A stretch of 64,000 nt of DNA. Origin: Collibacillus ludicampi. GTDB lineage: Bacteria > Bacillota > Bacilli > Tumebacillales > BOQE01. The notes below the pieces were generated by a model. The model made no database searches. It was not told where the DNA came from and was given only the letters and a program-made list of their open reading frames with translations. Positions 1-64,000 of the stretch are shown here, piece after piece. The stretch is taken from positions 402,501 through 466,500 of the forward strand of contig NZ_BOQE01000001.1 of NCBI RefSeq assembly GCF_023705585.1, given 5' to 3'. Position 1 is the first letter of the stretch. Each line of letters opens with the position of its first letter. The position numbers were made by a program, and so were the translations under genes.

Positions 1-319
1 CCATGTGAGACGCCCCACGACCCCGCCTGTGCAAGCACATGCGGTTTAGGCTCTTCCCCGTTCGCTCGCCACTACTGAGGGAATCACTGTTGTTTTCTTT
101 TCCTCAGGGTACTAAGATGTTTCAGTTCCCCTGGTGTACCTTCTCACTGCCTATGGATTCAGCAGTGGATACCCCGCCATTACGCGGGGTGGGTTGCCCC
201 ATTCGGAAATCCCCGGATCAAAGCCTGCTTACGGCTCCCCGAGGCGTATCGGCGTTAGCCCCGTCCTTCATCGGCACCTGGCGCCAAGGCATCCTCCGTG
301 CGCCCTTCGTAGCTTAACC
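1..319 (-). rRNA. rrl: 23S ribosomal RNA, 5' part only
   Basis: The reverse complement begins with the conserved 23S 5' end (GGTTAAGC..GAAGGGCGCACGG) and continues into the window edge, so only about 319 bases of the gene are present. It lies downstream of the 16S gene with a spacer of about 177 bases (320-496). I see no tRNA in that spacer. Open reading frames across it are spurious. Confidence 0.95.
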
Positions 320-492
320 TACAAAGGTTGTTCAAAAAGTCAGTGGATCCTCCTTTTTGAACTTGCTCTGTTTGATGCAGTACCTTGGCATGAGCCAAAG
401 TTGATGTCGCATTCGCTATCCAGTTATCAAGGAACCTTGAGGAATTCGCTCCCTCAAAACTGAGCCGTGCAGAAGAAGAGCATCTTTTACAT

Positions 493-2050
<1,558 letters not shown>

Positions 2051-2161
2051 AATTCGCTCTGCGCCTCGCAAGCGAGGCTTCTTGCAGAGCCCATGCAATG
2101 TTCAATCGTGGCTCTCTTCTGCACGATTCAGTTTTCAAGGAACGAAACATATGGATTTACA

Positions 2162-2238
2162 TGGTGGGCCTAAGTGGACTCGAACCACTGACCTCACGAT
2201 TATCAGTCGTGCGCTCTAGCCAGCTGAGCTATAGGCCC
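2162..2238 (-). tRNA. tRNA-Ile (GAT anticodon)
   Basis: Cloverleaf on the minus strand with acceptor GGGCCTA/TAGGCCC, a T-loop TTCGAGTC and an encoded CCA. The anticodon loop reads CTGATAA, giving GAT. It is the last tRNA before the 16S gene rather than lying in the 16S-23S spacer. Confidence 0.95.
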
Positions 2239-2244
2239 ATATCT

Positions 2245-2321
2245 TGGTGGCTCGGGGCAGAGTCGAACTGCCGACCTACGGGTTATGAATCCGTCGCTCT
2301 CACCAACTGAGCTACCGAGCC
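2245..2321 (-). tRNA. tRNA-Met (CAT anticodon)
   Basis: Acceptor GGCTCGG pairs with CCGAGCC, CCA is encoded, and the anticodon loop is TTCATAA. The 5' GGCTCGG and complete acceptor pairing look like elongator Met. A lysidine-modified Ile2 tRNA (also CAT) cannot be excluded by eye. Confidence 0.9.
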
Positions 2322-2326
2322 ATATC

Positions 2327-2410
2327 TGGTGGAGGGGGTAGGATTCGAACCTACGAAGCTTACGCAACGGATTTACAGTCCGCCCCATTTGACCACTTTG
2401 GTACCCCTCC
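2327..2410 (-). tRNA. tRNA-Tyr (GTA anticodon)
   Basis: An 84-base class II tRNA with a long variable arm. Acceptor GGAGGGG pairs with CCCCTCC, CCA is encoded and the anticodon loop is CTGTAAA. Confidence 0.94.
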
Positions 2411-2415
2411 AAGTT

Positions 2416-2491
2416 TGGTGGAGGTAAGCGGATTCGAACCGCTGACCCCCTGCTTGCAAGGCAGGTGCTCTACCAACTGAGCTATACCCCC
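2416..2491 (-). tRNA. tRNA-Ala (TGC anticodon)
   Basis: Acceptor GGGGGTA pairs with TACCTCC (one G-U), CCA is encoded and the anticodon loop is TTGCAAG. It is the first gene of the rRNA/tRNA transcription unit. Confidence 0.94.
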
Positions 2492-2532
2492 ACAGAGAGA
2501 AAGTTATGAACGAGACAAATGAAACAATTGAT

Positions 2533-2562
2533 AATATATCATATCAGTAATTCATGTTGCAA
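2533..2562 (-). promoter_or_regulatory. Candidate proximal promoter of the tRNA/rRNA operon
   Basis: On the minus strand TTGCAA (2562-2557), an 18-base spacer and TATATT (2538-2533) lie about 40 bases upstream of tRNA-Ala. Position and AT-rich context fit a housekeeping promoter, but the -35 box is imperfect. Confidence 0.4.
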
Positions 2563-2646
2563 GCGAGATTCTATTCAATCTTTCCTATTCTTCTCACTCG
2601 CCAATCGATATTGTTATCAACGCCATATCTCGCGGCGACGTTTGAT

Positions 2647-2675
2647 ATAATATCACGCTCACAAGATATCCGCAA
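2647..2675 (-). promoter_or_regulatory. Candidate distal promoter of the tRNA/rRNA operon
   Basis: TTGCGG (2675-2670), a 17-base spacer and TATTAT (2652-2647) on the minus strand. Tandem promoters are usual for rRNA operons. The remaining bases between 2492 and 2988 are AT-rich and hold nothing else I can name. Confidence 0.4.
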
Positions 2676-2988
2676 TGATAATATCAGAACAAATTTAAAC
2701 AAAAAATACAGCCATAAAATCGTCACATTCTCTTTCAATCGATTTTATATCATTTTCTCCTTATTACATATAATTTTAGGGATCAAAACGTCCCTGCATG
2801 TCCTCTCGTGAAATTGCCTAAACTATAAAAGCAGCTGTAGTCTGAACGTATCCTAACGAAATACTATGAACCAAAACATGTGTGGAAGAAAAGGTTTCTT
2901 TGACATCCGCAAAACATAAAATGAGGCGAAAAGCAATCCACAGCCTATACTTTCGACGTAGAATGAAGATAATGAGGAGCGTAAGAAC

Positions 2989-3153
2989 ATGAAGAAAGAT
3001 TACAAGATCGAGTGGGCAGACAATTACGGAACCAGAGGGGAAACTTTTATTTTGGCCTCCAGTCAAGAAGAAGCCGAACATTGGTTTCGTGACGAATATG
3101 GTTTTACAGGGAATGTTACAATCACCCCATTTCACAACAGTGAGAGAGAGTAA
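2989..3153 (+). CDS. Small acidic protein of unknown function (54 aa)
   Basis: I do not recognise this gene. A GAGGAG ribosome binding site at 2974-2979 precedes the ATG, and the frame runs 54 codons to TAA. The product is soluble with no signal peptide or membrane segment. It begins MKKDYKIEWADNYG and contains SSQEEAEHWFRDEYGF, so it is rich in acidic and aromatic residues. A clear terminator follows at once, which makes it a single-gene unit. A longer minus-strand frame overlaps it, but that frame lacks a ribosome binding site. Confidence 0.65.
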   Translation: MKKDYKIEWADNYGTRGETFILASSQEEAEHWFRDEYGFTGNVTITPFHNSERE

Positions 3154-3160
3154 ATACATG

Positions 3161-3190
3161 AAAAGACGCATAGCAAAGATGTGCGTCTTT
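3161..3190 (+). terminator. Rho-independent terminator
   Basis: Stem AAAGACGCA/TGCGTCTTT with a T-rich 3' side directly after the 54-codon gene. It may also serve the histidine kinase gene converging from the right. Confidence 0.75.
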
Positions 3191-3223
3191 CTCTGTCTAA
3201 AAACAAAACTCCACATTTCCTCG

Positions 3224-4609
3224 TTAAGCAAGTGCAATCGCTTGCCTCTCATAGTCTGAGAGCGGTAACTTCACAGTAAACGTCGTCCCGCGGCCAACCT
3301 GGCTTTCCACGTAGATCATTCCGTTATGGTTTTCTATAATTTGATAACTCGTTGCTAGTCCCAATCCAGTCCCCTTTTCTTTCGTTGTAAAAAAAGGTTC
3401 AAAAAGGTGGCTCATCGTTTCTTCGTCCATCCCTTTGCCATTATCGCGAATCGTTACGCGTAACCAACTTCCCGCTTCAATGTCAGCTCCGACAAAAATT
3501 TTCCCAGGTTTATCCTCGATCGCATCAAATGCGTTTTTTACAATATTAAGAAATACCTGTTTAATTTGCTGACGATCCACCATTAACCGAGGTAGAGTTT
3601 CTGGCATCTCACTTATTATCTCACAGTTACGCAAATTCGCTTCCGATTGGCAAAGCAGCACGACCTCGCGGAGAATCTCGCTCATTTCCACTGCTTTCTT
3701 TTCGGGGGGAGATGTTTTGGAAGCAGACAAAAATTCATGAATGATCATATTCACACGATCCAATTCAGACAGAATAATCTTAACGTAATCTTCTTTTCCC
3801 ATCTGAATAAGATCGTTTTGCAGCAATTGGATAAAACCCTTTACAGATGTTAGAGGGTTACGAATTTCATGTGCGACACCCGCAGCAATCTTTCCAAGCA
3901 TTGCTAATTTTTCGTTCTGAAAGGCGGACTGTTCCATTTTTTTAAATTCAGTTAAGTCCCGGATACTGATCAAAATGTCACCCGCATCTGTATAAGATCC
4001 TGAAATATGTAAATACCGCTGATCAGGATCTGTATACTCATATAAACTCTTCGTATGGCAATTGTGAAAAAGATCTTGGCAAATTTTCTGAATGAACTGA
4101 AGTATACCAGTTGCTCGTCCGGCATTCGATAACACTTCCTCTATGCTTTTTCCCAACAATCGCCGGCGCGGCATTCCTAAAATCTTTCCCATGTTGATAT
4201 TAACGAAAGATATAAAACCTTCTTGATCATAAATTAAAATACTTGTGTCCATATTTTGAAGAATCGTTTCGTAGGTAGCCAAATGATTCCACGTTTTATA
4301 TAATTGCTGCTGGAGCCTTCTTAAAGATTGATGAACAGGTGGAACCGTAACACAGGAGATCCAATAACTCGTCATCACTTGCAGTAAGAAAAACAAAGAA
4401 TGGTCATGTAAATAGGACTCTTCTTCCGTGTCCACACTCGCCGTGATTCTACGCATGACTTCGTAATGAATGGGCACAATTTCTTCTAGTTGGATCTCAC
4501 GCTTTCGTAGGTCGTGCACAAGAGTCGATGCATGATTTATGGAGGCTTCACTGCCATCTTGAATAAAATCAAGCAATCTTTGTGTATATGTTGAATACAG
4601 CTCGTCCAT
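3224..4609 (-). CDS. Orphan sensor histidine kinase (PAS-HisKA-HATPase), sporulation-kinase type
   Basis: Cytoplasmic histidine kinase of about 461 residues. The N-terminal 100 residues resemble the helical N-terminal domain of RsbR/KinB-associated kinases. A PAS domain follows at about 115-225 (MDTSILIYDQEGFIS). The H-box GVAHEIRNPLTSVKG at about 250 carries the phosphorylated His. The ATPase domain shows the N box (NAFDAIED), G1 (DNGKGM), F (EPFFTTK) and G2 (GTGLGL) motifs. No transmembrane segment or neighbouring response regulator is seen, as with KinA-like kinases feeding Spo0F. That sporulation role is inference. The ATG at 4609, seven bases after GGGGGG, is preferred to the upstream GTG at 4624; ATG 4612 is an alternative. 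Confidence 0.88.
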   Translation of the reverse strand: MDELYSTYTQRLLDFIQDGSEASINHASTLVHDLRKREIQLEEIVPIHYEVMRRITASVDTEEESYLHDHSLFFLLQVMTSYWISCVTVPPVHQSLRRLQQQLYKTWNHLATYETILQNMDTSILIYDQEGFISFVNINMGKILGMPRRRLLGKSIEEVLSNAGRATGILQFIQKICQDLFHNCHTKSLYEYTDPDQRYLHISGSYTDAGDILISIRDLTEFKKMEQSAFQNEKLAMLGKIAAGVAHEIRNPLTSVKGFIQLLQNDLIQMGKEDYVKIILSELDRVNMIIHEFLSASKTSPPEKKAVEMSEILREVVLLCQSEANLRNCEIISEMPETLPRLMVDRQQIKQVFLNIVKNAFDAIEDKPGKIFVGADIEAGSWLRVTIRDNGKGMDEETMSHLFEPFFTTKEKGTGLGLATSYQIIENHNGMIYVESQVGRGTTFTVKLPLSDYERQAIALA

Positions 4610-4683
4610 CATATCGCCCCCCACAAATAGACATCTCTGTTAACAATACTACATTACGTCTACCATTAGTTGCAATAAACTGT

Positions 4684-4722
4684 AAAAAAAATAAGAGGGT
4701 TTGATCTTTTGACCAATCCCTC
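4684..4722 (-). terminator. Terminator of the ptsHI operon
   Basis: On the minus strand GAGGG..GGTC pairs with GATC..CCCTC (12 positions, one mismatch) around an AAAA loop. It is followed by TTATTTTTTTT and lies just after the ptsI stop. Confidence 0.85.
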
Positions 4723-4740
4723 CCAATCATTGTTAACGAT

Positions 4741-6453
4741 TTATTTCCCCAATTTTCCTTTGAGAAATTCCACGATTTCTTCGGCCGTTTTATATTGGAG
4801 AACTTCTTCAGCCCACGTTTTCGCCTCTTGATAAGAGATGGAGGTAATACATGCGCGCGCATCCAAGATCGAAGATGCACTCATGCTAAACTCATCCAGT
4901 CCCAGACCAAGAAGAACAGGGATCGCAAGTGGATCGCCCGCCATTTCGCCGCACATGCCCACCCATTTGCCATGTTGATGGGCCGCTTGGATCACATGGC
5001 GAATTAAGCGTAAAACGGACGGGTGGAATGGCTGATATAAATGAGAAATTCGTTCATTCATTCGATCGACAGCCACTGCGTACTGAATTAAATCATTCGT
5101 TCCGATACTGAAAAAGTCGACTTCTGGCGCCAACAAATCGGCAGAGATTGCGGCAGAAGGGACTTCAATCATCATTCCGACTTGAATTTCCTCATCAAAA
5201 GGAATGCCGCTTTCCTTCAATTCATTTTTAACCGACTGTAAAAGGGAATTCGCCTGCCGCAACTCTTCAAGACCAGAGATCATCGGATACATGATTCTTA
5301 ATTTGCCATGCACACTTGCGCGCAAAATCGCACGCAATTGGATTTTAAACAGATCCTTGCGATCTAAGCACAAGCGGATCGCACGGTAACCGAGGAACGG
5401 ATTGGCTTCCTGCGGCAATTGCAAGTAGGGAAGTTCTTTGTCGCCCCCGATATCCAGCGTGCGGATGATGACGGGCTTGTCACCCATCGCCTCTGCGACC
5501 TGTCTGTACGCTTCATATTGCTCCTCTTCACTTGGGAGTTCCTGACGATCCATATAAAGGAACTCGGTTCGATACAGGCCTATACCTTCCGCACCGTTAC
5601 GAAGAGCGCCTTGCGCATCCTTCGGCGTACCGATATTCGCGGCCAATTCTACGCGACGCCCGTCCTTTGTGATACTCGGTTTGTCCACGAGCGCAAGCAG
5701 CGCTTCTTTTTGTTGACGCAGTGATTCTTTCCGGACTTGATACGCTTTGAGCTCATCTTCCGCCGGATTCACGATGACTTTACCCTGTTCGCCATCGATA
5801 ATGACGAGATCGCCGGTTTTAATGTTTTCCAGCAAACCGGAAACGCCTACAACCGCAGGCAATTCAAGACTCCTCGCCATTATCGCGGAATGGGATGTTC
5901 TTCCACCAATCTCGGTAGCAAATCCAAGAACATGATGATTGAGTTGAGCCGTATCGGAGGGTGTTAAATCATGTGCCAATACAACGACATCTTCAGATAA
6001 TTCGGAGAGAGAAATGTCTTTAATTCCCATCAAGTTGCGAAGAATACGCCGACCGACGTCACGGACATCGGCCGCCCGTTCACGCATATACTCGTCATCC
6101 ATCGCGGAGAACAGGTTGACATACATATCGACCACTTCTTGAATCGCCGCCTCCGCGTTCACTCGTTGTTCTGTCACATGATTGCGGATCGCACCCAAAA
6201 ATTCAGGGTCCGAGACCATCATCAGATGTGCCGCGAAGATCTCAGCCTCTTCCGCCCCCAATTCTTCTTCGGCGCGCTTCTTGATCGTTTCAATTTGCTC
6301 TTTCGTTTCGAGAATCGCTTGATTCAATCGATCCAATTCTTTCTCCGAATCTTCCGGCGAAAGCGTAACTCTGGTAACAACTGGGGAAAATTCTTGCAAA
6401 ATAAAGGCGGGACCGATCGCAATCCCGCGTGAAGCTGCAATCCCTGTAAACAT
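4741..6453 (-). CDS. ptsI: PTS enzyme I (phosphoenolpyruvate-protein phosphotransferase)
   Basis: Transfers phosphate from phosphoenolpyruvate to HPr, the first step of all PTS sugar uptake. The 570-residue product has the N-terminal HPr-binding domain, the phosphohistidine motif GGRTSHSAIMARSLELP (active His near residue 190), and the PEP-binding TIM barrel with FLYMDR, DIGGDK and GTNDLIQYAVAVDR. The C-terminal active Cys lies in VGMCGEMAGDP. The third ATG of the ATGATGATG run (6453) is chosen because GAGGG lies six bases upstream and enzyme I proteins begin at this point. It follows ptsH by 16 bases and shares its transcript. Confidence 0.97.
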   Translation of the reverse strand: MFTGIAASRGIAIGPAFILQEFSPVVTRVTLSPEDSEKELDRLNQAILETKEQIETIKKRAEEELGAEEAEIFAAHLMMVSDPEFLGAIRNHVTEQRVNAEAAIQEVVDMYVNLFSAMDDEYMRERAADVRDVGRRILRNLMGIKDISLSELSEDVVVLAHDLTPSDTAQLNHHVLGFATEIGGRTSHSAIMARSLELPAVVGVSGLLENIKTGDLVIIDGEQGKVIVNPAEDELKAYQVRKESLRQQKEALLALVDKPSITKDGRRVELAANIGTPKDAQGALRNGAEGIGLYRTEFLYMDRQELPSEEEQYEAYRQVAEAMGDKPVIIRTLDIGGDKELPYLQLPQEANPFLGYRAIRLCLDRKDLFKIQLRAILRASVHGKLRIMYPMISGLEELRQANSLLQSVKNELKESGIPFDEEIQVGMMIEVPSAAISADLLAPEVDFFSIGTNDLIQYAVAVDRMNERISHLYQPFHPSVLRLIRHVIQAAHQHGKWVGMCGEMAGDPLAIPVLLGLGLDEFSMSASSILDARACITSISYQEAKTWAEEVLQYKTAEEIVEFLKGKLGK

Positions 6454-6469
6454 CATCATCCCTCGTTTC

Positions 6470-6727
6470 TTAACGCATTTCCTCAATCATTTTAATGATC
6501 GTCTCAAGCGCTTCCTCTTCCCCATTACCATTCGCCGTTACGCGAACCTCATCCCCTTGACGGATCCCCAGTGACATGACTCCCATAATGCTTTTCAGAT
6601 TGACGCTCTTCTCACCCTTTTGGAGGGTCAAATCACATGGAAAGCTCGTTGCTTTTTGAACGAGCAGGGAAGCCGGACGTGCATGAATGCCTGCTTCTGC
6701 TTTGATAATGACTGTTTTCTGTACCAT
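6470..6727 (-). CDS. ptsH: Phosphocarrier protein HPr
   Basis: An 85-residue HPr. His15 in AGIHARPAS is the site phosphorylated by enzyme I. Ser46 in NLKSIMGVMSLG is the regulatory site used by HPr kinase in Bacillota, so the protein can also act as a CcpA corepressor. An AAAGGAG site precedes the ATG. Its expression should depend on the GlcT antiterminator and terminator immediately upstream (6869-6938), since no convincing promoter is visible between that terminator and the start codon. Confidence 0.97.
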   Translation of the reverse strand: MVQKTVIIKAEAGIHARPASLLVQKATSFPCDLTLQKGEKSVNLKSIMGVMSLGIRQGDEVRVTANGNGEEEALETIIKMIEEMR

Positions 6728-6868
6728 AATTCTTACTCCTTTTCACATAAACTTCTTTTTATCGAGGCTTCAGATTTGAAGTTCAGCCAGCAAAGAGATA
6801 GGCGGAACGAACAGAAAGCTTTTGGCCGCAAGAAAGCTCGAAACATGTTAAAAGTTCCTTGATAAACC

Positions 6869-6917
6869 AAAAAAAGGCATGCGCACGCTGCAACTTGTGC
6901 AGTCAATGCTCATGCCT
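6869..6917 (-). terminator. Leader terminator in front of ptsHI
   Basis: On the minus strand AGGCATGAGC pairs with GCGCATGCCT (one mismatch), an inner CTGCA/TGCAG stem stacks inside, and a run of seven T follows. The left arm is shared with the RNA antiterminator at 6906-6938, so the two folds exclude one another. Confidence 0.88.
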
Positions 6918-6938
6918 GATCGAATCAGTAACACGCAT
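6906..6938 (-). promoter_or_regulatory. GlcT-type RNA antiterminator (RAT) controlling ptsHI
   Basis: The minus strand reads GTGTTACTGATTCGATCAGG followed by CATGAGC. As I recall it, this is the RAT described in front of Bacillus ptsG, where bound GlcT prevents terminator formation. It begins 12 bases after the glcT stop and overlaps the 5' arm of the terminator at 6869-6917, the classical arrangement. Here the gene behind it is ptsH, not ptsG. Confidence 0.88.
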
Positions 6939-6949
6939 TGTGGTTGAAT

Positions 6950-7792
6950 TTACTTACTCTTCTTGATCGCTTGTTGCAATCGAGACAAATGGATCGTTAA
7001 ATAACCGATCTCTGATTCGGGTACCTGTACTTGCAAGGCGCGTTCAATCGCTTGTACAACCCTAGTAGCTAAATCATAACATAAAGGTAGGTCTCTCTTC
7101 AATAAGGGAAGCAGTCTATTTTCTGAAAACTCTCCTGTTTCTGCACTGTCGATCGCAAAACGCAAATGGGTGACTAAACGGGCATAATCCAAACTGTTTT
7201 CATCGAGAGGCCCCCCCAGTTCCTCCTCAATCATCGCGACCAGTTCACCGATTAATGTAGCTGCTCTCAATGCTTTTCCTACACCTTGATTCGTCCTTGC
7301 GCTATGAAGGTGAAGCGTGATGAACCCTTTTTCTGCCGGCGGCAATTCATAACCAGTTCGTTCACGGATCAGTTGAACCGCCCATTCGGCAATCTTGTAT
7401 TCCTCAGGGTACAACACACGAATCTCCGCTAGAAAAGGATTCGATATCACTTGTCCGTTGTTCATCCGTTCGATGGCGAACGCGATATGATCCGTTAATG
7501 CAACATGGATATGCGGATTGAGTGGTTCATCCCATTCTTGGATGGCACGTTGAATGATCTCTTCACATACACCGACAATCTGGGGATCTACTTGCTCGAT
7601 CAGTTGGAGATATTGTTCCCTGTGAGTTTCTCCTTGCAAGACATAAATCTTTTCGATTTGATCCTCCAGCAAGGTATCTCCTTTATTTTTGGCGAAGCCG
7701 ATTCCCTTGCCGACGAGAACCATTTCTGATCGGGATTTTCCTTCTGCAAACACAACATTGTTATTCAAGACTTTAAGAATCTTGTATGCCAT
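6950..7792 (-). CDS. glcT: BglG-family transcriptional antiterminator GlcT
   Basis: RNA-binding antiterminator of 280 residues. The N-terminal CAT domain (1-60, MAYKILKVLNNNVVFAE) binds the RAT. PRD1 (about 70-170) has conserved His102 and His161, and PRD2 (about 175-280) has His210 and His269. These histidines are phosphorylated by PTS proteins to set activity. The ATG at 7792 has a GGAG site. An in-frame upstream extension lacks one and would add 49 residues not typical of the family. Gene order glcT-RAT-ptsH-ptsI makes the target clear. Confidence 0.93.
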   Translation of the reverse strand: MAYKILKVLNNNVVFAEGKSRSEMVLVGKGIGFAKNKGDTLLEDQIEKIYVLQGETHREQYLQLIEQVDPQIVGVCEEIIQRAIQEWDEPLNPHIHVALTDHIAFAIERMNNGQVISNPFLAEIRVLYPEEYKIAEWAVQLIRERTGYELPPAEKGFITLHLHSARTNQGVGKALRAATLIGELVAMIEEELGGPLDENSLDYARLVTHLRFAIDSAETGEFSENRLLPLLKRDLPLCYDLATRVVQAIERALQVQVPESEIGYLTIHLSRLQQAIKKSK

Positions 7793-8071
7793 CTCATCTC
7801 CTGCCTTACAGAGGTTATTAAAAAAAAGGCTTTTTATCGTAGCGCATTCAACGAAGCAGTGTACAAACTTTAAGTCCGCATATCCGTCACAACAATCAAA
7901 TATGTAAGAGATCTGATACAGGTGCATCGATGATGCCATGTATCAGACCCCATTCGCGAACGCCCAGGCAGCCGTATGTGTATAAAAATGATATCCAGGT
8001 GATCCGATTGGGCGTTATCCGGTCTCTTACTTGTTCATTCTCTTCTGTCGCTAATCCTATCACAATCTTGT

Positions 8072-8599
8072 TCACTTCTCCAGTAAGTGTGAGGAATATT
8101 TTTTTAAACGGTTCTCAAGTTCTTCTTTCCTCATGGGTCCGACAACATGTTCGCGTATCGTCCCATTTTCGTCGATAAAAAATGTTTCTGGCTGTCCCGT
8201 CACTCCATACTCTGCAGATAAATGGTCGTTTTTATCCATTAAGACAGTCGACGAAATCTTGAAATCACGGACGAATTGTTTAACGAGTAGTTCCGGTTCC
8301 CCACGGTTCACGTAAAAAAAACGCACATCGTTTCCATATTTCTCTCGAAATTTTTGTAATTCCGGTATTTCTTCCCTACAGGGAGGACACCATGTGGTAA
8401 AGAAATTCAGAATAATAAACTGTCCTTTCATTTGCGAAAGCGAAAACGTCTTACCCGTCAGATCAGGACACGAAAAATCTGGAGCTTTTTGACCAACGGT
8501 TGCAACGCCCGTTCTTTTATATAACACTACGGATGCACAGAGCAAGGATGCCCCGAACGCGAATATAAGGACAATTACAATCAGCCGACTTTTCTTCAT
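8072..8599 (-). CDS. Membrane-anchored thiol-disulfide oxidoreductase, ResA/CcmG type
   Basis: A 175-residue thioredoxin-fold protein with an N-terminal membrane anchor (residues 5-26) and an extracytoplasmic domain. The active site is WCPPC (Cys71, Cys74), followed by the cis-Pro region GVTGQPETFFIDENG. In cytochrome c maturation this protein reduces the CxxCH thiols of apocytochrome before haem attachment. It is the last gene of the ccm operon, directly after ccmD, so it should act as CcmG. Sequence style resembles Bacillus ResA and the family cannot be split further by eye. Confidence 0.9.
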   Translation of the reverse strand: MKKSRLIVIVLIFAFGASLLCASVVLYKRTGVATVGQKAPDFSCPDLTGKTFSLSQMKGQFIILNFFTTWCPPCREEIPELQKFREKYGNDVRFFYVNRGEPELLVKQFVRDFKISSTVLMDKNDHLSAEYGVTGQPETFFIDENGTIREHVVGPMRKEELENRLKKYSSHLLEK

Positions 8600-8609
8600 A
8601 CGATAAACC

Positions 8610-8747
8610 TCATATGTTTTTCTTTTCGAGGTATGTCCGTAACTCGTCGAGTTCTTCTGCCACTCGTTTCTGCCGTTTCATCAAGGTGAGCATATAGATG
8701 AAAATTCCAGCCCAGACGATCGCTGTTCCTGCAAATAAGTACGCCAT
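8610..8747 (-). CDS. ccmD: CcmD-like small membrane protein (45 aa)
   Basis: A 45-codon gene between ccmC and the resA-like gene, four bases after the ccmC stop. The product has one membrane segment (about residues 4-23, LFAGTAIVWAGIFIYMLTLM). A basic then acidic, coiled tail follows (KRQKRVAEELDELRTYLEKK). This is the CcmD layout: an anchor that helps release holo-CcmE from the CcmABC complex. The call rests on size, topology and position more than on sequence identity. Confidence 0.8.
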   Translation of the reverse strand: MAYLFAGTAIVWAGIFIYMLTLMKRQKRVAEELDELRTYLEKKNI

Positions 8748-8751
8748 TTCA

Positions 8752-9447
8752 TCACCGCCTCGATGTAAAGTTGAATGACCCTAAAATCTTCTCCCGCAAT
8801 TGTAATAACATCGCCAGTTGTTCTTCCAGTTGAAGACGATAGAGCAACAACATCGAAAAAAGCATGAAAAAGACCAATCCAGTGACCAGTAACGTAATAG
8901 TCATCGCAGGATCCATGTTCATCTGTGTATTCGTGATCACATTCGGATGAATCGAACGCCACCAGGTAACGGAGAAGTGTACAATCGGGACGTCGATATA
9001 GCCGATGATTGCGAAAATGGCCGCCAGCCGTCCTCTGCGTTCATCCCCTTCCGTGGAGTAACGCAAAAGGAGATAGGCAAAATAGATGAACCACAGGATC
9101 AGTGTTGTCGTCAAACGAGGATCCCATGACCACCATGTATTCCATACAGGCCTCGCCCAGATCGGACCTGTGACCAAGACAAGCGAGGTAAACAATACCC
9201 CCAACTCCGCGGCGGATACAGACAAACGGTCCCACTTGAATTGACGCGTTTTCAAATACGCAATGCTGGCAAAAAAAACGATCGTAAAAGCAAGAAATGC
9301 CGCCCATGCACTTGCGACATGGAAATACATCAGTCGTTGCAAATCGCCCATGAATCGTTCCTTGGGGGCGTAAATAAAGACCATATATAGATCGACGAGA
9401 AACGCTGCAAATGTGATAACCGAAAAAACGAGAGAAACACGGCGCAT
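8752..9447 (-). CDS. ccmC: Haem-handling membrane protein CcmC
   Basis: A 231-residue, six-helix membrane protein of the HHP family. It carries the tryptophan-rich motif WNTWWSWDPRLT between two conserved histidines (YFHVASAW and VHFSVTWWRS). CcmC presents haem at the outer face to CcmE and drives covalent haem attachment to it. It follows ccmB by three bases. The ATG at 9447 is preceded by GGAGGTGTGACGC. Confidence 0.95.
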   Translation of the reverse strand: MRRVSLVFSVITFAAFLVDLYMVFIYAPKERFMGDLQRLMYFHVASAWAAFLAFTIVFFASIAYLKTRQFKWDRLSVSAAELGVLFTSLVLVTGPIWARPVWNTWWSWDPRLTTTLILWFIYFAYLLLRYSTEGDERRGRLAAIFAIIGYIDVPIVHFSVTWWRSIHPNVITNTQMNMDPAMTITLLVTGLVFFMLFSMLLLYRLQLEEQLAMLLQLREKILGSFNFTSRR

Positions 9448-9450
9448 GCG

Positions 9451-10131
9451 TCACACCTCCACGATAAATTCAAACAAAAGAAATGGAAGTGCAAGAAAGA
9501 TCAAATCATAACCACCGATCAAAACAAACCATATCGTTGAATTCTCAAATCCTGCACCGTTCATCGCCATGCTTGTCAATTGGGTGACAGCGATCAGCAA
9601 AGGTACACTCAAAGGAAAAAGCATGACCGGAACAAGGAGATCTGCCATCGGATTGGACATGCCAAGTGCAGCGAGAAAAGTACCTATAGAGATTAACCCC
9701 ACACTGCCCAATACCATAGTTATAATGAAAAGGATCGGTGAATGGGGAAGAGGTTCATCAAAAAGAAAGAAAAAAACGATCACAACCATCGTATCGACGA
9801 GCCACGCGAAGAGGAGATTGCTCACGAATTTCGCATAAAAGATGGCGCCGCAATCGATCGGGGCAAGCAACAACCCGTACCACCCTTTGTGTTCCATCTC
9901 AAAACGGTCAGAACGAACCAAACCCACTGCGGAAACAAAAAAGAGAGTTGTCCAAAGCATACCGCTTACGATTCCCTCATCGAGTTGCCGCTTCCCATCC
10001 AGGGATATATCCATAATGACGCAGAGCAGAATGGCAAAAACAAGAAGTGACAAAAGCAAGGACTTGCGCCGAAATTCCATGCGTATATCTTTCGCTGCCA
10101 TTACAAAAACAGAACGGTAAAAAGCGTTCAT
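9451..10131 (-). CDS. ccmB: Haem exporter membrane subunit CcmB
   Basis: ABC-type membrane subunit of 226 residues with about six helices (FVMAAKDIRMEFRRKSLLLSL at the start, TMVLGSVGLISIGTFLAAL in the middle). It pairs with CcmA to couple ATP hydrolysis to release of haem-loaded CcmE. The ATG at 10131 has an AGGAGG site that overlaps the ccmA stop. An upstream in-frame start inside ccmA is less likely. Confidence 0.93.
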   Translation of the reverse strand: MNAFYRSVFVMAAKDIRMEFRRKSLLLSLLVFAILLCVIMDISLDGKRQLDEGIVSGMLWTTLFFVSAVGLVRSDRFEMEHKGWYGLLLAPIDCGAIFYAKFVSNLLFAWLVDTMVVIVFFFLFDEPLPHSPILFIITMVLGSVGLISIGTFLAALGMSNPMADLLVPVMLFPLSVPLLIAVTQLTSMAMNGAGFENSTIWFVLIGGYDLIFLALPFLLFEFIVEV

Positions 10132-10133
10132 AC

Positions 10134-10832
10134 TTAGCCTCCTGCCGTCACGCGACAATACTTGCGCCTGATTGCATCCAACGGTTCCAACGCGGTCACG
10201 TATTCATGAATGATCTCTCCCTCATGGAGGACGGCCACGCGCCCGCACAATTCCCATATGTCCTCAAGAGCGTGCGAAACCATAAGAATTGTGGTTCGTT
10301 TCTTGTGCAGATCGGTAAACAATCGTTTCACACTCATCAACGTATCCTCGTCTAAACCGTCAAATGGTTCATCCAGCAAAAGAATGCGCGGCTGGTGCAA
10401 GATGGCACGCGCGATAGAGACTCTCTGTTTCATCCCCTTGGAAAGTGTACAAAATATCTGTTTTCGCGCATGCTCAAGTCCAAGAAGTTCCAAAACCTCC
10501 ATAATCCGTTCTCGCAGATGATCCACATCATATAGCTTCCCGTAAAATTCCAGATTTTCAATGACAGTCAAATGACTGTACAGAAACGAAGCTTCCAATA
10601 CAACCCCTATCTCTTTTTTTAATACGCTACCATCATCGAGAGGCTGCTCTCGATAGAGGATCCGGCCGCCTGTACTGCGGGAGAGTTGAGCGATAATTTT
10701 CAGTAATGTCGTTTTTCCCGCACCGTTTTGTCCGATGATTCCAAGCCACTCTCCCTGTTGAATATAAAGATCGACCTTTCTCAAGATGGATCGGTGGCCG
10801 ATCACTTTCGAGATGTTTTCTAAACGAATCAT
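10134..10832 (-). CDS. ccmA: ABC transporter ATP-binding protein CcmA
   Basis: ATPase of the CcmAB complex, 232 residues. It shows Walker A (GQNGAGKTTLLKI), a Q-loop, the signature LSKGMKQRVSIARA, Walker B (ILLLDEPFDGLD) and the H-loop (VSHALED). The ATG at 10832 is preferred to an in-frame GTG nine bases upstream because AGGTGA precedes it. It lies nine bases after an unknown exported protein gene and is followed directly by ccmB, which makes the assignment firm. Confidence 0.93.
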   Translation of the reverse strand: MIRLENISKVIGHRSILRKVDLYIQQGEWLGIIGQNGAGKTTLLKIIAQLSRSTGGRILYREQPLDDGSVLKKEIGVVLEASFLYSHLTVIENLEFYGKLYDVDHLRERIMEVLELLGLEHARKQIFCTLSKGMKQRVSIARAILHQPRILLLDEPFDGLDEDTLMSVKRLFTDLHKKRTTILMVSHALEDIWELCGRVAVLHEGEIIHEYVTALEPLDAIRRKYCRVTAGG

Positions 10833-10841
10833 TGCGCTCAC

Positions 10842-11777
10842 CTACTCATGTGTCGTTAGTTTCATTTGAATCACGACCATTCTACTTTTTAAATCGGCGC
10901 GCATTTCCTGATACGTTGTTTCAGTAATGAGACCGGAACGATAATCACGTTCCAATAACACCATCTGTTCCATCAGGTATTTCTTTTCCATGATGAAACT
11001 CTGGAGTGGCTTCGCGTCTACTTCCTTATGAAAGCGTGAAGAACGGGTGCGTTGTACCCCGATCATTCCGAAGGCAAGCACTGCGATCACCAGCAGGAGA
11101 TTCCCCAATGCTTTCCAGGTTGTTTCATTATGCACATAACCGATAATCGGTAGCCCGTCAGAAGTGGTGCCTCCTGAAAGGCGGCCGCTTACCTCGGGAA
11201 CGGCGTCCGTACCGCCGATGATCAAATGGATCGGCCATTCGACACCCGGTTCAAGAGACGGACGAGTGAATCGGCGCAATTTTTGTCCTTGAAAGTCTAT
11301 CGATTCTGATTGCGGTAACACATTGTTTGCGGAAAGTGACAAACGTCCTTGCGGAACGATCAGATACACGACATCGATCGGATACTGCGTTTGTACCGTC
11401 AAAGTCGTGCTGATTCCTTCGAGGGGAATTTGGTAAGAAAAACTGATCTGTTTTTCTCCTGCTGTCAATCCGCTTTCATCAAGAATCCCCGTGGACGTCG
11501 TTTTCAGATGATTCTCTCCTTCTTGTTGATAAAACTCTATGTTACGAAAACCTTTAGGCAAATCGATTTCCAATGTCGGCAGCGGTTGTTTCCCCGTATT
11601 TTCAAACGTCATGATTTGCATGACCTGCAGGTGATTGGCGACTGGCACCACCACGATCTGGTCTTCTTTGACGCGAACGGAGGATTCCGCTTGAACGGGG
11701 TGGAAAGAGGAGAGAATCATCATAGAGAACATGCATGCCAGGAAGGCTAACCATCTCATCCATTTGTTCAAGCGCAT
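10842..11777 (-). CDS. Exported membrane protein of the ccm operon, unknown function
   Basis: I do not recognise a named family. The product (about 311 residues) has a signal peptide (residues 1-30, ending HPVQAE). A long extracytoplasmic beta-rich region follows, then one membrane helix (about 235-255, LGNLLLVIAVLAFGMIG) and a cytoplasmic tail. The tail contains LLERDYRSGLITETTYQEMR, which resembles the DYxxGxITExxY motif in the neighbouring CcmI-like protein. It sits between ccmI-like and ccmA genes, so a role in cytochrome c assembly is inferred. ATG 11777 is taken for spacing from AGAGG; ATG 11783 is possible. Confidence 0.75.
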   Translation of the reverse strand: MRLNKWMRWLAFLACMFSMMILSSFHPVQAESSVRVKEDQIVVVPVANHLQVMQIMTFENTGKQPLPTLEIDLPKGFRNIEFYQQEGENHLKTTSTGILDESGLTAGEKQISFSYQIPLEGISTTLTVQTQYPIDVVYLIVPQGRLSLSANNVLPQSESIDFQGQKLRRFTRPSLEPGVEWPIHLIIGGTDAVPEVSGRLSGGTTSDGLPIIGYVHNETTWKALGNLLLVIAVLAFGMIGVQRTRSSRFHKEVDAKPLQSFIMEKKYLMEQMVLLERDYRSGLITETTYQEMRADLKSRMVVIQMKLTTHE

Positions 11778-11789
11778 GATCATCTTCCT

Positions 11790-12176
11790 CTATGTTTGAT
11801 AATCCGTGGCGTTGCAACGTACGCTTTGCGTTCGTGCTCCCTGGAAGTCGTTTCGCAGACTCTTTTCAACCTCTTGTCGAATTTCCTGTTCAATGGCGTC
11901 TTCGGCCGCTTCAAAAAGAGAGCGCTCCCGTCTGGCAACATTCGTGGCAAGTGACGTGATATGTTCTTTCATTGTTTTGTATTCATGCTCCGTGATTTTT
12001 CCCATCATGTAATCGTATTCCAAATCTACAAACTCCGTATAGATAGCTTCCTTTTCGGCGAGATTGACAAGAGACTTATCCTGATCTTCCAGTCGCTCAT
12101 TCTTTTTCGAAAAGAAAGGAGATATGAGGAGAAATACAACAATTAGCGCCACGAAACCGACAGTTGTCTGAAGCAT
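11790..12176 (-). CDS. CcmI-like membrane protein (short form)
   Basis: A 128-residue protein with an N-terminal membrane helix (MLQTTVGFVALIVVFLLISP). A coiled-coil region contains EFVDLEYDYMMGKITEHEYK, the motif typical of the cytoplasmic loop of CcmI/CycH. The TPR domain of proteobacterial CcmI is absent. The ATG at 12176 has a GAGAGGGG site. The last residues (about NDFQGARTQSVR) are encoded by a copy of a repeat arm that otherwise lies between genes (11819-11858), so the C terminus has probably been replaced by repeat sequence. Confidence 0.75.
   Translation of the reverse strand: MLQTTVGFVALIVVFLLISPFFSKKNERLEDQDKSLVNLAEKEAIYTEFVDLEYDYMMGKITEHEYKTMKEHITSLATNVARRERSLFEAAEDAIEQEIRQEVEKSLRNDFQGARTQSVRCNATDYQT
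11819..11858 (+). repeat. Repeat-arm fragment inside the ccmI-like gene
   Basis: About 40 bases (GTACGCTTTGCGTTCGTGCT and onward) match the left arm of the hairpin repeat at 44354-44393 (GTATGCTTTGCGTTCGCGCT and onward) with about six differences. No right arm is present. It encodes the C-terminal residues of the CcmI-like protein on the opposite strand. Confidence 0.7.
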
Positions 12177-12195
12177 GTGGACCCCTCTCCCCTCA

Positions 12196-12684
12196 TTAAC
12201 GAATGAATCGTTGGAATTCATCTTCTATGATCCGTTGATCATCAAACGTAAGTTCCTGCGGTTGTAAATAGATATCCGACACTCTTGTCTGCGCATTCCT
12301 CACCCATTTTCTTAAGACAGAAAAAAGTGCAAGGAACGCCAACAGAATTACAACAATTGGGAGTACCCAGGCGCTTAACATAAAGCCTTTCTTTTGTGGG
12401 GAAGCAAGTACTCGATCCCCGTAACGCTCTACATAGAACCGGATGATCTCCTCTTTGCTTTTTCCTTCCTGGAGCATCCTCGCGATTTCCTGCCGCATGT
12501 TCTCCCCCTGCTCCGTAGGAGCATAGTCTGCCGTCATGTTATCGGTAGTCCCTGGCGGATACATCTCTTTGGCCACCTCATTCACTTGTTCTCGCGTGAC
12601 GAATGTTCTTGTTTCAGCCATTGCGGAATGAGTTGTACAAAGGATATTCAAGGCGACAAAACCGATGATGAATAAGCGCTTCAT
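12196..12684 (-). CDS. ccmH: CcmH/CycL-type protein lacking the CxxC motif
   Basis: Member of the CcmH family, 162 residues. It has a signal peptide (1-23), the family core MRQEIARMLQEGKSKEEIIR..YVERYGDRVL, and a C-terminal membrane helix (about 104-124). Classical CcmH carries a redox LRCxxCQ motif just before this core. Here the aligned stretch (residues 41-55, MYPPGTTDNMTADYA) has no cysteine, and the only Cys is in the signal peptide. It therefore cannot exchange disulfides itself. The start overlaps the ccmF stop (ATGA). An upstream in-frame start lies inside ccmF and is rejected. Confidence 0.88.
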   Translation of the reverse strand: MKRLFIIGFVALNILCTTHSAMAETRTFVTREQVNEVAKEMYPPGTTDNMTADYAPTEQGENMRQEIARMLQEGKSKEEIIRFYVERYGDRVLASPQKKGFMLSAWVLPIVVILLAFLALFSVLRKWVRNAQTRVSDIYLQPQELTFDDQRIIEDEFQRFIR

Positions 12685-14666
12685 GCGGGAACCACATCCT
12701 TCGTGGTCTCTTCTCTTCTCAAACTTTGCATTCGCGCTTCCGGCCATAAGCTGATGAATGTTCCAACCATGAGGACATATCCGCCATACCAAATCCAATT
12801 GACGAGAGGATTCACATGCGCCTGAATCAACGCGGCCTGTTTCTGCTCGTCCCTTCCGGCAAAAACGAGATAGAGGTCATCCGTAAAAGAACTGAGAATG
12901 GCCACTTCCGCGCTCGTTTGTGATCCATTGTCATAATAAAGCTCGGCAGGTCTCAATAAAGCAACTTTCTTCCCGTTTTTGCTGACGATTACATTCGCAT
13001 ACAAAGAAGTTTTGCCGACACCTCTTTCTTGTCCCATCCCTTGATATTGCAATGTATATGCACCGATATTCATTTCTTCACCCGGTTTCAGGAGTCTGTC
13101 CACTTGAACTTTATACGTACCGGAAAAAGTGAGCCCAATCGCGATCATGACTACGGCAAGATGAACGATATAACCGCCGTAGCGATGCCTCCCACGGCCG
13201 ACTAACTTCAAAAAAGCCACGAGTGTATTCTCACCCGTCATAATCCTGCGTGCGCGAACACCATGGAAAAATTCCAACCAGACGGTGGAGAAAACGAAGA
13301 AAGCCCCGCACACGGTGATCAGCGCCATCAGATCGCGCACTCCCGCCCCCCATAAGAAGAAGGCAACAGGTAAGAGGAATAAGAGCGGGTATAATACAGT
13401 TCTTCCAACCTGACGAAGGGATGAACGCCGCCAAGCGATCAAAGGCCCGATCCCCATCAAGACAATGACAGCAATGAGAATCGGAACGTTCACCCGATTG
13501 AAATAAGGAGCTCCCACCATAATCTTCGTACCTGTGACCGCTTCCGAAACCAGCGGAAAGATCGTACCCCAGAAGACCGTAAAAGCAGCCCCGACAAGAA
13601 GGAGGTTATTCAGAAGGAAACTGCTCTCTTTTGAGACGACAGTTTCAAATTGTGCATCCGCTTGAAATAAAGGCCAGCGGATGACGAGTATGATGAGCGA
13701 CCCAGCGAACACGATTCCGACAAACCCCAGGAAAAAAGATCCCATCGCCCCATTGGCAAACGCGTGAACTGACCACAGAAGACCGCTTCTCGTCAGAAAT
13801 GTGCCGAATAGTGTCAAAATGAACGTGAAGATAATCAGGAGGATATTCCATCCCTTCAGCATGCCTTTTCTTTCCTGTACGATGGAAGAATGAAGAAACG
13901 CCGTGGCTGTCAACCAGGGCATGAATGCGGCGTTTTCAACCGGATCCCACGCCCAGTAACCCCCCCATCCGAGTTCCACGTAAGACCATTGCGCCCCGTA
14001 AATAATACCCATGCTGAGAAAAAGCCAGGAAACGAGCGTCCATCGTCTCGTCAATTTCAACCAGAGAGCATCCGCTTTTTTCATGAACAGTGCAGCCATA
14101 CCGTAAGCGAAAGGCACGGTGAAACCGATATAGCCAAGATACAGATTGACTGGATGAACCGTCATTCCGGGATTTTGCAGAAGCGGATTCAAGCCGTTTC
14201 CGTCCGTTACAGGTGCGGAATTCAACGCGAAAGGTTGCGCCAGAACGTTCAGGATCAAACTGAAGAACAAGGCTACAAAAGCGATGACGGATATCACATA
14301 GGGACGCATTTCTTGGCTTTCTCTGCTTTTCGTATAAGAGATCAATGCGGCATACAGGGAAAGCAACCACAGCCATAACAGCAATGAGCCAGCATTTCCT
14401 CCCCAAAATGCAGCGATCTTATAGATCCATTCCAAATCTTTACTCGTATAGTCCGCTACATATTCATATCGAAAATCACCTGTTACGAGAAGATATATCA
14501 ATGATAACGACGAGAGTGTCGTGAGAAACGCGAGTGCGAGAGCGGCCCGACGCCCGCTTTCCAACCACTTCTCATGCTTCAGTCGGATTCCGATCACATT
14601 CGCAACGATCAGATAGACACCTATCGGAAGACTCAGCAGCAGCGTCCAACGTCCCAATTCTCCCAC
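12681..14666 (-). CDS. ccmF: Haem lyase subunit CcmF
   Basis: A 661-residue multispanning HHP-family protein that joins haem from CcmE to apocytochrome c. It shows the tryptophan-rich motif (ELGWGGYWAWDPVENAAFMP), conserved histidines around it (NPGMTVHPVNLYLGY, SVHAF) and a large C-terminal extracytoplasmic domain before the last helix. Length matches bacterial CcmF. The GTG at 14666 follows GGGGGATGATTC and lies three bases after the ccmE stop. No CcsA/ResBC gene is seen in the window. Confidence 0.96.
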   Translation of the reverse strand: MGELGRWTLLLSLPIGVYLIVANVIGIRLKHEKWLESGRRAALALAFLTTLSSLSLIYLLVTGDFRYEYVADYTSKDLEWIYKIAAFWGGNAGSLLLWLWLLSLYAALISYTKSRESQEMRPYVISVIAFVALFFSLILNVLAQPFALNSAPVTDGNGLNPLLQNPGMTVHPVNLYLGYIGFTVPFAYGMAALFMKKADALWLKLTRRWTLVSWLFLSMGIIYGAQWSYVELGWGGYWAWDPVENAAFMPWLTATAFLHSSIVQERKGMLKGWNILLIIFTFILTLFGTFLTRSGLLWSVHAFANGAMGSFFLGFVGIVFAGSLIILVIRWPLFQADAQFETVVSKESSFLLNNLLLVGAAFTVFWGTIFPLVSEAVTGTKIMVGAPYFNRVNVPILIAVIVLMGIGPLIAWRRSSLRQVGRTVLYPLLFLLPVAFFLWGAGVRDLMALITVCGAFFVFSTVWLEFFHGVRARRIMTGENTLVAFLKLVGRGRHRYGGYIVHLAVVMIAIGLTFSGTYKVQVDRLLKPGEEMNIGAYTLQYQGMGQERGVGKTSLYANVIVSKNGKKVALLRPAELYYDNGSQTSAEVAILSSFTDDLYLVFAGRDEQKQAALIQAHVNPLVNWIWYGGYVLMVGTFISLWPEARMQSLRREETTKDVVPA

Positions 14667-14669
14667 GAA

Positions 14670-15080
14670 TCATCCCCCATTTTTCTTCTCTGCTTCATAC
14701 TTGGACGGACATTTTACCAACAAGCTGTCAGCCATAAATGTTCCGTCCGTTTGCAACTTGCCTTCAACAATGACGGGCCAACCGTTGGAGAAATCATCCG
14801 GCTTGGTTCCTTTGTAAACGACAGGGATCTTCTTCTTAGGATCTTTCTCATCCGTGATTGAAAATTGCAAGAGTGTATGGTCTGGATCCCACTTCACACT
14901 GTCACCCACAAGATTTCCGCTGAGTTTGACACGGGTTTTGGCAGCTTGCTCCCCTTTTGCTTTCAGTTCACCAACCGTCATGTAATAGGTAGCCGCTTGC
15001 GTGATTCCCGTGACGACTAATGACACGATCACACCGATGACGAGAACGAACGCGACGATCAGCTTCGTCCTTGCTCTCAA
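14670..15080 (-). CDS. ccmE: Haem chaperone CcmE, cysteine variant
   Basis: A 136-residue periplasmic-type haem chaperone with an N-terminal anchor (residues 6-28) and an OB-fold domain (GNLVGDSVKWD, VEGKLQTDGTFMADSLLVK). The haem-binding position is CPSKY (Cys124, Tyr128), that is CxxxY, where the common form has HxxxY. Cys-type CcmE is known from archaea and some sulfate reducers. The TTG at 15080, eight bases after AAAGGCGG, is the best start. GTG at 15089 is an alternative. It opens the ccm operon. Confidence 0.92.
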   Translation of the reverse strand: MRARTKLIVAFVLVIGVIVSLVVTGITQAATYYMTVGELKAKGEQAAKTRVKLSGNLVGDSVKWDPDHTLLQFSITDEKDPKKKIPVVYKGTKPDDFSNGWPVIVEGKLQTDGTFMADSLLVKCPSKYEAEKKNGG

Positions 15081-15227
15081 TAGCAACACCGCCTTTGCAT
15101 GCTTGCCTTTATCAAGGGTTCTCACGTGTCTTGATATATCTATGATATTTCTATGTAGAATTAAGAACTTTCTGAACCAAAATTTGTGGAGTTGTCGCCA
15201 CATGCCTTCATCTACGGTTACTTTGAA

Positions 15228-15638
15228 AATGAGTGCTTGGGTGGATGTATCGCTTTGCGCTTGGGTTCGGAGAAGGTCGTCTTTGGGGTATATGCTTTAT
15301 ATGCTTTGCGCTCATGCTCCGTGGAGGTCGTCTCGCTCGGAATATGTTTAGTTGTTGCGAGACGACCTCCAAAGTCGCTGTTTCACGCCAAGCATATGCC
15401 CCCTTTAACGTTTCAAAGGAAACGAGACGACCTCCAAGGTCGCTATTACGCGCAAAGCATATGCCCCATATACAACCAATGGTTGCGGAACGACCTTCAA
15501 CTCACCTCTGCGCTGCAAAGCGAAACGATCCACCCAAAAGTCACTCTGTTGATTATGGCAGCTTCAATCTCTCTTTCTGCACAAGAAACTTTTCATCCTC
15601 TGATGGCGCCACTCACTGCATGTGCGGCTACTTGAAAC
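15228..15638 (+). repeat. Nested hairpin repeat, copy A
   Basis: A 410-base non-coding block. Outer arms are GTGGATGTATCGCTTTGCGC (15241-15260) and GCGCTGCAAAGCG.. (15510 on). Inside lies a second hairpin: GGAGGTCGTCTCGC (15322-15335) pairs with GCGAGACGACCTCC (15357-15370), with ATGCTTTGCG arms outside it. A further right arm (15424-15467) has no intact partner, so there are two left and three right arms. The 3' flank with TTTTCATCCTCTGATGGCGCC is shared with the copies at 30.6, 44.4 and 63.9 kb. It fills most of the gap upstream of ccmE. Confidence 0.85.
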
Positions 15639-15718
15639 CGCATGATAGAGATCCGTTTCACTTTTCAGACCCTTGATTCATATACATAACTGATCCATGT
15701 AGAAAGAAGGGAAAAAAC

Positions 15719-15943
15719 ATGTCTGCGCAAAAGAAAGCTAATTCTGTTAAGGGGAAGCCAAGCGGTTCAAAAAACATAAAAAAGGGCGGTAGTGAACACC
15801 ACCAACCCCAGATGAAGCTCGTTACGTCAGATACATGTGTGCGTTGTCAATCACGCTGTGCCAGAGGGATTGCCTATATGGAAAAGATGAGTCAACCGGG
15901 CGCAGTCGGATTGGGTACCCCTTGCCCTTTGACATTGAAATAG
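15719..15943 (+). CDS. Small basic Cys-containing protein (74 aa), unknown
   Basis: I do not recognise it. AGAAGGG lies nine bases before the ATG. The first 30 residues are Lys/Gly/Ser-rich and probably disordered. The second half contains CVRCQSRCARG and a final GLGTPCPLTLK, four cysteines that could bind a metal. There is no membrane segment. It ends two bases from the convergent nitroreductase gene. Confidence 0.7.
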   Translation: MSAQKKANSVKGKPSGSKNIKKGGSEHHQPQMKLVTSDTCVRCQSRCARGIAYMEKMSQPGAVGLGTPCPLTLK

Positions 15944-15944
15944 A

Positions 15945-16682
15945 TCAATCGAACCGGAATCCGCGCTCTTCCAAAAATTTTCTCATATGCGCGCGAACCG
16001 GTTTGCTAAAACGTTCCGCCATCTGCTCTGACCAAGTGGTTTGCATCTTCCCGTTCGAACGTTTTATATAGTACTCCTTCATCACTTCATCGTAATGTTC
16101 AATTTCTTTTTCGTACTTTCCGGGATCGTATGTATTTTCGTGATAAATCGCTTCCATACGCATCCGTGGGCGTACCAACGGATCTTGTGCCGGATATCCG
16201 ATGCACATTCCAAATACAGGGTATACGAGCGGAGGCAATTGCAACAGTTCCGAGACGGCTCCCGGATGATTGCGAATCCCGCCGATATACACACCGCCTA
16301 ATCCCATTGATTCGGCTGCCACAATCGCGTTCTGTGCGGCGAGCGCCGCATCGACTGTCGACACGATAAACGGCTCCATGAGTTGATACATCATTTCTTG
16401 TTCACGCATGCGGCAGGCCGTTTGGATTCGGTGCAAATCCGCACAGAATACGAAAAATATCGGACATTCCTCCACGTATTTTTGATCACCGGCCAAATGG
16501 GCCAATTCTTTTTTCATCTGCGGGTCTGTTACACCGATGATCGAATAGGCCTGTACATTGCTAGACGTCGATGCCATTTGCGCCGATTTGATGATCGCCT
16601 CAATCTGTTCTTCACTCAATTTTTGCTCCGTGAATTTCCGAATCGAACGATGATTTTGCAATAAGCGAATGACTTCATTCAT
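15945..16682 (-). CDS. nfrA: NADPH/NADH-dependent FMN nitroreductase, NfrA type
   Basis: A 245-residue flavin reductase of the NfsA/FRP group. The start NHRSIRKFTEQ, STSSNVQAYSIIGVTDP, VDAALAAQNAIVAAESMGLGGVYIGGIRN and the C-terminal YHENTY..YYIKRSNGKMQTTWSEQ closely follow Bacillus NfrA1. It reduces FMN or nitro/quinone compounds with NAD(P)H. The ATG at 16682 has a GGAGAATCTTCTG site. It stands alone, but lies beside the quinone-stress genes yodB and azoR, which suggests related stress duty. Confidence 0.9.
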   Translation of the reverse strand: MNEVIRLLQNHRSIRKFTEQKLSEEQIEAIIKSAQMASTSSNVQAYSIIGVTDPQMKKELAHLAGDQKYVEECPIFFVFCADLHRIQTACRMREQEMMYQLMEPFIVSTVDAALAAQNAIVAAESMGLGGVYIGGIRNHPGAVSELLQLPPLVYPVFGMCIGYPAQDPLVRPRMRMEAIYHENTYDPGKYEKEIEHYDEVMKEYYIKRSNGKMQTTWSEQMAERFSKPVRAHMRKFLEERGFRFD

Positions 16683-16780
16683 CAGAAGATTCTCCTTTTT
16701 CTATTTTCTCACGATGGACTGAAAAAAGTTCTCCCCAAACATTTTACACCATCAAGATGTCTCTTTGGGCAATCGTATGA

Positions 16781-16912
16781 GAGAGACACCCCAAAAATTG
16801 TCACATTCCTTCGTCTCTCTCCCATGAACGGTTTAACCGATGCCCGAGGCATGCAGTTTGTCGAAGGCGGAAGAGTTATGCTGCGGCAGTCAAAGAAAAG
16901 TTGGGGTGTCTC
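16781..16912. repeat. 132-base element with terminal inverted repeats, origin unknown
   Basis: GAGAGACACCCCAA (16781-16794) is matched by TTGGGGTGTCTC (16901-16912), a perfect 12-base inverted repeat about 106 bases apart. The interior shows no gene I trust. The layout resembles a small non-autonomous insertion element (MITE) remnant, but no target duplication is visible. It fills the gap between nfrA and the yodB-like gene. Confidence 0.4.
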
Positions 16913-16944
16913 CACTCAGCAAAGACGATCTCGCTCTCGTTCGA

Positions 16945-17256
16945 TTACTTCATCCATTGTTCAGCCCATTTTTGCATTTCATTCATCATTGACTCTAAAG
17001 CACGTCCCTTATCTGTAAGTTCATATTCGATACGAACGGGCGTTTCAGGGTAAACATGTCGGGTGAGAAGCCCTGCGGCTTCCAATTCCTTGAGACGTTC
17101 CGTTAGCATGCGATCGCTCATCTCAGGAATCATATCTTTGATCTCTTTGAAACGTTTGGGGCCAATTAGTAATACACGAATAATTAATCCTGTCCATCGC
17201 TTGCCAAGAAGTTGAAAAGCTGCCTCAAACTTTGGACACAAATGTGAGTTATGCAT
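16945..17256 (-). CDS. yodB: YodB-type HxlR-family quinone/diamide-sensing repressor
   Basis: A 103-residue winged-helix regulator. AFQLLGKRWTGLIIRVLLIGPKRFKEI and the wing PETPVRIEYELTDKG align closely with Bacillus YodB. YodB senses quinones through an N-terminal Cys and represses azoreductase and nitroreductase genes. Cys7 in LCPKFE is kept, but the C-terminal cysteines of Bacillus YodB are absent (the protein ends KWAEQWMK). It is divergent from pirin-azoR, the expected target. AGGAGA precedes the ATG. Confidence 0.87.
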   Translation of the reverse strand: MHNSHLCPKFEAAFQLLGKRWTGLIIRVLLIGPKRFKEIKDMIPEMSDRMLTERLKELEAAGLLTRHVYPETPVRIEYELTDKGRALESMMNEMQKWAEQWMK

Positions 17257-17293
17257 GATCGATCATCTCCTATAATGATTGTATCATAGCCAC

Positions 17294-17323
17294 TTGACAA
17301 AAGTAAGCCGTTCGTCGTATTAT
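17294..17323 (+). promoter_or_regulatory. Promoter of pirin-azoR with overlapping inverted repeat
   Basis: TTGACA (17294-17299), 18 bases, TATTAT (17318-17323). GTAAG within the spacer and CTTAC just after the -10 form an inverted repeat, and GTATTATAC is a small palindrome over the -10. These are plausible YodB contact points. A minus-strand promoter for yodB (TTACTT, 17 bases, TACAAT) overlaps the same region. Confidence 0.6.
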
Positions 17324-17511
17324 ACTTACATAAAATTAGTTTCACAAAATAAATAACAAAATAACTCAAAAGAAGTATGTTTCTTGTGAACATGGGATTT
17401 GGATCATCCTTTCGTATTCTTACCGACTTTGATGAACAGACCCATGATCATTCAGGCTTCCGATAGAATCATGGAAGCCGTTTAAGAACATAATGAACAA
17501 GGAGGGATGAG

Positions 17512-18213
17512 ATGATTCACGTTTTTCCCGCAGAATCGCGTTTCTCAACCGATCACGGCTGGTTACAAAGCAAATTTAGTTTTTCGTTTGCGGAGTACTA
17601 TGATCCTAACAATATGAATTTTGGACCTATGCGTGTACTTAACGATGATATTATCCAACCGCAAACAGGTTTTGGTGCCCACCCTCATCGGGAAATGGAG
17701 ATTGTAACCGTTGTTTTGAAAGGACAATTAAAACATAGTGACAGTGAAGGGAATACCGGTATTTTAAAGCCTGGTGAAGTTCAACGCATGACTGCGGGAA
17801 CAGGTATCATTCACTCGGAAACGAATCCGTCAGATACGGAAGAATTGCACTTGCTGCAAATGTGGTTTGAACCCAATGTGAGAAGATTACCTCCTTCTTA
17901 TGAACAGATTGCCTATGATCAGACGCTTTTAAAAAATAATTGGTTACCGATTGTTTCAAATCGTTCAGATCAAAAAGTTGCTCACATTCATCAAGATATG
18001 ACGATCTATCTTTCCGAACTTGAAGACGGGAAATCGATCACATTCTCACAAGAAAAGAATCGCAAAATTTTTCTTTTCGTCATTGAAGGTGAGCTTGTCC
18101 TGAATCAGGAACACAGATTGAAAAGACGCGATTCGGCACGTATTACAGACATCACAAACCTGGACGTGCAAACCGACACAGGATCCTTTTTCATGCTGAT
18201 TGATCTGCCCTAA
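17512..18213 (+). CDS. Pirin-family protein (YhhW-like cupin)
   Basis: A 233-residue bicupin protein. The metal-binding pattern is in the N-terminal cupin: GFGAHPHREMEIVTVVLKG (two His and a Glu) and GTGIIHSETN (third His). Pirins of this type can oxidise quercetin in vitro; the physiological substrate is unknown. An AAGGAGGGATGAG site precedes the ATG. It lies 83 bases upstream of azoR on the same strand, which points to a shared quinone-stress unit controlled by the divergent YodB-like repressor. Confidence 0.9.
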   Translation: MIHVFPAESRFSTDHGWLQSKFSFSFAEYYDPNNMNFGPMRVLNDDIIQPQTGFGAHPHREMEIVTVVLKGQLKHSDSEGNTGILKPGEVQRMTAGTGIIHSETNPSDTEELHLLQMWFEPNVRRLPPSYEQIAYDQTLLKNNWLPIVSNRSDQKVAHIHQDMTIYLSELEDGKSITFSQEKNRKIFLFVIEGELVLNQEHRLKRRDSARITDITNLDVQTDTGSFFMLIDLP

Positions 18214-18296
18214 ATCCGGGAATCTGCACCTTTGAAATGATGCATAATAGCACATAGCTTTCTTAGAAAGAAAAAACCAGAAAGGAAGAATAAAAA

Positions 18297-18941
18297 ATGG
18301 CAAAGGTATTATACATTACAGCAAATCCCAAACCCGAGGAACAATCCTATAGTCTGACTGTGGGCAGAGCCTTTTTGGATGCTTATCGCCAAGAGAATCC
18401 GAATGATGAAATTATTGAATTGGATCTATACAAAATCGAGATCCCGTTTATTGATACGGATGTGTTCAGCGGTTGGGGTAAACTTCAACAAGGAAAAGCG
18501 TTTGACGAGCTTTCTGCAAATGAAAAAGCAAAAGTAAGTGCCATCAATCAATTGACCGATCAGTTTGTGGCTGCGGATAAATATGTATTCGTTACTCCTA
18601 TGTGGAACTTTAGTGTTCCTCCCAAGATGAAAGCGTACATTGATACTATTTGTATTGCCGGAAAAACGTTTAAATATACTGAAAATGGACCCGTTGGGCT
18701 GTTAACAAATAAAAAAGCCGTTCACATTCAAGCGCGTGGTGGTGTTTACTCGGAAGGTCCTGCAAAGGAAGTGGAATTTGGAGATCGTTATATTCGCGCG
18801 GTATTAGGATTTCTTGGAATCACAGACATACAGTCGGTCATTGCTGAAGGGATGGCGCAAATGCCGCAAGAAGCTGAAAATATCAAGAATCGAGCGATTG
18901 AACGTGCGAAAGAAGTCGCCAAATACTTTGCGCGTTCTTAA
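18297..18941 (+). CDS. azoR: FMN-dependent NADH-azoreductase/quinone reductase
   Basis: A 214-residue flavodoxin-fold enzyme that reduces quinones and azo compounds by two electrons with NADH. Seen motifs are [13 protein letters not shown] (phosphate loop), [19 protein letters not shown] and [16 protein letters not shown] near the flavin. Length and order match AzoR1/AzoR2. AGAAAGGAAG precedes the ATG. In Bacillus the orthologue is under YodB control, consistent with the regulator found 1 kb upstream. Confidence 0.94.
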
Positions 18942-18978
18942 GCCATCGTCATCAAATCACAACAGTTTCTTAAAGGAA

Positions 18979-19013
18979 GACAGGGCGTCGATACCGATCG
19001 CGCCCTGTTTTTA
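18979..19013 (+). terminator. Terminator after azoR
   Basis: CAGGGCG/CGCCCTG stem followed by TTTTTAT. A second perfect hairpin without a T run (CATGCCGGT/ACCGGCATG, 19026-19053) follows and may shield the 3' end of the convergent icmF gene. Confidence 0.85.
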
Positions 19014-19079
19014 TATCCCGACTCTCATGCCGGTTGGGGCAACCACCGGCATGACATGCGGGAGATGAAGAAAGATGTA

Positions 19080-22000
19080 TTACATATTCCGACGGTACTG
19101 TCCGCCCACTTGATAAAGCGCTTTTGTGATCTGGCCCAAAGAACAGTATTTAACCGTTTCCATCAACTCGGCAAAAATATTGCCTCCTTCCCGGGCCACA
19201 CGTTGCAACCGTTCGAGCATCGCCGGAGCCTTCTCGCGGTTCCGCTCTTGGAACGCGCGGAGATTGCGAATCTGCGTCTCTTTCTCTTCTTTTGTGGCAC
19301 GTGCCAATTCAACCTTCGGCGGTACATAATCCTCTGCCAGCGTCTTTGGATTCAAGAACGTATTCACGCCGATGATCGGAAGTTCACCCGAATGTTTAAG
19401 CGTCTCATAGTACAACGATTCCTCTTGGATCTTCCCGCGCTGATACTGAGTCTCCATCGCGCCAAGAACGCCGCCCCGGTCGGAGATTCTCTGAAATTCG
19501 GCGAGCACCGCTTCTTCCACAAGATCGGTTAACTCTTCGATGATGAACGATCCTTGCAACGGATTCTCGTTTTTCGCCAAACCGAATTCCTTCGTGATAA
19601 TCATTTGAATCGCCATGGCACGGCGAACCGATTCCTCCGTCGGGGTTGTGATCGCTTCATCGTACGCGTTCGTATGCAAGGAATTGCAGTTATCATAAAT
19701 CGCGAGCAATGCTTGAAGCGTGGTGCGGATGTCATTAAAATCGATTTCCATCGCATGCAGCGAACGACCGGATGTTTGAATATGATACTTCAACTTCTGG
19801 CTACGTTCATTACCGCCATATTTGTTTCGGATCACTGTCGACCAGATCCGGCGAGCGACCCTTCCCATGACGGAATATTCCGGATCCATCCCGTTGGAAA
19901 AGAAGAATGACAGGTTCGGTGCAAAATCATCGATATGCATGCCGCGTGACAAATAATATTCCACATAAGTGAACGCATTCGCAAGCGTAAACGCCAATTG
20001 TGAGATCGGATTCGCCCCGGCTTCGGCGATATGATACCCAGAGATCGAGACCGAGTAATAATTGCGTACCTTGTGGTCGATAAAGTATTGTTGAATATCC
20101 CCCATCATGCGCAGAGCGAAATCGGTTGAGAAAATACACGTGTTTTGTCCCTGGTCTTCCTTCAGGATATCCGCCTGAACGGTACCGCGGACGATTGACA
20201 GCGTGTATGCCTTGATCTTCTCATATTCCGCCTCATCCGGCTCACGTCCGTTTTCAGCCTTGAATTTTTCCACTTGCTGATCGATCGCCGTGTTCATAAA
20301 CATGGCGAGAAGAATCGGGGCTGGGCCGTTGATCGTCATGGAAACGGAGGTTGACGGATGGCAGAGATCAAATCCTGCGTACAATTTCTTCATATCATCA
20401 AGCGTGCAGACAGATACGCCTGACTCCCCGATTTTACCGAAGATATCGGGCCGATAATCCGGATCTTCCCCATACAATGTTACCGAGTCAAATGCTGTAG
20501 AAAGACGTTTGGCCGTATCATTTTTTGAGAGATAATGGAAACGACGGTTCGTTCGTTCCGGTGTCCCTTCTCCGGCAAATTGCCGTTTCGGATCCTCCTC
20601 TTCCCGCTTAAACGGGAAAACCCCAGCCGTATAGGGGAACTCTCCAGGAACGTTTTCCGTCATACACCATTTCACGATTTCTCCCCAATCTTCAAACGAA
20701 GGTAGCGCTACTTTCGGAATCCTCGCGCCTGAGAGTGTTGTCGTGTACAACTTCGTGCGAATTTCTTTGTCTCTCACTTTTGTTACAAAGTAGTCTTGTT
20801 TATATTTTTCTTTTAATGAAGGCCATTGCTCAAGGATGCGCTTCGTCTCGGGATGAAGTTTTTCTTCGAAATGGCGAATCTGTTCATCGATCGCATGTAA
20901 GATCTGCTGATCATTGGTTGTGGCGGCAAGTGTTTCTTTTGCCCCTTTCAGCTGATACAACTTTCGCGCAAAATTCACCTGTTCTTTTGTGAACCGCTTG
21001 TATTCGCGAACCGTGTTCACGATTTCGGTTAAATACAACGTTCGTTCCGGCGGTATAATATAGTTCTTCTTACTGACCGTTTCTTCGATTTCCAAAGAGG
21101 ATGTCCAATCCAAGCCGCATTTGCCGTTGATCGCTTCGATCAAAGCGCGATACAACACATTGGTTCCCGGATCGTTAAATTGACTCGCAATTGTCCCGTA
21201 CACGGGCATCTCTTCCGGCCGCTTATCAAAAAGCGAATGGTTCCTTTGATACTGCTTGCGCACATCACGCAATGCATCTTCCGACCCTTTGCGATCAAAT
21301 TTATTGATCACAACCAGGTCAGCATAATCGAGCATATCGATTTTCTCCAACTGGGAAGGGGCGCCAAACTCTGAGGTCATCACATAGAGCGAGATATCAG
21401 CGATGTCGACGATGCGCGCATCCCCCTGACCAATCCCTGAAGTTTCCACGATCACAAGATCATACCCTGCCGCTTTCACGATCTGCACAGCGTCTTCAAT
21501 CGCCTCCGAGAGTTCTGTACGCGCATCACGGGTAGCGAGCGATCGCATATACACGCGCGGATTATTGATTGCATTCATGCGAATGCGGTCACCTAGCAAT
21601 GCGCCCCCCGTCTTCTGTTTCGATGGATCAACAGAAAGGATGGCGACCGTTTTATCAGAAAAATCGTTTAAGAAACGGCGTACCAGTTCGTCTGTCAATG
21701 AGGATTTACCTGCACCCCCGGTTCCGGTAATCCCAACGACAGGAACGCACTTCACCCTCTCGCTCACCGTCGCGAGTACTTCTTGGTAGGCAGGGTTGCG
21801 GTCTTTTTCTTTGACCGACTGTTCCGCGAACGTGATTAATTTTGCGACAGCCTGTACGTTTTGTTCTTTCAGCGTTTCAAGCTCATCTCCCAATGAGCGA
21901 ACGGTGGGGAAATCTGTATGTTGCAACATATGATTGATGATCCCTTGAAGACCGAGGCGTCGGCCGTCATCGGGGGAGTAAATTTTTGTGACTCCATACG

Positions 22001-22340
22001 ATTCCAACTCTTCGATCTCCTCAGGGACAATCACACCCCCGCCGCCGCCGAAAACGCGAATATGTCCTGCGCCTCGTTCCCGCAAGAGATCAATCATGTA
22101 TTTGAAAAACTCCACATGTCCGCCCTGATAGGAGCTGACGGCGATTCCCTGAACATCTTCTTGGATGGCAGCATTCACAATCTCCTCAACGGAACGGTTA
22201 TGTCCGAGATGTATCACTTCCGCACCCGATGATTGCAGAATGCGGCGCATGATGTTAATCGAAGCATCGTGACCATCAAATAAACTGGATGCGGTCACAA
22301 AGCGAATTTTATGCTGGGGTCTGTATACTTCCGTTTGCAT
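19080..22340 (-). CDS. icmF: Fused isobutyryl-CoA mutase IcmF (B12-dependent)
   Basis: A 1086-residue adenosylcobalamin enzyme interconverting isobutyryl-CoA and n-butyryl-CoA. It has an N-terminal B12-binding domain ([14 protein letters not shown], with the DxH lower axial ligand), a MeaB-like GTPase chaperone ([13 protein letters not shown]-loop, [19 protein letters not shown]) and the substrate-binding TIM barrel ([51 protein letters not shown]). This domain order defines IcmF rather than methylmalonyl-CoA mutase. The ATG at 22340 follows AGGAGAAGG. A TetR gene lies upstream on the same strand and BluB elsewhere in the window could supply the cobalamin base. Confidence 0.95.
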
Positions 22341-22417
22341 GGTACTACCTTCTCCTTTCGCATGAATCTTACGAGCCCTCCGAACAAACCGACCAGTAGT
22401 TCGAATATCTGCATACC

Positions 22418-23041
22418 TCACGACATCTCTTTTAACAAAAGAGAAACCTGTCGTTCCGTATATTGTTCCAATGTATAATACCGCCTCAGAAACCAGCGAC
22501 GAAACGCCCACATCTGACCTAATACCGTGATATTATGTGCCATCAATTTTCTCGATCCGTCTTCGATGTTGAGCGAGCCGTCTTTCGCTCCCCGTTCCAG
22601 GATCTTTTCAAAATGGCGCATAATGACTTCTTCTTTCGCCAGCACATAATGCAACATCTCATCCGGCAAACTTTTTGACTCCTGATAGATCAACAAGACG
22701 TAATCTTGCATTTCGTCCATAATTTTGAAGAAGGAGCGAATCGCATGTACGAGCGTGTCACGCCCTGTACGTTGTTCAGCCAATAGGGCTGTCAATTTTT
22801 CCTCCACATCAGTATGAATAAAATCACAGACCAGATACAGGACATCTTCTTTCGACTGAATATATTCATACAATGTACCGATCCCGATACCCGTAGCCCG
22901 GGCAATCTCGCGCGTCGTCGTCTTATGAAACCCTTTTTCAACAAACAGATCGACTGCTGCACGAATGATCTGCCCCCTGCGGAGACGAACCAATCCCTGA
23001 TCCTTGACCAACGTCGGAATCGGCTTACGAGTTTCCCCCAC
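22418..23041 (-). CDS. TetR-family regulator upstream of icmF
   Basis: A 207-residue TetR repressor. The helix-turn-helix is at about residues 20-66 ([42 protein letters not shown]). A ligand domain of the acyl-CoA-binding class follows. The GTG at 23041 has GGAGGGATGTGA upstream. It precedes icmF on the same strand with a 77-base gap, so acyl-CoA-responsive control of the mutase is a reasonable inference. A palindrome in its own leader (23138-23155) is the probable operator. Confidence 0.88.
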
Positions 23042-23055
23042 TCACATCCCTCCTT

Positions 23056-23090
23056 CCTACACTGTCTCACGCAAAGCATGACGCCCGCCA
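23056..23090 (+). repeat. Truncated hairpin-repeat right arm
   Basis: CACTGTCTCACGCAAAGCAT followed by GACGCCCGCCATAA closely matches the right-arm end of the repeat at 44543-44575. No left arm or loop is present. It lies just upstream of the TetR start codon, in its leader. Confidence 0.6.
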
Positions 23091-23137
23091 TAAGGTATTC
23101 TTCACTCGTCAATGGGTAATGAGGTATGGTACTCCTT

Positions 23138-23155
23138 CGACCGAGCGCTCAATCG
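23138..23155. promoter_or_regulatory. Probable TetR operator
   Basis: CGAccGAGCGCTCaaTCG is a palindrome with a perfect GAGCGCTC core and CGA/TCG ends. It lies 40-57 bases downstream of the -10 box at 23195-23200, within the transcribed leader of the TetR gene, a suitable site for autorepression. Confidence 0.6.
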
Positions 23156-23194
23156 GTATTGAAACAATAAAAAAAGTCAGATTTTATTGCTTAT

Positions 23195-23224
23195 ATCGTA
23201 CACGGGAACTGTTGTGTTCGTCAA
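23195..23224 (-). promoter_or_regulatory. Promoter of the tetR-icmF unit
   Basis: TTGACG (23224-23219), 18 bases and TACGAT (23200-23195) on the minus strand. Confidence 0.55.
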
Positions 23225-23256
23225 GTGGAAAAGAAAATGGCCCCTTTCGGACCGTT

Positions 23257-23439
23257 TTATTTGATACTCCGCAATAAGAGAAGAGCCCGCTTATATTCTT
23301 CTTCTTCGATGAGTCCCATCTCAAATATGTCCTTCAACTCCAATTCCATAATGATTGCATCGTCCGCATCGTTTCCTGTATAAACCATAATGTTAAAACG
23401 TTTTAACAGCTGTCTGACTTCATAAAGTGACCCCCGCAT
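23257..23439 (-). CDS. yqgQ: YqgQ-family protein (DUF910)
   Basis: A 60-residue helical protein. SLYEVRQLLKRFNIMVYTGN followed by ELKDIFEMGLIEEEEYKRALLLLR has the spacing and helix pattern of Bacillus YqgQ, a small three-helix protein often next to the glucokinase gene; function is not established. The ATG at 23439 is nine bases from AAAGGAG; an overlapping TTG at 23442 is an alternative. No glucokinase gene is adjacent here. Confidence 0.8.
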   Translation of the reverse strand: MRGSLYEVRQLLKRFNIMVYTGNDADDAIIMELELKDIFEMGLIEEEEYKRALLLLRSIK

Positions 23440-23604
23440 CAAACATGACTCCTTTCACGAGAGACTGGTCTTCTGGAGATCAACCGATTTATAATTGTAA
23501 CAAGAAAGAGATGTTCCCATTATTATAGGGATGATCATACTCATAGAATAGAATCTTCGCAATGGGTATGCATCACGTCATCTTATCGGTTAAGGAGATT
23601 AAAA

Positions 23605-24564
23605 ATGTATCATCATCACAATCATAATCATCACCACCATCATCATCACGATGTTGTTCATTCGCACACGCCGATTGGCAAGATGAAACTCGCCTTTTTT
23701 CTGACTCTTATCATCTTGCTCGCAGAAGTGATTGGAGGATTTATATCCCACAGTCTCGCCTTATTGTCTGACGCCGGACATGTGTTAACCGACATTGCAG
23801 CGATCGGCCTCTCTTGGTACGCATTACATCAAGGGGAAAAACCCGCAAACCAGAACATGACTTTTGGGTATCACCGGGCTGGAATCTTGGCCGCATTGAT
23901 TAACGGTATTTCATTGATCATCATCACTCTCTTTATTTTGTGGGAAGCTGTGCAACGTTTTCAACACCCCCAACCGGTGGAAAGCACATGGATGTTCATC
24001 GGGGCTGGCGTAGGCTTATTGGTGAATGTTTTTTTGGGACTGGGATTACGTCATGAGGAAAATATCAACGTGAGAAGTGCAGTTTTGCATATCCTCGGGG
24101 ATGCGGCAGCCTCAGCTGGGGTGATCTTAGGAGGATTGATGATCGCTCTGACCGGTTGGACCATGATCGATCCGATTCTAAGCGTGGTCATCGCTTTACT
24201 CATTGCATTCGGGGCTTGGAGGATTGTTAAGCAAACAGTGGTCATCCTCATGGAAGGAACGCCTGCCGATGTGGAAATTTCAAATGTAATCGATGAAATT
24301 CGCTCCATTCATGGGGTTTTCGATGTCCACGATATGCACGTGTGGAGTATTACAAGCGGAAAGAATGCATTATCCTGTCACGTCGTTTTGGATGGAGCCA
24401 TTACAATCAAAGACAGCCAATCAATATTACGGGAAATTGAGCTTCGATTGATCCATTTGGGGATTGGTCACGTAACGATCCAGATGGAGGATGCGGATCA
24501 TCCGCACGATGATTCCGTTTTGTGCAGAAACAATGAACATCATATTCATCCTCATGAACATTAA
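23605..24564 (+). CDS. czcD: Cation diffusion facilitator, CzcD/ZitB type
   Basis: Metal exporter of 319 residues using proton exchange. A His-rich N terminus (positions 3-15 nearly all His) and C-terminal HHIHPHEH are typical of Zn/Co/Cd exporters. Six membrane helices follow, with transport sites LLSDAGHVLTD (helix II) and HILGDAAASAG (helix V), then a cytoplasmic ferredoxin-like domain (VHDMHVWSITSGKNALSCHV). TAAGGAG precedes the ATG. It is a single-gene unit closed by a strong terminator. Which metal is carried cannot be read from sequence. Confidence 0.93.
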   Translation: MYHHHNHNHHHHHHHDVVHSHTPIGKMKLAFFLTLIILLAEVIGGFISHSLALLSDAGHVLTDIAAIGLSWYALHQGEKPANQNMTFGYHRAGILAALINGISLIIITLFILWEAVQRFQHPQPVESTWMFIGAGVGLLVNVFLGLGLRHEENINVRSAVLHILGDAAASAGVILGGLMIALTGWTMIDPILSVVIALLIAFGAWRIVKQTVVILMEGTPADVEISNVIDEIRSIHGVFDVHDMHVWSITSGKNALSCHVVLDGAITIKDSQSILREIELRLIHLGIGHVTIQMEDADHPHDDSVLCRNNEHHIHPHEH

Positions 24565-24565
24565 A

Positions 24566-24600
24566 GAACCCCCGCTGTTACTTATACAGCGGGGGTTTGA
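24566..24600. terminator. Bidirectional terminator between czcD and livF
   Basis: CCCCCGCTG/CAGCGGGGG stem with A-rich left and T-rich right flanks, placed between convergent genes. Confidence 0.85.
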
Positions 24601-24642
24601 GTGAAATATGGCCAGCTACAAACATGTGCGTTGCGATCCGAA

Positions 24643-25344
24643 TCATGCCCCCAGGTATGCTTTCCTGATGTCATCCGATTCTGCAAGTTCCTGGGCGGAA
24701 CCGGATAAGACGATCTTGCCCGTCTCAAGAACATAGGCGCGATGGGCAATTTTAAGTGCTTGGTTCGCATTCTGTTCGACCAGGAGAACGGTAGTACCAC
24801 CTTTATTGATTTCCTGTATGATGCGAAAAATCTCTTGCACCAATAGCGGAGCCAATCCCATCGAAGGTTCATCGAGCAATAACAGCTTTGGACGGGACAT
24901 GAGAGCGCGTCCTATAGCAAGCATCTGTTGTTCGCCTCCGGAGAGAGTACCTGCCAACTGTTTTCTGCGTTCCAGCAGTCTTGGAAAACGTTGATACACT
25001 TTCTCAAGATCTGATTTGATCTCATTGTCTTTTCTCAGATAGGCACCCAACTCGAGATTTTCCTCGACCGTCATGTTAGCAAAAACCCGCCTGCCTTCAG
25101 GACAATGTGAAATTCCCATTTTTACAATCTCTTGCGCGGGTAACCCGGCGATCGCTTTGCCCATGAACTGAATCGCGCCGGAACGAGGTTTCAGTAAGCC
25201 GGACAGTGTCTTGAGAATCGTCGATTTCCCCGCACCATTTGCGCCGATAAGGGAAACGATTTCTCCTTCCTTCACCTCCAGACTTACTCCTTTTAATGCA
25301 TGTATGGCACCGTAATAGACGTTGATATCTTGAACTTCCAGCAT
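24643..25344 (-). CDS. livF: Branched-chain amino acid ABC transporter ATPase LivF
   Basis: A 233-residue ABC ATPase with Walker A (GANGAGKSTILKTL), signature LSGGEQQMLAIGRAL, Walker B (LLLLDEPSMGLAP) and H-loop (LLVEQNANQAL). The last feature and the short length mark LivF rather than LivG. It ends the operon livJ-livH-livM-livG-livF. GGAGG precedes the ATG, two bases after the livG stop. Confidence 0.95.
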   Translation of the reverse strand: MLEVQDINVYYGAIHALKGVSLEVKEGEIVSLIGANGAGKSTILKTLSGLLKPRSGAIQFMGKAIAGLPAQEIVKMGISHCPEGRRVFANMTVEENLELGAYLRKDNEIKSDLEKVYQRFPRLLERRKQLAGTLSGGEQQMLAIGRALMSRPKLLLLDEPSMGLAPLLVQEIFRIIQEINKGGTTVLLVEQNANQALKIAHRAYVLETGKIVLSGSAQELAESDDIRKAYLGA

Positions 25345-25346
25345 TC

Positions 25347-26123
25347 TTACACCTCCTGGCCGAGATACGCTTCGATGACTTTTGGATTGTTTCTGATTTC
25401 ATCCGGTGTCCCGTGGGCAATGATCTGGCCATGATCCAATACGTAGATCCGCTCGCAAACCCCCATAACCAAACTCATATCATGTTCGATCAAGAGGATC
25501 GTGAGGTCAAACTCATCACGGATCCATCTGATGAGGTTCATGAGCTCATGCGTTTCTTGCGGGTTCATCCCCGCAGCCGGTTCGTCTAACAAGAGAAGCT
25601 TCGGCCTTGCCGCGAGCGCGCGCGCAATTTCCAGACGGCGCTGTTCACCGTAAGGCAAGTTCTTTGCGATTTCATCTTTCTTGGTATCCAATTTAAAGAT
25701 CTTCAAAAAGTCGATCGCCTTATCCTCGATTTCTTTCTCCCCGCTAAAATGAGCAGGCAATCGTAAAATAGAGGAGAGGGCAGAATGCTTCGCATGTTGA
25801 TGATAAGCGATCTTCACATTGTCGAGAACCGTCATATCTGAAAACAGTCGTATGTTCTGAAATGTACGGGCAATTCCTTTTTGAGTAATTTGATAAGGTT
25901 TAAGGCCGCCGATCGACAGATTGTTAAAAAATATCTTTCCTTCCGACGGTTCATATACTCCTGTGAGCAGATTAAAAACCGTTGTCTTTCCCGCACCGTT
26001 CGGGCCGATGAGACCGATTAATTCCCCATGATTGATCTGGATCGTCACATCCGACACCGCTTTTAATCCGCCGAACGTACGACTTACATGTTGAACATCA
26101 AGAAGCAGTGTGGGTTGTGCCAT
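25347..26123 (-). CDS. livG: Branched-chain amino acid ABC transporter ATPase LivG
   Basis: A 258-residue ATPase with Walker A (GPNGAGKTTVFNLLTG), signature LPYGEQRRLEIARALA, Walker B (LLLLDEPAAGMNPQE) and H-loop (IEHDMSLVMGVC). YGEQRRLEIARAL is the LivG form. Its ATG lies inside the 3' end of livM (26-base overlap) after GAAAGGAG, indicating translational coupling. Confidence 0.95.
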   Translation of the reverse strand: MAQPTLLLDVQHVSRTFGGLKAVSDVTIQINHGELIGLIGPNGAGKTTVFNLLTGVYEPSEGKIFFNNLSIGGLKPYQITQKGIARTFQNIRLFSDMTVLDNVKIAYHQHAKHSALSSILRLPAHFSGEKEIEDKAIDFLKIFKLDTKKDEIAKNLPYGEQRRLEIARALAARPKLLLLDEPAAGMNPQETHELMNLIRWIRDEFDLTILLIEHDMSLVMGVCERIYVLDHGQIIAHGTPDEIRNNPKVIEAYLGQEV

Positions 26124-27054
26124 GTTGATCTCCTTTCTTCTTCAACGACTTGAAAGAAAATTCGCGGGTTCCCATCAATCCTTTTGGACGGAAAATCATC
26201 GTAAGAATGAGAATAATCGAATAGATAATCATGCGAATTTCCGGCCAATCTTGCAGATACGTAAAGAGCAATGTCAGAAGCACCGCAGCAAGGATCGAAC
26301 CTGTCGTAGAACCGAGTCCACCTAACACCACGATCACAAGGATCTCAAAAGACTTGATAAAATTAAAACTGGTCGGTTGAATGATATAAAAATTGTGTGC
26401 GGAAAGAGCGCCCGCGATCCCGGCAAAAAACGCACCGATCGTAAAAGCCATGACCTTGTACTTGGTCGTATTGATACCCATTGCTTCCGCAGCGATCTCA
26501 TTCTCTCGCACGGAGATGCACGCCCGCCCGTGTGTGGAATTTACAAAATTTTGAATGACGACCACGGTTAGCACAACACAAACAAAAATCCATGTCCAAT
26601 TCGTTTCTTTGGAAATCCCGCTTAACCCGGAAGCTCCCCCTACGTAATCGGTATTTAACCAGACGATACGAATGATCTCACCGAACCCGAGTGTAGCGAT
26701 CGCCAAATAATCCCCTTTGAGACGCAAAGAAGGAATACCGATCAAGAGACCCGCAAGCGCTGCCACAATTCCGCCGCAAACCAAAGCGAGAGGAAACGGC
26801 AACCCTTGCTTGACCGTGATGATCGCCGAAATATACGCTCCGACCGACATGAAACCGGCATGTCCGATGGAAAACTGGCCGGTGATACCGTTGATCAAGT
26901 TGAGGGATACTGCAAGAATCACGTTGATACCGATCAAGATGAGCGTGTCGGTCACAAAGTCATTCACGATTTCTCCTTCTATTAAAAATTGGAAGACCCC
27001 ATAAATGACGAGTGAAAGAACGATTCCTATCCAGAAACTCTTGCTTTTATTCAT
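26098..27054 (-). CDS. livM: Branched-chain amino acid permease LivM
   Basis: Membrane subunit of about 318 residues with some ten helices. LNLINGITGQFSIGHAGFMSVGAY and the coupling segment SLRLKGDYLAIATLGFGEIIR are family hallmarks. AGGTGA is five bases before the ATG at 27054. A GTG at 27063 would add three residues. It overlaps livG downstream and follows livH closely. Confidence 0.94.
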   Translation of the reverse strand: MNKSKSFWIGIVLSLVIYGVFQFLIEGEIVNDFVTDTLILIGINVILAVSLNLINGITGQFSIGHAGFMSVGAYISAIITVKQGLPFPLALVCGGIVAALAGLLIGIPSLRLKGDYLAIATLGFGEIIRIVWLNTDYVGGASGLSGISKETNWTWIFVCVVLTVVVIQNFVNSTHGRACISVRENEIAAEAMGINTTKYKVMAFTIGAFFAGIAGALSAHNFYIIQPTSFNFIKSFEILVIVVLGGLGSTTGSILAAVLLTLLFTYLQDWPEIRMIIYSIILILTMIFRPKGLMGTREFSFKSLKKKGDQHGTTHTAS

Positions 27055-27063
27055 ATCAGTCAC

Positions 27064-27945
27064 CTACACTTTCTCACGAACGTTCTTGCCGAACAGTCCC
27101 GACGGTTTGAAGATGAGGATCAGGATTAAAATCGCGAAGGCGACCCCATCTCTCCACAGCGAATAACCAACGGAAGAAACCGCCGTTTCCAGAACGCCTA
27201 GGACGAGACCTCCCACGAGAGCACCGGGGATGATTCCAATCCCGCCCAAAACGGCAGCGACAAATGCTTTTAACCCCGGGATGATTCCCATCAAAGGATC
27301 GATTGAATTGTAAGTCATTCCAAATATCACACCGGCTGCAGCCGCCAATGCCGAACCGATCGCAAACGTTGCGGAGATCGTGGAGTCAACGTTGATCCCC
27401 ATCAAACGTGCAGCTTCCATATCGTAAGACACTGCCCGCATCGCTTTTCCGATCTTCGTATAATGGACGATATACTGAAGGAGGATCATTAGAATGACAG
27501 TGACCGCCAAAATCATGATCTGAATCGAGTCGATCGTTACATTTCCGAAGATCGTGTACTGGGTCTTGTGAATCAGCTCCGGAAATCCCTTCGGCTGCGC
27601 CCCGACCGCGAATATTCCCCCGTTTTCCAACAAAAACGATACACCAATGGCCGTAATCAATACTGCGATTCGCGATGCATTACGAAGGGGTTTATAAGCC
27701 GTACGTTCGATGATGACCCCCACCAAAGCGCATGCAGCCATGGAAATTAACAAAGAGGGAATAAAACCCAAATGGAGCAATGTGACTGCATAGAAACTTA
27801 CAAACGCCCCGATCATAAAAACATCGCCGTGAGCAAAATTGATCAATTTGATAATTCCGTAAACCATGGTGTAACCCAGAGCGATCAGTGCGTAGATGCT
27901 TCCTACCGAGATACCGTTGATAAATTGCTGAATGATATAGTCCAT
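27064..27945 (-). CDS. livH: Branched-chain amino acid permease LivH
   Basis: Membrane subunit of about 293 residues. MDYIIQQFINGISVGSIYALIALGYTMVYGIIKLINFAHGD is the typical LivH start, and SYDMEAARLMGINVDSTI is the coupling region. The ATG at 27945 aligns with other LivH proteins. A GTG at 27957 is possible. It follows the substrate-binding protein gene after a short gap carrying a hairpin terminator. Confidence 0.94.
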   Translation of the reverse strand: MDYIIQQFINGISVGSIYALIALGYTMVYGIIKLINFAHGDVFMIGAFVSFYAVTLLHLGFIPSLLISMAACALVGVIIERTAYKPLRNASRIAVLITAIGVSFLLENGGIFAVGAQPKGFPELIHKTQYTIFGNVTIDSIQIMILAVTVILMILLQYIVHYTKIGKAMRAVSYDMEAARLMGINVDSTISATFAIGSALAAAAGVIFGMTYNSIDPLMGIIPGLKAFVAAVLGGIGIIPGALVGGLVLGVLETAVSSVGYSLWRDGVAFAILILILIFKPSGLFGKNVREKV

Positions 27946-27999
27946 GCGGGTTGGCACCTCTTCCTTTTGTAATTTGCAACGGGTCTCCTATACTCAATA

Positions 28000-28022
28000 A
28001 AAGGGGGCAAACGCCCCCTCTC
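28000..28022 (-). terminator. Hairpin terminator/attenuator between livJ and livH
   Basis: GGGGGC/GCCCCC stem with GTTT loop followed by CTTTTATT on the minus strand, directly after the livJ stop. Partial termination here would give more binding protein than permease. Confidence 0.75.
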
Positions 28023-28025
28023 GAT

Positions 28026-29210
28026 TTATTGCGGATTCACTTTCGTTTTGAAAACTTCCTTTCCGTCTTTAAATTCAAGGATTGTGGCAGCCTTGATCGG
28101 GTCATGATTCTGGTCGAGCGTCAACGTTCCTGTAACTGCCTTAAAGTCTTTGGTTGCTTCCAACGCATCGCGGATCTTCGAAGGATCTGCAGAACCTGCG
28201 CGCTTGATCGCATCGGCCAACATATTCATCGCATCGTAACCAAGAACGGCAAATCCGTCAGGAGCCGATCCGTATTTCGTCTTGAATGCAGACACAAATT
28301 TCTGGATGACGGGATCCGGATCGTCTGCCGCATAATGGTTCGAAATGAACGTGTTATTCAGATTCTCCTTGCCGGCGATATCGACCAATTGCGGTGCATC
28401 CCAACCATCGCCACCCATGAAGGGAGCTTTAATCCCCATTTCGCGCGCCTGCTTTACAATTTTGCCTACTTCGTTATAGTAACCAGGCACATAGATAACA
28501 TCGGGATTCCGCTCTTTGATGCGTGTGAGAACGACTTTAAAGTCAGAGTCGTTTTGTTGATAGGATTCTTCTGAGAGAATTTGCCCTCCGTTTTTCTTAA
28601 ATGTATCTTCAAAAGATTTTGCCAATCCCTTTGAGTAATCCGACGATGTATCAATATAAACGACGGCCGTCTTTGCTTTCAGGTTTTGAGTTGCAAAGTT
28701 TGCCATCACAGAACCTTGGAACGGATCGATGAAGCACGCGCGGAACACGTAGCTGTTGACCTTTCCGTTGTTGACCGTCACTTTCGCGTTTGTCGCGGTT
28801 GGAGTAATCATCGGGATTTTTTTGTCTTGCACCACTTGGACGGCTGCAAGCGTATTGGTGGATGTCGATGTACCGATGATAGCCACCACTTTATCTTGCG
28901 AAATGAGCTTCTGTGCGGCACGCGTGGATTCTTCCGGCTTGGAAGAGTCATCCGCCTGAACGATCTCGATTTTCTTTCCGTTGATTCCGCCAGCGTTGTT
29001 GATCTCCTCCGCCGCTAATTGAATCCCTTTGAGCGCGGATGTGCCGTATGAGGCTTGACCACCCGTCAGCTCCAGATCGGCACCGATTTTAATCGTGGAA
29101 CCATTGTCTCCAGAGCTTCCCTGGCTACTCGTCGATTGGCTTCCACACCCTGCAACCATCCCCATTGCAAGTGCCATAATCGCTGTTACGGCTAGAAATT
29201 TCTTTTTCAA
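28026..29210 (-). CDS. livJ: Branched-chain amino acid binding lipoprotein LivJ
   Basis: Extracellular substrate-binding protein of 394 residues anchored by lipid. It starts MKKKFLAVTAIMALAMGMVAGC, a lipoprotein signal with Cys22 as the anchor. A Ser/Gly linker follows, then the periplasmic-binding fold (IKIGADLELTGGQASYGTSALKG, EIVQADDSSKPEESTRAAQKLI). A TTG start at 29210 is chosen because GAAGGGGG lies nine bases upstream and it gives a clean signal. A longer reading from 29279 would bury the signal. It heads the liv operon. Exact ligand specificity among Leu/Ile/Val is not visible. Confidence 0.93.
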   Translation of the reverse strand: MKKKFLAVTAIMALAMGMVAGCGSQSTSSQGSSGDNGSTIKIGADLELTGGQASYGTSALKGIQLAAEEINNAGGINGKKIEIVQADDSSKPEESTRAAQKLISQDKVVAIIGTSTSTNTLAAVQVVQDKKIPMITPTATNAKVTVNNGKVNSYVFRACFIDPFQGSVMANFATQNLKAKTAVVYIDTSSDYSKGLAKSFEDTFKKNGGQILSEESYQQNDSDFKVVLTRIKERNPDVIYVPGYYNEVGKIVKQAREMGIKAPFMGGDGWDAPQLVDIAGKENLNNTFISNHYAADDPDPVIQKFVSAFKTKYGSAPDGFAVLGYDAMNMLADAIKRAGSADPSKIRDALEATKDFKAVTGTLTLDQNHDPIKAATILEFKDGKEVFKTKVNPQ

Positions 29211-29622
29211 CTGATAGAACCCCCTTCGATCTTTTTGGAAAATTGGGTGAATCATAATAAAAATATTCAACTCCACCACCTGTATGTAGAAATTAAAAAA
29301 CTTTCAAATGGTGGAAGAAGAATTGTAATTTAATAACATTTATTGCATTTACTTAAATTATCCGAATAATAGCTAATTTCATCTTACAACATGAATTTAA
29401 ATTATTCACCCTCTATTTTTCATCAAATATTTGTTTTATTCTATATTCACTTGACTTATCTTACTAATACAACGTTTTTAATCGTTTTTTATCTTTTCTA
29501 CAAAAAAATACTTCGCTATCCATATCCTTACTTAATCAAAGACAGGTATCCATTTTTTTAGTATGATAGAAAAGTGATTATACGAATTCAAAAGGACATT
29601 GGTATGAAGAAAGGATGTCCGT
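29211..29622. other. AT-rich intergenic region between livJ and menA
   Basis: About 410 bases, very AT-rich, between divergent genes. It must hold both promoters, but many TATAAT-like strings make any single choice unsafe. A string AATTTTCCAAAAAGA near livJ is only a poor match to the CodY motif. No gene is seen. Confidence 0.6.
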
Positions 29623-30534
29623 ATGGTACAAGCACATCGGCCTTCGCTCGTCCGCATCTGGTTTGAAGCCGTACGTTTTCCGTCGTTCACGGCAACATTG
29701 ATCCCCGTAGCGATGGGCGGCGGTTTCGCGGTTGCCGACAGGGCTTTTGATGGGATTCTATTTTTGCTCTCTTTACTCGCGGCGATACTCATTCAAGCGG
29801 GGGCAAATCTGATCAATGATTATTATGATCACATTCACGGCGTGGATGATGAACACTCACTCTCGCCAAGCGGTGTGATCCAAAAAGGGTGGCTATCACC
29901 CATTCAAGTGAGAAACGGGGGGCTCACCTGTTTCTTGTTGGCAGTTTTTATAGGGATCTACCTTGTGAAAAGTTCAGGGTTATTTCTAGTATTTATCGGG
30001 ATACTCGGTATTCTATTAGGATATTTCTATACGGGGGGGCCTTATCCGCTCGCTTATCGGGCATTAGGGGAAGCGGTCGTTTTTCTGCTGATGGGACCGA
30101 TCACGGTTATGGGTACATATTACGTCCAAATTCATACCTTACGCCCCGGAATCGCCCTCGGCGCAATCCCGGTCGGTTTGATGACGACCGCGATCCTTCA
30201 CGCCAATAACCTTCGCGATATGGAACATGACAAAAAGGTAAACAAAAAAACGCTGGCCATTCTATCGGGCAAACGGTTGGCCAAACGTGAATATTATGTT
30301 CTGGTCGGCGGGGCGTATCTCGTACAACTCTTGCTCATCGTTGTCCAGATTCTTCCTTTGTTATCCCTCGTCTCTTTTTTCACAATCCCGCTCGCTTGGC
30401 GTGCCGTTCATCTGGTTCATGTGCACGACTCTCCGCTACAATTGAATTTGGTACTGGGCTTGACCGTTCTTTTGCATCTGTTGTACGGAACCTTTCTGGT
30501 ACTTACCATGTACATCGCCACTTTATTATGGTAG
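29623..30534 (+). CDS. menA: 1,4-dihydroxy-2-naphthoate prenyltransferase MenA (UbiA family)
   Basis: Membrane prenyltransferase of 303 residues with about eight helices. The two Asp-rich motifs are NLINDYYDHIHGVDD and NNLRDMEHDKKVNKKT, which bind prenyl diphosphate with Mg. In the classical menaquinone path it prenylates 1,4-dihydroxy-2-naphthoate. MqnE at 50.3 kb indicates the futalosine route here, in which a MenA/UbiA-type enzyme acts on a different naphthoate, so the substrate may be 1,4-dihydroxy-6-naphthoate. GAAAGGATG precedes the ATG. It is a single-gene unit. Confidence 0.85.
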   Translation: MVQAHRPSLVRIWFEAVRFPSFTATLIPVAMGGGFAVADRAFDGILFLLSLLAAILIQAGANLINDYYDHIHGVDDEHSLSPSGVIQKGWLSPIQVRNGGLTCFLLAVFIGIYLVKSSGLFLVFIGILGILLGYFYTGGPYPLAYRALGEAVVFLLMGPITVMGTYYVQIHTLRPGIALGAIPVGLMTTAILHANNLRDMEHDKKVNKKTLAILSGKRLAKREYYVLVGGAYLVQLLLIVVQILPLLSLVSFFTIPLAWRAVHLVHVHDSPLQLNLVLGLTVLLHLLYGTFLVLTMYIATLLW

Positions 30535-30539
30535 ATATC

Positions 30540-30570
30540 AAAAGCCACCTGATCAGAGAGGTGGCTTTAA
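30540..30570 (+). terminator. Terminator after menA
   Basis: AAAGCCACCT/AGGTGGCTTT perfect stem with an eight-base loop followed by AAT. It sits nine bases after the menA stop. Confidence 0.8.
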
Positions 30571-30587
30571 TAGCTACCACGAATATT

Positions 30588-30832
30588 AGTGCTTGGGTGA
30601 ATGGATCGCTTTGCGCTTGGGTTCGGTGAAGGTCGTTCCGCCCGGATTCTTTACAGAGGTTGCGGAACGACCTTCAACTCACCTCAGCGCTGCAAAGCGA
30701 TAACATCCACCCAAAAGCCACTCCGTTGCTTTTGGCAGCTTTAAATCTCTCTTCCCGCACTAGTAACTATTCATCCACTGATGGTGCCGCTTGCGGCATA
30801 GTAAGCCACTTTGAGGATATGTGGTCGAACGT
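30588..30832 (+). repeat. Nested hairpin repeat family, copy B (single unit)
   Basis: The simplest full unit. GAAGGTCGTTCCGC (30627-30640) pairs perfectly with GCGGAACGACCTTC (30661-30674) around a 20-base loop. Outside it ATCGCTTTGCGC pairs with GCGCTGCAAAGCGAT. The 3' flank (about 30711-30832, ending in the GGTGCCGCTTGCGGCAT region) matches copies A, C and D. No T run follows, so it is not a simple terminator. Confidence 0.85.
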
Positions 30833-30858
30833 CGCCAGTCTGGCACATCCAGTTTTCT

Positions 30859-31383
30859 TCAAGTAAGCCACCGAACAAGTGACTCACAGAACCAACCGAG
30901 CAAGCTTCCGATCACCGCTCCAGTGATCACATCTGTGATATAATGAACACCCACGTACACCCGTGAGAGGGCCAGGAGGCAAGCGAATAGAAGCATGATC
31001 TCTCCGACGGTTCCACCGTGTAGCCAGAGGGGAAACGCCAAGGCAAATGCACCCGAAGCATGGTTACTGGGAAATGAGGCGTCCTCCCCCTTCCAAAGAA
31101 GGGGAATGGTACCCAGCGTATGGTAAGGACGTTGGCGATAAAAGCGCAAACGTATCCCTTCGTTAAAAATTTTTCCCATGATCGCCGCCACAATCGCCCC
31201 TGCTACCACCCAACGTTCCTTCTTTGTACCAAAGGTAAATTCAATGGCAAGGATCGTCAGCATGAACAAAGGTCCGTGACAGGCGATAGACAACGCCAAC
31301 CGATCAACGAAGCGATTCCGTCTCGTCAGATGTTGAAACCACATGTAGATTCTTTGATCGATCTGCTGCAACTTGCTGTTCAC
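30859..31383 (-). CDS. PAP2-family phosphatase (undecaprenyl-diphosphatase type)
   Basis: A 174-residue membrane phosphatase. The three PAP2 motifs are present: RLRFYRQRP (C1), FPSNHASGA (C2, with Asn in place of Gly in the common PSGH) and SRVYVGVHYITD (C3, catalytic His). Bacillus BcrC-like members recycle undecaprenyl diphosphate for cell-wall synthesis; that substrate is inferred. A GTG start at 31383 follows GGATGGGA. The 3' end lies close to repeat copy B. Confidence 0.87.
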   Translation of the reverse strand: MNSKLQQIDQRIYMWFQHLTRRNRFVDRLALSIACHGPLFMLTILAIEFTFGTKKERWVVAGAIVAAIMGKIFNEGIRLRFYRQRPYHTLGTIPLLWKGEDASFPSNHASGAFALAFPLWLHGGTVGEIMLLFACLLALSRVYVGVHYITDVITGAVIGSLLGWFCESLVRWLT

Positions 31384-31530
31384 TTCATTCCCATCCTTGT
31401 CCGAATTGTACAGTAAATGTTTTTAAGAGTAGCAAGTTACTTTCCCGTCGTCAAGAGGGTCATGAGAATCGGCCTGCACACAGGGAAAGGCGGGCGACCA
31501 TGCATCGTGAAGATCCCCGCCTGAATCCAA

Positions 31531-33306
31531 TTAGCAAATATATTTTTCTGCTTTCACAATTTCTTCCGCGATCTCGCGTTTGATGCGAATCGTGTTGATC
31601 GGTGTTTGGCGCGCAAGTTTTTTCAGGATGGACAATTGCGTTCGCAACGTGTCTCCTTCATCGATGGCCGCGAGCGTCGTACGGGCGATCGATTCGATGC
31701 GCACAAACGATTCCGCTGCGTAGGCAAGTGCCATTTTCACTTTCAGATCCGCCGTTACGGGATCTCTATTCCATACTTTCTTTGCGCGTAAAAAAGCGGA
31801 TTCGCCCGCGAAAATATCGATAGCGATATCGGCAAGGTTTGAGAGAATCTCTTGTTCTCTCTCCAAATCCTTTTGATACTTCTGTACTGCAAGTCCGCCA
31901 ACGAACAGGAAGATTTTCTTCGCACGCTCAATGATAGCAGACATGAGCGCCAGTGGATCATCCTCTTCTACCTGCGGAAAAACACTCATTAATTCTCCTT
32001 GCAGCTTTTGTACAGATTCCAAGAGGGGAAGTTCTCCTTTCAATGCTTTGCGAACCAATGTACCGGGGATCAGGAGACGGTTGATCTCATTCGTTCCTTC
32101 GAAAATGCGATTGATTCGCGAATCGCGATACAAACGTTCAATCGAATATTCCTGAATAAACCCGTACCCCCCGTGGATCTGAACGCCCTCATCGACGACA
32201 AAATCGAGCGTCTCGGAACCAAACACTTTGTTAATCGAACATTCGATCGCATATTCGGCGATCGCCTTTGCGACGGAAGCTCCCTTATCATCCGTACCAT
32301 CGAATGTGGAAAGCGCACCCTCAAACAATCCGCCTGTTCTGTAGACCATGGATTCCAACGCAAATGTGCGTATCGCCATATCGGCCAACTTGGCGCGAAT
32401 GAGAGGAAATGATGCAATGGGACGTCCGAACTGCTTACGTTGATTTGCATATTTTACAGAAATTTCAATCGCATCTTTGCTGGAACCCACACACCCGGCC
32501 GCCAACTTATAACGGCCGATATTCAGTATGTTAAACGCGATCACATGTCCGCGTCCGATCTCCCCGAGCAGATTTTCCGCAGGTACTTCCGCGTCTTCGA
32601 GAATCAATGGGCGGGTCGAGGACGCTTTGATCCCCATTTTCTTCTCTTCCGGGCCGACGGAAACTCCAGGAAATGTACGCTCTACGATGAACGCGGAAAA
32701 CTTCTCGCCGTCCACTTTCGCGTACACTACGAAAACATCAGCGAAACCAGCATTTGTGATAAACTGTTTCGTTCCATTTAAGATATACTTCGTGCCATCG
32801 GCCGTCAATTTGGCTGTTGTCTTTGCCCCGAGCGCATCCGATCCGGATCCCGGTTCCGTCAACGCATATGCGGCGATCCACTCCCCTGTCGCTAATTTGG
32901 GCAGATATTTCTCCTTCTGCTCTTTCGTCCCGAAATAAACGATCGGCAATGTGCCAATCCCCACATGAGCGCCATGGGAGAGAGCAAAAGCCCCACCTCT
33001 TGTCATGTATTCTGTGATAAGTGTGGAAGAAATTTTATCGAGCCCCAGACCATCATACGCTTCCGGTATATCTGCCCCAAGCAGACCAATCTCGCCCGCG
33101 TGTTTGAGCAGTTGAACAGTCAAATCGATGTCCAATTTCTCGAGTTGAGCAGCGACCGGAATGACTTCCCCTTTCACAAAATCAAGTGTCGTTTGTGCAA
33201 TCAGTCTTTGTTCTTCCGTCAGATCCTCCGGAATGAACACGTCATTCGGATCTGCGTTCTCCAGAAGGAATGCCCCTCCTCTGATCATCTTCTTTGTTAT
33301 CGTCAT
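31531..33306 (-). CDS. fadE: Acyl-CoA dehydrogenase FadE
   Basis: First oxidation enzyme of beta-oxidation. The 591-residue size matches the long Bacillus FadE (YusJ). The core carries ALTEPGSGSDALGAKTTAK, RRQFG-type substrate region NQRKQFGRPIASFPLIRAK, and QIHGGYGFIQEYSIERLYRDSRINRIFEGTNEINR near the catalytic base and FAD. An extra C-terminal domain of about 170 residues is typical of this subgroup. The ATG at 33306 lies nine bases from AAAGGAA; a GTG at 33315 is too close. Third gene of fadN-fadA-fadE. Electrons would pass to an ETF such as FixAB-like proteins. Confidence 0.95.
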   Translation of the reverse strand: MTITKKMIRGGAFLLENADPNDVFIPEDLTEEQRLIAQTTLDFVKGEVIPVAAQLEKLDIDLTVQLLKHAGEIGLLGADIPEAYDGLGLDKISSTLITEYMTRGGAFALSHGAHVGIGTLPIVYFGTKEQKEKYLPKLATGEWIAAYALTEPGSGSDALGAKTTAKLTADGTKYILNGTKQFITNAGFADVFVVYAKVDGEKFSAFIVERTFPGVSVGPEEKKMGIKASSTRPLILEDAEVPAENLLGEIGRGHVIAFNILNIGRYKLAAGCVGSSKDAIEISVKYANQRKQFGRPIASFPLIRAKLADMAIRTFALESMVYRTGGLFEGALSTFDGTDDKGASVAKAIAEYAIECSINKVFGSETLDFVVDEGVQIHGGYGFIQEYSIERLYRDSRINRIFEGTNEINRLLIPGTLVRKALKGELPLLESVQKLQGELMSVFPQVEEDDPLALMSAIIERAKKIFLFVGGLAVQKYQKDLEREQEILSNLADIAIDIFAGESAFLRAKKVWNRDPVTADLKVKMALAYAAESFVRIESIARTTLAAIDEGDTLRTQLSILKKLARQTPINTIRIKREIAEEIVKAEKYIC

Positions 33307-33336
33307 CGCATCCACTTCCTTTCATTATTTTCTGTG

Positions 33337-34515
33337 TCAGTCGACAAGCTCAAATACGCCTGCCGCACCCATACCGCCGCCTACGCACATGGATACCACG
33401 CCGAATTTACCGTTGCGGCGGCGCAGTTCTGCAAGAAGCGAGATCGTCAATTTCGTACCGGTACATCCAAGCGGGTGTCCGAGCGCGATCGCACCACCAT
33501 TCACATTCACCTTCTCCGGATCGATCCCTAACTTCTTGATCACGTAGACACATTGGGAAGCGAACGCTTCGTTAATCTCGAACAAATCCACTTCGTTGAT
33601 AGACAATCCCGCGTGTTTGAGTGCCTTTGGTATGGCGACAACGGGTCCTACCCCCATGATATCCGGATCAACTCCGCCGACTGCGAAAGAGCGGAAGATC
33701 GCGAGTGGCTTCAGGCCGAGGGCGTTCGCTTTATCCCTCGACATTACCATGACAGCGGCAGCCCCGTCCGAAGTTTGCGAGGAATTCCCTGCAGTAACGG
33801 AACCATTCACGTGAAAGACCGGTTTTAATTGGGACAACGCCTCCAATGACGTATCCGGTCTCACACCTTCATCGGTATCAAATATGCGTTCATTGATCTG
33901 CAACTGACCGTCGGCAAAGATCTTTTCCTGAACGGGAACAGGAACGATCTCCCCCCTGAATTTTCCTTCTTTGATGGCTTGTGCGGCACGCCGATGGGAT
34001 CGCAGTGCAAACCGATCCTGTTCTTCACGCGTGATGCCGAAACGGAGAGCGACCCGCTCGGCCGTATGCCCCATCGACATATAGACTTCTGGAAGATGTT
34101 CCATAAGCCAAGGGTTGGGGGCTAATTTAACACCGGTCATCGGTACGGTGCTCAAGCTTTCCACCCCGCCTGCCACGATCACATTCGCTTGACCGATCAT
34201 GATTTGCTGTGCCGCAAGTGCAATCGTCTGAAGGCCGGAAGAACAGAATCGATTCACCGTTTGTCCCGGCACGGACGTTGGCAAGCCCGCACGCAATGCG
34301 ATCAGACGGGCGATGTTCATCCCCTGTTCCCCTTCCGGCATCGCGCAACCGATGATCACATCCTCTATCTCATTGGCTTCGAGTCCTGGCGTTCTGCGCA
34401 ACAGTTCCGCGACGACAATCCCCCCGAGATCCTCCGGCCTTGTATTTCTCAACGATCCCCTCGGCGCTTTGCCTACCGCCGTACGCACACCTGATACCAG
34501 TACCGCTTCCCTCAT
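33337..34515 (-). CDS. fadA: 3-ketoacyl-CoA thiolase FadA
   Basis: A 392-residue thiolase performing the last beta-oxidation step. Catalytic Cys is in [18 protein letters not shown], and the conserved His and second Cys lie in [16 protein letters not shown] and [16 protein letters not shown]. Its ATG follows the fadN stop by about 80 bases and its stop is about 30 bases before fadE, so all three form one operon as in Bacillus (yusL-K-J). Confidence 0.95.
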
Positions 34516-34596
34516 GTTTCTCCCTCTCTTACTTTAATTTTTGGTGATGGATGGCATATGCTGCACGTTTAAGATCCGCATAGGCTGTTTCTCTCA

Positions 34597-36983
34597 CTAA
34601 TTTCTTAACGGTTTTCCTTTCGTCAGCATGTAGCGCATGCGTTCCTGCGATTTCGGCTCGCCGACGAGACTTAAAAAAGCTTCCCGTTCGAGGTCAAGCA
34701 AATATTCTTCGGTCACCCACGTCCCTGCAGGAACGCGTCCGCCTGCAAGTACGAAGGCGAGCTTATCAGCAATCTTCAGATCGTGTTCAGAGATGTAACC
34801 CGATTGATACATCGTATAGGCACCCAATTTGAGAACCGCATACCCGCCTTCTCCCACGACGCGGATCTTCTTTCGGGAAGGTGCACGGTAGTTCGCCTCA
34901 TCAAGGGCGATCACCGCTTTTTTCGCATCATGGATCAGATAATCTTGCTGGATCGTGATACCGTCCACCGGGCGGAGATGGCGCAATCCTTTAGCCTCTT
35001 CGGCAGACGTTGAAACTTTCGCCAACGCAATCGTCTCAAACGCTTTGTTGACAAGGGGTTGCAAATCGATTTCTTTGACATCTTGCACGTTTTCGGTATA
35101 ACGGAGCAGTAATTCTTTTGTTCCGCCCCCGGTATGAGCCCCACGCCCGTTTCTACCAACCCCATATAGCTCTCTGCCGCCGCTTGGATTCTTGCAGCCG
35201 GATAGCACACTTCCATGCCTCCGCCGAGAGTCATCGAGAAGGGGGCAGCTATCACGGGTCGATCGAGATATTTCAAACGCAACAGAGCTTGCTGGAACTG
35301 TTTCACCGTATGGTCAATCTCTTCCCAGTTTTCATCCTGCGCTTCCATGAGAATGAGCATCAGGTTGGCACCCACACAGAAATGTTTCGCCTGATTCCCT
35401 ATCACCAAGCCACGCCAGTTCCTTGAAACCTCGTCACACGCATGTTGAATCATATTGGTAATATCTGTACCGATCGCCTGATTCGGCGAATGGAATTCGA
35501 GACAGAGAACATCGTCCCCGATGTCGATCAATGAAGCACCCGGATTTGACTTGATGACTTTTCCCTGCTCTTTCAGCGCGGCGAGATCGATTTTCTTCGG
35601 ATTTCTCTCAATCTCCTTATATGTCCCCGACAACGCATAGAATGAGAGAATGCCGTTTTCCTTCTTATAAAATGACTTCTTTCCGGAGTGAATCATCTCT
35701 TCCACCCATGAAGGAACCGTTTCTCCCTCTTCTTTCATTCGCCTGACTGAACGTTCAACGCCAAGGAGATCCCACAGTTCAAATGGGCCCAATTCCCAGT
35801 TGAAACCCCATTTCATAGCGCGATCGATCATCAGCGGGTCATCGGCAATCTCTCCTGTTTTCTCCGCCGTATAAAGAAGCACCCGTTTTAATACATTCCA
35901 AAGAAAATGAGCGGCTCTATCTTCTCCATAAACGAGAGTTCGTATCTTGCCTGCCAATGATTTCTGTATTTTCGCGGCTTCCAAAGAGGCAAACTGCACC
36001 TTTTCGGTCAGCCGGTACTCTAACGTTCCGTAATCGAGTACGAACAGATCCTTTCCATTTTTTTTAAAGAAACCCTGTCCCGACTTTTGTCCCAACCATC
36101 CGCGTTTCACCATTTCGCGCATAAAATTCGGAACGACAAACATTTCTTTTTCGTGTGGATCTGTCACATTCTCATGTACGTTGTTTGCCACATGAACAAA
36201 CGTATCGAGGCCTACGATATCGAGTGTGCGAAATGTAGCCGATTTCGGGCGTCCGATCACGGGGCCTGTTAATGCATCCACCTGGTCGATTCGGAGCCCC
36301 TCTTTCACCATCTCCTGAACCGTAACCATCAAACCGTATGTGCCGATGCGATTGGCGACGAAATTCACTGTATCTTTGCATATCACCGTCCCTTTTCCCA
36401 GCGTCTTTTCACCAAACTCACACATGAAAGAAACCAATTCCGGATCGGTCTCTTCACACGGGATGATTTCAAGCAGTTTCATATAGCGCACAGGGTTGAA
36501 AAAATGAGTTCCCATAAAATGTTGTTTGAATTCTTTGCTTCGTCCTTCAACCATTCGATTGATCGAAACACCGGATGTATTCGAAGAAACGATCGCGTCC
36601 GCTTTGCGCAATCCTTCGATTTTTGCAAACAACGACTGTTTGGCCTCAAGATTTTCAACAATCGCTTCGATGATCCAATCCGCTTCCGCAAGACAGTTCA
36701 AATGATCTTCCATGTTTCCTGGTGTAATCCGGTCGATGTTCTCAGAGACGAATAAGGCAGGCGGTTTCTGTTTCAACAAACCGGTTATTGCGCGATCGGC
36801 AAAACGGTTGCGCACCTCTGGAGATGAGAGTGTATACCCTTTGTGCTTTTCTTCTTCCGTAAGTGAAGCAGGAACGATATCCAATAAATAACAAGGAATG
36901 CCTACGTTCGCTAAGTGTGCGGCGATGCCCGATCCCATTACGCCCGCTCCAATCACTGCCACCTTACGAATCTTTCGTTTCAT
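34597..36983 (-). pseudogene. fadN: 3-hydroxyacyl-CoA dehydrogenase/enoyl-CoA hydratase FadN, frameshifted
   Basis: The gene encodes the bifunctional second and third enzyme of beta-oxidation. The N-terminal part has the NAD-binding AVIGAGVMGSGIAAHLAN and dehydrogenase domains. The hydratase-like part runs to ESYMGLVETGVGLIPG. There the frame breaks in a run of five G (35126-35130). Adding one G restores GGGTKELLLRYTEN and leads on through 170 more residues to the expected C terminus, for about 793 residues in all (Bacillus FadN is 789). Without it translation runs on in the wrong frame to 34935. This may be a true mutation, an error in a homopolymer, or slippage. The ATG at 36983 follows GAGGG. 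Confidence 0.88.
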
Positions 36984-37124
36984 CTTCAGACCCTCCTCGT
37001 TCGACTCGTACAGAGTTCCCATCTGATCTTTATGCGAGAAACCGCCGTTTTAATAGATTGTTCATATTTCTGAATACTATAAAACAAACAGTCGTATGGG
37101 AAGAAACTCAAAGTCTTTAAAAAC

Positions 37125-37138
37125 TGACTGAACAGTCA
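37125..37138. promoter_or_regulatory. Probable TetR-type operator upstream of fadN
   Basis: TGACTG and CAGTCA form a perfect inverted repeat separated by two bases, about 140 bases upstream of the fadN start. Fatty-acid operons in Bacillales are usually repressed by a TetR-family FadR that binds short inverted repeats of this size. The regulator gene is not in the window nearby, so the assignment is inference. Confidence 0.5.
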
Positions 37139-37220
37139 AATTTAATATAGAATATTCGCCACATTTCCATAATTCCCTTCTTTTTATGTGAAGAGATAAA
37201 AAATTTCGAAATCAATCCGC

Positions 37221-37252
37221 ATGCCGCAAACGGCGTCATCTGAAAATGAAAA
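37221..37252 (-). repeat. Truncated end of the hairpin-repeat family
   Basis: ATGCCGCAAACGGCGTCATC followed by TGAAAATGAAAA matches the 3' flank of the repeat family in reverse orientation (compare 63871-63902). Only this flank is left. No hairpin arm follows. Confidence 0.6.
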
Positions 37253-37271
37253 CCTGGGTATAAGGAACGAT

Positions 37272-37297
37272 AAAAAAGAGCCCTGAATCGGGCTCTT
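37272..37297 (-). terminator. Terminator of the DUF2334 gene
   Basis: AGAGCCC/GGGCTCT stem with a six-base loop followed on the minus strand by TTTTTTA, 18 bases after the stop of the gene ending at 37315. Confidence 0.85.
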
Positions 37298-37314
37298 CCA
37301 TCACTCTGATCCCA

Positions 37315-39213
37315 TTATCGTATCCCCTGATAAGACAACGCCGTGTCTACAACTCCGCTTAACGGATCATAAGATAACAAGTCTTCCCGTCTGTTGCCAT
37401 CCAAATCAGCCGTCGAAATGAACCGGTTTTCTCCGCGCGCCCACGGACCAAACCGCTCCTCCCTGCGCATGAAAGAAGATCCTATGGAACTAGCGACTTC
37501 CCAAATTCCCTCCTTCGGATAGAAGAGGATCAAATCCGCTTTGCCGTCACCGTCCACATCCCCTGTCGTGACCGATGCGTCTGCGATCGCCCGATACCCG
37601 ATGTGCCAAGGAAGAAAAGAGCCTTTGCCCGTTGAGAGCGACACGTAGGCGACATGTTCTTGATGGGACCAAAAAATCAGATCCGCATGACCGTCTCCAT
37701 TGATATCTGCGAGCAGATACTCGCCCCTTCCGGTTTTTAAAGAAGGAATCTGCCAAGTGTCTGTATGCACCTGATCCTCTACGAAACGGAACGATCGGAT
37801 CTTTCCCGTCTGCTGATCCAACGCGATCAATTCCGCTCCTCCGTCTCCTTTCATCGTATCGACAAGGATCGTTTGAGAAGCCACGGGCAACCTGTAGTCA
37901 CGTTTATGAACAAATTGTATTCCTGTGTTTACATACAGCCGGCAAACACCGTTCGCTTGCAGCAACAGTAAGTCAAGACGCCCATCACCATTAAAATCGC
38001 CGATCAGCGGCTTACCGGTCAAAGGTTGATGCGTATCTAACCATGGCTGCCAATCTCCTGAGTCTTGATTTCGCGGCCACGTGAGTGTTTTCGTTTGCAC
38101 ATAGACACGCCCTCTTTTCTGATCGATGGCGACCCGGTCGGCGGCACCGTTTCCTAACAAATCTTCCGCTTTCACGAAAGACGCCCCCTGTGGAAGAGGA
38201 ATCCGATGTGCAGGCGCAAAAGGAACCACATCAAAGATCGACACAAAACGGTACCCTTCTGCACGCATACCAGTGACCAATCGGTGCAAATACGAGTGGG
38301 AACCGGGTTTGTAGCGGTACTCAGGAAGTCCGTCGCGGATGACCGGTTTCCCATTCGCATCGAGTACAGGTTCAAGGAAGGGAAAGTCGAGATAGGGATG
38401 GAAATACATACTCGCTAACACATTGCCTTTTTTCGCTTCGTTGAGTATACGATCCACACTATTTCCGTCTTGAACAAATCGCAAGGGAGCGGGGATGTAT
38501 ACAACTCCCAAACTTGGACTTCCCCAACGATTGATTTCTTCCTGATAAACGACATCTTTCAGAGAACGAATATCTTGAAAATTAGGTTCATACAAGATCC
38601 CCATGTACGAACTGAAAACATCCCGTTGCACGCGAGTATCCGCGTAATGAGGAGATTCCCAATAAAGAGGATGAAGACCTGCCGCCTGGAATGCATGCAG
38701 GCTTTTCGTGATCTTGTCTGCAGCGTATGCAGCCGTTTTTGTTTCCGGAGCATCCGAAACGTCAAACTCCCGTCCGATACTCGTGTTTTCAAACCCGTCC
38801 GGCCGTTTCTTATTTCCATATTGATGAGTATACCCATGCATGCCCAAGATACCGCCTCGTTTTTCCGCATATTTCATGAGGTCAATGAATGGCTTGCTCT
38901 TTTCATCAGGGTGTTCGATCGAAATATCGGTCCACTTATCTGGCGGCATCAGACGACGGTCGCGCGGAATCACGGATACTTGAAAGGGGACACTTTCATC
39001 AGCGAGATAATCGATGACGGTGCGCAATCGACCCAACTGCTCTTTGGTTTCATAAGGCCCTCCCGGACCCACATCTTCCAGCCGGAGCAATGCATATTGA
39101 CGATGAACCGAGGGATAATCGTTATCAGGTTCTGTCGCACCTGCGAACGGTAGAATGCCAAGCAGTGTACTTAACATCAGAAGCAGGCTGATAGTGATTC
39201 TCCGTCTTCTCAT
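37315..39213 (-). CDS. Secreted DUF2334 (deacetylase-like) protein with FG-GAP/VCBS repeats
   Basis: A 632-residue exported protein. The signal peptide is at residues 1-27 (MRRRRITISLLLMLSTLLGI..). Residues about 35-350 form a DUF2334 domain related to polysaccharide deacetylases, with LRLEDVGPG, GMHGYTHQYG and YFHPYLDFP (His/Asp candidates). The rest carries four FG-GAP-like units with calcium-loop motifs DFNGDGRLD, DINGDGHAD, DVDGDGKAD and DLDGNRRED. The ATG at 39213 follows GGAGGAAGG. It stands alone with its own terminator. Substrate is unknown; a cell-surface or exopolysaccharide target is inferred. Confidence 0.85.
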   Translation of the reverse strand: MRRRRITISLLLMLSTLLGILPFAGATEPDNDYPSVHRQYALLRLEDVGPGGPYETKEQLGRLRTVIDYLADESVPFQVSVIPRDRRLMPPDKWTDISIEHPDEKSKPFIDLMKYAEKRGGILGMHGYTHQYGNKKRPDGFENTSIGREFDVSDAPETKTAAYAADKITKSLHAFQAAGLHPLYWESPHYADTRVQRDVFSSYMGILYEPNFQDIRSLKDVVYQEEINRWGSPSLGVVYIPAPLRFVQDGNSVDRILNEAKKGNVLASMYFHPYLDFPFLEPVLDANGKPVIRDGLPEYRYKPGSHSYLHRLVTGMRAEGYRFVSIFDVVPFAPAHRIPLPQGASFVKAEDLLGNGAADRVAIDQKRGRVYVQTKTLTWPRNQDSGDWQPWLDTHQPLTGKPLIGDFNGDGRLDLLLLQANGVCRLYVNTGIQFVHKRDYRLPVASQTILVDTMKGDGGAELIALDQQTGKIRSFRFVEDQVHTDTWQIPSLKTGRGEYLLADINGDGHADLIFWSHQEHVAYVSLSTGKGSFLPWHIGYRAIADASVTTGDVDGDGKADLILFYPKEGIWEVASSIGSSFMRREERFGPWARGENRFISTADLDGNRREDLLSYDPLSGVVDTALSYQGIR

Positions 39214-39322
39214 GCTCCTTCCTCCTGTGTACACCGAAACAAACAGCCATCCTGTTTGTTTACAATATATTCATCACTAAAATAATAAAAAAGCACCCTA
39301 TAAAAAGGCGCATATCAAATAC

Positions 39323-39342
39323 GTATATATATATATATATAT
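39323..39342. repeat. AT dinucleotide microsatellite
   Basis: About ten TA units between the DUF2334 gene and speD, next to a 15-bp stem hairpin. No function visible. Confidence 0.8.
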
Positions 39343-39343
39343 A

Positions 39344-39382
39344 GAAATAGTCTCTTTCTTGATTCGCGAAAGAGACTATTTC
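39344..39382 (-). terminator. Hairpin after speD
   Basis: GAAATAGTCTCTTTC pairs perfectly with GAAAGAGACTATTTC (15 bp). On the minus strand it follows the speD stop by about 12 bases and is followed by an alternating TA run rather than pure T. Confidence 0.65.
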
Positions 39383-39394
39383 ATCATTTGCACC

Positions 39395-39766
39395 CTATTT
39401 AATAACTTCAATCTCTCCAACTCCGCGTTTTAAGACTTTTGGATATGCAGCTTTCGGTTTCAATACGGAGATCATGAAGTCCATCGCGATCTGCGGATCC
39501 ACCGTTTCACCGCACGTATAGCAATCGAGTGCAGCAAATCCCTTCTCAGGGTAGGTGTGAATAGAGATATGGCTCTCCGATAATAAAACGAGTACTGTTG
39601 CCCCTTGAGGCTCAAACTGTTTGGACTGAGTGGAAAGCACAGTAGCACCGCACTTCTCGGCGGCTTGTACCATCATGTCCTCAAGAAATTTTGGGTCGTT
39701 CAGCAAATCGAAGTCGACGCCCCATGCGTCCACTGCTACATGTCTTCCGAAAGTCGAGAATTCCAT
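39395..39766 (-). CDS. speD: S-adenosylmethionine decarboxylase proenzyme (short prokaryotic form)
   Basis: A 123-residue proenzyme that cleaves itself before a Ser to form the pyruvoyl cofactor: SESHISIHTYPE holds the cleavage Ser and the conserved His. ALDCYTCGE supplies the Cys. It makes decarboxylated SAM for spermidine synthesis. The size matches the class 1B enzyme of Bacillus (SpeH). No speE gene follows; the unit ends in a hairpin. An AGGAAGGGGG site (39777-39786) precedes the ATG and lies inside a structured leader (39777-39890). Confidence 0.95.
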   Translation of the reverse strand: MEFSTFGRHVAVDAWGVDFDLLNDPKFLEDMMVQAAEKCGATVLSTQSKQFEPQGATVLVLLSESHISIHTYPEKGFAALDCYTCGETVDPQIAMDFMISVLKPKAAYPKVLKRGVGEIEVIK

Positions 39767-39776
39767 TCTCTTTCGG

Positions 39777-39890
39777 CCCCCTTCCTAGCACGAAAAATTG
39801 ATTTTTACAAGATTTCGCTAGGACCTACGTCATTCACCACGGGGGAAAGTTAGTCCTCAGAGGTCCCAACCCTTTAAGTGAATCCTGGTT
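39777..39890 (-). promoter_or_regulatory. Candidate structured leader RNA of speD
   Basis: On the minus strand ATTCAC (39883-39878) pairs with GTGAAT (39837-39832), enclosing an inner GTTGG/CTAAC hairpin. GGACCT inside that hairpin (39866-39861) can pair with AGGTCC just downstream (39826-39821), forming a pseudoknot or rival stem. The overlapping TCCTAGC (39823-39817) can instead pair with GCTAGGA (39789-39783), which includes part of the Shine-Dalgarno sequence. The pairings exclude each other, like a riboswitch. I know of no named family that fits. Confidence 0.45.
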
Positions 39891-40045
39891 CCTATACATC
39901 ATATTTTCAACGTTTTATAAGGTACCACATATTCACGGGCGTTTCAATATATTTTTTGTCATTTTTTTGCCCTTTTTACTAGAGGCCTGATTATCTATTC
40001 AGGTCAAAGGTTACACTACGCATAAACAGGAAAGGAGCCGTTGCC

Positions 40046-40282
40046 ATGAATATTGAAAAAGCAGTCGACGATTTTTGCCAGTATATTTGGGATGAATACG
40101 AGAAAAATCCTGAGATCCTGCCTGCCGAAGTAACCATCAATCATGTAGGAACCGGAGTCATCGCAAAAATCGATCAAGACGGACTCTATTTCGAAGCGAA
40201 CGGACAAGAATTCGATATGGATGAATGGTTTATGCAAAACAATTTTACGTCTGATACCCTAGGAATAAACCCCTTACATTAA
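40046..40282 (+). CDS. Small acidic protein of unknown function (78 aa)
   Basis: I do not recognise it. GGAAAGGAG precedes the ATG. The product is soluble and acidic, with VDDFCQYIWDEYEKNP at the start and ANGQEFDMDEWFMQNNF near the end. There is no signal peptide or helix bundle typical of spore proteins. It is a lone gene divergent from speD. Confidence 0.7.
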   Translation: MNIEKAVDDFCQYIWDEYEKNPEILPAEVTINHVGTGVIAKIDQDGLYFEANGQEFDMDEWFMQNNFTSDTLGINPLH

Positions 40283-40433
40283 ATGCACGATCTCTTATCA
40301 TATTCATTTAAGAGAAAGGGGATGCGTTTACATTCGCACCCTTAACCGCGTAATTCCTGTACAACCGTTTTCTCTTTTCTGACATTCATCTCTACTTCAT
40401 GTATGATGGAGAGTAAAGGAGAAGGGGTGATGG

Positions 40434-41201
40434 ATGATGTACAGGATTGCTTTTTTTGATGTAGACGGAACGATCTATGACGGAAAAACGGTTTCGCCGA
40501 AAACGAAAGAAGCGATTCAAGCATTGAAAGGTAAAGGGATCATTCCTGTCATCTGTACGGGACGGGCAAAACCGGAAGCTGAATGGTTGCTGAAGATGCT
40601 CGGGATTTCCTATGGAGTGTTTAACAATGGAGCATTAGTTTGCCACGAAAATAAGGTCATTGATAAATCTCCGATCCCTAGGGTTTACGTACAAAAACTT
40701 TTAGACCGAGCAACCCGGTACGACACGACAATGATGGTGTGTAGCATCGACAATTGTTACACCAACCGTCCGAATTGCCCTACGCTCGTCAGAATCAGGA
40801 AAGAGCTCGGCTTATCGGTGCCGCTGCCTTTGACAGAGTCGCTTCCTGAATGTTTCCAAGTGATCATCTTTTGTCAGGAGCACGAAGAATCCCGCTTTCA
40901 ACTTGAAGAGGTTGAATTTTCATATCACCGTTGGAATCCGGATGCATACGACTTAAATCTCAGAGGAATGAACAAAGCAGTCGGTGTGGAAAAATTGCTT
41001 CGTCATTTAGGGATTCCCAAAGAACATGCACTGGCATTCGGAGACGGTTTGAATGATTATGCAATGCTCGAATATGTCGGTTGCGGGGTCAAGATGGGGA
41101 ACGGTCATCCCGATCTAAATCACGTAGCCGACTTGACGACGAAAAACATCGAAGAAGAAGGGGTATATCACGCACTTTCCCATCTGCTCAAAGTCATTTA
41201 A
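40434..41201 (+). CDS. HAD-superfamily phosphatase, Cof type
   Basis: A 255-residue phosphatase. Motif I is FFDVDGTIYDG (nucleophile Asp), motif II ICTGR, and motif IV FGDGLNDYAML. A C2B cap lies between, as in YcsE/Cof proteins that hydrolyse flavin or sugar phosphates. Substrate cannot be assigned. AAAGGAGAAGGGG precedes two adjacent ATG codons (40434 and 40437). Confidence 0.88.
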   Translation: MMYRIAFFDVDGTIYDGKTVSPKTKEAIQALKGKGIIPVICTGRAKPEAEWLLKMLGISYGVFNNGALVCHENKVIDKSPIPRVYVQKLLDRATRYDTTMMVCSIDNCYTNRPNCPTLVRIRKELGLSVPLPLTESLPECFQVIIFCQEHEESRFQLEEVEFSYHRWNPDAYDLNLRGMNKAVGVEKLLRHLGIPKEHALAFGDGLNDYAMLEYVGCGVKMGNGHPDLNHVADLTTKNIEEEGVYHALSHLLKVI

Positions 41202-41249
41202 TATTATTCAAACGGAAGAAATGTGTCAAAATTTCACGAAAAAAATTAT

Positions 41250-41278
41250 TTGCTTTTAGATAGACCTTCTGTTATGCT
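41250..41278 (+). promoter_or_regulatory. Promoter of the cold-shock gene
   Basis: TTGCTT (41250-41255), 17 bases and TATGCT (41273-41278). The short leader then holds a GCCCC/GGGGC hairpin (41288-41307) before TAGGAGGT. Confidence 0.6.
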
Positions 41279-41327
41279 TAACTCATAAGCCCCGCCGGAA
41301 AATGGGGCAATAGGAGGTCTGTAATAC

Positions 41328-41525
41328 ATGCAAGGTATTGTAAAATGGTTTAGCGCAGAAAAAGGTTATGGATTCATTCAGCGTGAAAATGGCGACGATG
41401 TATTCGTTCATTTTTCCGCTATCCAAGCAGAAGGTTTCAAAACCCTCGAAGAAGGTCAAAGAGTGGAATTTGAAATCGTTGAGGGAGCACGTGGACCTCA
41501 AGCTGCTAACGTAGTGAAGCTGTAA
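41328..41525 (+). CDS. cspA: Cold-shock protein (CspA/CspB family)
   Basis: A 65-residue OB-fold nucleic-acid chaperone with RNP1 (KGYGFIQ) and RNP2 (DVFVHFSAI). Length and order are standard. An AGGAGGT site precedes the ATG after a hairpin in a short leader. Followed by a strong terminator. Confidence 0.96.
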
Positions 41526-41570
41526 TCACGAGAATAAACTAGTTATATTTCACATATAAGTAGTTTGCAA

Positions 41571-41605
41571 AAGTCCTCTAGGCAACACCTAGAGGACCTT
41601 TGTTT
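41571..41605 (+). terminator. Terminator after the cold-shock gene
   Basis: GTCCTCTAGG/CCTAGAGGAC perfect 10-bp stem followed by CTTTGTTTTT. Confidence 0.88.
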
Positions 41606-41668
41606 TTGCCAGGAAACTGACCATTCCTTCGATATTCCAGAGCCGCTTGCTTCTGCTTCATACGAATC

Positions 41669-42604
41669 TTAATGGATCGTTCGATCCGCATGAACGTCCT
41701 TCGATTGAGCCATCCACTCCCCGAAAGGAATCTTGAACGCATCGATAACAGGTACATCTTTACCTTTCTTGTGGTCACCGATCGCAAAAATAAGAAGGTC
41801 TCCTTTGTCTATCATATCGAATTCAAGAAGATTCATATCATAACCTTCCGTTAATTGCAGAGGAAAAACGTAGCTGTCCATTGCGCTCGTGTCTCCACCA
41901 TTCGCTTTATAAAGCGTAACCTTAAGCGATCCGTCCGCTCTCGCTTCGATGGAATAGATAAAAGAGCCGACACCGAAATTCGCATAATCATACAACTTGA
42001 GTTTCTGCCCGTCTTTCATTACATATTCTTGACTCTTCTGGTCAAAAAGAACGCCTTCCTTCGTGTAGATATATCCGTCTTTCATCAGGATGGGCGTCTC
42101 TCCGTCCGGAAGCTTGTCCTTATCGAGTTCCTGACGTGTGCGATCAAGCTCGTCTTTGCTTACTTCAGAATAGTCGAAACTGTCCATGTTATATTTGATC
42201 GCCCGATCGTCATTGTAACCGATATAAAGGATCTTATCCTGGCGTACCGCACGTTTTAATTGATATCCGTCAAAACGGGATCTTTTTAAAACATTCAGGT
42301 TTTCATCAAGTGAAACCACAACGGTATGTTGCGCATCTTCTGCATAGACATATGTGGCTTTGTCATTGTCATCAACGAATGCGTAATGGTATAAATCAGG
42401 CGATGGCGAATAGGTGGAGGGCAGTTCTGCAATCTCTTTCCCTTGAATCGGTTTGCCGGAATTTTCTTTTAATATCTCCGCGAACGTTTGCGCAGGATGT
42501 ACAGTCTCCTGTTTGCTTGTCGTCGCTGTCGTCAACACGGTCGGATTTCCACATCCGCCCAATAGTACTGAAACAACCAAGGTTGCAAATAACTTTTTAC
42601 GCAT
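41669..42604 (-). CDS. Predicted lipoprotein, unknown function
   Basis: A 311-residue protein starting MRKKLFATLVVSVLLGGCGN, a lipoprotein signal with Cys18 as anchor. The mature part is hydrophilic and beta-rich with no domain I know. AKYNMDSFDYSEVSKDE-like stretches and repeated short strands suggest a propeller or beta-sheet fold, but this is a guess. The ATG at 42604 follows AAGGCGGTGA; a longer reading from 42667 lacks a site. Single-gene unit. Confidence 0.8.
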   Translation of the reverse strand: MRKKLFATLVVSVLLGGCGNPTVLTTATTSKQETVHPAQTFAEILKENSGKPIQGKEIAELPSTYSPSPDLYHYAFVDDNDKATYVYAEDAQHTVVVSLDENLNVLKRSRFDGYQLKRAVRQDKILYIGYNDDRAIKYNMDSFDYSEVSKDELDRTRQELDKDKLPDGETPILMKDGYIYTKEGVLFDQKSQEYVMKDGQKLKLYDYANFGVGSFIYSIEARADGSLKVTLYKANGGDTSAMDSYVFPLQLTEGYDMNLLEFDMIDKGDLLIFAIGDHKKGKDVPVIDAFKIPFGEWMAQSKDVHADRTIH

Positions 42605-42691
42605 ATGAATCACCGCCTTCTTTTCCTCTCCCCCGCTAATGGTACCACACGGTGAAAAGACAGGCAAAGATTCTTCTTATGTCATGGCCAG

Positions 42692-42730
42692 AAACGACAA
42701 GTGCCCCCATCCGGGAGGCACTTGTCGTTT
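42692..42730 (-). terminator. Terminator of the fixABCX operon
   Basis: AAACGACAAGTGCC/GGCACTTGTCGTTT stem of 14 bp overlapping the fixX stop codon. The left flank on the minus strand ends in GTTT only, so it may act partly as an mRNA 3' end. Confidence 0.7.
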
Positions 42731-43007
42731 AACCAAATTTATATGTGATGCCATGTCCGCCTTTCGGGTACACCCATTCGATATTATAGGTTGGGCACCC
42801 GATCCGACAAGTTCCGCATTCGATACAATTCTCGAACGCCACCGAAGTGTAGGCCCCTTCCCAGTGGTACACATCTGCCGGGCAGAAGTAATTGCATTCT
42901 TTCGTAGCGCAATTTTTGCACACTTCTTGATCTTTGATAATCAGATGTGAATTTTCATCCACTTTGAAACGGATGGTGAACAGTTTATCTTCAATGCCAC
43001 CGCTCAT
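42729..43007 (-). CDS. fixX: Ferredoxin-like protein FixX
   Basis: A 92-residue iron-sulfur protein with CKNCATKECNYFCPADV and CIECGTCRIGCPTYN, cysteine sets for one or two 4Fe-4S clusters. FixX passes electrons within the FixABCX complex. Its ATG overlaps the fixC stop (ATGA), so the two are translationally coupled. Confidence 0.94.
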   Translation of the reverse strand: MSGGIEDKLFTIRFKVDENSHLIIKDQEVCKNCATKECNYFCPADVYHWEGAYTSVAFENCIECGTCRIGCPTYNIEWVYPKGGHGITYKFG

Positions 43008-44311
43008 CCGTTAATCGCCCTCCATCCTTTATAACCAAATTTAAGCGCAGAGAACGTACCACCCAATGTTTCTTTCATACGTTTGATCGCATTCCGTTGT
43101 TTGTTGGCTTTCGTTTCCCCATCGACGAGGAGCATCTCATAAGCTGCTTCATTCAGAACACGCGGCAAATCGGTAAATGCCAGTTTAGGATCGATTTCTT
43201 TTAAGAACCCATGCAGTCCTCTATATTTCCTCAAATCTTTGTGTACGAATGATTCCTTCACTTTTTGATCATAAAGGGATAACGTTGCTCTCGAAAAATC
43301 TCCTCTATTTTTCGCCTCGATGATCGCTTCTCCCGCAAACTGGCCGGATTTCATCGCAAGATTCGTTCCTTCGCGGTGAACGAAGTTAACAAGTTGTGCA
43401 GCGTCCCCGCAGATCACCCACCCGTTTCCGGAAAGTGGAGGAATGGAATGATAACCCCCTTCCGGAATTAAGTGTCCGGCATACTCTTTCGTTTCCCCGC
43501 CTTGAATCAGTTTGCGGATCACCGGGTGCTGCTTGACACTTTCCAGCAACTCATAAGGCTTGATTCGCGTACGTTTGAGTTCGGAAACCATGACACCGAT
43601 TCCGAGGGAGAGAGATTCTTTGTTCGTATAGAGAAATCCCATACCGATCATGCCCTTTGAGGTTTCTCCGATGAACTCGATGGTAACCCCTTCGTCACCC
43701 TCAAGATTGAACCGATCCATGATTTTTTCTTTCGGCAAAAATATCTGCTCTTTTACAGCGAGTGAGACTTCATCGGGTGACCATTCACGATGAATGCCGA
43801 GCGATTTTCCCAGAAGTGAATTCACTCCGTCAGCGATGACGACCACATCCGCATAGAGATCCCCGTCTTCTCGGTCTGTCCGCACACCGACGACTTTGTC
43901 CCCCTCGCGGATCAGTTCCAAGGCGACTGTCTCGTAAATCGGCAGTGCTCCCGCTTCTTCCGCTTTTCCTGCAAACCATTGGTCAAACTTTACGCGCATG
44001 CCCGTGAAACAATTGTATGGGTGTTTAAACGCTTCGTTTCGATGACCGAACGTGACTGCCGACTGAGAATCCAAAATCCATAATCGCTGTTCCACGATAT
44101 GCCGTTCAAAAGGGGCTTCCTGCCATTTGTCCGGAAGGATATCTTCCAATTGCTTCCGGTACAAAACCCCACCAAAGAGGTTCTTCGCACCGGGAAACTC
44201 CCCACGCTCCAACAGGACGACAGAAAGTCCCGCTTTGGCCATCGTATAGGCGGCCGCTGAACCAGCTGGGCCCGCCCCCACGACGATCGCATCGAATTTT
44301 TCGTTTGCCAT
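43004..44311 (-). CDS. fixC: Flavoprotein-quinone oxidoreductase FixC
   Basis: A 435-residue FAD protein of the ETF:quinone oxidoreductase family. The dinucleotide motif is VVGAGPAGSAAAYTMAKAG, and GDAAQLVNFVHREGTN is the second FAD site. It transfers electrons from FixAB to menaquinone. About 350 bases separate it from fixB, filled by hairpin repeat copy C. A GAAGGGAGGACAGGAT site precedes the ATG. Confidence 0.94.
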   Translation of the reverse strand: MANEKFDAIVVGAGPAGSAAAYTMAKAGLSVVLLERGEFPGAKNLFGGVLYRKQLEDILPDKWQEAPFERHIVEQRLWILDSQSAVTFGHRNEAFKHPYNCFTGMRVKFDQWFAGKAEEAGALPIYETVALELIREGDKVVGVRTDREDGDLYADVVVIADGVNSLLGKSLGIHREWSPDEVSLAVKEQIFLPKEKIMDRFNLEGDEGVTIEFIGETSKGMIGMGFLYTNKESLSLGIGVMVSELKRTRIKPYELLESVKQHPVIRKLIQGGETKEYAGHLIPEGGYHSIPPLSGNGWVICGDAAQLVNFVHREGTNLAMKSGQFAGEAIIEAKNRGDFSRATLSLYDQKVKESFVHKDLRKYRGLHGFLKEIDPKLAFTDLPRVLNEAAYEMLLVDGETKANKQRNAIKRMKETLGGTFSALKFGYKGWRAING

Positions 44312-44349
44312 ATCCTGTCCTCCCTTCTATCTTGAAAAATGTATAGTTT

Positions 44350-44662
44350 GGCGGGCGTATGCTTTGCGTTCGCGCTCCGTGGAGGTCGTCTCAGTGGGTA
44401 TATGCTTTGCGCTCATGCTCCGTGAAGGTCGTCTCGCATGGAATTATAATCAAATGTTGCGAGACGACCTTCAAAGTCGCTATTACGCGCAAAGCATATA
44501 CCCCCATACCGAAAAGGAAGCGAGACGTCCTCCAAAGTCGCTGTCTCACGCAAAGCATTACGCCCACCCAATGTCACTTTTCATCCTCTGATGGCGCCGC
44601 TTGTGGCATGAAGGGCTATCTTGAAAACTAGTACTTGTGTGGGTGTTTGCGCTTGGGTGCAA
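44350..44662 (+). repeat. Nested hairpin repeat, copy C (unit inside a unit)
   Basis: An outer unit has GGAGGTCGTCTC (44382-44393) pairing, with one mismatch, with GAGACGTCCTCC (44522-44533). Its ATGCTTTGCG/CGCAAAGCAT arms lie further out, and its loop contains a complete second unit. In the inner unit GAAGGTCGTCTCGC (44425-44438) pairs with GCGAGACGACCTTC (44459-44472), flanked by TATGCTTTGCGC/GCGCAAAGCATA. The 3' flank TTTTCATCCTCTGATGGCGCC follows, then part of another left arm. It interrupts the fixB-fixC gap. Confidence 0.88.
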
Positions 44663-44666
44663 TGTC

Positions 44667-45758
44667 CTATAATTTGACCTTCGTAGCTGCAGCCTGATCC
44701 GCCTGAAGGGCGAACAACCCGCGTTTGTTTTTGACAGCCTGTGTAATGGCGGGAACAATCTTAAACAAATCACCCACGATTCCGTAATGGGCAAATTTGA
44801 AGATGGGAGCATTCGGGTCGCTGTTGATCGCTACGATCACGTCTGAATTCTGCATGCCTACCGTATGCTGTACCGCCCCCGATATTCCGATGGCAAAATA
44901 AAGTTTTGGCCGTACGGTATGGCCTGTCTGTCCCACCTGATGATCGTGAGAAATCCATCCGGCGTCAACAGCAGCACGAGAGGCCCCTACCATTCCTCCG
45001 AGTGCATCCGCCAACTCTTGCAACGGTTTGAAACCTTCCGGCCCGCCTACTCCCCATCCCCCCTCAACGATGATTTCCGCGTCTTCGATGTTCAATTTGT
45101 TGTTCGCTTCGATAAACTCAAGCACACGGGCGGCGATTTCTTCTTCTTTCAGAACGTTTTCTACTTGTACGATCTCCCCTTTTCGAGAAATATCCCGTGG
45201 TAACGCCTCGAATACTCCGGCTCGGGCAGTCGCCATTTGCGGGCGATATTGTTTGCAAAGAATCGTTGCCATCATCTTCTCGGAGAATGCAGGACGAGAA
45301 GCGAGTAACAGTCGGCTTGGATGCGGTTCTACATCCAGTTGTGTGCAATCAGCCGTCAATCCGGTCGGCAAGTGTGTAGCGATCGCACCTGCGAGATCGC
45401 GCCCTGTTCCCGTCGCTCCGAAGAGGACGATCTCCGGCTTCACTTCTTCGATCACTTTGAGAGCAACACGGGAATAAGGACGTGTGCGGTAATCTTTCAA
45501 TTCTTTGGCATCTGCGAGGATCACCCGGTCGGCTCCGTAATAGATTGCTTCCTCGGCTAGGTGCTCAACACCGTATCCGATCACCAATGCAATCAATTCC
45601 ACTTCCAACTTATCCGCCAACTTTCTCCCCTGCCCTAACAACTGCCACCCGACTTTCTTGGCTTGCCCTCCCCGCTGTTCGATAAATACCATAACCCCGC
45701 GGTAGGCAGACCAATCGGGCATGTCCGCATTGTTGTTTTGATTTTTCGTCTCCGCCAT
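44667..45758 (-). CDS. fixB: Electron transfer flavoprotein alpha subunit FixB
   Basis: A 363-residue ETF alpha subunit. The C-terminal FAD motif is intact (DHQVGQTGHTVRPKLYFAIGISGAVQHTVG, then NSDVIVAINSDPNAPIF). It has the longer N-terminal region typical of FixB. It forms the FAD-carrying heterodimer with FixA. The ATG lies 17 bases after fixA stop with GAAGGGGG. Confidence 0.95.
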   Translation of the reverse strand: MAETKNQNNNADMPDWSAYRGVMVFIEQRGGQAKKVGWQLLGQGRKLADKLEVELIALVIGYGVEHLAEEAIYYGADRVILADAKELKDYRTRPYSRVALKVIEEVKPEIVLFGATGTGRDLAGAIATHLPTGLTADCTQLDVEPHPSRLLLASRPAFSEKMMATILCKQYRPQMATARAGVFEALPRDISRKGEIVQVENVLKEEEIAARVLEFIEANNKLNIEDAEIIVEGGWGVGGPEGFKPLQELADALGGMVGASRAAVDAGWISHDHQVGQTGHTVRPKLYFAIGISGAVQHTVGMQNSDVIVAINSDPNAPIFKFAHYGIVGDLFKIVPAITQAVKNKRGLFALQADQAAATKVKL

Positions 45759-45774
45759 CGGGATCCCCCTTCCT

Positions 45775-46605
45775 CTATTGCGCCCAACCTAAACGGCTTG
45801 GCAGGTCGGTACTCCAGAGCTTGTCAATCAGTTCTTCTGCAATCGCCTCCGGTTCATTCGCTTGAATCATTTCGGTGTTCACGGAGCGAATTTCTGGAAC
45901 CCATGTCTTTGCAACGATCGTAGGCGATCCTTTGAGACCGATTTTTTTTCGATCCAGATCTGGAAAATCGTTCGTCGTCCAAATGACGGGTTTATAACGG
46001 GCCGCCCTCAGCATACCGGGCATGGGAGCGCGTCGGACTTTGTTCAATTCTTTCAATGCTGTAATGAGAACAGGCATTTCGGTTTCTACTACTTCTATGC
46101 CATCTTCCAAATAGCGATGAACGGTAATTCGCCTTCCTTCGATTCCTATCACTTTGCCGACATAGGTTAACTGCTCGAGATCCAAGCGGCACGCAATTCC
46201 AGGCCCCACTTGTCCGGTATCCCCGTCCAGCGTCTGTTTTCCGGTAAAAACGATGTCAATTGGCCCCCATGTGGCGGCAACCATCTTGATCGTTTCCGCC
46301 AATACGTAAGATGTCGCTAGCGTATCGGCACCAGCAAATGCGCGATCGGTGACAAGGACAGCATCATCGGCGCCGAGAGAGATGCACTGTTTTAACGCTT
46401 TTTCCGCGGGTGGCGGCCCCATGCAGACTACCGTGATTCGGCCGCCATACTTTTCTTTCAGGCGCAATGCTTCTTCCAGGCCGTGAAGATCATAGAAATT
46501 GACAATGGCGGGAACCCCCTGGCGTACCAACGTGTTGGTTTTCGGGTCGATGCGTATCTCACGACTGTCAGGCACTTGTTTCACACAAACGACAATATGA
46601 AGCAT
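45775..46605 (-). CDS. fixA: Electron transfer flavoprotein beta subunit FixA
   Basis: A 276-residue ETF beta subunit with the signature VCMGPPPAEKALKQCISLGADDAVLVTDRAF and FTGKQTLDGDTGQVGPGIA. In FixABCX complexes the beta subunit FAD bifurcates electrons from NADH to ferredoxin and quinone. First gene of the operon; no nif genes are present, so a role in fatty acid or other oxidation is also possible. GAGGACGAAGGG precedes the ATG. Confidence 0.95.
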   Translation of the reverse strand: MLHIVVCVKQVPDSREIRIDPKTNTLVRQGVPAIVNFYDLHGLEEALRLKEKYGGRITVVCMGPPPAEKALKQCISLGADDAVLVTDRAFAGADTLATSYVLAETIKMVAATWGPIDIVFTGKQTLDGDTGQVGPGIACRLDLEQLTYVGKVIGIEGRRITVHRYLEDGIEVVETEMPVLITALKELNKVRRAPMPGMLRAARYKPVIWTTNDFPDLDRKKIGLKGSPTIVAKTWVPEIRSVNTEMIQANEPEAIAEELIDKLWSTDLPSRLGWAQ

Positions 46606-46861
46606 GACGCCCTTCGTCCTCCCCTCTCATTTCGAAAAAACTTACATTACTATCTAATGCGTGTCCGAGCCCCTTTCATGACACTTTTTTCACAAATACA
46701 TACCACCGAAAGCAGAAAGGGTAGATTTCGAAATACTTTACCGTTTGACTCTTTTCTTAATGCCCCATGAAGATTGGTTGTTATCTTATAAATACCATGA
46801 AATGAGGTGATTTGCAAATAATATTGGGAATTATATAAATAATCAAATGCAATCTTGAGTA
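46606..46861. other. Intergenic region upstream of fixA
   Basis: About 255 bases between fixA and the queF terminator, AT-rich. It should hold the fixA promoter, but I see no pair of boxes I would defend and no gene. Confidence 0.5.
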
Positions 46862-46894
46862 ACAAAAAAACCATTCCTGTACCGGAATGGTTTC
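46862..46894 (-). terminator. Terminator after queF
   Basis: AAACCATTCC/GGAATGGTTT stem followed on the minus strand by a run of seven T. Confidence 0.88.
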
Positions 46895-46921
46895 AGCGTG
46901 TTTTTTATCGTTCCATTTGGA

Positions 46922-47296
46922 TTATAGACTCTCTTTGCGGACATCCCCATTATATTCTGCCGTAACCGTTGTATAAATGCCTCCGCGAACATTGAATTTT
47001 CCTATGACTTTCATGTAACGCGGCTGCAAAGCTTTGACGAGGTCATTGAGAATGATGTTGGTCACATCTTCATGGAAATGACCTTCATCGCGGAAGCTCC
47101 AAAGATATAATTTTAATGACTTCAATTCAACGATGGACGGTCCCGGTATATACTTCACAAAGATCGTTGCAAAATCAGGCTGCCCCGTCTTTGGGCACAA
47201 AGCTGTAAATTCCGGACACTCGATTTCTATCATATAATCACGATCCGGATGTGGGTTCGGAACCACTTCCAGTTCTTTACTAGGACGAGTCGACAT
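46922..47296 (-). CDS. queF: 7-cyano-7-deazaguanine reductase QueF
   Basis: A 124-residue single-domain nitrile reductase that makes preQ1 for queuosine tRNA modification. [12 protein letters not shown] holds the catalytic Cys and Asp, and [21 protein letters not shown] the QueF family motif. It is shorter than Bacillus QueF (165) mostly at both ends, but no core motif is missing. ATG at 47296 follows GGAGGAAAG. No other que genes are adjacent. Confidence 0.94.
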
Positions 47297-47347
47297 CGAA
47301 CTTTCCTCCAATCTTGCACTCTATGTAAAGAGCATCGCTACCTCAAT

Positions 47348-47376
47348 AGAATAGCTGAGGAATATGTTACGGTCAA
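47348..47376 (-). promoter_or_regulatory. Promoter of queF
   Basis: TTGACC (47376-47371), 17 bases, TATTCT (47353-47348) on the minus strand, about 52 bases before the queF start. The short leader does not fit the preQ1 riboswitch. Confidence 0.65.
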
Positions 47377-47482
47377 GAAAACGATGAACCGTCTTTCTTA
47401 TGATGCACAAGATCGTGAATCCTATGTATTCTATAAATATTTACCAAACCGTTTCTATCGAAATGCTCTAAGACCATTAAAA

Positions 47483-47540
47483 GAAGCCGCCCCGTCATAC
47501 GGGACAGCTTCGTATTATAAAATACCGACAATGTCGGTAT
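47483..47540 (-). terminator. Tandem terminators after the M42 peptidase gene
   Basis: First ATACCGAC/GTCGGTAT with TTTTATAA (47521-47540). Then GAAGC..CCCGT/ACGGG..GCTTC followed by TTTTAATGG (47483-47511). Both are read on the minus strand. Confidence 0.75.
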
Positions 47541-47573
47541 GTGTTCCATCATATGCATGTAATCTTATGATTG

Positions 47574-48635
47574 TCACACCTTTGTGTAATCGTCCATCTC
47601 CGATTGTATGTAGGCAAGGAGTAAGCGATACGTTTCTTTTAAAGAATCACGATGCGTTCTCTCGAATGAATGGGATGCATCAATACCGGGACCGATTAAT
47701 CCATGTACGATATCAAAGCCCGCCCGGAGCGCTGCGGAAGCATCGGAGCCATAGTGTGGATAAATATCGATCTTATAAGCGATTCCTTCTCGCTCCGCAA
47801 GATCCACAAGTTTCTGCCTGAAACCGTAATGATACGGACCCGAACTGTCTTTTGCACAGATCGAGACGGTATACTCATCGCTCGCTTGACCGGCACCGAT
47901 TGCCCCCATATCGACAGCGAGGTATTCGACGGTTTCAGGCGGAATGTTGGAGTTCCCGCCATACCCGATTTCCTCATGATTGGAAATGAGAATATGTGTC
48001 GTATGCGGAATCTCGATCCCCTGTTCCTTGATCTGGCTAATCAATTCCAGCAAAATGGCTACGCTCGCTTTGTCATCCAAATGGCGTGATTTGATGAAAC
48101 CGTGTTCAGTCACTTTCACGCGCGGGTCGAATGAAACGAAATCGCCCACTCTGATCCCGAGCGCCTCCACTCCTTCACGGTCAGCGACTTTCGCGTCGAT
48201 TCGCACTTCTATCGTTTCTTGCGAACGCTCCGCTTTGCGTGTTTCCTCGCCATGAACATGAACCGACGCTTTGTCGATCATGATCGTTCCCGTAATGACG
48301 CCATTCTTGGCGGTGTGAATGTTGCAATACTCTCCTTCGATTGCATTCCAAGCATATCCGCCAATCATGGACAGTTTGAGACGACCATTTGCTTTGATTT
48401 CCTTGACCATCGCTCCTAACGTGTCAACGTGTGCGGTAAGTACCCGTTGTTCTCTGTGATCGGCACCTTCCAAAGTCATGAGTAGACCGCCTTTGTGATT
48501 CCTTGTCATAGGTACTCCGTAGCGTTCCATCTTCCTTTCAATAAAACGGATGATCTCTTGTGTAAATCCGGACGGGCTCGGGATGGATACCAACTGCACA
48601 AGCGTATCGACGATATGATTGACGATCTCCTCCAT
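47574..48635 (-). CDS. M42-family metallopeptidase
   Basis: A 353-residue dinuclear zinc aminopeptidase of the FrvX/YsdC group. Metal ligands are in LTAHVDTLG, SRHLDDKASVAILLEL, ISNHEEIGYGGN and VDMGAIG, with a late His in DASHSFERTHRDS. It trims peptides in the cytoplasm. The ATG at 48635 lies eight bases after GAGGG; an upstream reading to 48683 is unsupported. Single-gene unit. Confidence 0.93.
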   Translation of the reverse strand: MEEIVNHIVDTLVQLVSIPSPSGFTQEIIRFIERKMERYGVPMTRNHKGGLLMTLEGADHREQRVLTAHVDTLGAMVKEIKANGRLKLSMIGGYAWNAIEGEYCNIHTAKNGVITGTIMIDKASVHVHGEETRKAERSQETIEVRIDAKVADREGVEALGIRVGDFVSFDPRVKVTEHGFIKSRHLDDKASVAILLELISQIKEQGIEIPHTTHILISNHEEIGYGGNSNIPPETVEYLAVDMGAIGAGQASDEYTVSICAKDSSGPYHYGFRQKLVDLAEREGIAYKIDIYPHYGSDASAALRAGFDIVHGLIGPGIDASHSFERTHRDSLKETYRLLLAYIQSEMDDYTKV

Positions 48636-48788
48636 ATTCATTCCCTCACTTTCTTTCACTTTCAGAGATGCGATTCCGTACATATATCTTAACGCAAAAT
48701 ATTCCTACCGTCTCCATTCACTCCCATTGTCGCTTCATGGTTATGAGTGTAATATTGAAGAATATAAATCAAAGGAGAGCACAAAGAC

Positions 48789-49166
48789 ATGTCGAAATTT
48801 ATGCCTGTTAAGTCGCTCACCGGAGAGTTGAAACGTACTGAAATCAGGCGTGGTACAGCTTATAAACTGACGACCAACGAATTCGTTTTACAACGGGAAG
48901 ATACAGCGTATGTCATCGATTTAAACAAGATCCTGGGCGTGATCGCATGCGATCCCAGCGAAACATCGACACACACCGATCTGATTGGAGATACGCATGT
49001 TTCTACTCATTTCGGACAATCCTCATATAAAATCATAGCAACGGAAATGCTCATCTTTACGCGCCATGGGGTGTCAGAACGGGGGGCGTCCACCTTGCAC
49101 ACATCATTATCCGACGATTTTACCCGTTTGCTGATCAATCATCTGCATGCCCAAAAGCCGTTTTAG
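48789..49166 (+). CDS. Unknown protein (125 aa)
   Basis: I do not recognise it. AAAGGAGAG precedes the ATG, and the 125-residue product is soluble and beta-strand rich (GTAYKLTTNEFVLQREDTAYVIDLNKILGVI), perhaps a small PH-like or OB-type fold. It is divergent from the peptidase gene. A hairpin without T run (AGGAAGCTCT/AGAGCTTCCT, 49259-49283) lies downstream. Confidence 0.72.
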   Translation: MSKFMPVKSLTGELKRTEIRRGTAYKLTTNEFVLQREDTAYVIDLNKILGVIACDPSETSTHTDLIGDTHVSTHFGQSSYKIIATEMLIFTRHGVSERGASTLHTSLSDDFTRLLINHLHAQKPF

Positions 49167-49323
49167 AGCCTGTTTAACAGATGTTTCTAGAACACAAATG
49201 TGCATGCATGAGGTGACGAAAGAAGCATTCATACACAGGCCTCTTCCAAAAATCAACGAGGAAGCTCTGTTAGAGAGCTTCCTGCCAAATGGATTTCTAT
49301 CTCATTAAGGGGGAAGGGATCAG

Positions 49324-49554
49324 ATGAGACAACAAAAGGAAGACCAAGAAACGAAACGATCGTATCAGGCCCTTGCCATGGCCTCAGCCATAGGCGCAGA
49401 CCTTGCGGGTACCACCATCGGTGGTCTCTACCTCGGCAAGTACCTTGATCGCCTTTTGGGTACATCCCCATGGCTGCTCCTGGTCGGCATTGTTGTCGGG
49501 CTCGCATCGGGAATTTACGGGATCAGCTTGATCACAAAACGTTTTACGAGTTAA
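49324..49554 (+). CDS. AtpZ/AtpI-family membrane protein
   Basis: A 76-residue protein with two membrane helices (SAIGADLAGTTIGGLYLGKYLD and WLLLVGIVVGLASGIYGISLI) joined by GTSPW, the AtpZ/AtpI pattern linked to F-ATPase assembly and Mg transport. It stands away from any atp operon in this window. AAGGGGGAAGGG precedes the ATG. Its last 11 bases overlap the end of the convergent gene. Confidence 0.8.
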   Translation: MRQQKEDQETKRSYQALAMASAIGADLAGTTIGGLYLGKYLDRLLGTSPWLLLVGIVVGLASGIYGISLITKRFTS

Positions 49555-50119
49555 AACGATCAGAATTCAGCACCTGATCCACCTGCGCCACTTCCTCGAC
49601 AAATGTACAAAGCCTTTGATGCAATTCTTGAACTAATTGCGTATCTCCCTTTTTTTTGGCGTCCATATACTGCTCAAGAGCGATATAAATATGCCCCATC
49701 AACGCTTCTCTCATAATCCGCAGATCCCAATCGGGCGGGATTTTCCTTTCAACAAACACTCCTTCGTCCATGATTATGCCATTTACATACAACGTACGAT
49801 ACAATACGCTGCGGCCTGTGTAGTATTTTTCCGCATGCAGTTTCAACGATTCGATCATTGATTCGAGTGCTTTTAACATGCGGCCGTCACCGATTTTCAC
49901 CCGCATATACTCGATATGCAATTGATATTCGCCTGACTGTTCGTATAGATAAAACACCAGATCATCATCTTCGTGATGAAGATGCAAGATGATCGCTTTT
50001 CCTCTGGCTTTCTCATCGACATAAATCCCCAACGCCTGAACTTTACGTTTCCAATCCAATAATTCTTGAAGAGCAATGCGACCTGAAATATTGCGAAAAA
50101 TGACAATCGCGTTGTCCAA
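49544..50119 (-). CDS. Unknown protein (191 aa)
   Basis: I do not recognise the family. The 191-residue protein appears cytoplasmic. An N-terminal alpha/beta half (FRNISGRIALQELLDWKRKVQALGIYVD) is followed by a helical half (YIALEQYMDAKKKGDTQLVQELHQRL). A TTG start at 50119 has a very strong AAAGGAGGGGGG site. It lies between an AtpZ-like gene (3' overlap) and mqnE (divergent). Confidence 0.75.
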   Translation of the reverse strand: MDNAIVIFRNISGRIALQELLDWKRKVQALGIYVDEKARGKAIILHLHHEDDDLVFYLYEQSGEYQLHIEYMRVKIGDGRMLKALESMIESLKLHAEKYYTGRSVLYRTLYVNGIIMDEGVFVERKIPPDWDLRIMREALMGHIYIALEQYMDAKKKGDTQLVQELHQRLCTFVEEVAQVDQVLNSDRFNS

Positions 50120-50283
50120 TTTGCCCCCCTCCTTTATCAGGAGGTTTCATCTTTTGATATATCTTATGAATCAAGAGTTCCACATGTACTCCGTCTTTCA
50201 TCCAATATCAGGGGAATGTTTGAAAGCAGGTTGACAGTCTTACCAAAATAACTTTACCATGGATCTAGGGGAGGGAAGTTCAC

Positions 50284-51369
50284 ATGTTAATCACTTCACA
50301 ACCGTCTCTCGATTCAATTATCCGCAAGGTCGAATATGGTGAACGTCTGACATTGGAAGACGGCCTCACCCTGTTTGAATCGAATGACATCGCAACGATC
50401 GGCCAGTTAGCCAATCTGGTAAACACTCGTAAAAATGGCAATAATGTATATTTTATACAAAATCGCTATCTGAATCCGACGAATGTTTGCAATGCACATT
50501 GTTCATTCTGTGGTTTTCGGCGCGATCCCGGAGAAGACGGCGCATATACGATGACACACGAAGAGATTGTGGAAGCTGTGAGACCGGATGCTCATAAAAT
50601 TCGTGAAGTCCATATCGTTGGCGGGCACAATCATACGGTTCCGTTTTCCTATTATGTAGAAACCGTTCGTGTTCTCAAGACCCATTTTCCTCATATCGCG
50701 GTCAAAGCGTACACCGGCGCGGAAATTCAATTTTTCTCCGAGTTATCGGGGAAATCTGTCGAAGCTGTGCTCGCGGAACTCAAAGAGGCAGGGCTTGATT
50801 CATTGACAGGAGGCGGTGCGGAGATTTTGAGCGAGCGCTACCGTCAGAAAGTATGCTCCGACAAAGCTACGGTAGAACAATGGTTAAACGCGCACCGTAC
50901 CGCTCACAAAATGGGGATCAAAACACACGCCACGATGCTCTACGGTCTTATCGAAACGTACGAAGAACGATTGCAGCATATGTTGTATCTGCGTGAAATC
51001 CAGGATGAAACGGGAGGCTTCCTCACATTCATACCTCTCGCTTATCAACCGCGTACATATAGCGTGACGAAACGCACGGCCGCGTTTGATGACTTGAAGA
51101 CAATTGCCATCTCCCGTTTGATGCTCGACAATTTTGATCATATCAAAGCATATTGGATCGATTTAGGTACCAAGATCGCACAAGTAGCTCTCGGATTCGG
51201 TGCCGATGATTTGCATGGTACTCTCATCGAAGAGAAGATTTCCCATGCCGTGAAACCGGAAGCAAACGAGATGGCACTTACGGTTGACGAATTAGTATGG
51301 TTGATCAAGTCGGCAGGACGAACACCTGTTGAACGCGATACCTTCTACAATCCGATTCGCACTTTCTGA
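50284..51369 (+). CDS. mqnE: Aminofutalosine synthase MqnE
   Basis: Radical SAM enzyme of 361 residues that joins 3-[(1-carboxyvinyl)oxy]benzoate with SAM in the futalosine route to menaquinone. The cluster motif is CNAHCSFC (Cys69, Cys73, Cys76). KAYTGAEIQFFS, LTGGGAEILSERYRQKVCSDKA and FIPLAYQP fit MqnE rather than MqnC. GGGGAGGGAAG precedes the ATG. Other mqn genes are not in the window, but MenA at 29.6 kb could act later in the path. Confidence 0.92.
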   Translation: MLITSQPSLDSIIRKVEYGERLTLEDGLTLFESNDIATIGQLANLVNTRKNGNNVYFIQNRYLNPTNVCNAHCSFCGFRRDPGEDGAYTMTHEEIVEAVRPDAHKIREVHIVGGHNHTVPFSYYVETVRVLKTHFPHIAVKAYTGAEIQFFSELSGKSVEAVLAELKEAGLDSLTGGGAEILSERYRQKVCSDKATVEQWLNAHRTAHKMGIKTHATMLYGLIETYEERLQHMLYLREIQDETGGFLTFIPLAYQPRTYSVTKRTAAFDDLKTIAISRLMLDNFDHIKAYWIDLGTKIAQVALGFGADDLHGTLIEEKISHAVKPEANEMALTVDELVWLIKSAGRTPVERDTFYNPIRTF

Positions 51370-51378
51370 TCGCTTGTA

Positions 51379-51416
51379 TGGAAAAGCCACAACTATCCGG
51401 TAAGTTGTGGCTTTTT
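51379..51416 (+). terminator. Terminator after mqnE
   Basis: AAAAGCCACAACT/AGTTGTGGCTTTT stem followed by TCTTTT. Confidence 0.88.
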
Positions 51417-51563
51417 CTTTTCGGCGCATTCTCTCTCTTGCTCACGAGTCACATGTATCCAGCAAACGAGTCTCCTTTCCCTTCTCCACATGTATGAATC
51501 TCCTCTCTAAATCCTCCGTACTGCCTCAACCCTACCATTCCAATAGGTGATTGTATAAATTAG

Positions 51564-51592
51564 CTGACATTATCACAGGGATAAATTATAAA
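51564..51592 (+). promoter_or_regulatory. Promoter of the sulfite/sulfate exporter gene
   Basis: CTGACA (51564-51569), 17 bases, TATAAA (51587-51592). It lacks the GTACGTAC element seen at the GntR and xsc promoters. A CGTTCGAACG palindrome follows at 51632-51641. The rest of 51417-51700 holds no gene I can see. Confidence 0.55.
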
Positions 51593-51700
51593 AATTTTTC
51601 TTATCCATCAATTTCTCATATCCTGTAATTACAAAGAGTCGTTCGAACGAAGCGCTGGCCAGCCGAATTCCACCCATTCATCGGTTTAGGAGGCTTTCCT

Positions 51701-52735
51701 ATGAGAGTTAACGTTGAAAAGGAAGGCATACGACAGACGGTTGTTCAAAGAAAGACTGCCGGTTTTTCGAAGGCGTGGATCGGAGGCATTTTATTTACGT
51801 TTGCCATCGCTTTTGTGGGTACATGTTTGACGAAGTTCCCTGTGATCGATCGTCTGGGGCCCATGGTGACCGCTATACTGATTGCGATAATCTATCGGCA
51901 ATTCGCGGGTTATCCTGAGGCAATCCGTTCAGGTATCAATTTCTCGGCAAAAAGAATGTTACGTTTTGCCATCATTCTCTTCGGTTTTAAACTGAATGTT
52001 GATACGATCCTTCATCAGGGATTAGGACTGTTGGCGAGAGATGTTGGTTCCATTGCGATCGCGATTCTTGTTACCATGATGGTGGCTCATTGGATCAAAG
52101 CCGAACCGTCGTTATCCCTGATGCTTGCAGTCGGTACCGGCGTATGCGGAGCGGCAGCGATTGCCGCGGTATCTCCTATCATGGAAGGAAAAGATGATGA
52201 TACAGCCATCGGAGTCGGCCTCATCGCACTTGTGGGAACTCTCTTCACAATCGCCTACACATTGCTGGAACCGATCGTACACATGACAAACATTCAATAC
52301 GGAATTTGGTCCGGTATCAGTCTGCATGAAATCGCTCATGTAGCGGCTGCGGCCGCCCCGGCAGGACAGGATGCTTTGACAATCGCCCTGCTGGCGAAAT
52401 TAGGACGCGTCCTTTTATTGGTTCCCTTGTGCTTGATCTTAGCCGCCTGGATGAAGAAAAAGGGCTCTTCCGACAAACAGTCAAAAATCGAATTTCCGCG
52501 GTTTCTCTTTGGGTTTATTGCCACTAGCCTGATCGGATCGTATGTCCCGATTCCCCCGATCATTATGCAGAATTTGGCTACCGCAAGTTCCTTTCTCTTG
52601 ACAGCCGCCATGGTGGGACTTGGATTAAACGTCAGCTTCAAAGCGCTCCGCACCAAAGCGTTAAAACCATTCATTGCGATGCTGGCGGCTTCGGTCGTGC
52701 TATCGATCGCAACGTACCTTTCAATCATTTTGTAA
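51701..52735 (+). CDS. YeiH-family putative sulfate/sulfite exporter (UPF0324)
   Basis: A 344-residue protein with about ten membrane helices. The family core LMLAVGTGVCGAAAIAAVSPIM and SGISLHEIAHVAAAAA are clear. Members TauZ/SuyZ export sulfite or sulfate in sulfonate-degrading bacteria. Location next to the xsc/tpa locus supports that role here, since Xsc releases sulfite. TTAGGAGG precedes the ATG. Direction of transport is inferred. Confidence 0.85.
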   Translation: MRVNVEKEGIRQTVVQRKTAGFSKAWIGGILFTFAIAFVGTCLTKFPVIDRLGPMVTAILIAIIYRQFAGYPEAIRSGINFSAKRMLRFAIILFGFKLNVDTILHQGLGLLARDVGSIAIAILVTMMVAHWIKAEPSLSLMLAVGTGVCGAAAIAAVSPIMEGKDDDTAIGVGLIALVGTLFTIAYTLLEPIVHMTNIQYGIWSGISLHEIAHVAAAAAPAGQDALTIALLAKLGRVLLLVPLCLILAAWMKKKGSSDKQSKIEFPRFLFGFIATSLIGSYVPIPPIIMQNLATASSFLLTAAMVGLGLNVSFKALRTKALKPFIAMLAASVVLSIATYLSIIL

Positions 52736-52787
52736 AGCCTGAGCTCATTTGTATCATCAAAGGAAAAACTTTTGAAAGATCTTCGGA

Positions 52788-52813
52788 CCGCTCCATAAGC
52801 GGTCTTTTTGTTG
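52788..52813 (+). terminator. Terminator after the exporter gene
   Basis: GACCGC/GCGGTC stem followed by TTTTTG. Confidence 0.85.
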
Positions 52814-52916
52814 AAGCAGGTTCTTTTCATTGGCAACTGTTCGTAATGGTATCCAAAAGGCTGTAATCGGAAGAACTTCTTGTTTCGGGGAAAACGAGAG
52901 CGTATGGTCTTGTTCA

Positions 52917-52945
52917 TTGATTGCCTTCATATCATTGCCTATAAT
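52917..52945 (+). promoter_or_regulatory. Promoter of the gntR gene
   Basis: TTGATT (52917-52922), 17 bases, perfect TATAAT (52940-52945). The operator-like palindrome lies 13 bases downstream. Confidence 0.75.
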
Positions 52946-52957
52946 TGAAAATAAACT

Positions 52958-52967
52958 TGTACGTACA
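52958..52967. promoter_or_regulatory. Putative GntR operator (autoregulatory)
   Basis: TGTACGTACA, a perfect 10-base palindrome just downstream of the -10 box of gntR. The core GTACGTAC recurs at 59585-59592 downstream of the xsc promoter. Confidence 0.6.
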
Positions 52968-53000
52968 TCGTAATGTCAAAAAAAGTTAGGGGGGCTATTC

Positions 53001-53711
53001 ATGGAATTAGATTTTCATAGTCCGATTCCGTTACACGTTCAATTAAAAGACTTATTAGAAAAACAAATATTACAAGGACATTATACAGAAAAAATCCCTA
53101 GTGAAAGGGAACTCATGGATATGTATTCCGTCAGTAGGAGTACCGTTAGAGAAGCGATTTCCATTTTAGTCCGTGAGGGGATTTTGGAAAAAAAACATGG
53201 TAAGGGAACCTTCGTCTCTCTCAAACCTGTTCAAGAATGGTTAGGAATCACCAGCTTAACTGAAACCATCAAAAAAATGGATATTCGATTATTAGATCAT
53301 GGCATCGTTCCCACTCCCGAGAACATCGAGCATGTAGACGGTTTTCACGATCAGTCCTATCATATTAAAAGATTGCGGTTTAAAGATGATATTCCGATTG
53401 CGATTGAGAGACATTATTATCCACTGGAGATCGGGATGAAATTGCAAGCATACGATTTAAACAAGGCTGTTTTGTATGACGTGCTTGAAGGCGATCTCGG
53501 GATCCATTTTTGGGAAGCCGAACAAATTATCACATGCACTCATCCGGAAAAAGAAGACGCTGAACACTTGGGTGTTTCTGAATCCTTGTGCCTGTTGGTG
53601 ACAGAACGTATGATCTCTGACCCTGAAGGTAACCTGATCGAGTATTATAAAGGCTATTTCCGTTCTGACATGTACTCGATAACGATGAAAATGTCTCGAA
53701 AAGCAACATAA
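53001..53711 (+). CDS. GntR-family regulator, HutC/UTRA type
   Basis: A 236-residue regulator. The winged helix (residues 1-75) has [40 protein letters not shown]. The C-terminal UTRA ligand domain contains [20 protein letters not shown]. Effector unknown; position between the exporter and the taurine catabolic genes suggests a sulfonate or its product. GGGGGG precedes the ATG. A shared palindrome at its own and the xsc promoters suggests the regulon. Confidence 0.9.
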
Positions 53712-53914
53712 TCTTTCAGTACAATACGGTTCATCCATACACCATGACAGTCAGCAAAAGGAATGATGTCATGGGAAATATCTTCTCTTTTCAATACATA
53801 TTTAAAAAAGAATGTGTCCAGGTCCCGAAAGATCGGTATACTGGACACCGTCGAATGTTCAATACCTTTATACGTTAATACGTTGACTCATTGATTTTAG
53901 CGATGATATCAAAC

Positions 53915-55315
53915 TCATGTGTTCAATCTCCGTTTGACCGATACTCGATAATATAACCAGAGAATGATCAACCAAACGACTCCTCCATAAACGGAAACCC
54001 GAGTTAAGGGGGACGTTGCAATCGCAATAACCGAGATAGCAAGTAACAATAAACCGATTACTGGCAATATAGGCCAGAACGGCATCGGGTATTGAAGGAA
54101 TTTATTTTCTGCCTTGGCGCGTCGTCTGAAAACCAATTCACAAACCAGAATCACACCCCATGTCCAAAGTGAAGCAAATGCAGACGCGCTGGTGATCCAG
54201 ACATACACATCATCTGGTGCCAAGTAGGTGATGATAATTCCAATGGAGATCATAGCTGCGGTAGCCCATACAGAGATATGAGGTACCTGATTCCGGTTCA
54301 ATTTTGTAAAATTCGAAGAATAATATCCCTTATGTGCCATACTGAACAGCATGCGACTCCCGCCGTATAAGCCCGTGTTACAAGATGAAAGTCCGGAAAG
54401 AATAATGATCAAATTTACAAGACCTGCGGCAACTGGGATTCCAATTTTCGAAAACATGAGAACGTAAGGACTTCCGGTATGCTCGATCAAATAGTTCCAT
54501 GGAAACGCGCACAGCATGATCAGAATAGAACCAATATAAAAGATTGAAATACGCACGGTCACCGTTTTGAAAGCTTGACGTATGGTAGTTCCGGGGTCGT
54601 AAGATTCTCCGGCTTCCACGGCGAGTGTTTCGATACCACTATATGCTTGAACAACGAGTGAAATCGCAGCCAGAACTCCTAGCCAACCGTGTGGCAGAAA
54701 ACCGTCATTGACCCAAAGATTTGTTAAACCGACCGCTTGCCCCTGATTGTAAACACCAGTGAGGATAATCAATCCTCCAAAGAACATAAACACAATGACG
54801 GCGCTGACTTTCAAAACGGCAAACCAATACTCCACTTCACCAAAAATCCGTACCGCAAGCAAATTAGAGAAGGTAAAGAGAATCAAGGCGATCAGCCCGG
54901 GAATCCAAGCAGGAAAAGACGGAAACCAAAATTGTAACAGTTTTCCGATCGCCGCCAGTTCAGACATAACCGTAGCTACCCAGTAAAACCACCACATTCC
55001 GGATGTCACATACCCTATTTGGGAACCGAGAAGTTCACCGGCGTAATGACTGAAGGAACCGGCAACAGGTTTTTCTACCGTCATTTCACCGAGCGCTCTC
55101 ATCACGATGGCAGCAAGTATTCCACAAATAACGAAGTCAACCACTACACCCGGACCCGCCAGTTTCACGGAGGGAGCGGAACCATAAAACAATCCTACTC
55201 CAATAACCCCTCCAATAGCCAGCATTTGAATTTGTCGATTCGACAAACTCCGCCTGAGTCCTTCCGATTCCATTTCAACGGATCCTTCTCTTTCAATCAT
55301 TGCCAAAGACATCAT
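53915..55315 (-). CDS. APC-family amino acid permease
   Basis: A 466-residue transporter with twelve membrane helices. LSNRQIQMLAIGGVIGVGLFYGSAPSV is the helix I signature of the AAT subfamily (GabP/AnsP/RocE group). It is convergent with gntR and lies downstream of tpa on the same strand. Uptake of taurine, beta-alanine or the amino acceptor alanine are possible roles; the substrate is inferred only from context. Start is uncertain: GAAGGAGG abuts ATG 55315, and nearby starts at 55312 or 55306 (TTG) are possible. Confidence 0.88.
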   Translation of the reverse strand: MMSLAMIEREGSVEMESEGLRRSLSNRQIQMLAIGGVIGVGLFYGSAPSVKLAGPGVVVDFVICGILAAIVMRALGEMTVEKPVAGSFSHYAGELLGSQIGYVTSGMWWFYWVATVMSELAAIGKLLQFWFPSFPAWIPGLIALILFTFSNLLAVRIFGEVEYWFAVLKVSAVIVFMFFGGLIILTGVYNQGQAVGLTNLWVNDGFLPHGWLGVLAAISLVVQAYSGIETLAVEAGESYDPGTTIRQAFKTVTVRISIFYIGSILIMLCAFPWNYLIEHTGSPYVLMFSKIGIPVAAGLVNLIIILSGLSSCNTGLYGGSRMLFSMAHKGYYSSNFTKLNRNQVPHISVWATAAMISIGIIITYLAPDDVYVWITSASAFASLWTWGVILVCELVFRRRAKAENKFLQYPMPFWPILPVIGLLLLAISVIAIATSPLTRVSVYGGVVWLIILWLYYRVSVKRRLNT

Positions 55316-55524
55316 CCTCCTTCATGAATTCAGATTCTGGATTTTTTCAGAGATTCGGCTTACTGTATTGAATATTCAGATAATATTTCTGAGTATGATT
55401 TTATCTTGATTTTATTTTCGTGTAAGGAGAGATGGAATGAACGGATGTTTGAGAGTATAGAGTCACAAAGCAATGGACATGTCCCAGAAAGATATGAGGA
55501 TTTGGACATGCCCATCACAACCAT

Positions 55525-56901
55525 TTAGCATCCTTCACGAAGAACAGATTTTATAACTTGAACCATAAAACGTAAATCTTCTTCCGTTGAGGAAAGAGGC
55601 GGAGCAATAATTAAGACGTTGTTAAGCCCGGGAACCGTATCTCCATTTCGCCCGATAATTAATCCTTTCTTCTTACATGCGGCAATGACGTTTACCATAC
55701 ACTCTTCCGAAGCCGGTGTCTTCAATTTTTTATCCTCTACCAATTCGATACCGAATAAAAATCCGACCCCACGAACTTCTCCGACCTTATCCAATGATTC
55801 TAATTCACGGAGTTCAAGTAGTATCGATTCACCCAAGCGAGAAACTCGATCCACAATTCCTTCATTCTCGATAATTTCGATATTTTTTAAGGCTACTGCA
55901 CAGGAAGCAGGATGTCCTCCAAAAGTGGAAATATGCCGCAAGTGATCCTGTTTACCGTTTTCTTTGAACTTCTCGTAGATTTCGGAACGAACCGCTGTAG
56001 CCCCTAACGGAAGGTAACCACTTGTCAATCCTTTCGCCATGGTCACAATGTCCGGTTGGACCCCTTCGGAATGCATGAACCCAAACATCTCTCCTGTTCT
56101 GCCAAATCCTGAAACAACCTCATCAACAATCAAAAGAACATCATGTTTCTTGCAGATTTCAGCCACTCGTTTCAGATATTCTTTGGAGGGGATAATGACA
56201 CCGCCACCTGAGATAAAAGGTTCCAAAATGACACCAGCTACAGTCTCAGATCCTTCCCAGTTAATCACTTGATCAATATAGTCGGCAGCCAGGAGATCGC
56301 TGTCTGGTACATGTTCTCCAAATGGAGAACGATAGCTGTATGGGGGCGGAACATGAAGAAAACCGGGGACGGCAGGATCGTATTTAATTCTGCGATTGGC
56401 TTGAGCGGTTGCACTTAATGCTCCCAGTGTTGAACCATGATAGGCGCGATATCTGGAGATGAACTTGTATTTTCCCGGATGACCGTTTTGTATATGATAT
56501 TGGCGAGCGATTTTGAATGCGGTTTCATTCGCTTCAGAGCCACTGTTGGAGAAAAAGGTCGTATAAGACCCTTGCAATAGCTCACTGATTTTTGCAGATA
56601 ATTGAATCGCCGGGATATGACTTAAAGTCAACGGAAAATAGGACAAATTCACCATCTGCTCATAAGCAGCCTGAGCGATTTCTTTCCGCCCATGCCCAAG
56701 ATTTAAGCACCATAAACCAGAGACCCCATCGAAAAACTTGTCACCATTCACATCGAAGAACCAACCTCCTTCTCCTCGCATTCCGATCAAAGGAGTTGCT
56801 TTTTCATTATATCGGGACATAGCATGCCATAGATGATCTTTATCTTTTTGTATGAGCTCTTGAATTTCCAATAATTGTTTGTTTTCAAGTCCCACCTTCA
56901 T
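55525..56901 (-). CDS. tpa: Class III aminotransferase, probable taurine--pyruvate aminotransferase
   Basis: A 458-residue PLP enzyme. SNSGSEANETAFKIARQYH binds the cofactor phosphate, VDEVVSGFGRTGEMFGF is the family signature and the Schiff-base Lys is in TMAKGLTSGYLPLGA. Taurine:pyruvate aminotransferase converts taurine to sulfoacetaldehyde and alanine. The family alone would allow beta-alanine or omega-amino acids, but pduL and xsc upstream make taurine the best call. The ATG at 56901 follows GGAGGGGCG; a long upstream reading runs into pduL. Confidence 0.85.
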   Translation of the reverse strand: MKVGLENKQLLEIQELIQKDKDHLWHAMSRYNEKATPLIGMRGEGGWFFDVNGDKFFDGVSGLWCLNLGHGRKEIAQAAYEQMVNLSYFPLTLSHIPAIQLSAKISELLQGSYTTFFSNSGSEANETAFKIARQYHIQNGHPGKYKFISRYRAYHGSTLGALSATAQANRRIKYDPAVPGFLHVPPPYSYRSPFGEHVPDSDLLAADYIDQVINWEGSETVAGVILEPFISGGGVIIPSKEYLKRVAEICKKHDVLLIVDEVVSGFGRTGEMFGFMHSEGVQPDIVTMAKGLTSGYLPLGATAVRSEIYEKFKENGKQDHLRHISTFGGHPASCAVALKNIEIIENEGIVDRVSRLGESILLELRELESLDKVGEVRGVGFLFGIELVEDKKLKTPASEECMVNVIAACKKKGLIIGRNGDTVPGLNNVLIIAPPLSSTEEDLRFMVQVIKSVLREGC

Positions 56902-56985
56902 AATCGCCCCTCCATTTCCATTCCAATGGGTTTCCTTAACCAACATAGAAGTGTCACGAAAAACAGAAACAAATAGGATGATGCA

Positions 56986-57027
56986 GGTGGACGTGATTCT
57001 ATGCATTTGAACGTGATCACGTCCACC
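56986..57027 (-). other. Hairpin in the pduL-tpa gap
   Basis: GGTGGACGTGAT (56986-56997) and ATCACGTCCACC (57016-57027) form a perfect 12-bp stem with an 18-base loop. The right arm with its flank also contains ACGTGATCACGT, a 12-base palindrome. No T run follows, so an mRNA processing or stability hairpin, or a regulator site, is likelier than a terminator. Confidence 0.55.
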
Positions 57028-57037
57028 AAAATCATTT

Positions 57038-57676
57038 CTATGATTCATTTAAAAGTAAAAAGTGAACATGATCACCATTTTTCAGTTTAGCGGCATTGGC
57101 TTCATCCGTATCGATATGAAACTCTAAACGATAGTTGGGGCTCACACGGATTCTAACACCGCTGAAAATCACTTGCCTTTCCGTTTGCGACAGGACGAAT
57201 ACATGGTCTCCATCATGAACTCGAAATTTTAAAGCTTCTTCTTCAGACATATGGATATGTCTGTTTGCGATTATCAGTCCTTCCTTGACATAAATGGATC
57301 CATATGGACCAATGATCGTAACCGGACTGCTTCCTGCGAGATCCCCTGAATCGCGAATGGGTGGAGATACTCCCAGTCGATAGGCATCTGTCAAAGATAC
57401 TTCCACTTGTGTATACCGTCGGGCTGGACCCAAGATTCTCACTTGATCAATCACACCTTTTGGACCAGCCAGCATCACGGTTTCTTTTGCAGCATATTGA
57501 CCGGGCTGAGACAATTGTTTTTGTAATTGCAATCGGTAACCCTCTCCAAACAATTTTTCGATGTGATTTTGGGTAAGGTGCACGTGCCTCGCTGAAACTC
57601 CTACAGGAATTGTGTTCAACGTCCCATCATGTGCAAACGTTTCTATGAAGTGAAGGGGATTGAGAATTTCATTCAT
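57038..57676 (-). CDS. pduL: PduL-type phosphate acyltransferase
   Basis: A 212-residue Zn-dependent phosphotransacylase. The two His motifs are VSARHVHLTQ and ANRHIHMSEEEA, and GPKGVIDQVRILGPARRYTQVE is typical. It converts acetyl phosphate to acetyl-CoA. Between xsc and tpa it takes the place of the Pta enzyme usual after sulfoacetaldehyde acetyltransferase. There are no microcompartment genes and no encapsulation peptide is evident. ATG at 57676 lies 12 bases after AAAGGGG. Confidence 0.92.
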   Translation of the reverse strand: MNEILNPLHFIETFAHDGTLNTIPVGVSARHVHLTQNHIEKLFGEGYRLQLQKQLSQPGQYAAKETVMLAGPKGVIDQVRILGPARRYTQVEVSLTDAYRLGVSPPIRDSGDLAGSSPVTIIGPYGSIYVKEGLIIANRHIHMSEEEALKFRVHDGDHVFVLSQTERQVIFSGVRIRVSPNYRLEFHIDTDEANAAKLKNGDHVHFLLLNES

Positions 57677-57750
57677 GATACTCACCCCTTTCGCGAGAAA
57701 AGTTAGAGATGAGCCAAATCCAAACCCATTTTTATGAGTGAGAGGAACGA

Positions 57751-59514
57751 TTACCAGTTTCTATGATCCAGATGAGCATATTTCTCCAAGAAGCGAATCG
57801 GCATCTTCAAAGCATCTTTGCGGAACGGAGGAGCCAATTGGGTGCCATCCACTTGAATATCGATCACCGTCGGTTTATCCGATTTCAACGCTTCCAACAC
57901 TGCTTTTCTAAGATCTTCCGGATTATCCGCGCGATATCCGTTCGCTCCCATAACTCGGGCTAATTCGGCAAAATCGGGATTGTTGATATCGGCACCAACG
58001 AAACGGCTGTTATAGTAATCAACTTGGTTTTTCTTTTCTGCGCACCATGCTCCGTTGTTAAATACGCAAGCGATGACAGGAAGATTTTGATCGACTGCTG
58101 TACTCACTTCATGCAAGCTCATTCCCCAAGCTCCATCTCCCACGATGGCGAAGACTGGGCAGTCGGGTTTCGCCAACTTGGCACCAAGCGCCGCAGGATA
58201 AGCGAAACCCGTGTTGCCGAAGGTTAATGCCGCAATATGTTTTCTTGGTTGCGTAAATTTCAGGTAACCGTTTGCCGTGGAAGAAACATTCCCGATGTCT
58301 GTTGAAACAATCGCATTCTCCGGCAACAGCCTTGTAAGTTCTAATAATGCTCGGCGCGGATTCATGGGATTACCGGCTACCATGGCCAGGGATACTAGTT
58401 CTTCTTCCCATTCCATGTTGACCGCTGCAATCTCTGCCAACCGCTCTTGATTCGTTGTAAGACCCGGTTTGATCGCTTTTAAACGTTTGAGAATTTCGAC
58501 ACAGGCTTCCCGTGCATCCCCGATGATCCCAACTTCAATCGGGTGTGTTCGTGCAATGTTTCGAGGATTGATATCAATTTGTATGATTTTCGCATGTTGT
58601 GGCCAGTAATTGATGCCGTAACAGGGTAAAGTACCAAAGACGGAGAGGCGAGTACCGATTGCCAAAATGACGTCCGCTTTTTCCAAGGTCTTCATCGCCG
58701 CTTTGGAACCCATGTAACCGATCGGCCCCAATGCCAGAGGATGATCACCGGGGAACGCGTCGTTATGCATGTATGAACAAGCAGCGGGAGCAGTTAAATA
58801 TTCGGCTATGCCTACAACAGCATCCCATCCGTTGGAATCCACAGTACCTCTCCCAGAGATGATCACCGGATATTTCGCTTCCGCCAATAATTCAACCGCC
58901 CGATCCAACGCTTCCGCAGCACCGCACCCGCGAGCGTCCACACGATATTGATGAGGCTCGAGAATATAATCTTCCAGTTCTCCATAGAAGTAATCACGTG
59001 GAATATCGTAGAGAACGGGACCTCTCTCTGCATAAGCGATACGGAATGCCGTTCGTAGACAATCGGCAACTCGACTTACGTGTGGCACGCGAACCGTCGC
59101 TTTTGTAATCGCTTTGAAAACAGATACTTGATCACATTCCTGGAAACCGTCCCAGCCGATGGTAGGAGTTCCCGCGGAAGGCGAGATCACGACCATCGGT
59201 GTATGCGCCTGATAAGCGGCCGCAACCGAAGTCACCATGTTGGTAATCCCGGGACCATTTTGTCCGATGACAACCCCTGCTACTCCGGATACGCGAGTAT
59301 AAGCATCGGCCATATGTGCAGCAGTTTGCTCATGACGTACCGGGATGAAGCGAATACCGGCTGTCGGGAGCAGATCCAACATATCCATAAAAGCCGAACC
59401 CAAAATACCGCTGATATGAGTTACGCCTTCCGCCACCAGCGTTTCTACGATGGCTTCACTGGGAGTCATTTTTACTTTTGTATTTCTTGCAACTTTCGTT
59501 TCAACTTTGTTCAT
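57751..59514 (-). CDS. xsc: Sulfoacetaldehyde acetyltransferase
   Basis: Thiamine diphosphate enzyme of 587 residues that turns sulfoacetaldehyde plus phosphate into acetyl phosphate and sulfite. [13 protein letters not shown] has the ThDP-activating Glu, and [19 protein letters not shown] is the ThDP/Mg motif. [19 protein letters not shown] and [20 protein letters not shown] match Xsc rather than acetolactate synthase. The second ATG (59514) has the better distance from AAAGGAGG. First gene of xsc-pduL-tpa, with promoter and operator directly upstream. Confidence 0.93.
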
Positions 59515-59584
59515 CATGATCCTCCTTTGTTTAGAGTCTATAATTTTGGAAACGTGTACTTTATATTGGAAGTGACATCATGAC

Positions 59585-59592
59585 GTACGTAC
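59585..59592. promoter_or_regulatory. Putative GntR operator of the xsc operon
   Basis: GTACGTAC, the same core as at 52959-52966. It lies about 15 bases downstream of the -10 box of the xsc promoter, where a bound repressor would block transcription. Confidence 0.55.
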
Positions 59593-59606
59593 CAGTTTCT
59601 AACCAC

Positions 59607-59635
59607 ATATTACACTCAGCCCTACAGTCAGTCAA
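59607..59635 (-). promoter_or_regulatory. Promoter of xsc-pduL-tpa
   Basis: TTGACT (59635-59630), 17 bases, TAATAT (59612-59607) on the minus strand, about 90 bases before the xsc start. Confidence 0.7.
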
Positions 59636-59781
59636 TATACTAAATAAAAAATTTTTTGATTAATCATTATATACCACCAAATCAAACAACAATTCTTCAT
59701 GATAAAGTTAGCCGATTCTTTCTAATGGTTCCCATTGACGTGATTCAATCATGTTTTATGAAAATGGGAACTCTTGACGGT

Positions 59782-59814
59782 AAAAAGGTAGCCCTATGAT
59801 CTTGGGCTACCTTT
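59782..59814 (-). terminator. Terminator after the LCP gene
   Basis: AAAGGTAGCCC/GGGCTACCTTT stem followed by TT on the minus strand, about 45 bases after the stop. Confidence 0.82.
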
Positions 59815-59859
59815 GTGACAATGTTTTTCTCTTCCCCACTCTTTATCTTATTCTACATC

Positions 59860-61158
59860 CTACTGTGCCTGTAAAAATTGACTCGCCATATATCCTTGTG
59901 TTCCATCCGCCAAGATGACTTTTGACCATCCGTTGGATGTCGAACCGACAACTTTCACCGTATCCCCTTGATAGACCTTGCCAATGATCTGTTGATCGAT
60001 TCCCGGGCCGCTGCGTACATTGACATATACACCAGTAACAACCATCGTTTGTCCTTCCGCTTCCGCCATCCCAGTCCCGTTTTGCTCGGATCCGTTCGCA
60101 TTCTGTTGATTGGGGCCGCTGTCTTCATTTTGTTGATTGGTCGCACCGGCATGATCTCCTGCCGATACAGAAGCGGCTCCTTCTTCACCGAGTAACGAAT
60201 GGACGAGTTGACGTGCCGCCGCGACATCAGGAATCAGGATCGACTCTCCATCGGGGGATTGGCCTTCTTGCAAAGAATCGGATGCCGGCACTTGTACCGT
60301 TTGGATGTTTGATGTATTTACTTGTGTGAACAAACCGGCTAACTTTACAATCTCCTTCGGACCCAGATTCGTTTGAATGTAGGGTTCAGCCGCTTCCAAA
60401 ACCGAAGGTAACTTGATCAACATGGATGGTGTTTTCATCTCGGCAGCTACCGCTTTTAGGAGTTTTCTCTGGCGTTCTGTCCGCGCATAATCGGATAGGG
60501 CGTCATGACGGAACCGGACATACATCAACGCATGTTTTCCATCGAGGTGTTGTACGCCTTTTTTTAAATTTATGTCATAGACACCATCGTCTGTATATAC
60601 CATGTCTTTCTCTACATCAATCGTCACTCCGCCGATCGCGTCAATGATTTTTTCAAACCCTTGAAAATCAGTCACCATATAATAATTGATCGGTACCTGA
60701 AGAAAGTTCCTGACCGTTTGTACAGCCAGGTCAGGCCCGCCGTAAGCGAAAGCAGCGTTGATCTTATCTTTCCCTTGACCGGGTATCGTTACGTAAGAAT
60801 CACGCAAAATCGAAAGGATATCCGCCTTCTTCGTTTGCGGGTCAACCGATACCAGGATCATCGAATCGGAACGGGGATGCTCGTCATGATTACGATTATC
60901 GACGCCCATCACGAGGATATTGACGCGATCCGTTCCTTGCCATGGATCGACACGAACATCGTTACCTACAGGCGTGAATGTATTTTGATTGGCTTTCTTA
61001 AAAAAGTTAATGGCCGCTAAACCATCATACACGCCTAATCCCAATACCCCAATAAACAAAAGAACCACCAGTTTCTTCAAAAACTTTCGTTTCTTTGGTT
61101 TCTTGCGGGGTACCTGGCTTTCCTGCTGCGTCGCCTCAGTGAGTTTTTCGATCTTCAT
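59860..61158 (-). CDS. LytR-CpsA-Psr (LCP) ligase with C-terminal SH3 domain
   Basis: A 432-residue membrane-anchored enzyme that attaches teichoic acid or other glycopolymers to peptidoglycan. A basic N terminus and one helix (residues about 30-50) precede the LCP domain. Its Arg/Asp motifs are NILVMGVDNRNHDEHPRSDSMIL, ILSILRDSYVTIPG and YVRFRHDALSDYARTERQR. A Gln/Asn-rich linker (about 335-370) leads to a bacterial SH3 domain (VNVRSGPGIDQQIIGKVYQGD) that could bind the wall. ATG at 61158 follows AGGAAGG. Confidence 0.92.
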   Translation of the reverse strand: MKIEKLTEATQQESQVPRKKPKKRKFLKKLVVLLFIGVLGLGVYDGLAAINFFKKANQNTFTPVGNDVRVDPWQGTDRVNILVMGVDNRNHDEHPRSDSMILVSVDPQTKKADILSILRDSYVTIPGQGKDKINAAFAYGGPDLAVQTVRNFLQVPINYYMVTDFQGFEKIIDAIGGVTIDVEKDMVYTDDGVYDINLKKGVQHLDGKHALMYVRFRHDALSDYARTERQRKLLKAVAAEMKTPSMLIKLPSVLEAAEPYIQTNLGPKEIVKLAGLFTQVNTSNIQTVQVPASDSLQEGQSPDGESILIPDVAAARQLVHSLLGEEGAASVSAGDHAGATNQQNEDSGPNQQNANGSEQNGTGMAEAEGQTMVVTGVYVNVRSGPGIDQQIIGKVYQGDTVKVVGSTSNGWSKVILADGTQGYMASQFLQAQ

Positions 61159-61328
61159 TGCACACCTTCCTAGTATTTTCTTCCCTCTATTATATTTTAA
61201 CACGTTCAAATATCAATTCTTTAGACGACAATTCCTTTTTCGATATCATCGTATTCGTTATAATTGTTTATAAATAAAGTAGAAGAGCTTTTTCATTAAC
61301 CATCGGTTGGAAGAGGAGAAATCATACG

Positions 61329-61985
61329 ATGCAATTTTCCCCCGAAGAGAAACAAGGCGTATATAAGGCGATACACGGAAGAAGGGATATCCGCTCGTTC
61401 CGTTCAGATCCTGTAAGCGATGATGTGTTATTGCGAATCCTGGAAGCCGGCCACCACGCTCCATCCGTAGGATTCATGCAACCTTGGAATTTTATCATCA
61501 TCCGCGATTCGCAAACGAAAGAGCTGTTGGCAAAAATTGCTGACAAAGAACGAAGAGCGTTGGCCATTCATTACGAAGATACCGACCGGGAATTAAAGTT
61601 TCTGAAACTCAAAGTGGAAGGGTTACGGGAAGCGCCCGTGACCATTTGTGTGACATGCGATCCCACACGAGGGGGCGCACATGTTTTAGGACGCAATTCC
61701 ATTCCGGAAACAGATATCTTATCGGTCGCATGCGCGATCCAGAATATGTGGTTGACCGCCTGTGCCGAAGGACTCGCGATGGGATGGGTGAGCTTTTACA
61801 AGAAAGCGGATGTGCGACAGATCCTGCATATCCCCCCGCATATCGACCCTGTTGCTTTGCTTTCCGTCGGCTATACCGATCATTATCCTGATCGACCGTT
61901 GCTTGAAATTCACAACTGGGAAAAACGTAAAAAACTGCGCGACTTAATCTTTGCTGATGTATGGGGTACACCTTTACATCTTTAG
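61329..61985 (+). CDS. bluB: 5,6-dimethylbenzimidazole synthase BluB
   Basis: A 218-residue flavin-destroying enzyme of nitroreductase fold that turns FMNH2 into the lower ligand of cobalamin. IHGRRDIRSFRSDPVSDDVL, HHAPSVGFMQPWNFIIIRD and LAMGWVSFYKKADVRQIL are BluB-like. The Asp of the active site is probably in RRDIRSFR or PETDILS. Fits the presence of B12-dependent IcmF. AGAGGAGAAA precedes the ATG. Single-gene unit. Confidence 0.92.
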   Translation: MQFSPEEKQGVYKAIHGRRDIRSFRSDPVSDDVLLRILEAGHHAPSVGFMQPWNFIIIRDSQTKELLAKIADKERRALAIHYEDTDRELKFLKLKVEGLREAPVTICVTCDPTRGGAHVLGRNSIPETDILSVACAIQNMWLTACAEGLAMGWVSFYKKADVRQILHIPPHIDPVALLSVGYTDHYPDRPLLEIHNWEKRKKLRDLIFADVWGTPLHL

Positions 61986-61986
61986 A

Positions 61987-62033
61987 CAAGAAAATCTTCT
62001 GTTCGCTCCGGACAGAAGATTTTCTTGTTTTTT
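61987..62033 (+). terminator. Terminator after bluB
   Basis: CAAGAAAATCTTCTGT/ACAGAAGATTTTCTTG perfect 16-bp stem followed by TTTTTT. Confidence 0.92.
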
Positions 62034-62172
62034 GAGGGCCAACCTTGTCGGCACATGTCCATCATCTTACACGACTGGTTAGGTTGAAGTGTAATGCACA
62101 TAGATGAATGCCGTTCCAAGATCAGATGTTTTCACATAGTGTAAATCACCGATATGGAAGGAGGGGTGTTCC

Positions 62173-62292
62173 ATGGATGGATGCTTTGGACTCTATACTC
62201 GTTGGGCGGTTGTTTTCTTGATTATCTTTGTCCTGTTCTTCTTGCTCGTACCTGGCTACACGACCGTTTGTAAAAACGTTCCCGTTTACTAG
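62173..62292 (+). CDS. Tiny membrane protein (39 aa)
   Basis: A GGAAGGAGGGG site precedes the ATG. The product MDGCFGLYTRWAVVFLIIFV..LVPGYTTVCKNVPVY is one membrane helix (about 10-30) with short polar ends. It resembles small YjcZ-type proteins made in sporulating Bacillales, but lacks their Gly/Tyr-rich start, so that link is weak. The region 62293-62594 that follows holds a terminator and no other gene I can see. Confidence 0.62.
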   Translation: MDGCFGLYTRWAVVFLIIFVLFFLLVPGYTTVCKNVPVY

Positions 62293-62455
62293 ACTTTCGG
62301 CGCTTAATCTTCCCTTTCTTCTCTCCGTTCGCATAGTGCCTCTACGAATCATGTGTGTATTCTACCCTACACGGTTTCATGCAGAATTGTATCGTGAAGG
62401 TGTGCAATACTGTCCCCATCTACTAATCACCGATCATCAATGATCACGTATGTGG

Positions 62456-62479
62456 GCCGGAATGATTTCCGGCTTTTTT
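62456..62479 (+). terminator. Terminator upstream of the MFS gene
   Basis: GCCGGAA/TTCCGGC stem followed by TTTTTT. It ends transcripts from the left. Confidence 0.85.
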
Positions 62480-62594
62480 GTTTCTCCTGTTTCGAACGTT
62501 CAGGTGACCATGCACAAATTTATCATACAAACGCATATGACGTTATATACCCGTCATTTACCCAGAAAACTTGTAAAGAGAAAGGAGTGGGGGT

Positions 62595-63818
62595 ATGAGC
62601 GAAAAATTGGAGTCTATTCCACATCAAATGAATGCACCATCTGCCAATAAACTCCTTGTTGTGTCAGGGCTCGGTCTACTTTTCGATTCAATGGATGTAG
62701 CCCTTTTAGCATACGTTCTAGTCGCGCTTGCGAAAGAGTGGAACCTGCACCCTGATATCATGGGATTGTTGGGAAGCATAAGCTTTATCGGTATGGCCGT
62801 CGGTTCCGCTTTTGCCGGACTCTTGGCCGACCGCTTTGGAAGAAAAAACGTTTTTATGTGGACCTTGCTATTCTACAGCATCATGACTGGGTTAACCGCA
62901 TTGGCCTCTGGCATCGGCATCTTTATTCTATTCCGCTTTCTCGTCGGATTCGGATTAGGGGGTGAATTGCCAGTCGCCACCACGTATGTTCTCGAGTCTT
63001 CTCCTGAAGAAGAGCGAGGGCGCCGCGTCGTTCTATTGGAATCCTTCTGGGCAGGAGGTTCTCTTCTGGCTGCGTTAATCTCCTTCTTTATCATTCCCCA
63101 TATCAGTTGGCGCTTCGCTTTTCTGATCGGTGCTCTGCCGGCACTCTATGTGCTGGTCTTGCGCCGCGCCTTACCGGAAACACCCAAATTCCGTGCCCTT
63201 GCTGACAAACAAAGGATGAAAGTGGTTTTCCGAACGCTATGGAGCAAAGAACTGATCCGCGGTACGGTTGTCACCTGGATACTATGGTTCGTGATGAACT
63301 TTGCGTACTACGGTATGTTTCTGTGGCTGCCTTCCGTCATGGCTTTGAAAGGATATTCCCTCGTTAAAAGTATCGGATACGTTCTCATCATGATCCTTGC
63401 CCAAATCCCCGGATATCTTTCTGCCGCATGGCTTGTGGAGAAATGGGGACGCAAAAAAACGCTGATTTCTGCAATGCTTCTGTCTTCTTTTTCCGCTCTC
63501 GGATTTGGGTACGCCCCAAATACAACATGGCTCATTCTTTTCGGTCTTCTGCTCTCCTATTTCATGCTGGCCGCCTTTGCCGGAACGTATATTTTCACAG
63601 TGGAACAATTCCCGACGAAAGCGCGCGCTTCCGGGATCGGCTGGGCAGCCGGTTTCGGACGGATCGGCGGCATTATCGCTCCGTTCCTTGTAGGTATAAT
63701 GATTAAAGCTCACATAGGTTTCAGTATGATCTTCGGTCTTTTCTTCCTATCCATTCTCATAGGTTTCTTCGTCGTTTGGGCATTCGGCCGCGAGACAAAA
63801 GGAAGCCGATTGACATGA
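62595..63818 (+). CDS. MFS transporter, NiaP/YceI-like
   Basis: A 407-residue transporter with twelve helices. GLGLLFDSMDVALLAYVLVAL and LADRFGRKNVFMWTL (loop 2-3 motif) with VGFGLGGELPVATTYVLESSPEEERGRRVVLLESFW closely follow Bacillus NiaP/YceI, a niacin transporter. Aromatic-acid carriers share these motifs, so the substrate is tentative. AAAGGAGTGGGGG precedes the ATG. Confidence 0.85.
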   Translation: MSEKLESIPHQMNAPSANKLLVVSGLGLLFDSMDVALLAYVLVALAKEWNLHPDIMGLLGSISFIGMAVGSAFAGLLADRFGRKNVFMWTLLFYSIMTGLTALASGIGIFILFRFLVGFGLGGELPVATTYVLESSPEEERGRRVVLLESFWAGGSLLAALISFFIIPHISWRFAFLIGALPALYVLVLRRALPETPKFRALADKQRMKVVFRTLWSKELIRGTVVTWILWFVMNFAYYGMFLWLPSVMALKGYSLVKSIGYVLIMILAQIPGYLSAAWLVEKWGRKKTLISAMLLSSFSALGFGYAPNTTWLILFGLLLSYFMLAAFAGTYIFTVEQFPTKARASGIGWAAGFGRIGGIIAPFLVGIMIKAHIGFSMIFGLFFLSILIGFFVVWAFGRETKGSRLT

Positions 63819-63846
63819 TAAAAGTAACATAGTAGAAGAAAGTTTT

Positions 63847-63869
63847 AGAGGGGACATCCCCCTTTTTTT
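63847..63869 (+). terminator. Terminator after the MFS gene
   Basis: GAGGGG/CCCC stem with an ACAT loop followed by CTTTTTTT. Confidence 0.85.
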
Positions 63870-63870
63870 C

Positions 63871-64000
63871 ATGCCGCAAGCAGCGTCATCAAAGGATGAA
63901 AAGTGTCTTTGGGTGGGCGTAATGCTTTGCGTGAGACAACGACCTTGGAGGTCGTCTTGCAACATTTGTTTATTATTCCATGCAAGACGACCTCCACGGA
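63871..64000 (-). repeat. Nested hairpin repeat family, copy D (reverse, cut by window end)
   Basis: In reverse orientation to copies A-C. The 3' flank comes first (ATGCCGCAAGCAGCGTCATC), then GGCGTAATGCTTTGCGTGAG, then GGAGGTCGTCTTGCA (63947-63961) pairing perfectly with TGCAAGACGACCTCC (63981-63995) around a 19-base loop. The outer arm continues past base 64000. Confidence 0.85.

Follow-up and report, generated by a model that had tools for sequence, protein, structure and literature searches.

Putative gene-less relatives of IS110 insertion sequences with nested palindromes in Collibacillus ludicampi

Insertion sequences of the IS110 family are guided by an RNA, known as bridge RNA in IS621 (PMC11208160) and as seekRNA in ISEc21 and ISEc11 (PMC11187229). 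The short repeats described here share the left-end (LE) and right-end (RE) sequences of one IS110 subgroup, and have in common with the family a TAG-centred core at both ends, a sequence-specific target and the absence of target duplication. In autonomous relatives a DEDD transposase is encoded together with a bridge RNA of two loops; the mini-elements have neither and are 187–450 bp long, with a palindromic interior and a target nearly identical to their own right end. They also resemble prokaryotic MITEs (PMC10969869), such as QMITE1/2 of Coxiella (PMC5896051), being short, non-coding, intergenic, of high copy number, furnished with the ends of an autonomous insertion sequence and presumably mobilised in trans. 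A standard MITE has terminal inverted repeats and target duplications; the mini-elements have neither, as expected of IS110, and are therefore not MITEs in the strict sense. A 2024 review of the prokaryotic examples leaves IS110 unmentioned and lists no MITE derived from it; IS1111 comes up there solely as an insertion sequence that inserts into a MITE (PMC10969869). REP, BIME and REPIN sequences, which are associated with RAYT, are likewise intergenic palindromes found in large numbers and in composite arrangements, but the mini-elements differ from them by their IS110 ends and by residing in a genome with no Y1 transposase. Among the openly available papers examined that deal with IS110 together with MITEs or other non-autonomous elements, we did not find an IS110-derived mini-element described. 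The mini-elements would thus be non-autonomous derivatives in a family in which we found none described, which does not in itself establish priority.

Mini-elements in the window and across the genome

The window analysed here is a 64-kb stretch of the C. ludicampi genome (contig C1, positions 402501–466500). A first-pass annotation had noted four intergenic blocks in it, at 15.2, 30.6, 44.4 and 63.9 kb; the blocks are real and non-random, and they lie at these places. All four contain the motif TTTTCATCCTCTGATGGCGCC, which is expected 0.00 times in the window and occurs four times. They had been credited with one shared design, but the outer stem of the copy at 30.6 kb differs, being the sister stem ATCGCTTTGCG/GCAAAGCGAT instead of ATGCTTTGCG. 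What had been called a common 3' flank proved, when the copies were extended outward, to be one terminus of the element, its left end. Strands are given here in the orientation of the insertion sequence (left end to right end), which is opposite to that of the annotation.

Copy A (15218–15630, minus strand) is a complete putative mini-IS110 of 413 bp, delimited by an end-profile scan and coordinates. Its left end, TAGCCGCACATGC..GGCGCCATCAGAGGATGAAAA, occupies 15590–15630 (minus strand; LE profile score 41.8), and the same left end is found in intact IS110s. The right end, AGCACTCATTTTCAAAGTAA, lies at 15218–15237 (minus strand; RE profile score 30), with the core TAG mutated to TAA. Copy A is a type-1 host with nested type-2-like palindromes and has, as annotated, two left and three right arms; folded as single-stranded DNA, it gave a z-score of −9.9 relative to shuffled sequences. 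Copy B (30574–30808, minus strand), assigned from sequence, end profiles and fold, is a complete type-1 element of 235 bp with one palindrome, and the corresponding z-score was −6.3. Copy C (44327–44618, minus strand), identified from sequence and end profiles, is a complete type-2 element of 291 bp in which a single palindromic unit is nested. Its left end shares a TAG core with what remains of another, tandem element at 44616–44660 (minus strand), the right-end half only (RE profile score 30.9 at 44635; sequence). Copy D, a type-2 element recognised by motif and end profiles, starts at approximately 63870 and runs off the window edge at 64000 (plus strand); the outermost bases of its left end have decayed. 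Two lesser sequences were seen in the window. A shred of about 30 bp of a type-2 arm (GGCGGGCGTCATGCTTTGCGTGAGACAG; 23050–23090) lies just upstream of the gene at 22418–23041, apparently in its leader, and a weak solo left-end-like sequence (CATGCCGCAAACGGCGTCATCTGAAAATGAAAA; 37212–37252, minus strand) has neither hairpin nor right end. The only Rfam families matched over the window were rRNA and tRNA.

The annotation had proposed a search of the genome and its relatives. The motif TTTTCATCCTCTGATGGCGCC occurs 121 times in the 4.09-Mb genome and not once in a reversed control, and other copies retain the hairpin; the family is thus not confined to the window, and neither of the two outcomes named in the annotation as refutations occurred. 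Hairpin bodies were found at 153 loci in the 1.41 Mb of genome examined, 26 of them in the unselected first 464 kb, from which about 220 are expected genome-wide. Outward extension of all copies revealed fixed ends on both sides: in IS orientation, the element begins with TAGYCCCCCATGCCGCAAGCGGCGCCATCAGAGGATGAAAA and finishes with AGCACTAG or ACTACACA followed by TTTTCAAGATAG. A right end was detectable in 99 of 114 copies. Left and right end do not form an inverted repeat, and no copy contains a transposase gene. Lengths fall into discrete classes (18 copies near 187 bp, 25 near 234, 16 near 291, 19 near 340 and 18 at 373–451). There are two host types, type 1 of about 234 bp and type 2 of about 187 bp; the longer classes consist of elements of either type that carry at least one nested palindromic unit in the loop, so the unit nests in both hosts. 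One copy lies close to a run of N (L014, G000:C1:1823905–1826925). No similar DNA was matched in plasmids and phages.

Two full-length copies have the same sequence throughout (100% identity), and the mean identity among type-2 copies is 91%, which argues against great age of the spread. Compensatory changes in the stems are present but few (eight cells in type 1, one in type 2), as expected if the copies are young.

Ends shared with IS110 insertion sequences

The left-end motif was found inside intact insertion sequences of related genomes. One such genome (G006) carries two IS110 copies with 99.8% identity over 1,592 bp that diverge beyond their ends; both contain the motif and encode a 415-residue protein with the domains PF01548 and PF02371. 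Intact copies have the motif within the left end, with the bridge RNA and the DEDD transposase downstream. The right end of the G006 copies is TTTTCAGGATAG, and the right ends of mini-elements and intact IS110s match as TTTTCA(A/G)GATAG. The mini-elements retain about 41 bp of the left end (the terminal TAG core, a GCCGC/GCGGC hairpin and CATCAGAGGATGAAAA) and about 12–20 bp of the right end (TTTTCAAGATAG); between them a palindrome stands in place of the genes for bridge RNA and transposase. They are not autonomous IS110s, having neither a DEDD transposase (PF01548 plus PF02371) nor a bridge RNA with a donor loop matching their own end. The connection of the mini-elements with IS110 is strong.

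Since IS110s often target palindromic repeats (PMC11208160, PMC5896051), the hairpin might be merely a target repeat into which an IS110 inserted, as IS621 does in REPs and IS1111 in the QMITE2 of Coxiella. We regard this as very improbable: the 41-bp motif lies inside the insertion sequences, identical in two copies with differing flanks, and it is shared by mini-elements that have no hairpin interior. High copy number, intergenic location, palindromic form and composite tandem arrangement would also suit REP/REPIN-like palindromes moved by a RAYT (a Y1 tyrosine transposase) or a hairpin element of the IS200/IS605 type. This explanation is less probable still, as Y1_Tnp (PF01797) has no match anywhere in the genome, the element ends match IS110 instead of IS200/IS605, and the motif is absent within 5 kb around the sole TnpB-like gene, on contig C2. 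That gene (G000:C2:83541–83741; L046, L065) is an open frame of 365 aa (Cas12f1-like_TNB) in a genome lacking a Y1 transposase.

Gene-less relatives occur elsewhere. When 84,980 species were scanned once for the left-end motif, the matches listed comprised at least 106 gene-less (mini-type) left ends, the majority of them with a right end nearby, and at least 21 autonomous ones; full IS110s with the motif, again among the matches listed, were from Paenibacillus, Brevibacillus, Cohnella, Aneurinibacillus and others. Another relative (G008) carries a 234-bp mini-element derived from a resident 1,558-bp IS110 by internal deletion and made up of the first ~49 bp of that IS110, an internal piece and its last 98 bp (100%, 90% and 95% identical, respectively). 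Paenibacillus ginsengihumi DSM 21568 has 170 left-end motifs genome-wide, in units of ~76 bp that are often in tandem; Paenibacillus sp. 32O-W has 53 (units of ~64 bp) and an Actinomycetota MAG 10 (units of 63 bp). The shortest gene-less units with this left end measure 60–64 bp. These small elements of ~60–76 bp, with little or no interior, show that this kind of element can do without a hairpin interior. The idea that the repeats were copied as hairpins finds no support in this comparison, in which the interior hairpin falls outside the conserved mobile module.

Two further groups of small elements were seen. P. ginsengihumi has a second family (TAGACGCCTATGACGAGCG..TCGTCATCGGTCGTCACC..TTTTCAAGATAG; L151, L154, L161, L190 and others), whose left end differs but whose right end is the same; its members are interspersed among the 76-bp units. 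Several Desulfosporosinus genomes (L172, L174, L207, L214, L225) have mini-elements of ~375–416 bp that carry the left end described above and have a long interior in common; several of them are inserted beside TTTTCAGAG|TAG, again close to their own right end.

Guide RNA, target choice and movement in trans

Autonomous relatives have a conserved RNA of ~143 nt between left end and gene, with two internal loops in its consensus fold. The target guide of this RNA was compared with the left flank of its own insertion at 23 autonomous loci: 90 of 138 positions matched, whereas 10,000 shuffles gave 50 on average and never more than 71. For the donor loop the match is to the right end of the element itself, with one co-varying case (L159) in which CAAGATAG is present in both. 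By these sequence comparisons, we judge that the autonomous relatives are guided by a bridge RNA, in the same arrangement as in IS621 (PMC11208160). Four near-identical matches to the bridge-RNA model in G008 (L295–L298; 49–51 bits) lie at or near contig ends with no transposase seen nearby, and could be truncated IS110s or mini-elements bearing a bridge RNA.

The mini-elements are inserted beside sites like their own right end, TTTCAAGR|TAG, with no target duplication and with the TAG core shared by both ends. In 32 copies of the C. ludicampi genome that do not abut another, the eight bases before TAG match TTTCAAGA at 4.75 of 8 positions on average; for all TAGs in the sampled genome the figure is 2.25. 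Another 29 copies abut the right end of a neighbour, because the preferred target is the element's own right end; each insertion would provide a further target, and the tandem runs are explained in this way. The sharing of one core by tandem copies agrees with excision as a circle in which right end and left end are joined. A search for reading frames restored at empty sites covered 79 copies and gave nine candidates, none convincing. For the G008 mini-element, same-genus genomes had only one flank conserved and yielded no clean occupied/empty pair.

We propose that the blocks are very probably non-autonomous mini-elements of an IS110-family insertion sequence, spread by an IS110 recombinase with its bridge RNA acting in trans. 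The recombinase and RNA would excise the mini-elements as circles, which would join at sites resembling TTTCAAGR|TAG; a mini-element moved by the recombinase of this group is predicted to insert beside TTTCAAGATAG. Movement in trans is what we infer from the anatomy, the target preference and published biochemistry: in IS621 a 22-bp donor was recombined with bridge RNA in trans (PMC11208160), and cargo flanked by ISEc11 ends was mobilised when transposase and non-coding RNA were provided in trans (PMC11187229), so a system split in this way functions. The earlier suggestion of a palindromic element mobilised in trans thereby gains support from the IS110-shared ends, the sequence-specific target and the lack of an own transposase. 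The ~41 bp over which the left end is conserved go beyond the 22-bp donor sufficient for IS621, which the proposal does not explain.

The partner in this genome would since have been lost or decayed. A covariance model of the bridge RNA, which recovered the copies in G006 and G008, found no match in the window or the C. ludicampi genome, and a 65-codon shred is the only trace there of a transposase of this subgroup. With no bridge RNA of the group and a mere transposase shred, the family is orphaned in C. ludicampi, and present-day movement there would be hypothetical. In G008, the parent IS110 of the 234-bp element is still present.

Other residents were considered as partners and rejected. 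The IS110-type genes of C. ludicampi (G000:C1:2899974, 3982892 and 561945; L051–L053) are of other subgroups and none has the mini-element left end; they are broken by a stop or cut short, one having an in-frame stop, one lying in two frames and one being partial in a family search. The resident IS110 of P. ginsengihumi likewise differs in subgroup and ends from the mini-elements there.

Loss of the partner and the many decayed copies would also fit a family that is immobile now and kept as domesticated structured DNA or RNA, for instance as 3'-end or anti-read-through structures. This is compatible with an IS110 origin, mobility then being history only. We consider it possible though rather unlikely, given the fully identical full-length pair and the mean identity of 91% in type 2, which speak against an ancient spread.

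IS110 recombinases are bridge-RNA tools that are now being engineered for programmable insertion. If mobilisation in trans is the right reading, nature runs a split form of the system, with minimal donor DNA in hundreds of copies and recombinase and guide in trans. The natural donor need would be about 41 bp of left end and 12 bp of right end, down to 60 bp in total, which exceeds the 22-bp donor sufficing for IS621, and self-targeting would be shown, with a target equal to the element's own end and growing arrays. Annotation based on transposases, inverted repeats or target duplications would miss such repeats.

The palindromic interior

Among the genomes seen, only that of C. ludicampi has the long nested palindromes, a local elaboration. 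They grow always inside the loop, both arms together. The nested palindrome was rejected as an independent mobile unit, having been found only inside elements or decayed copies; at 14 of the 153 hairpin-body loci there is no detectable end, and those inspected look like decayed elements.

The long stem with internal loop and terminal loop raises the question of whether the interior acts as a guide RNA in its own right or as an RNA that binds the recombinase, a divergent bridge RNA in cis, the more so as GGTCG/CGACC stems are present also in the bridge RNA of relatives. The element bodies hold no sense CAAGATAG and one CAAGGTAG (at most one mismatch), however, against 8.9 by chance, the bridge-RNA model has no match in window or genome, and mini-elements elsewhere lack any interior. 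A functional RNA in cis therefore seems to us quite improbable. Equally improbable is the reading that the palindromes form a second RNA layer, in which a transcribed hairpin RNA would bind an IS110-type recombinase without a guide match, as a decoy or as a scaffold for guides from elsewhere. If so, mini-IS110s would parasitise or tame RNA-guided transposition.

At one further copy (L030; G000:C1:708589, 708.6 kb), several left arms stand in tandem with a 43-bp period, against fewer right arms, which suggests that this arm tandem arose by slippage or template switching rather than by insertion.
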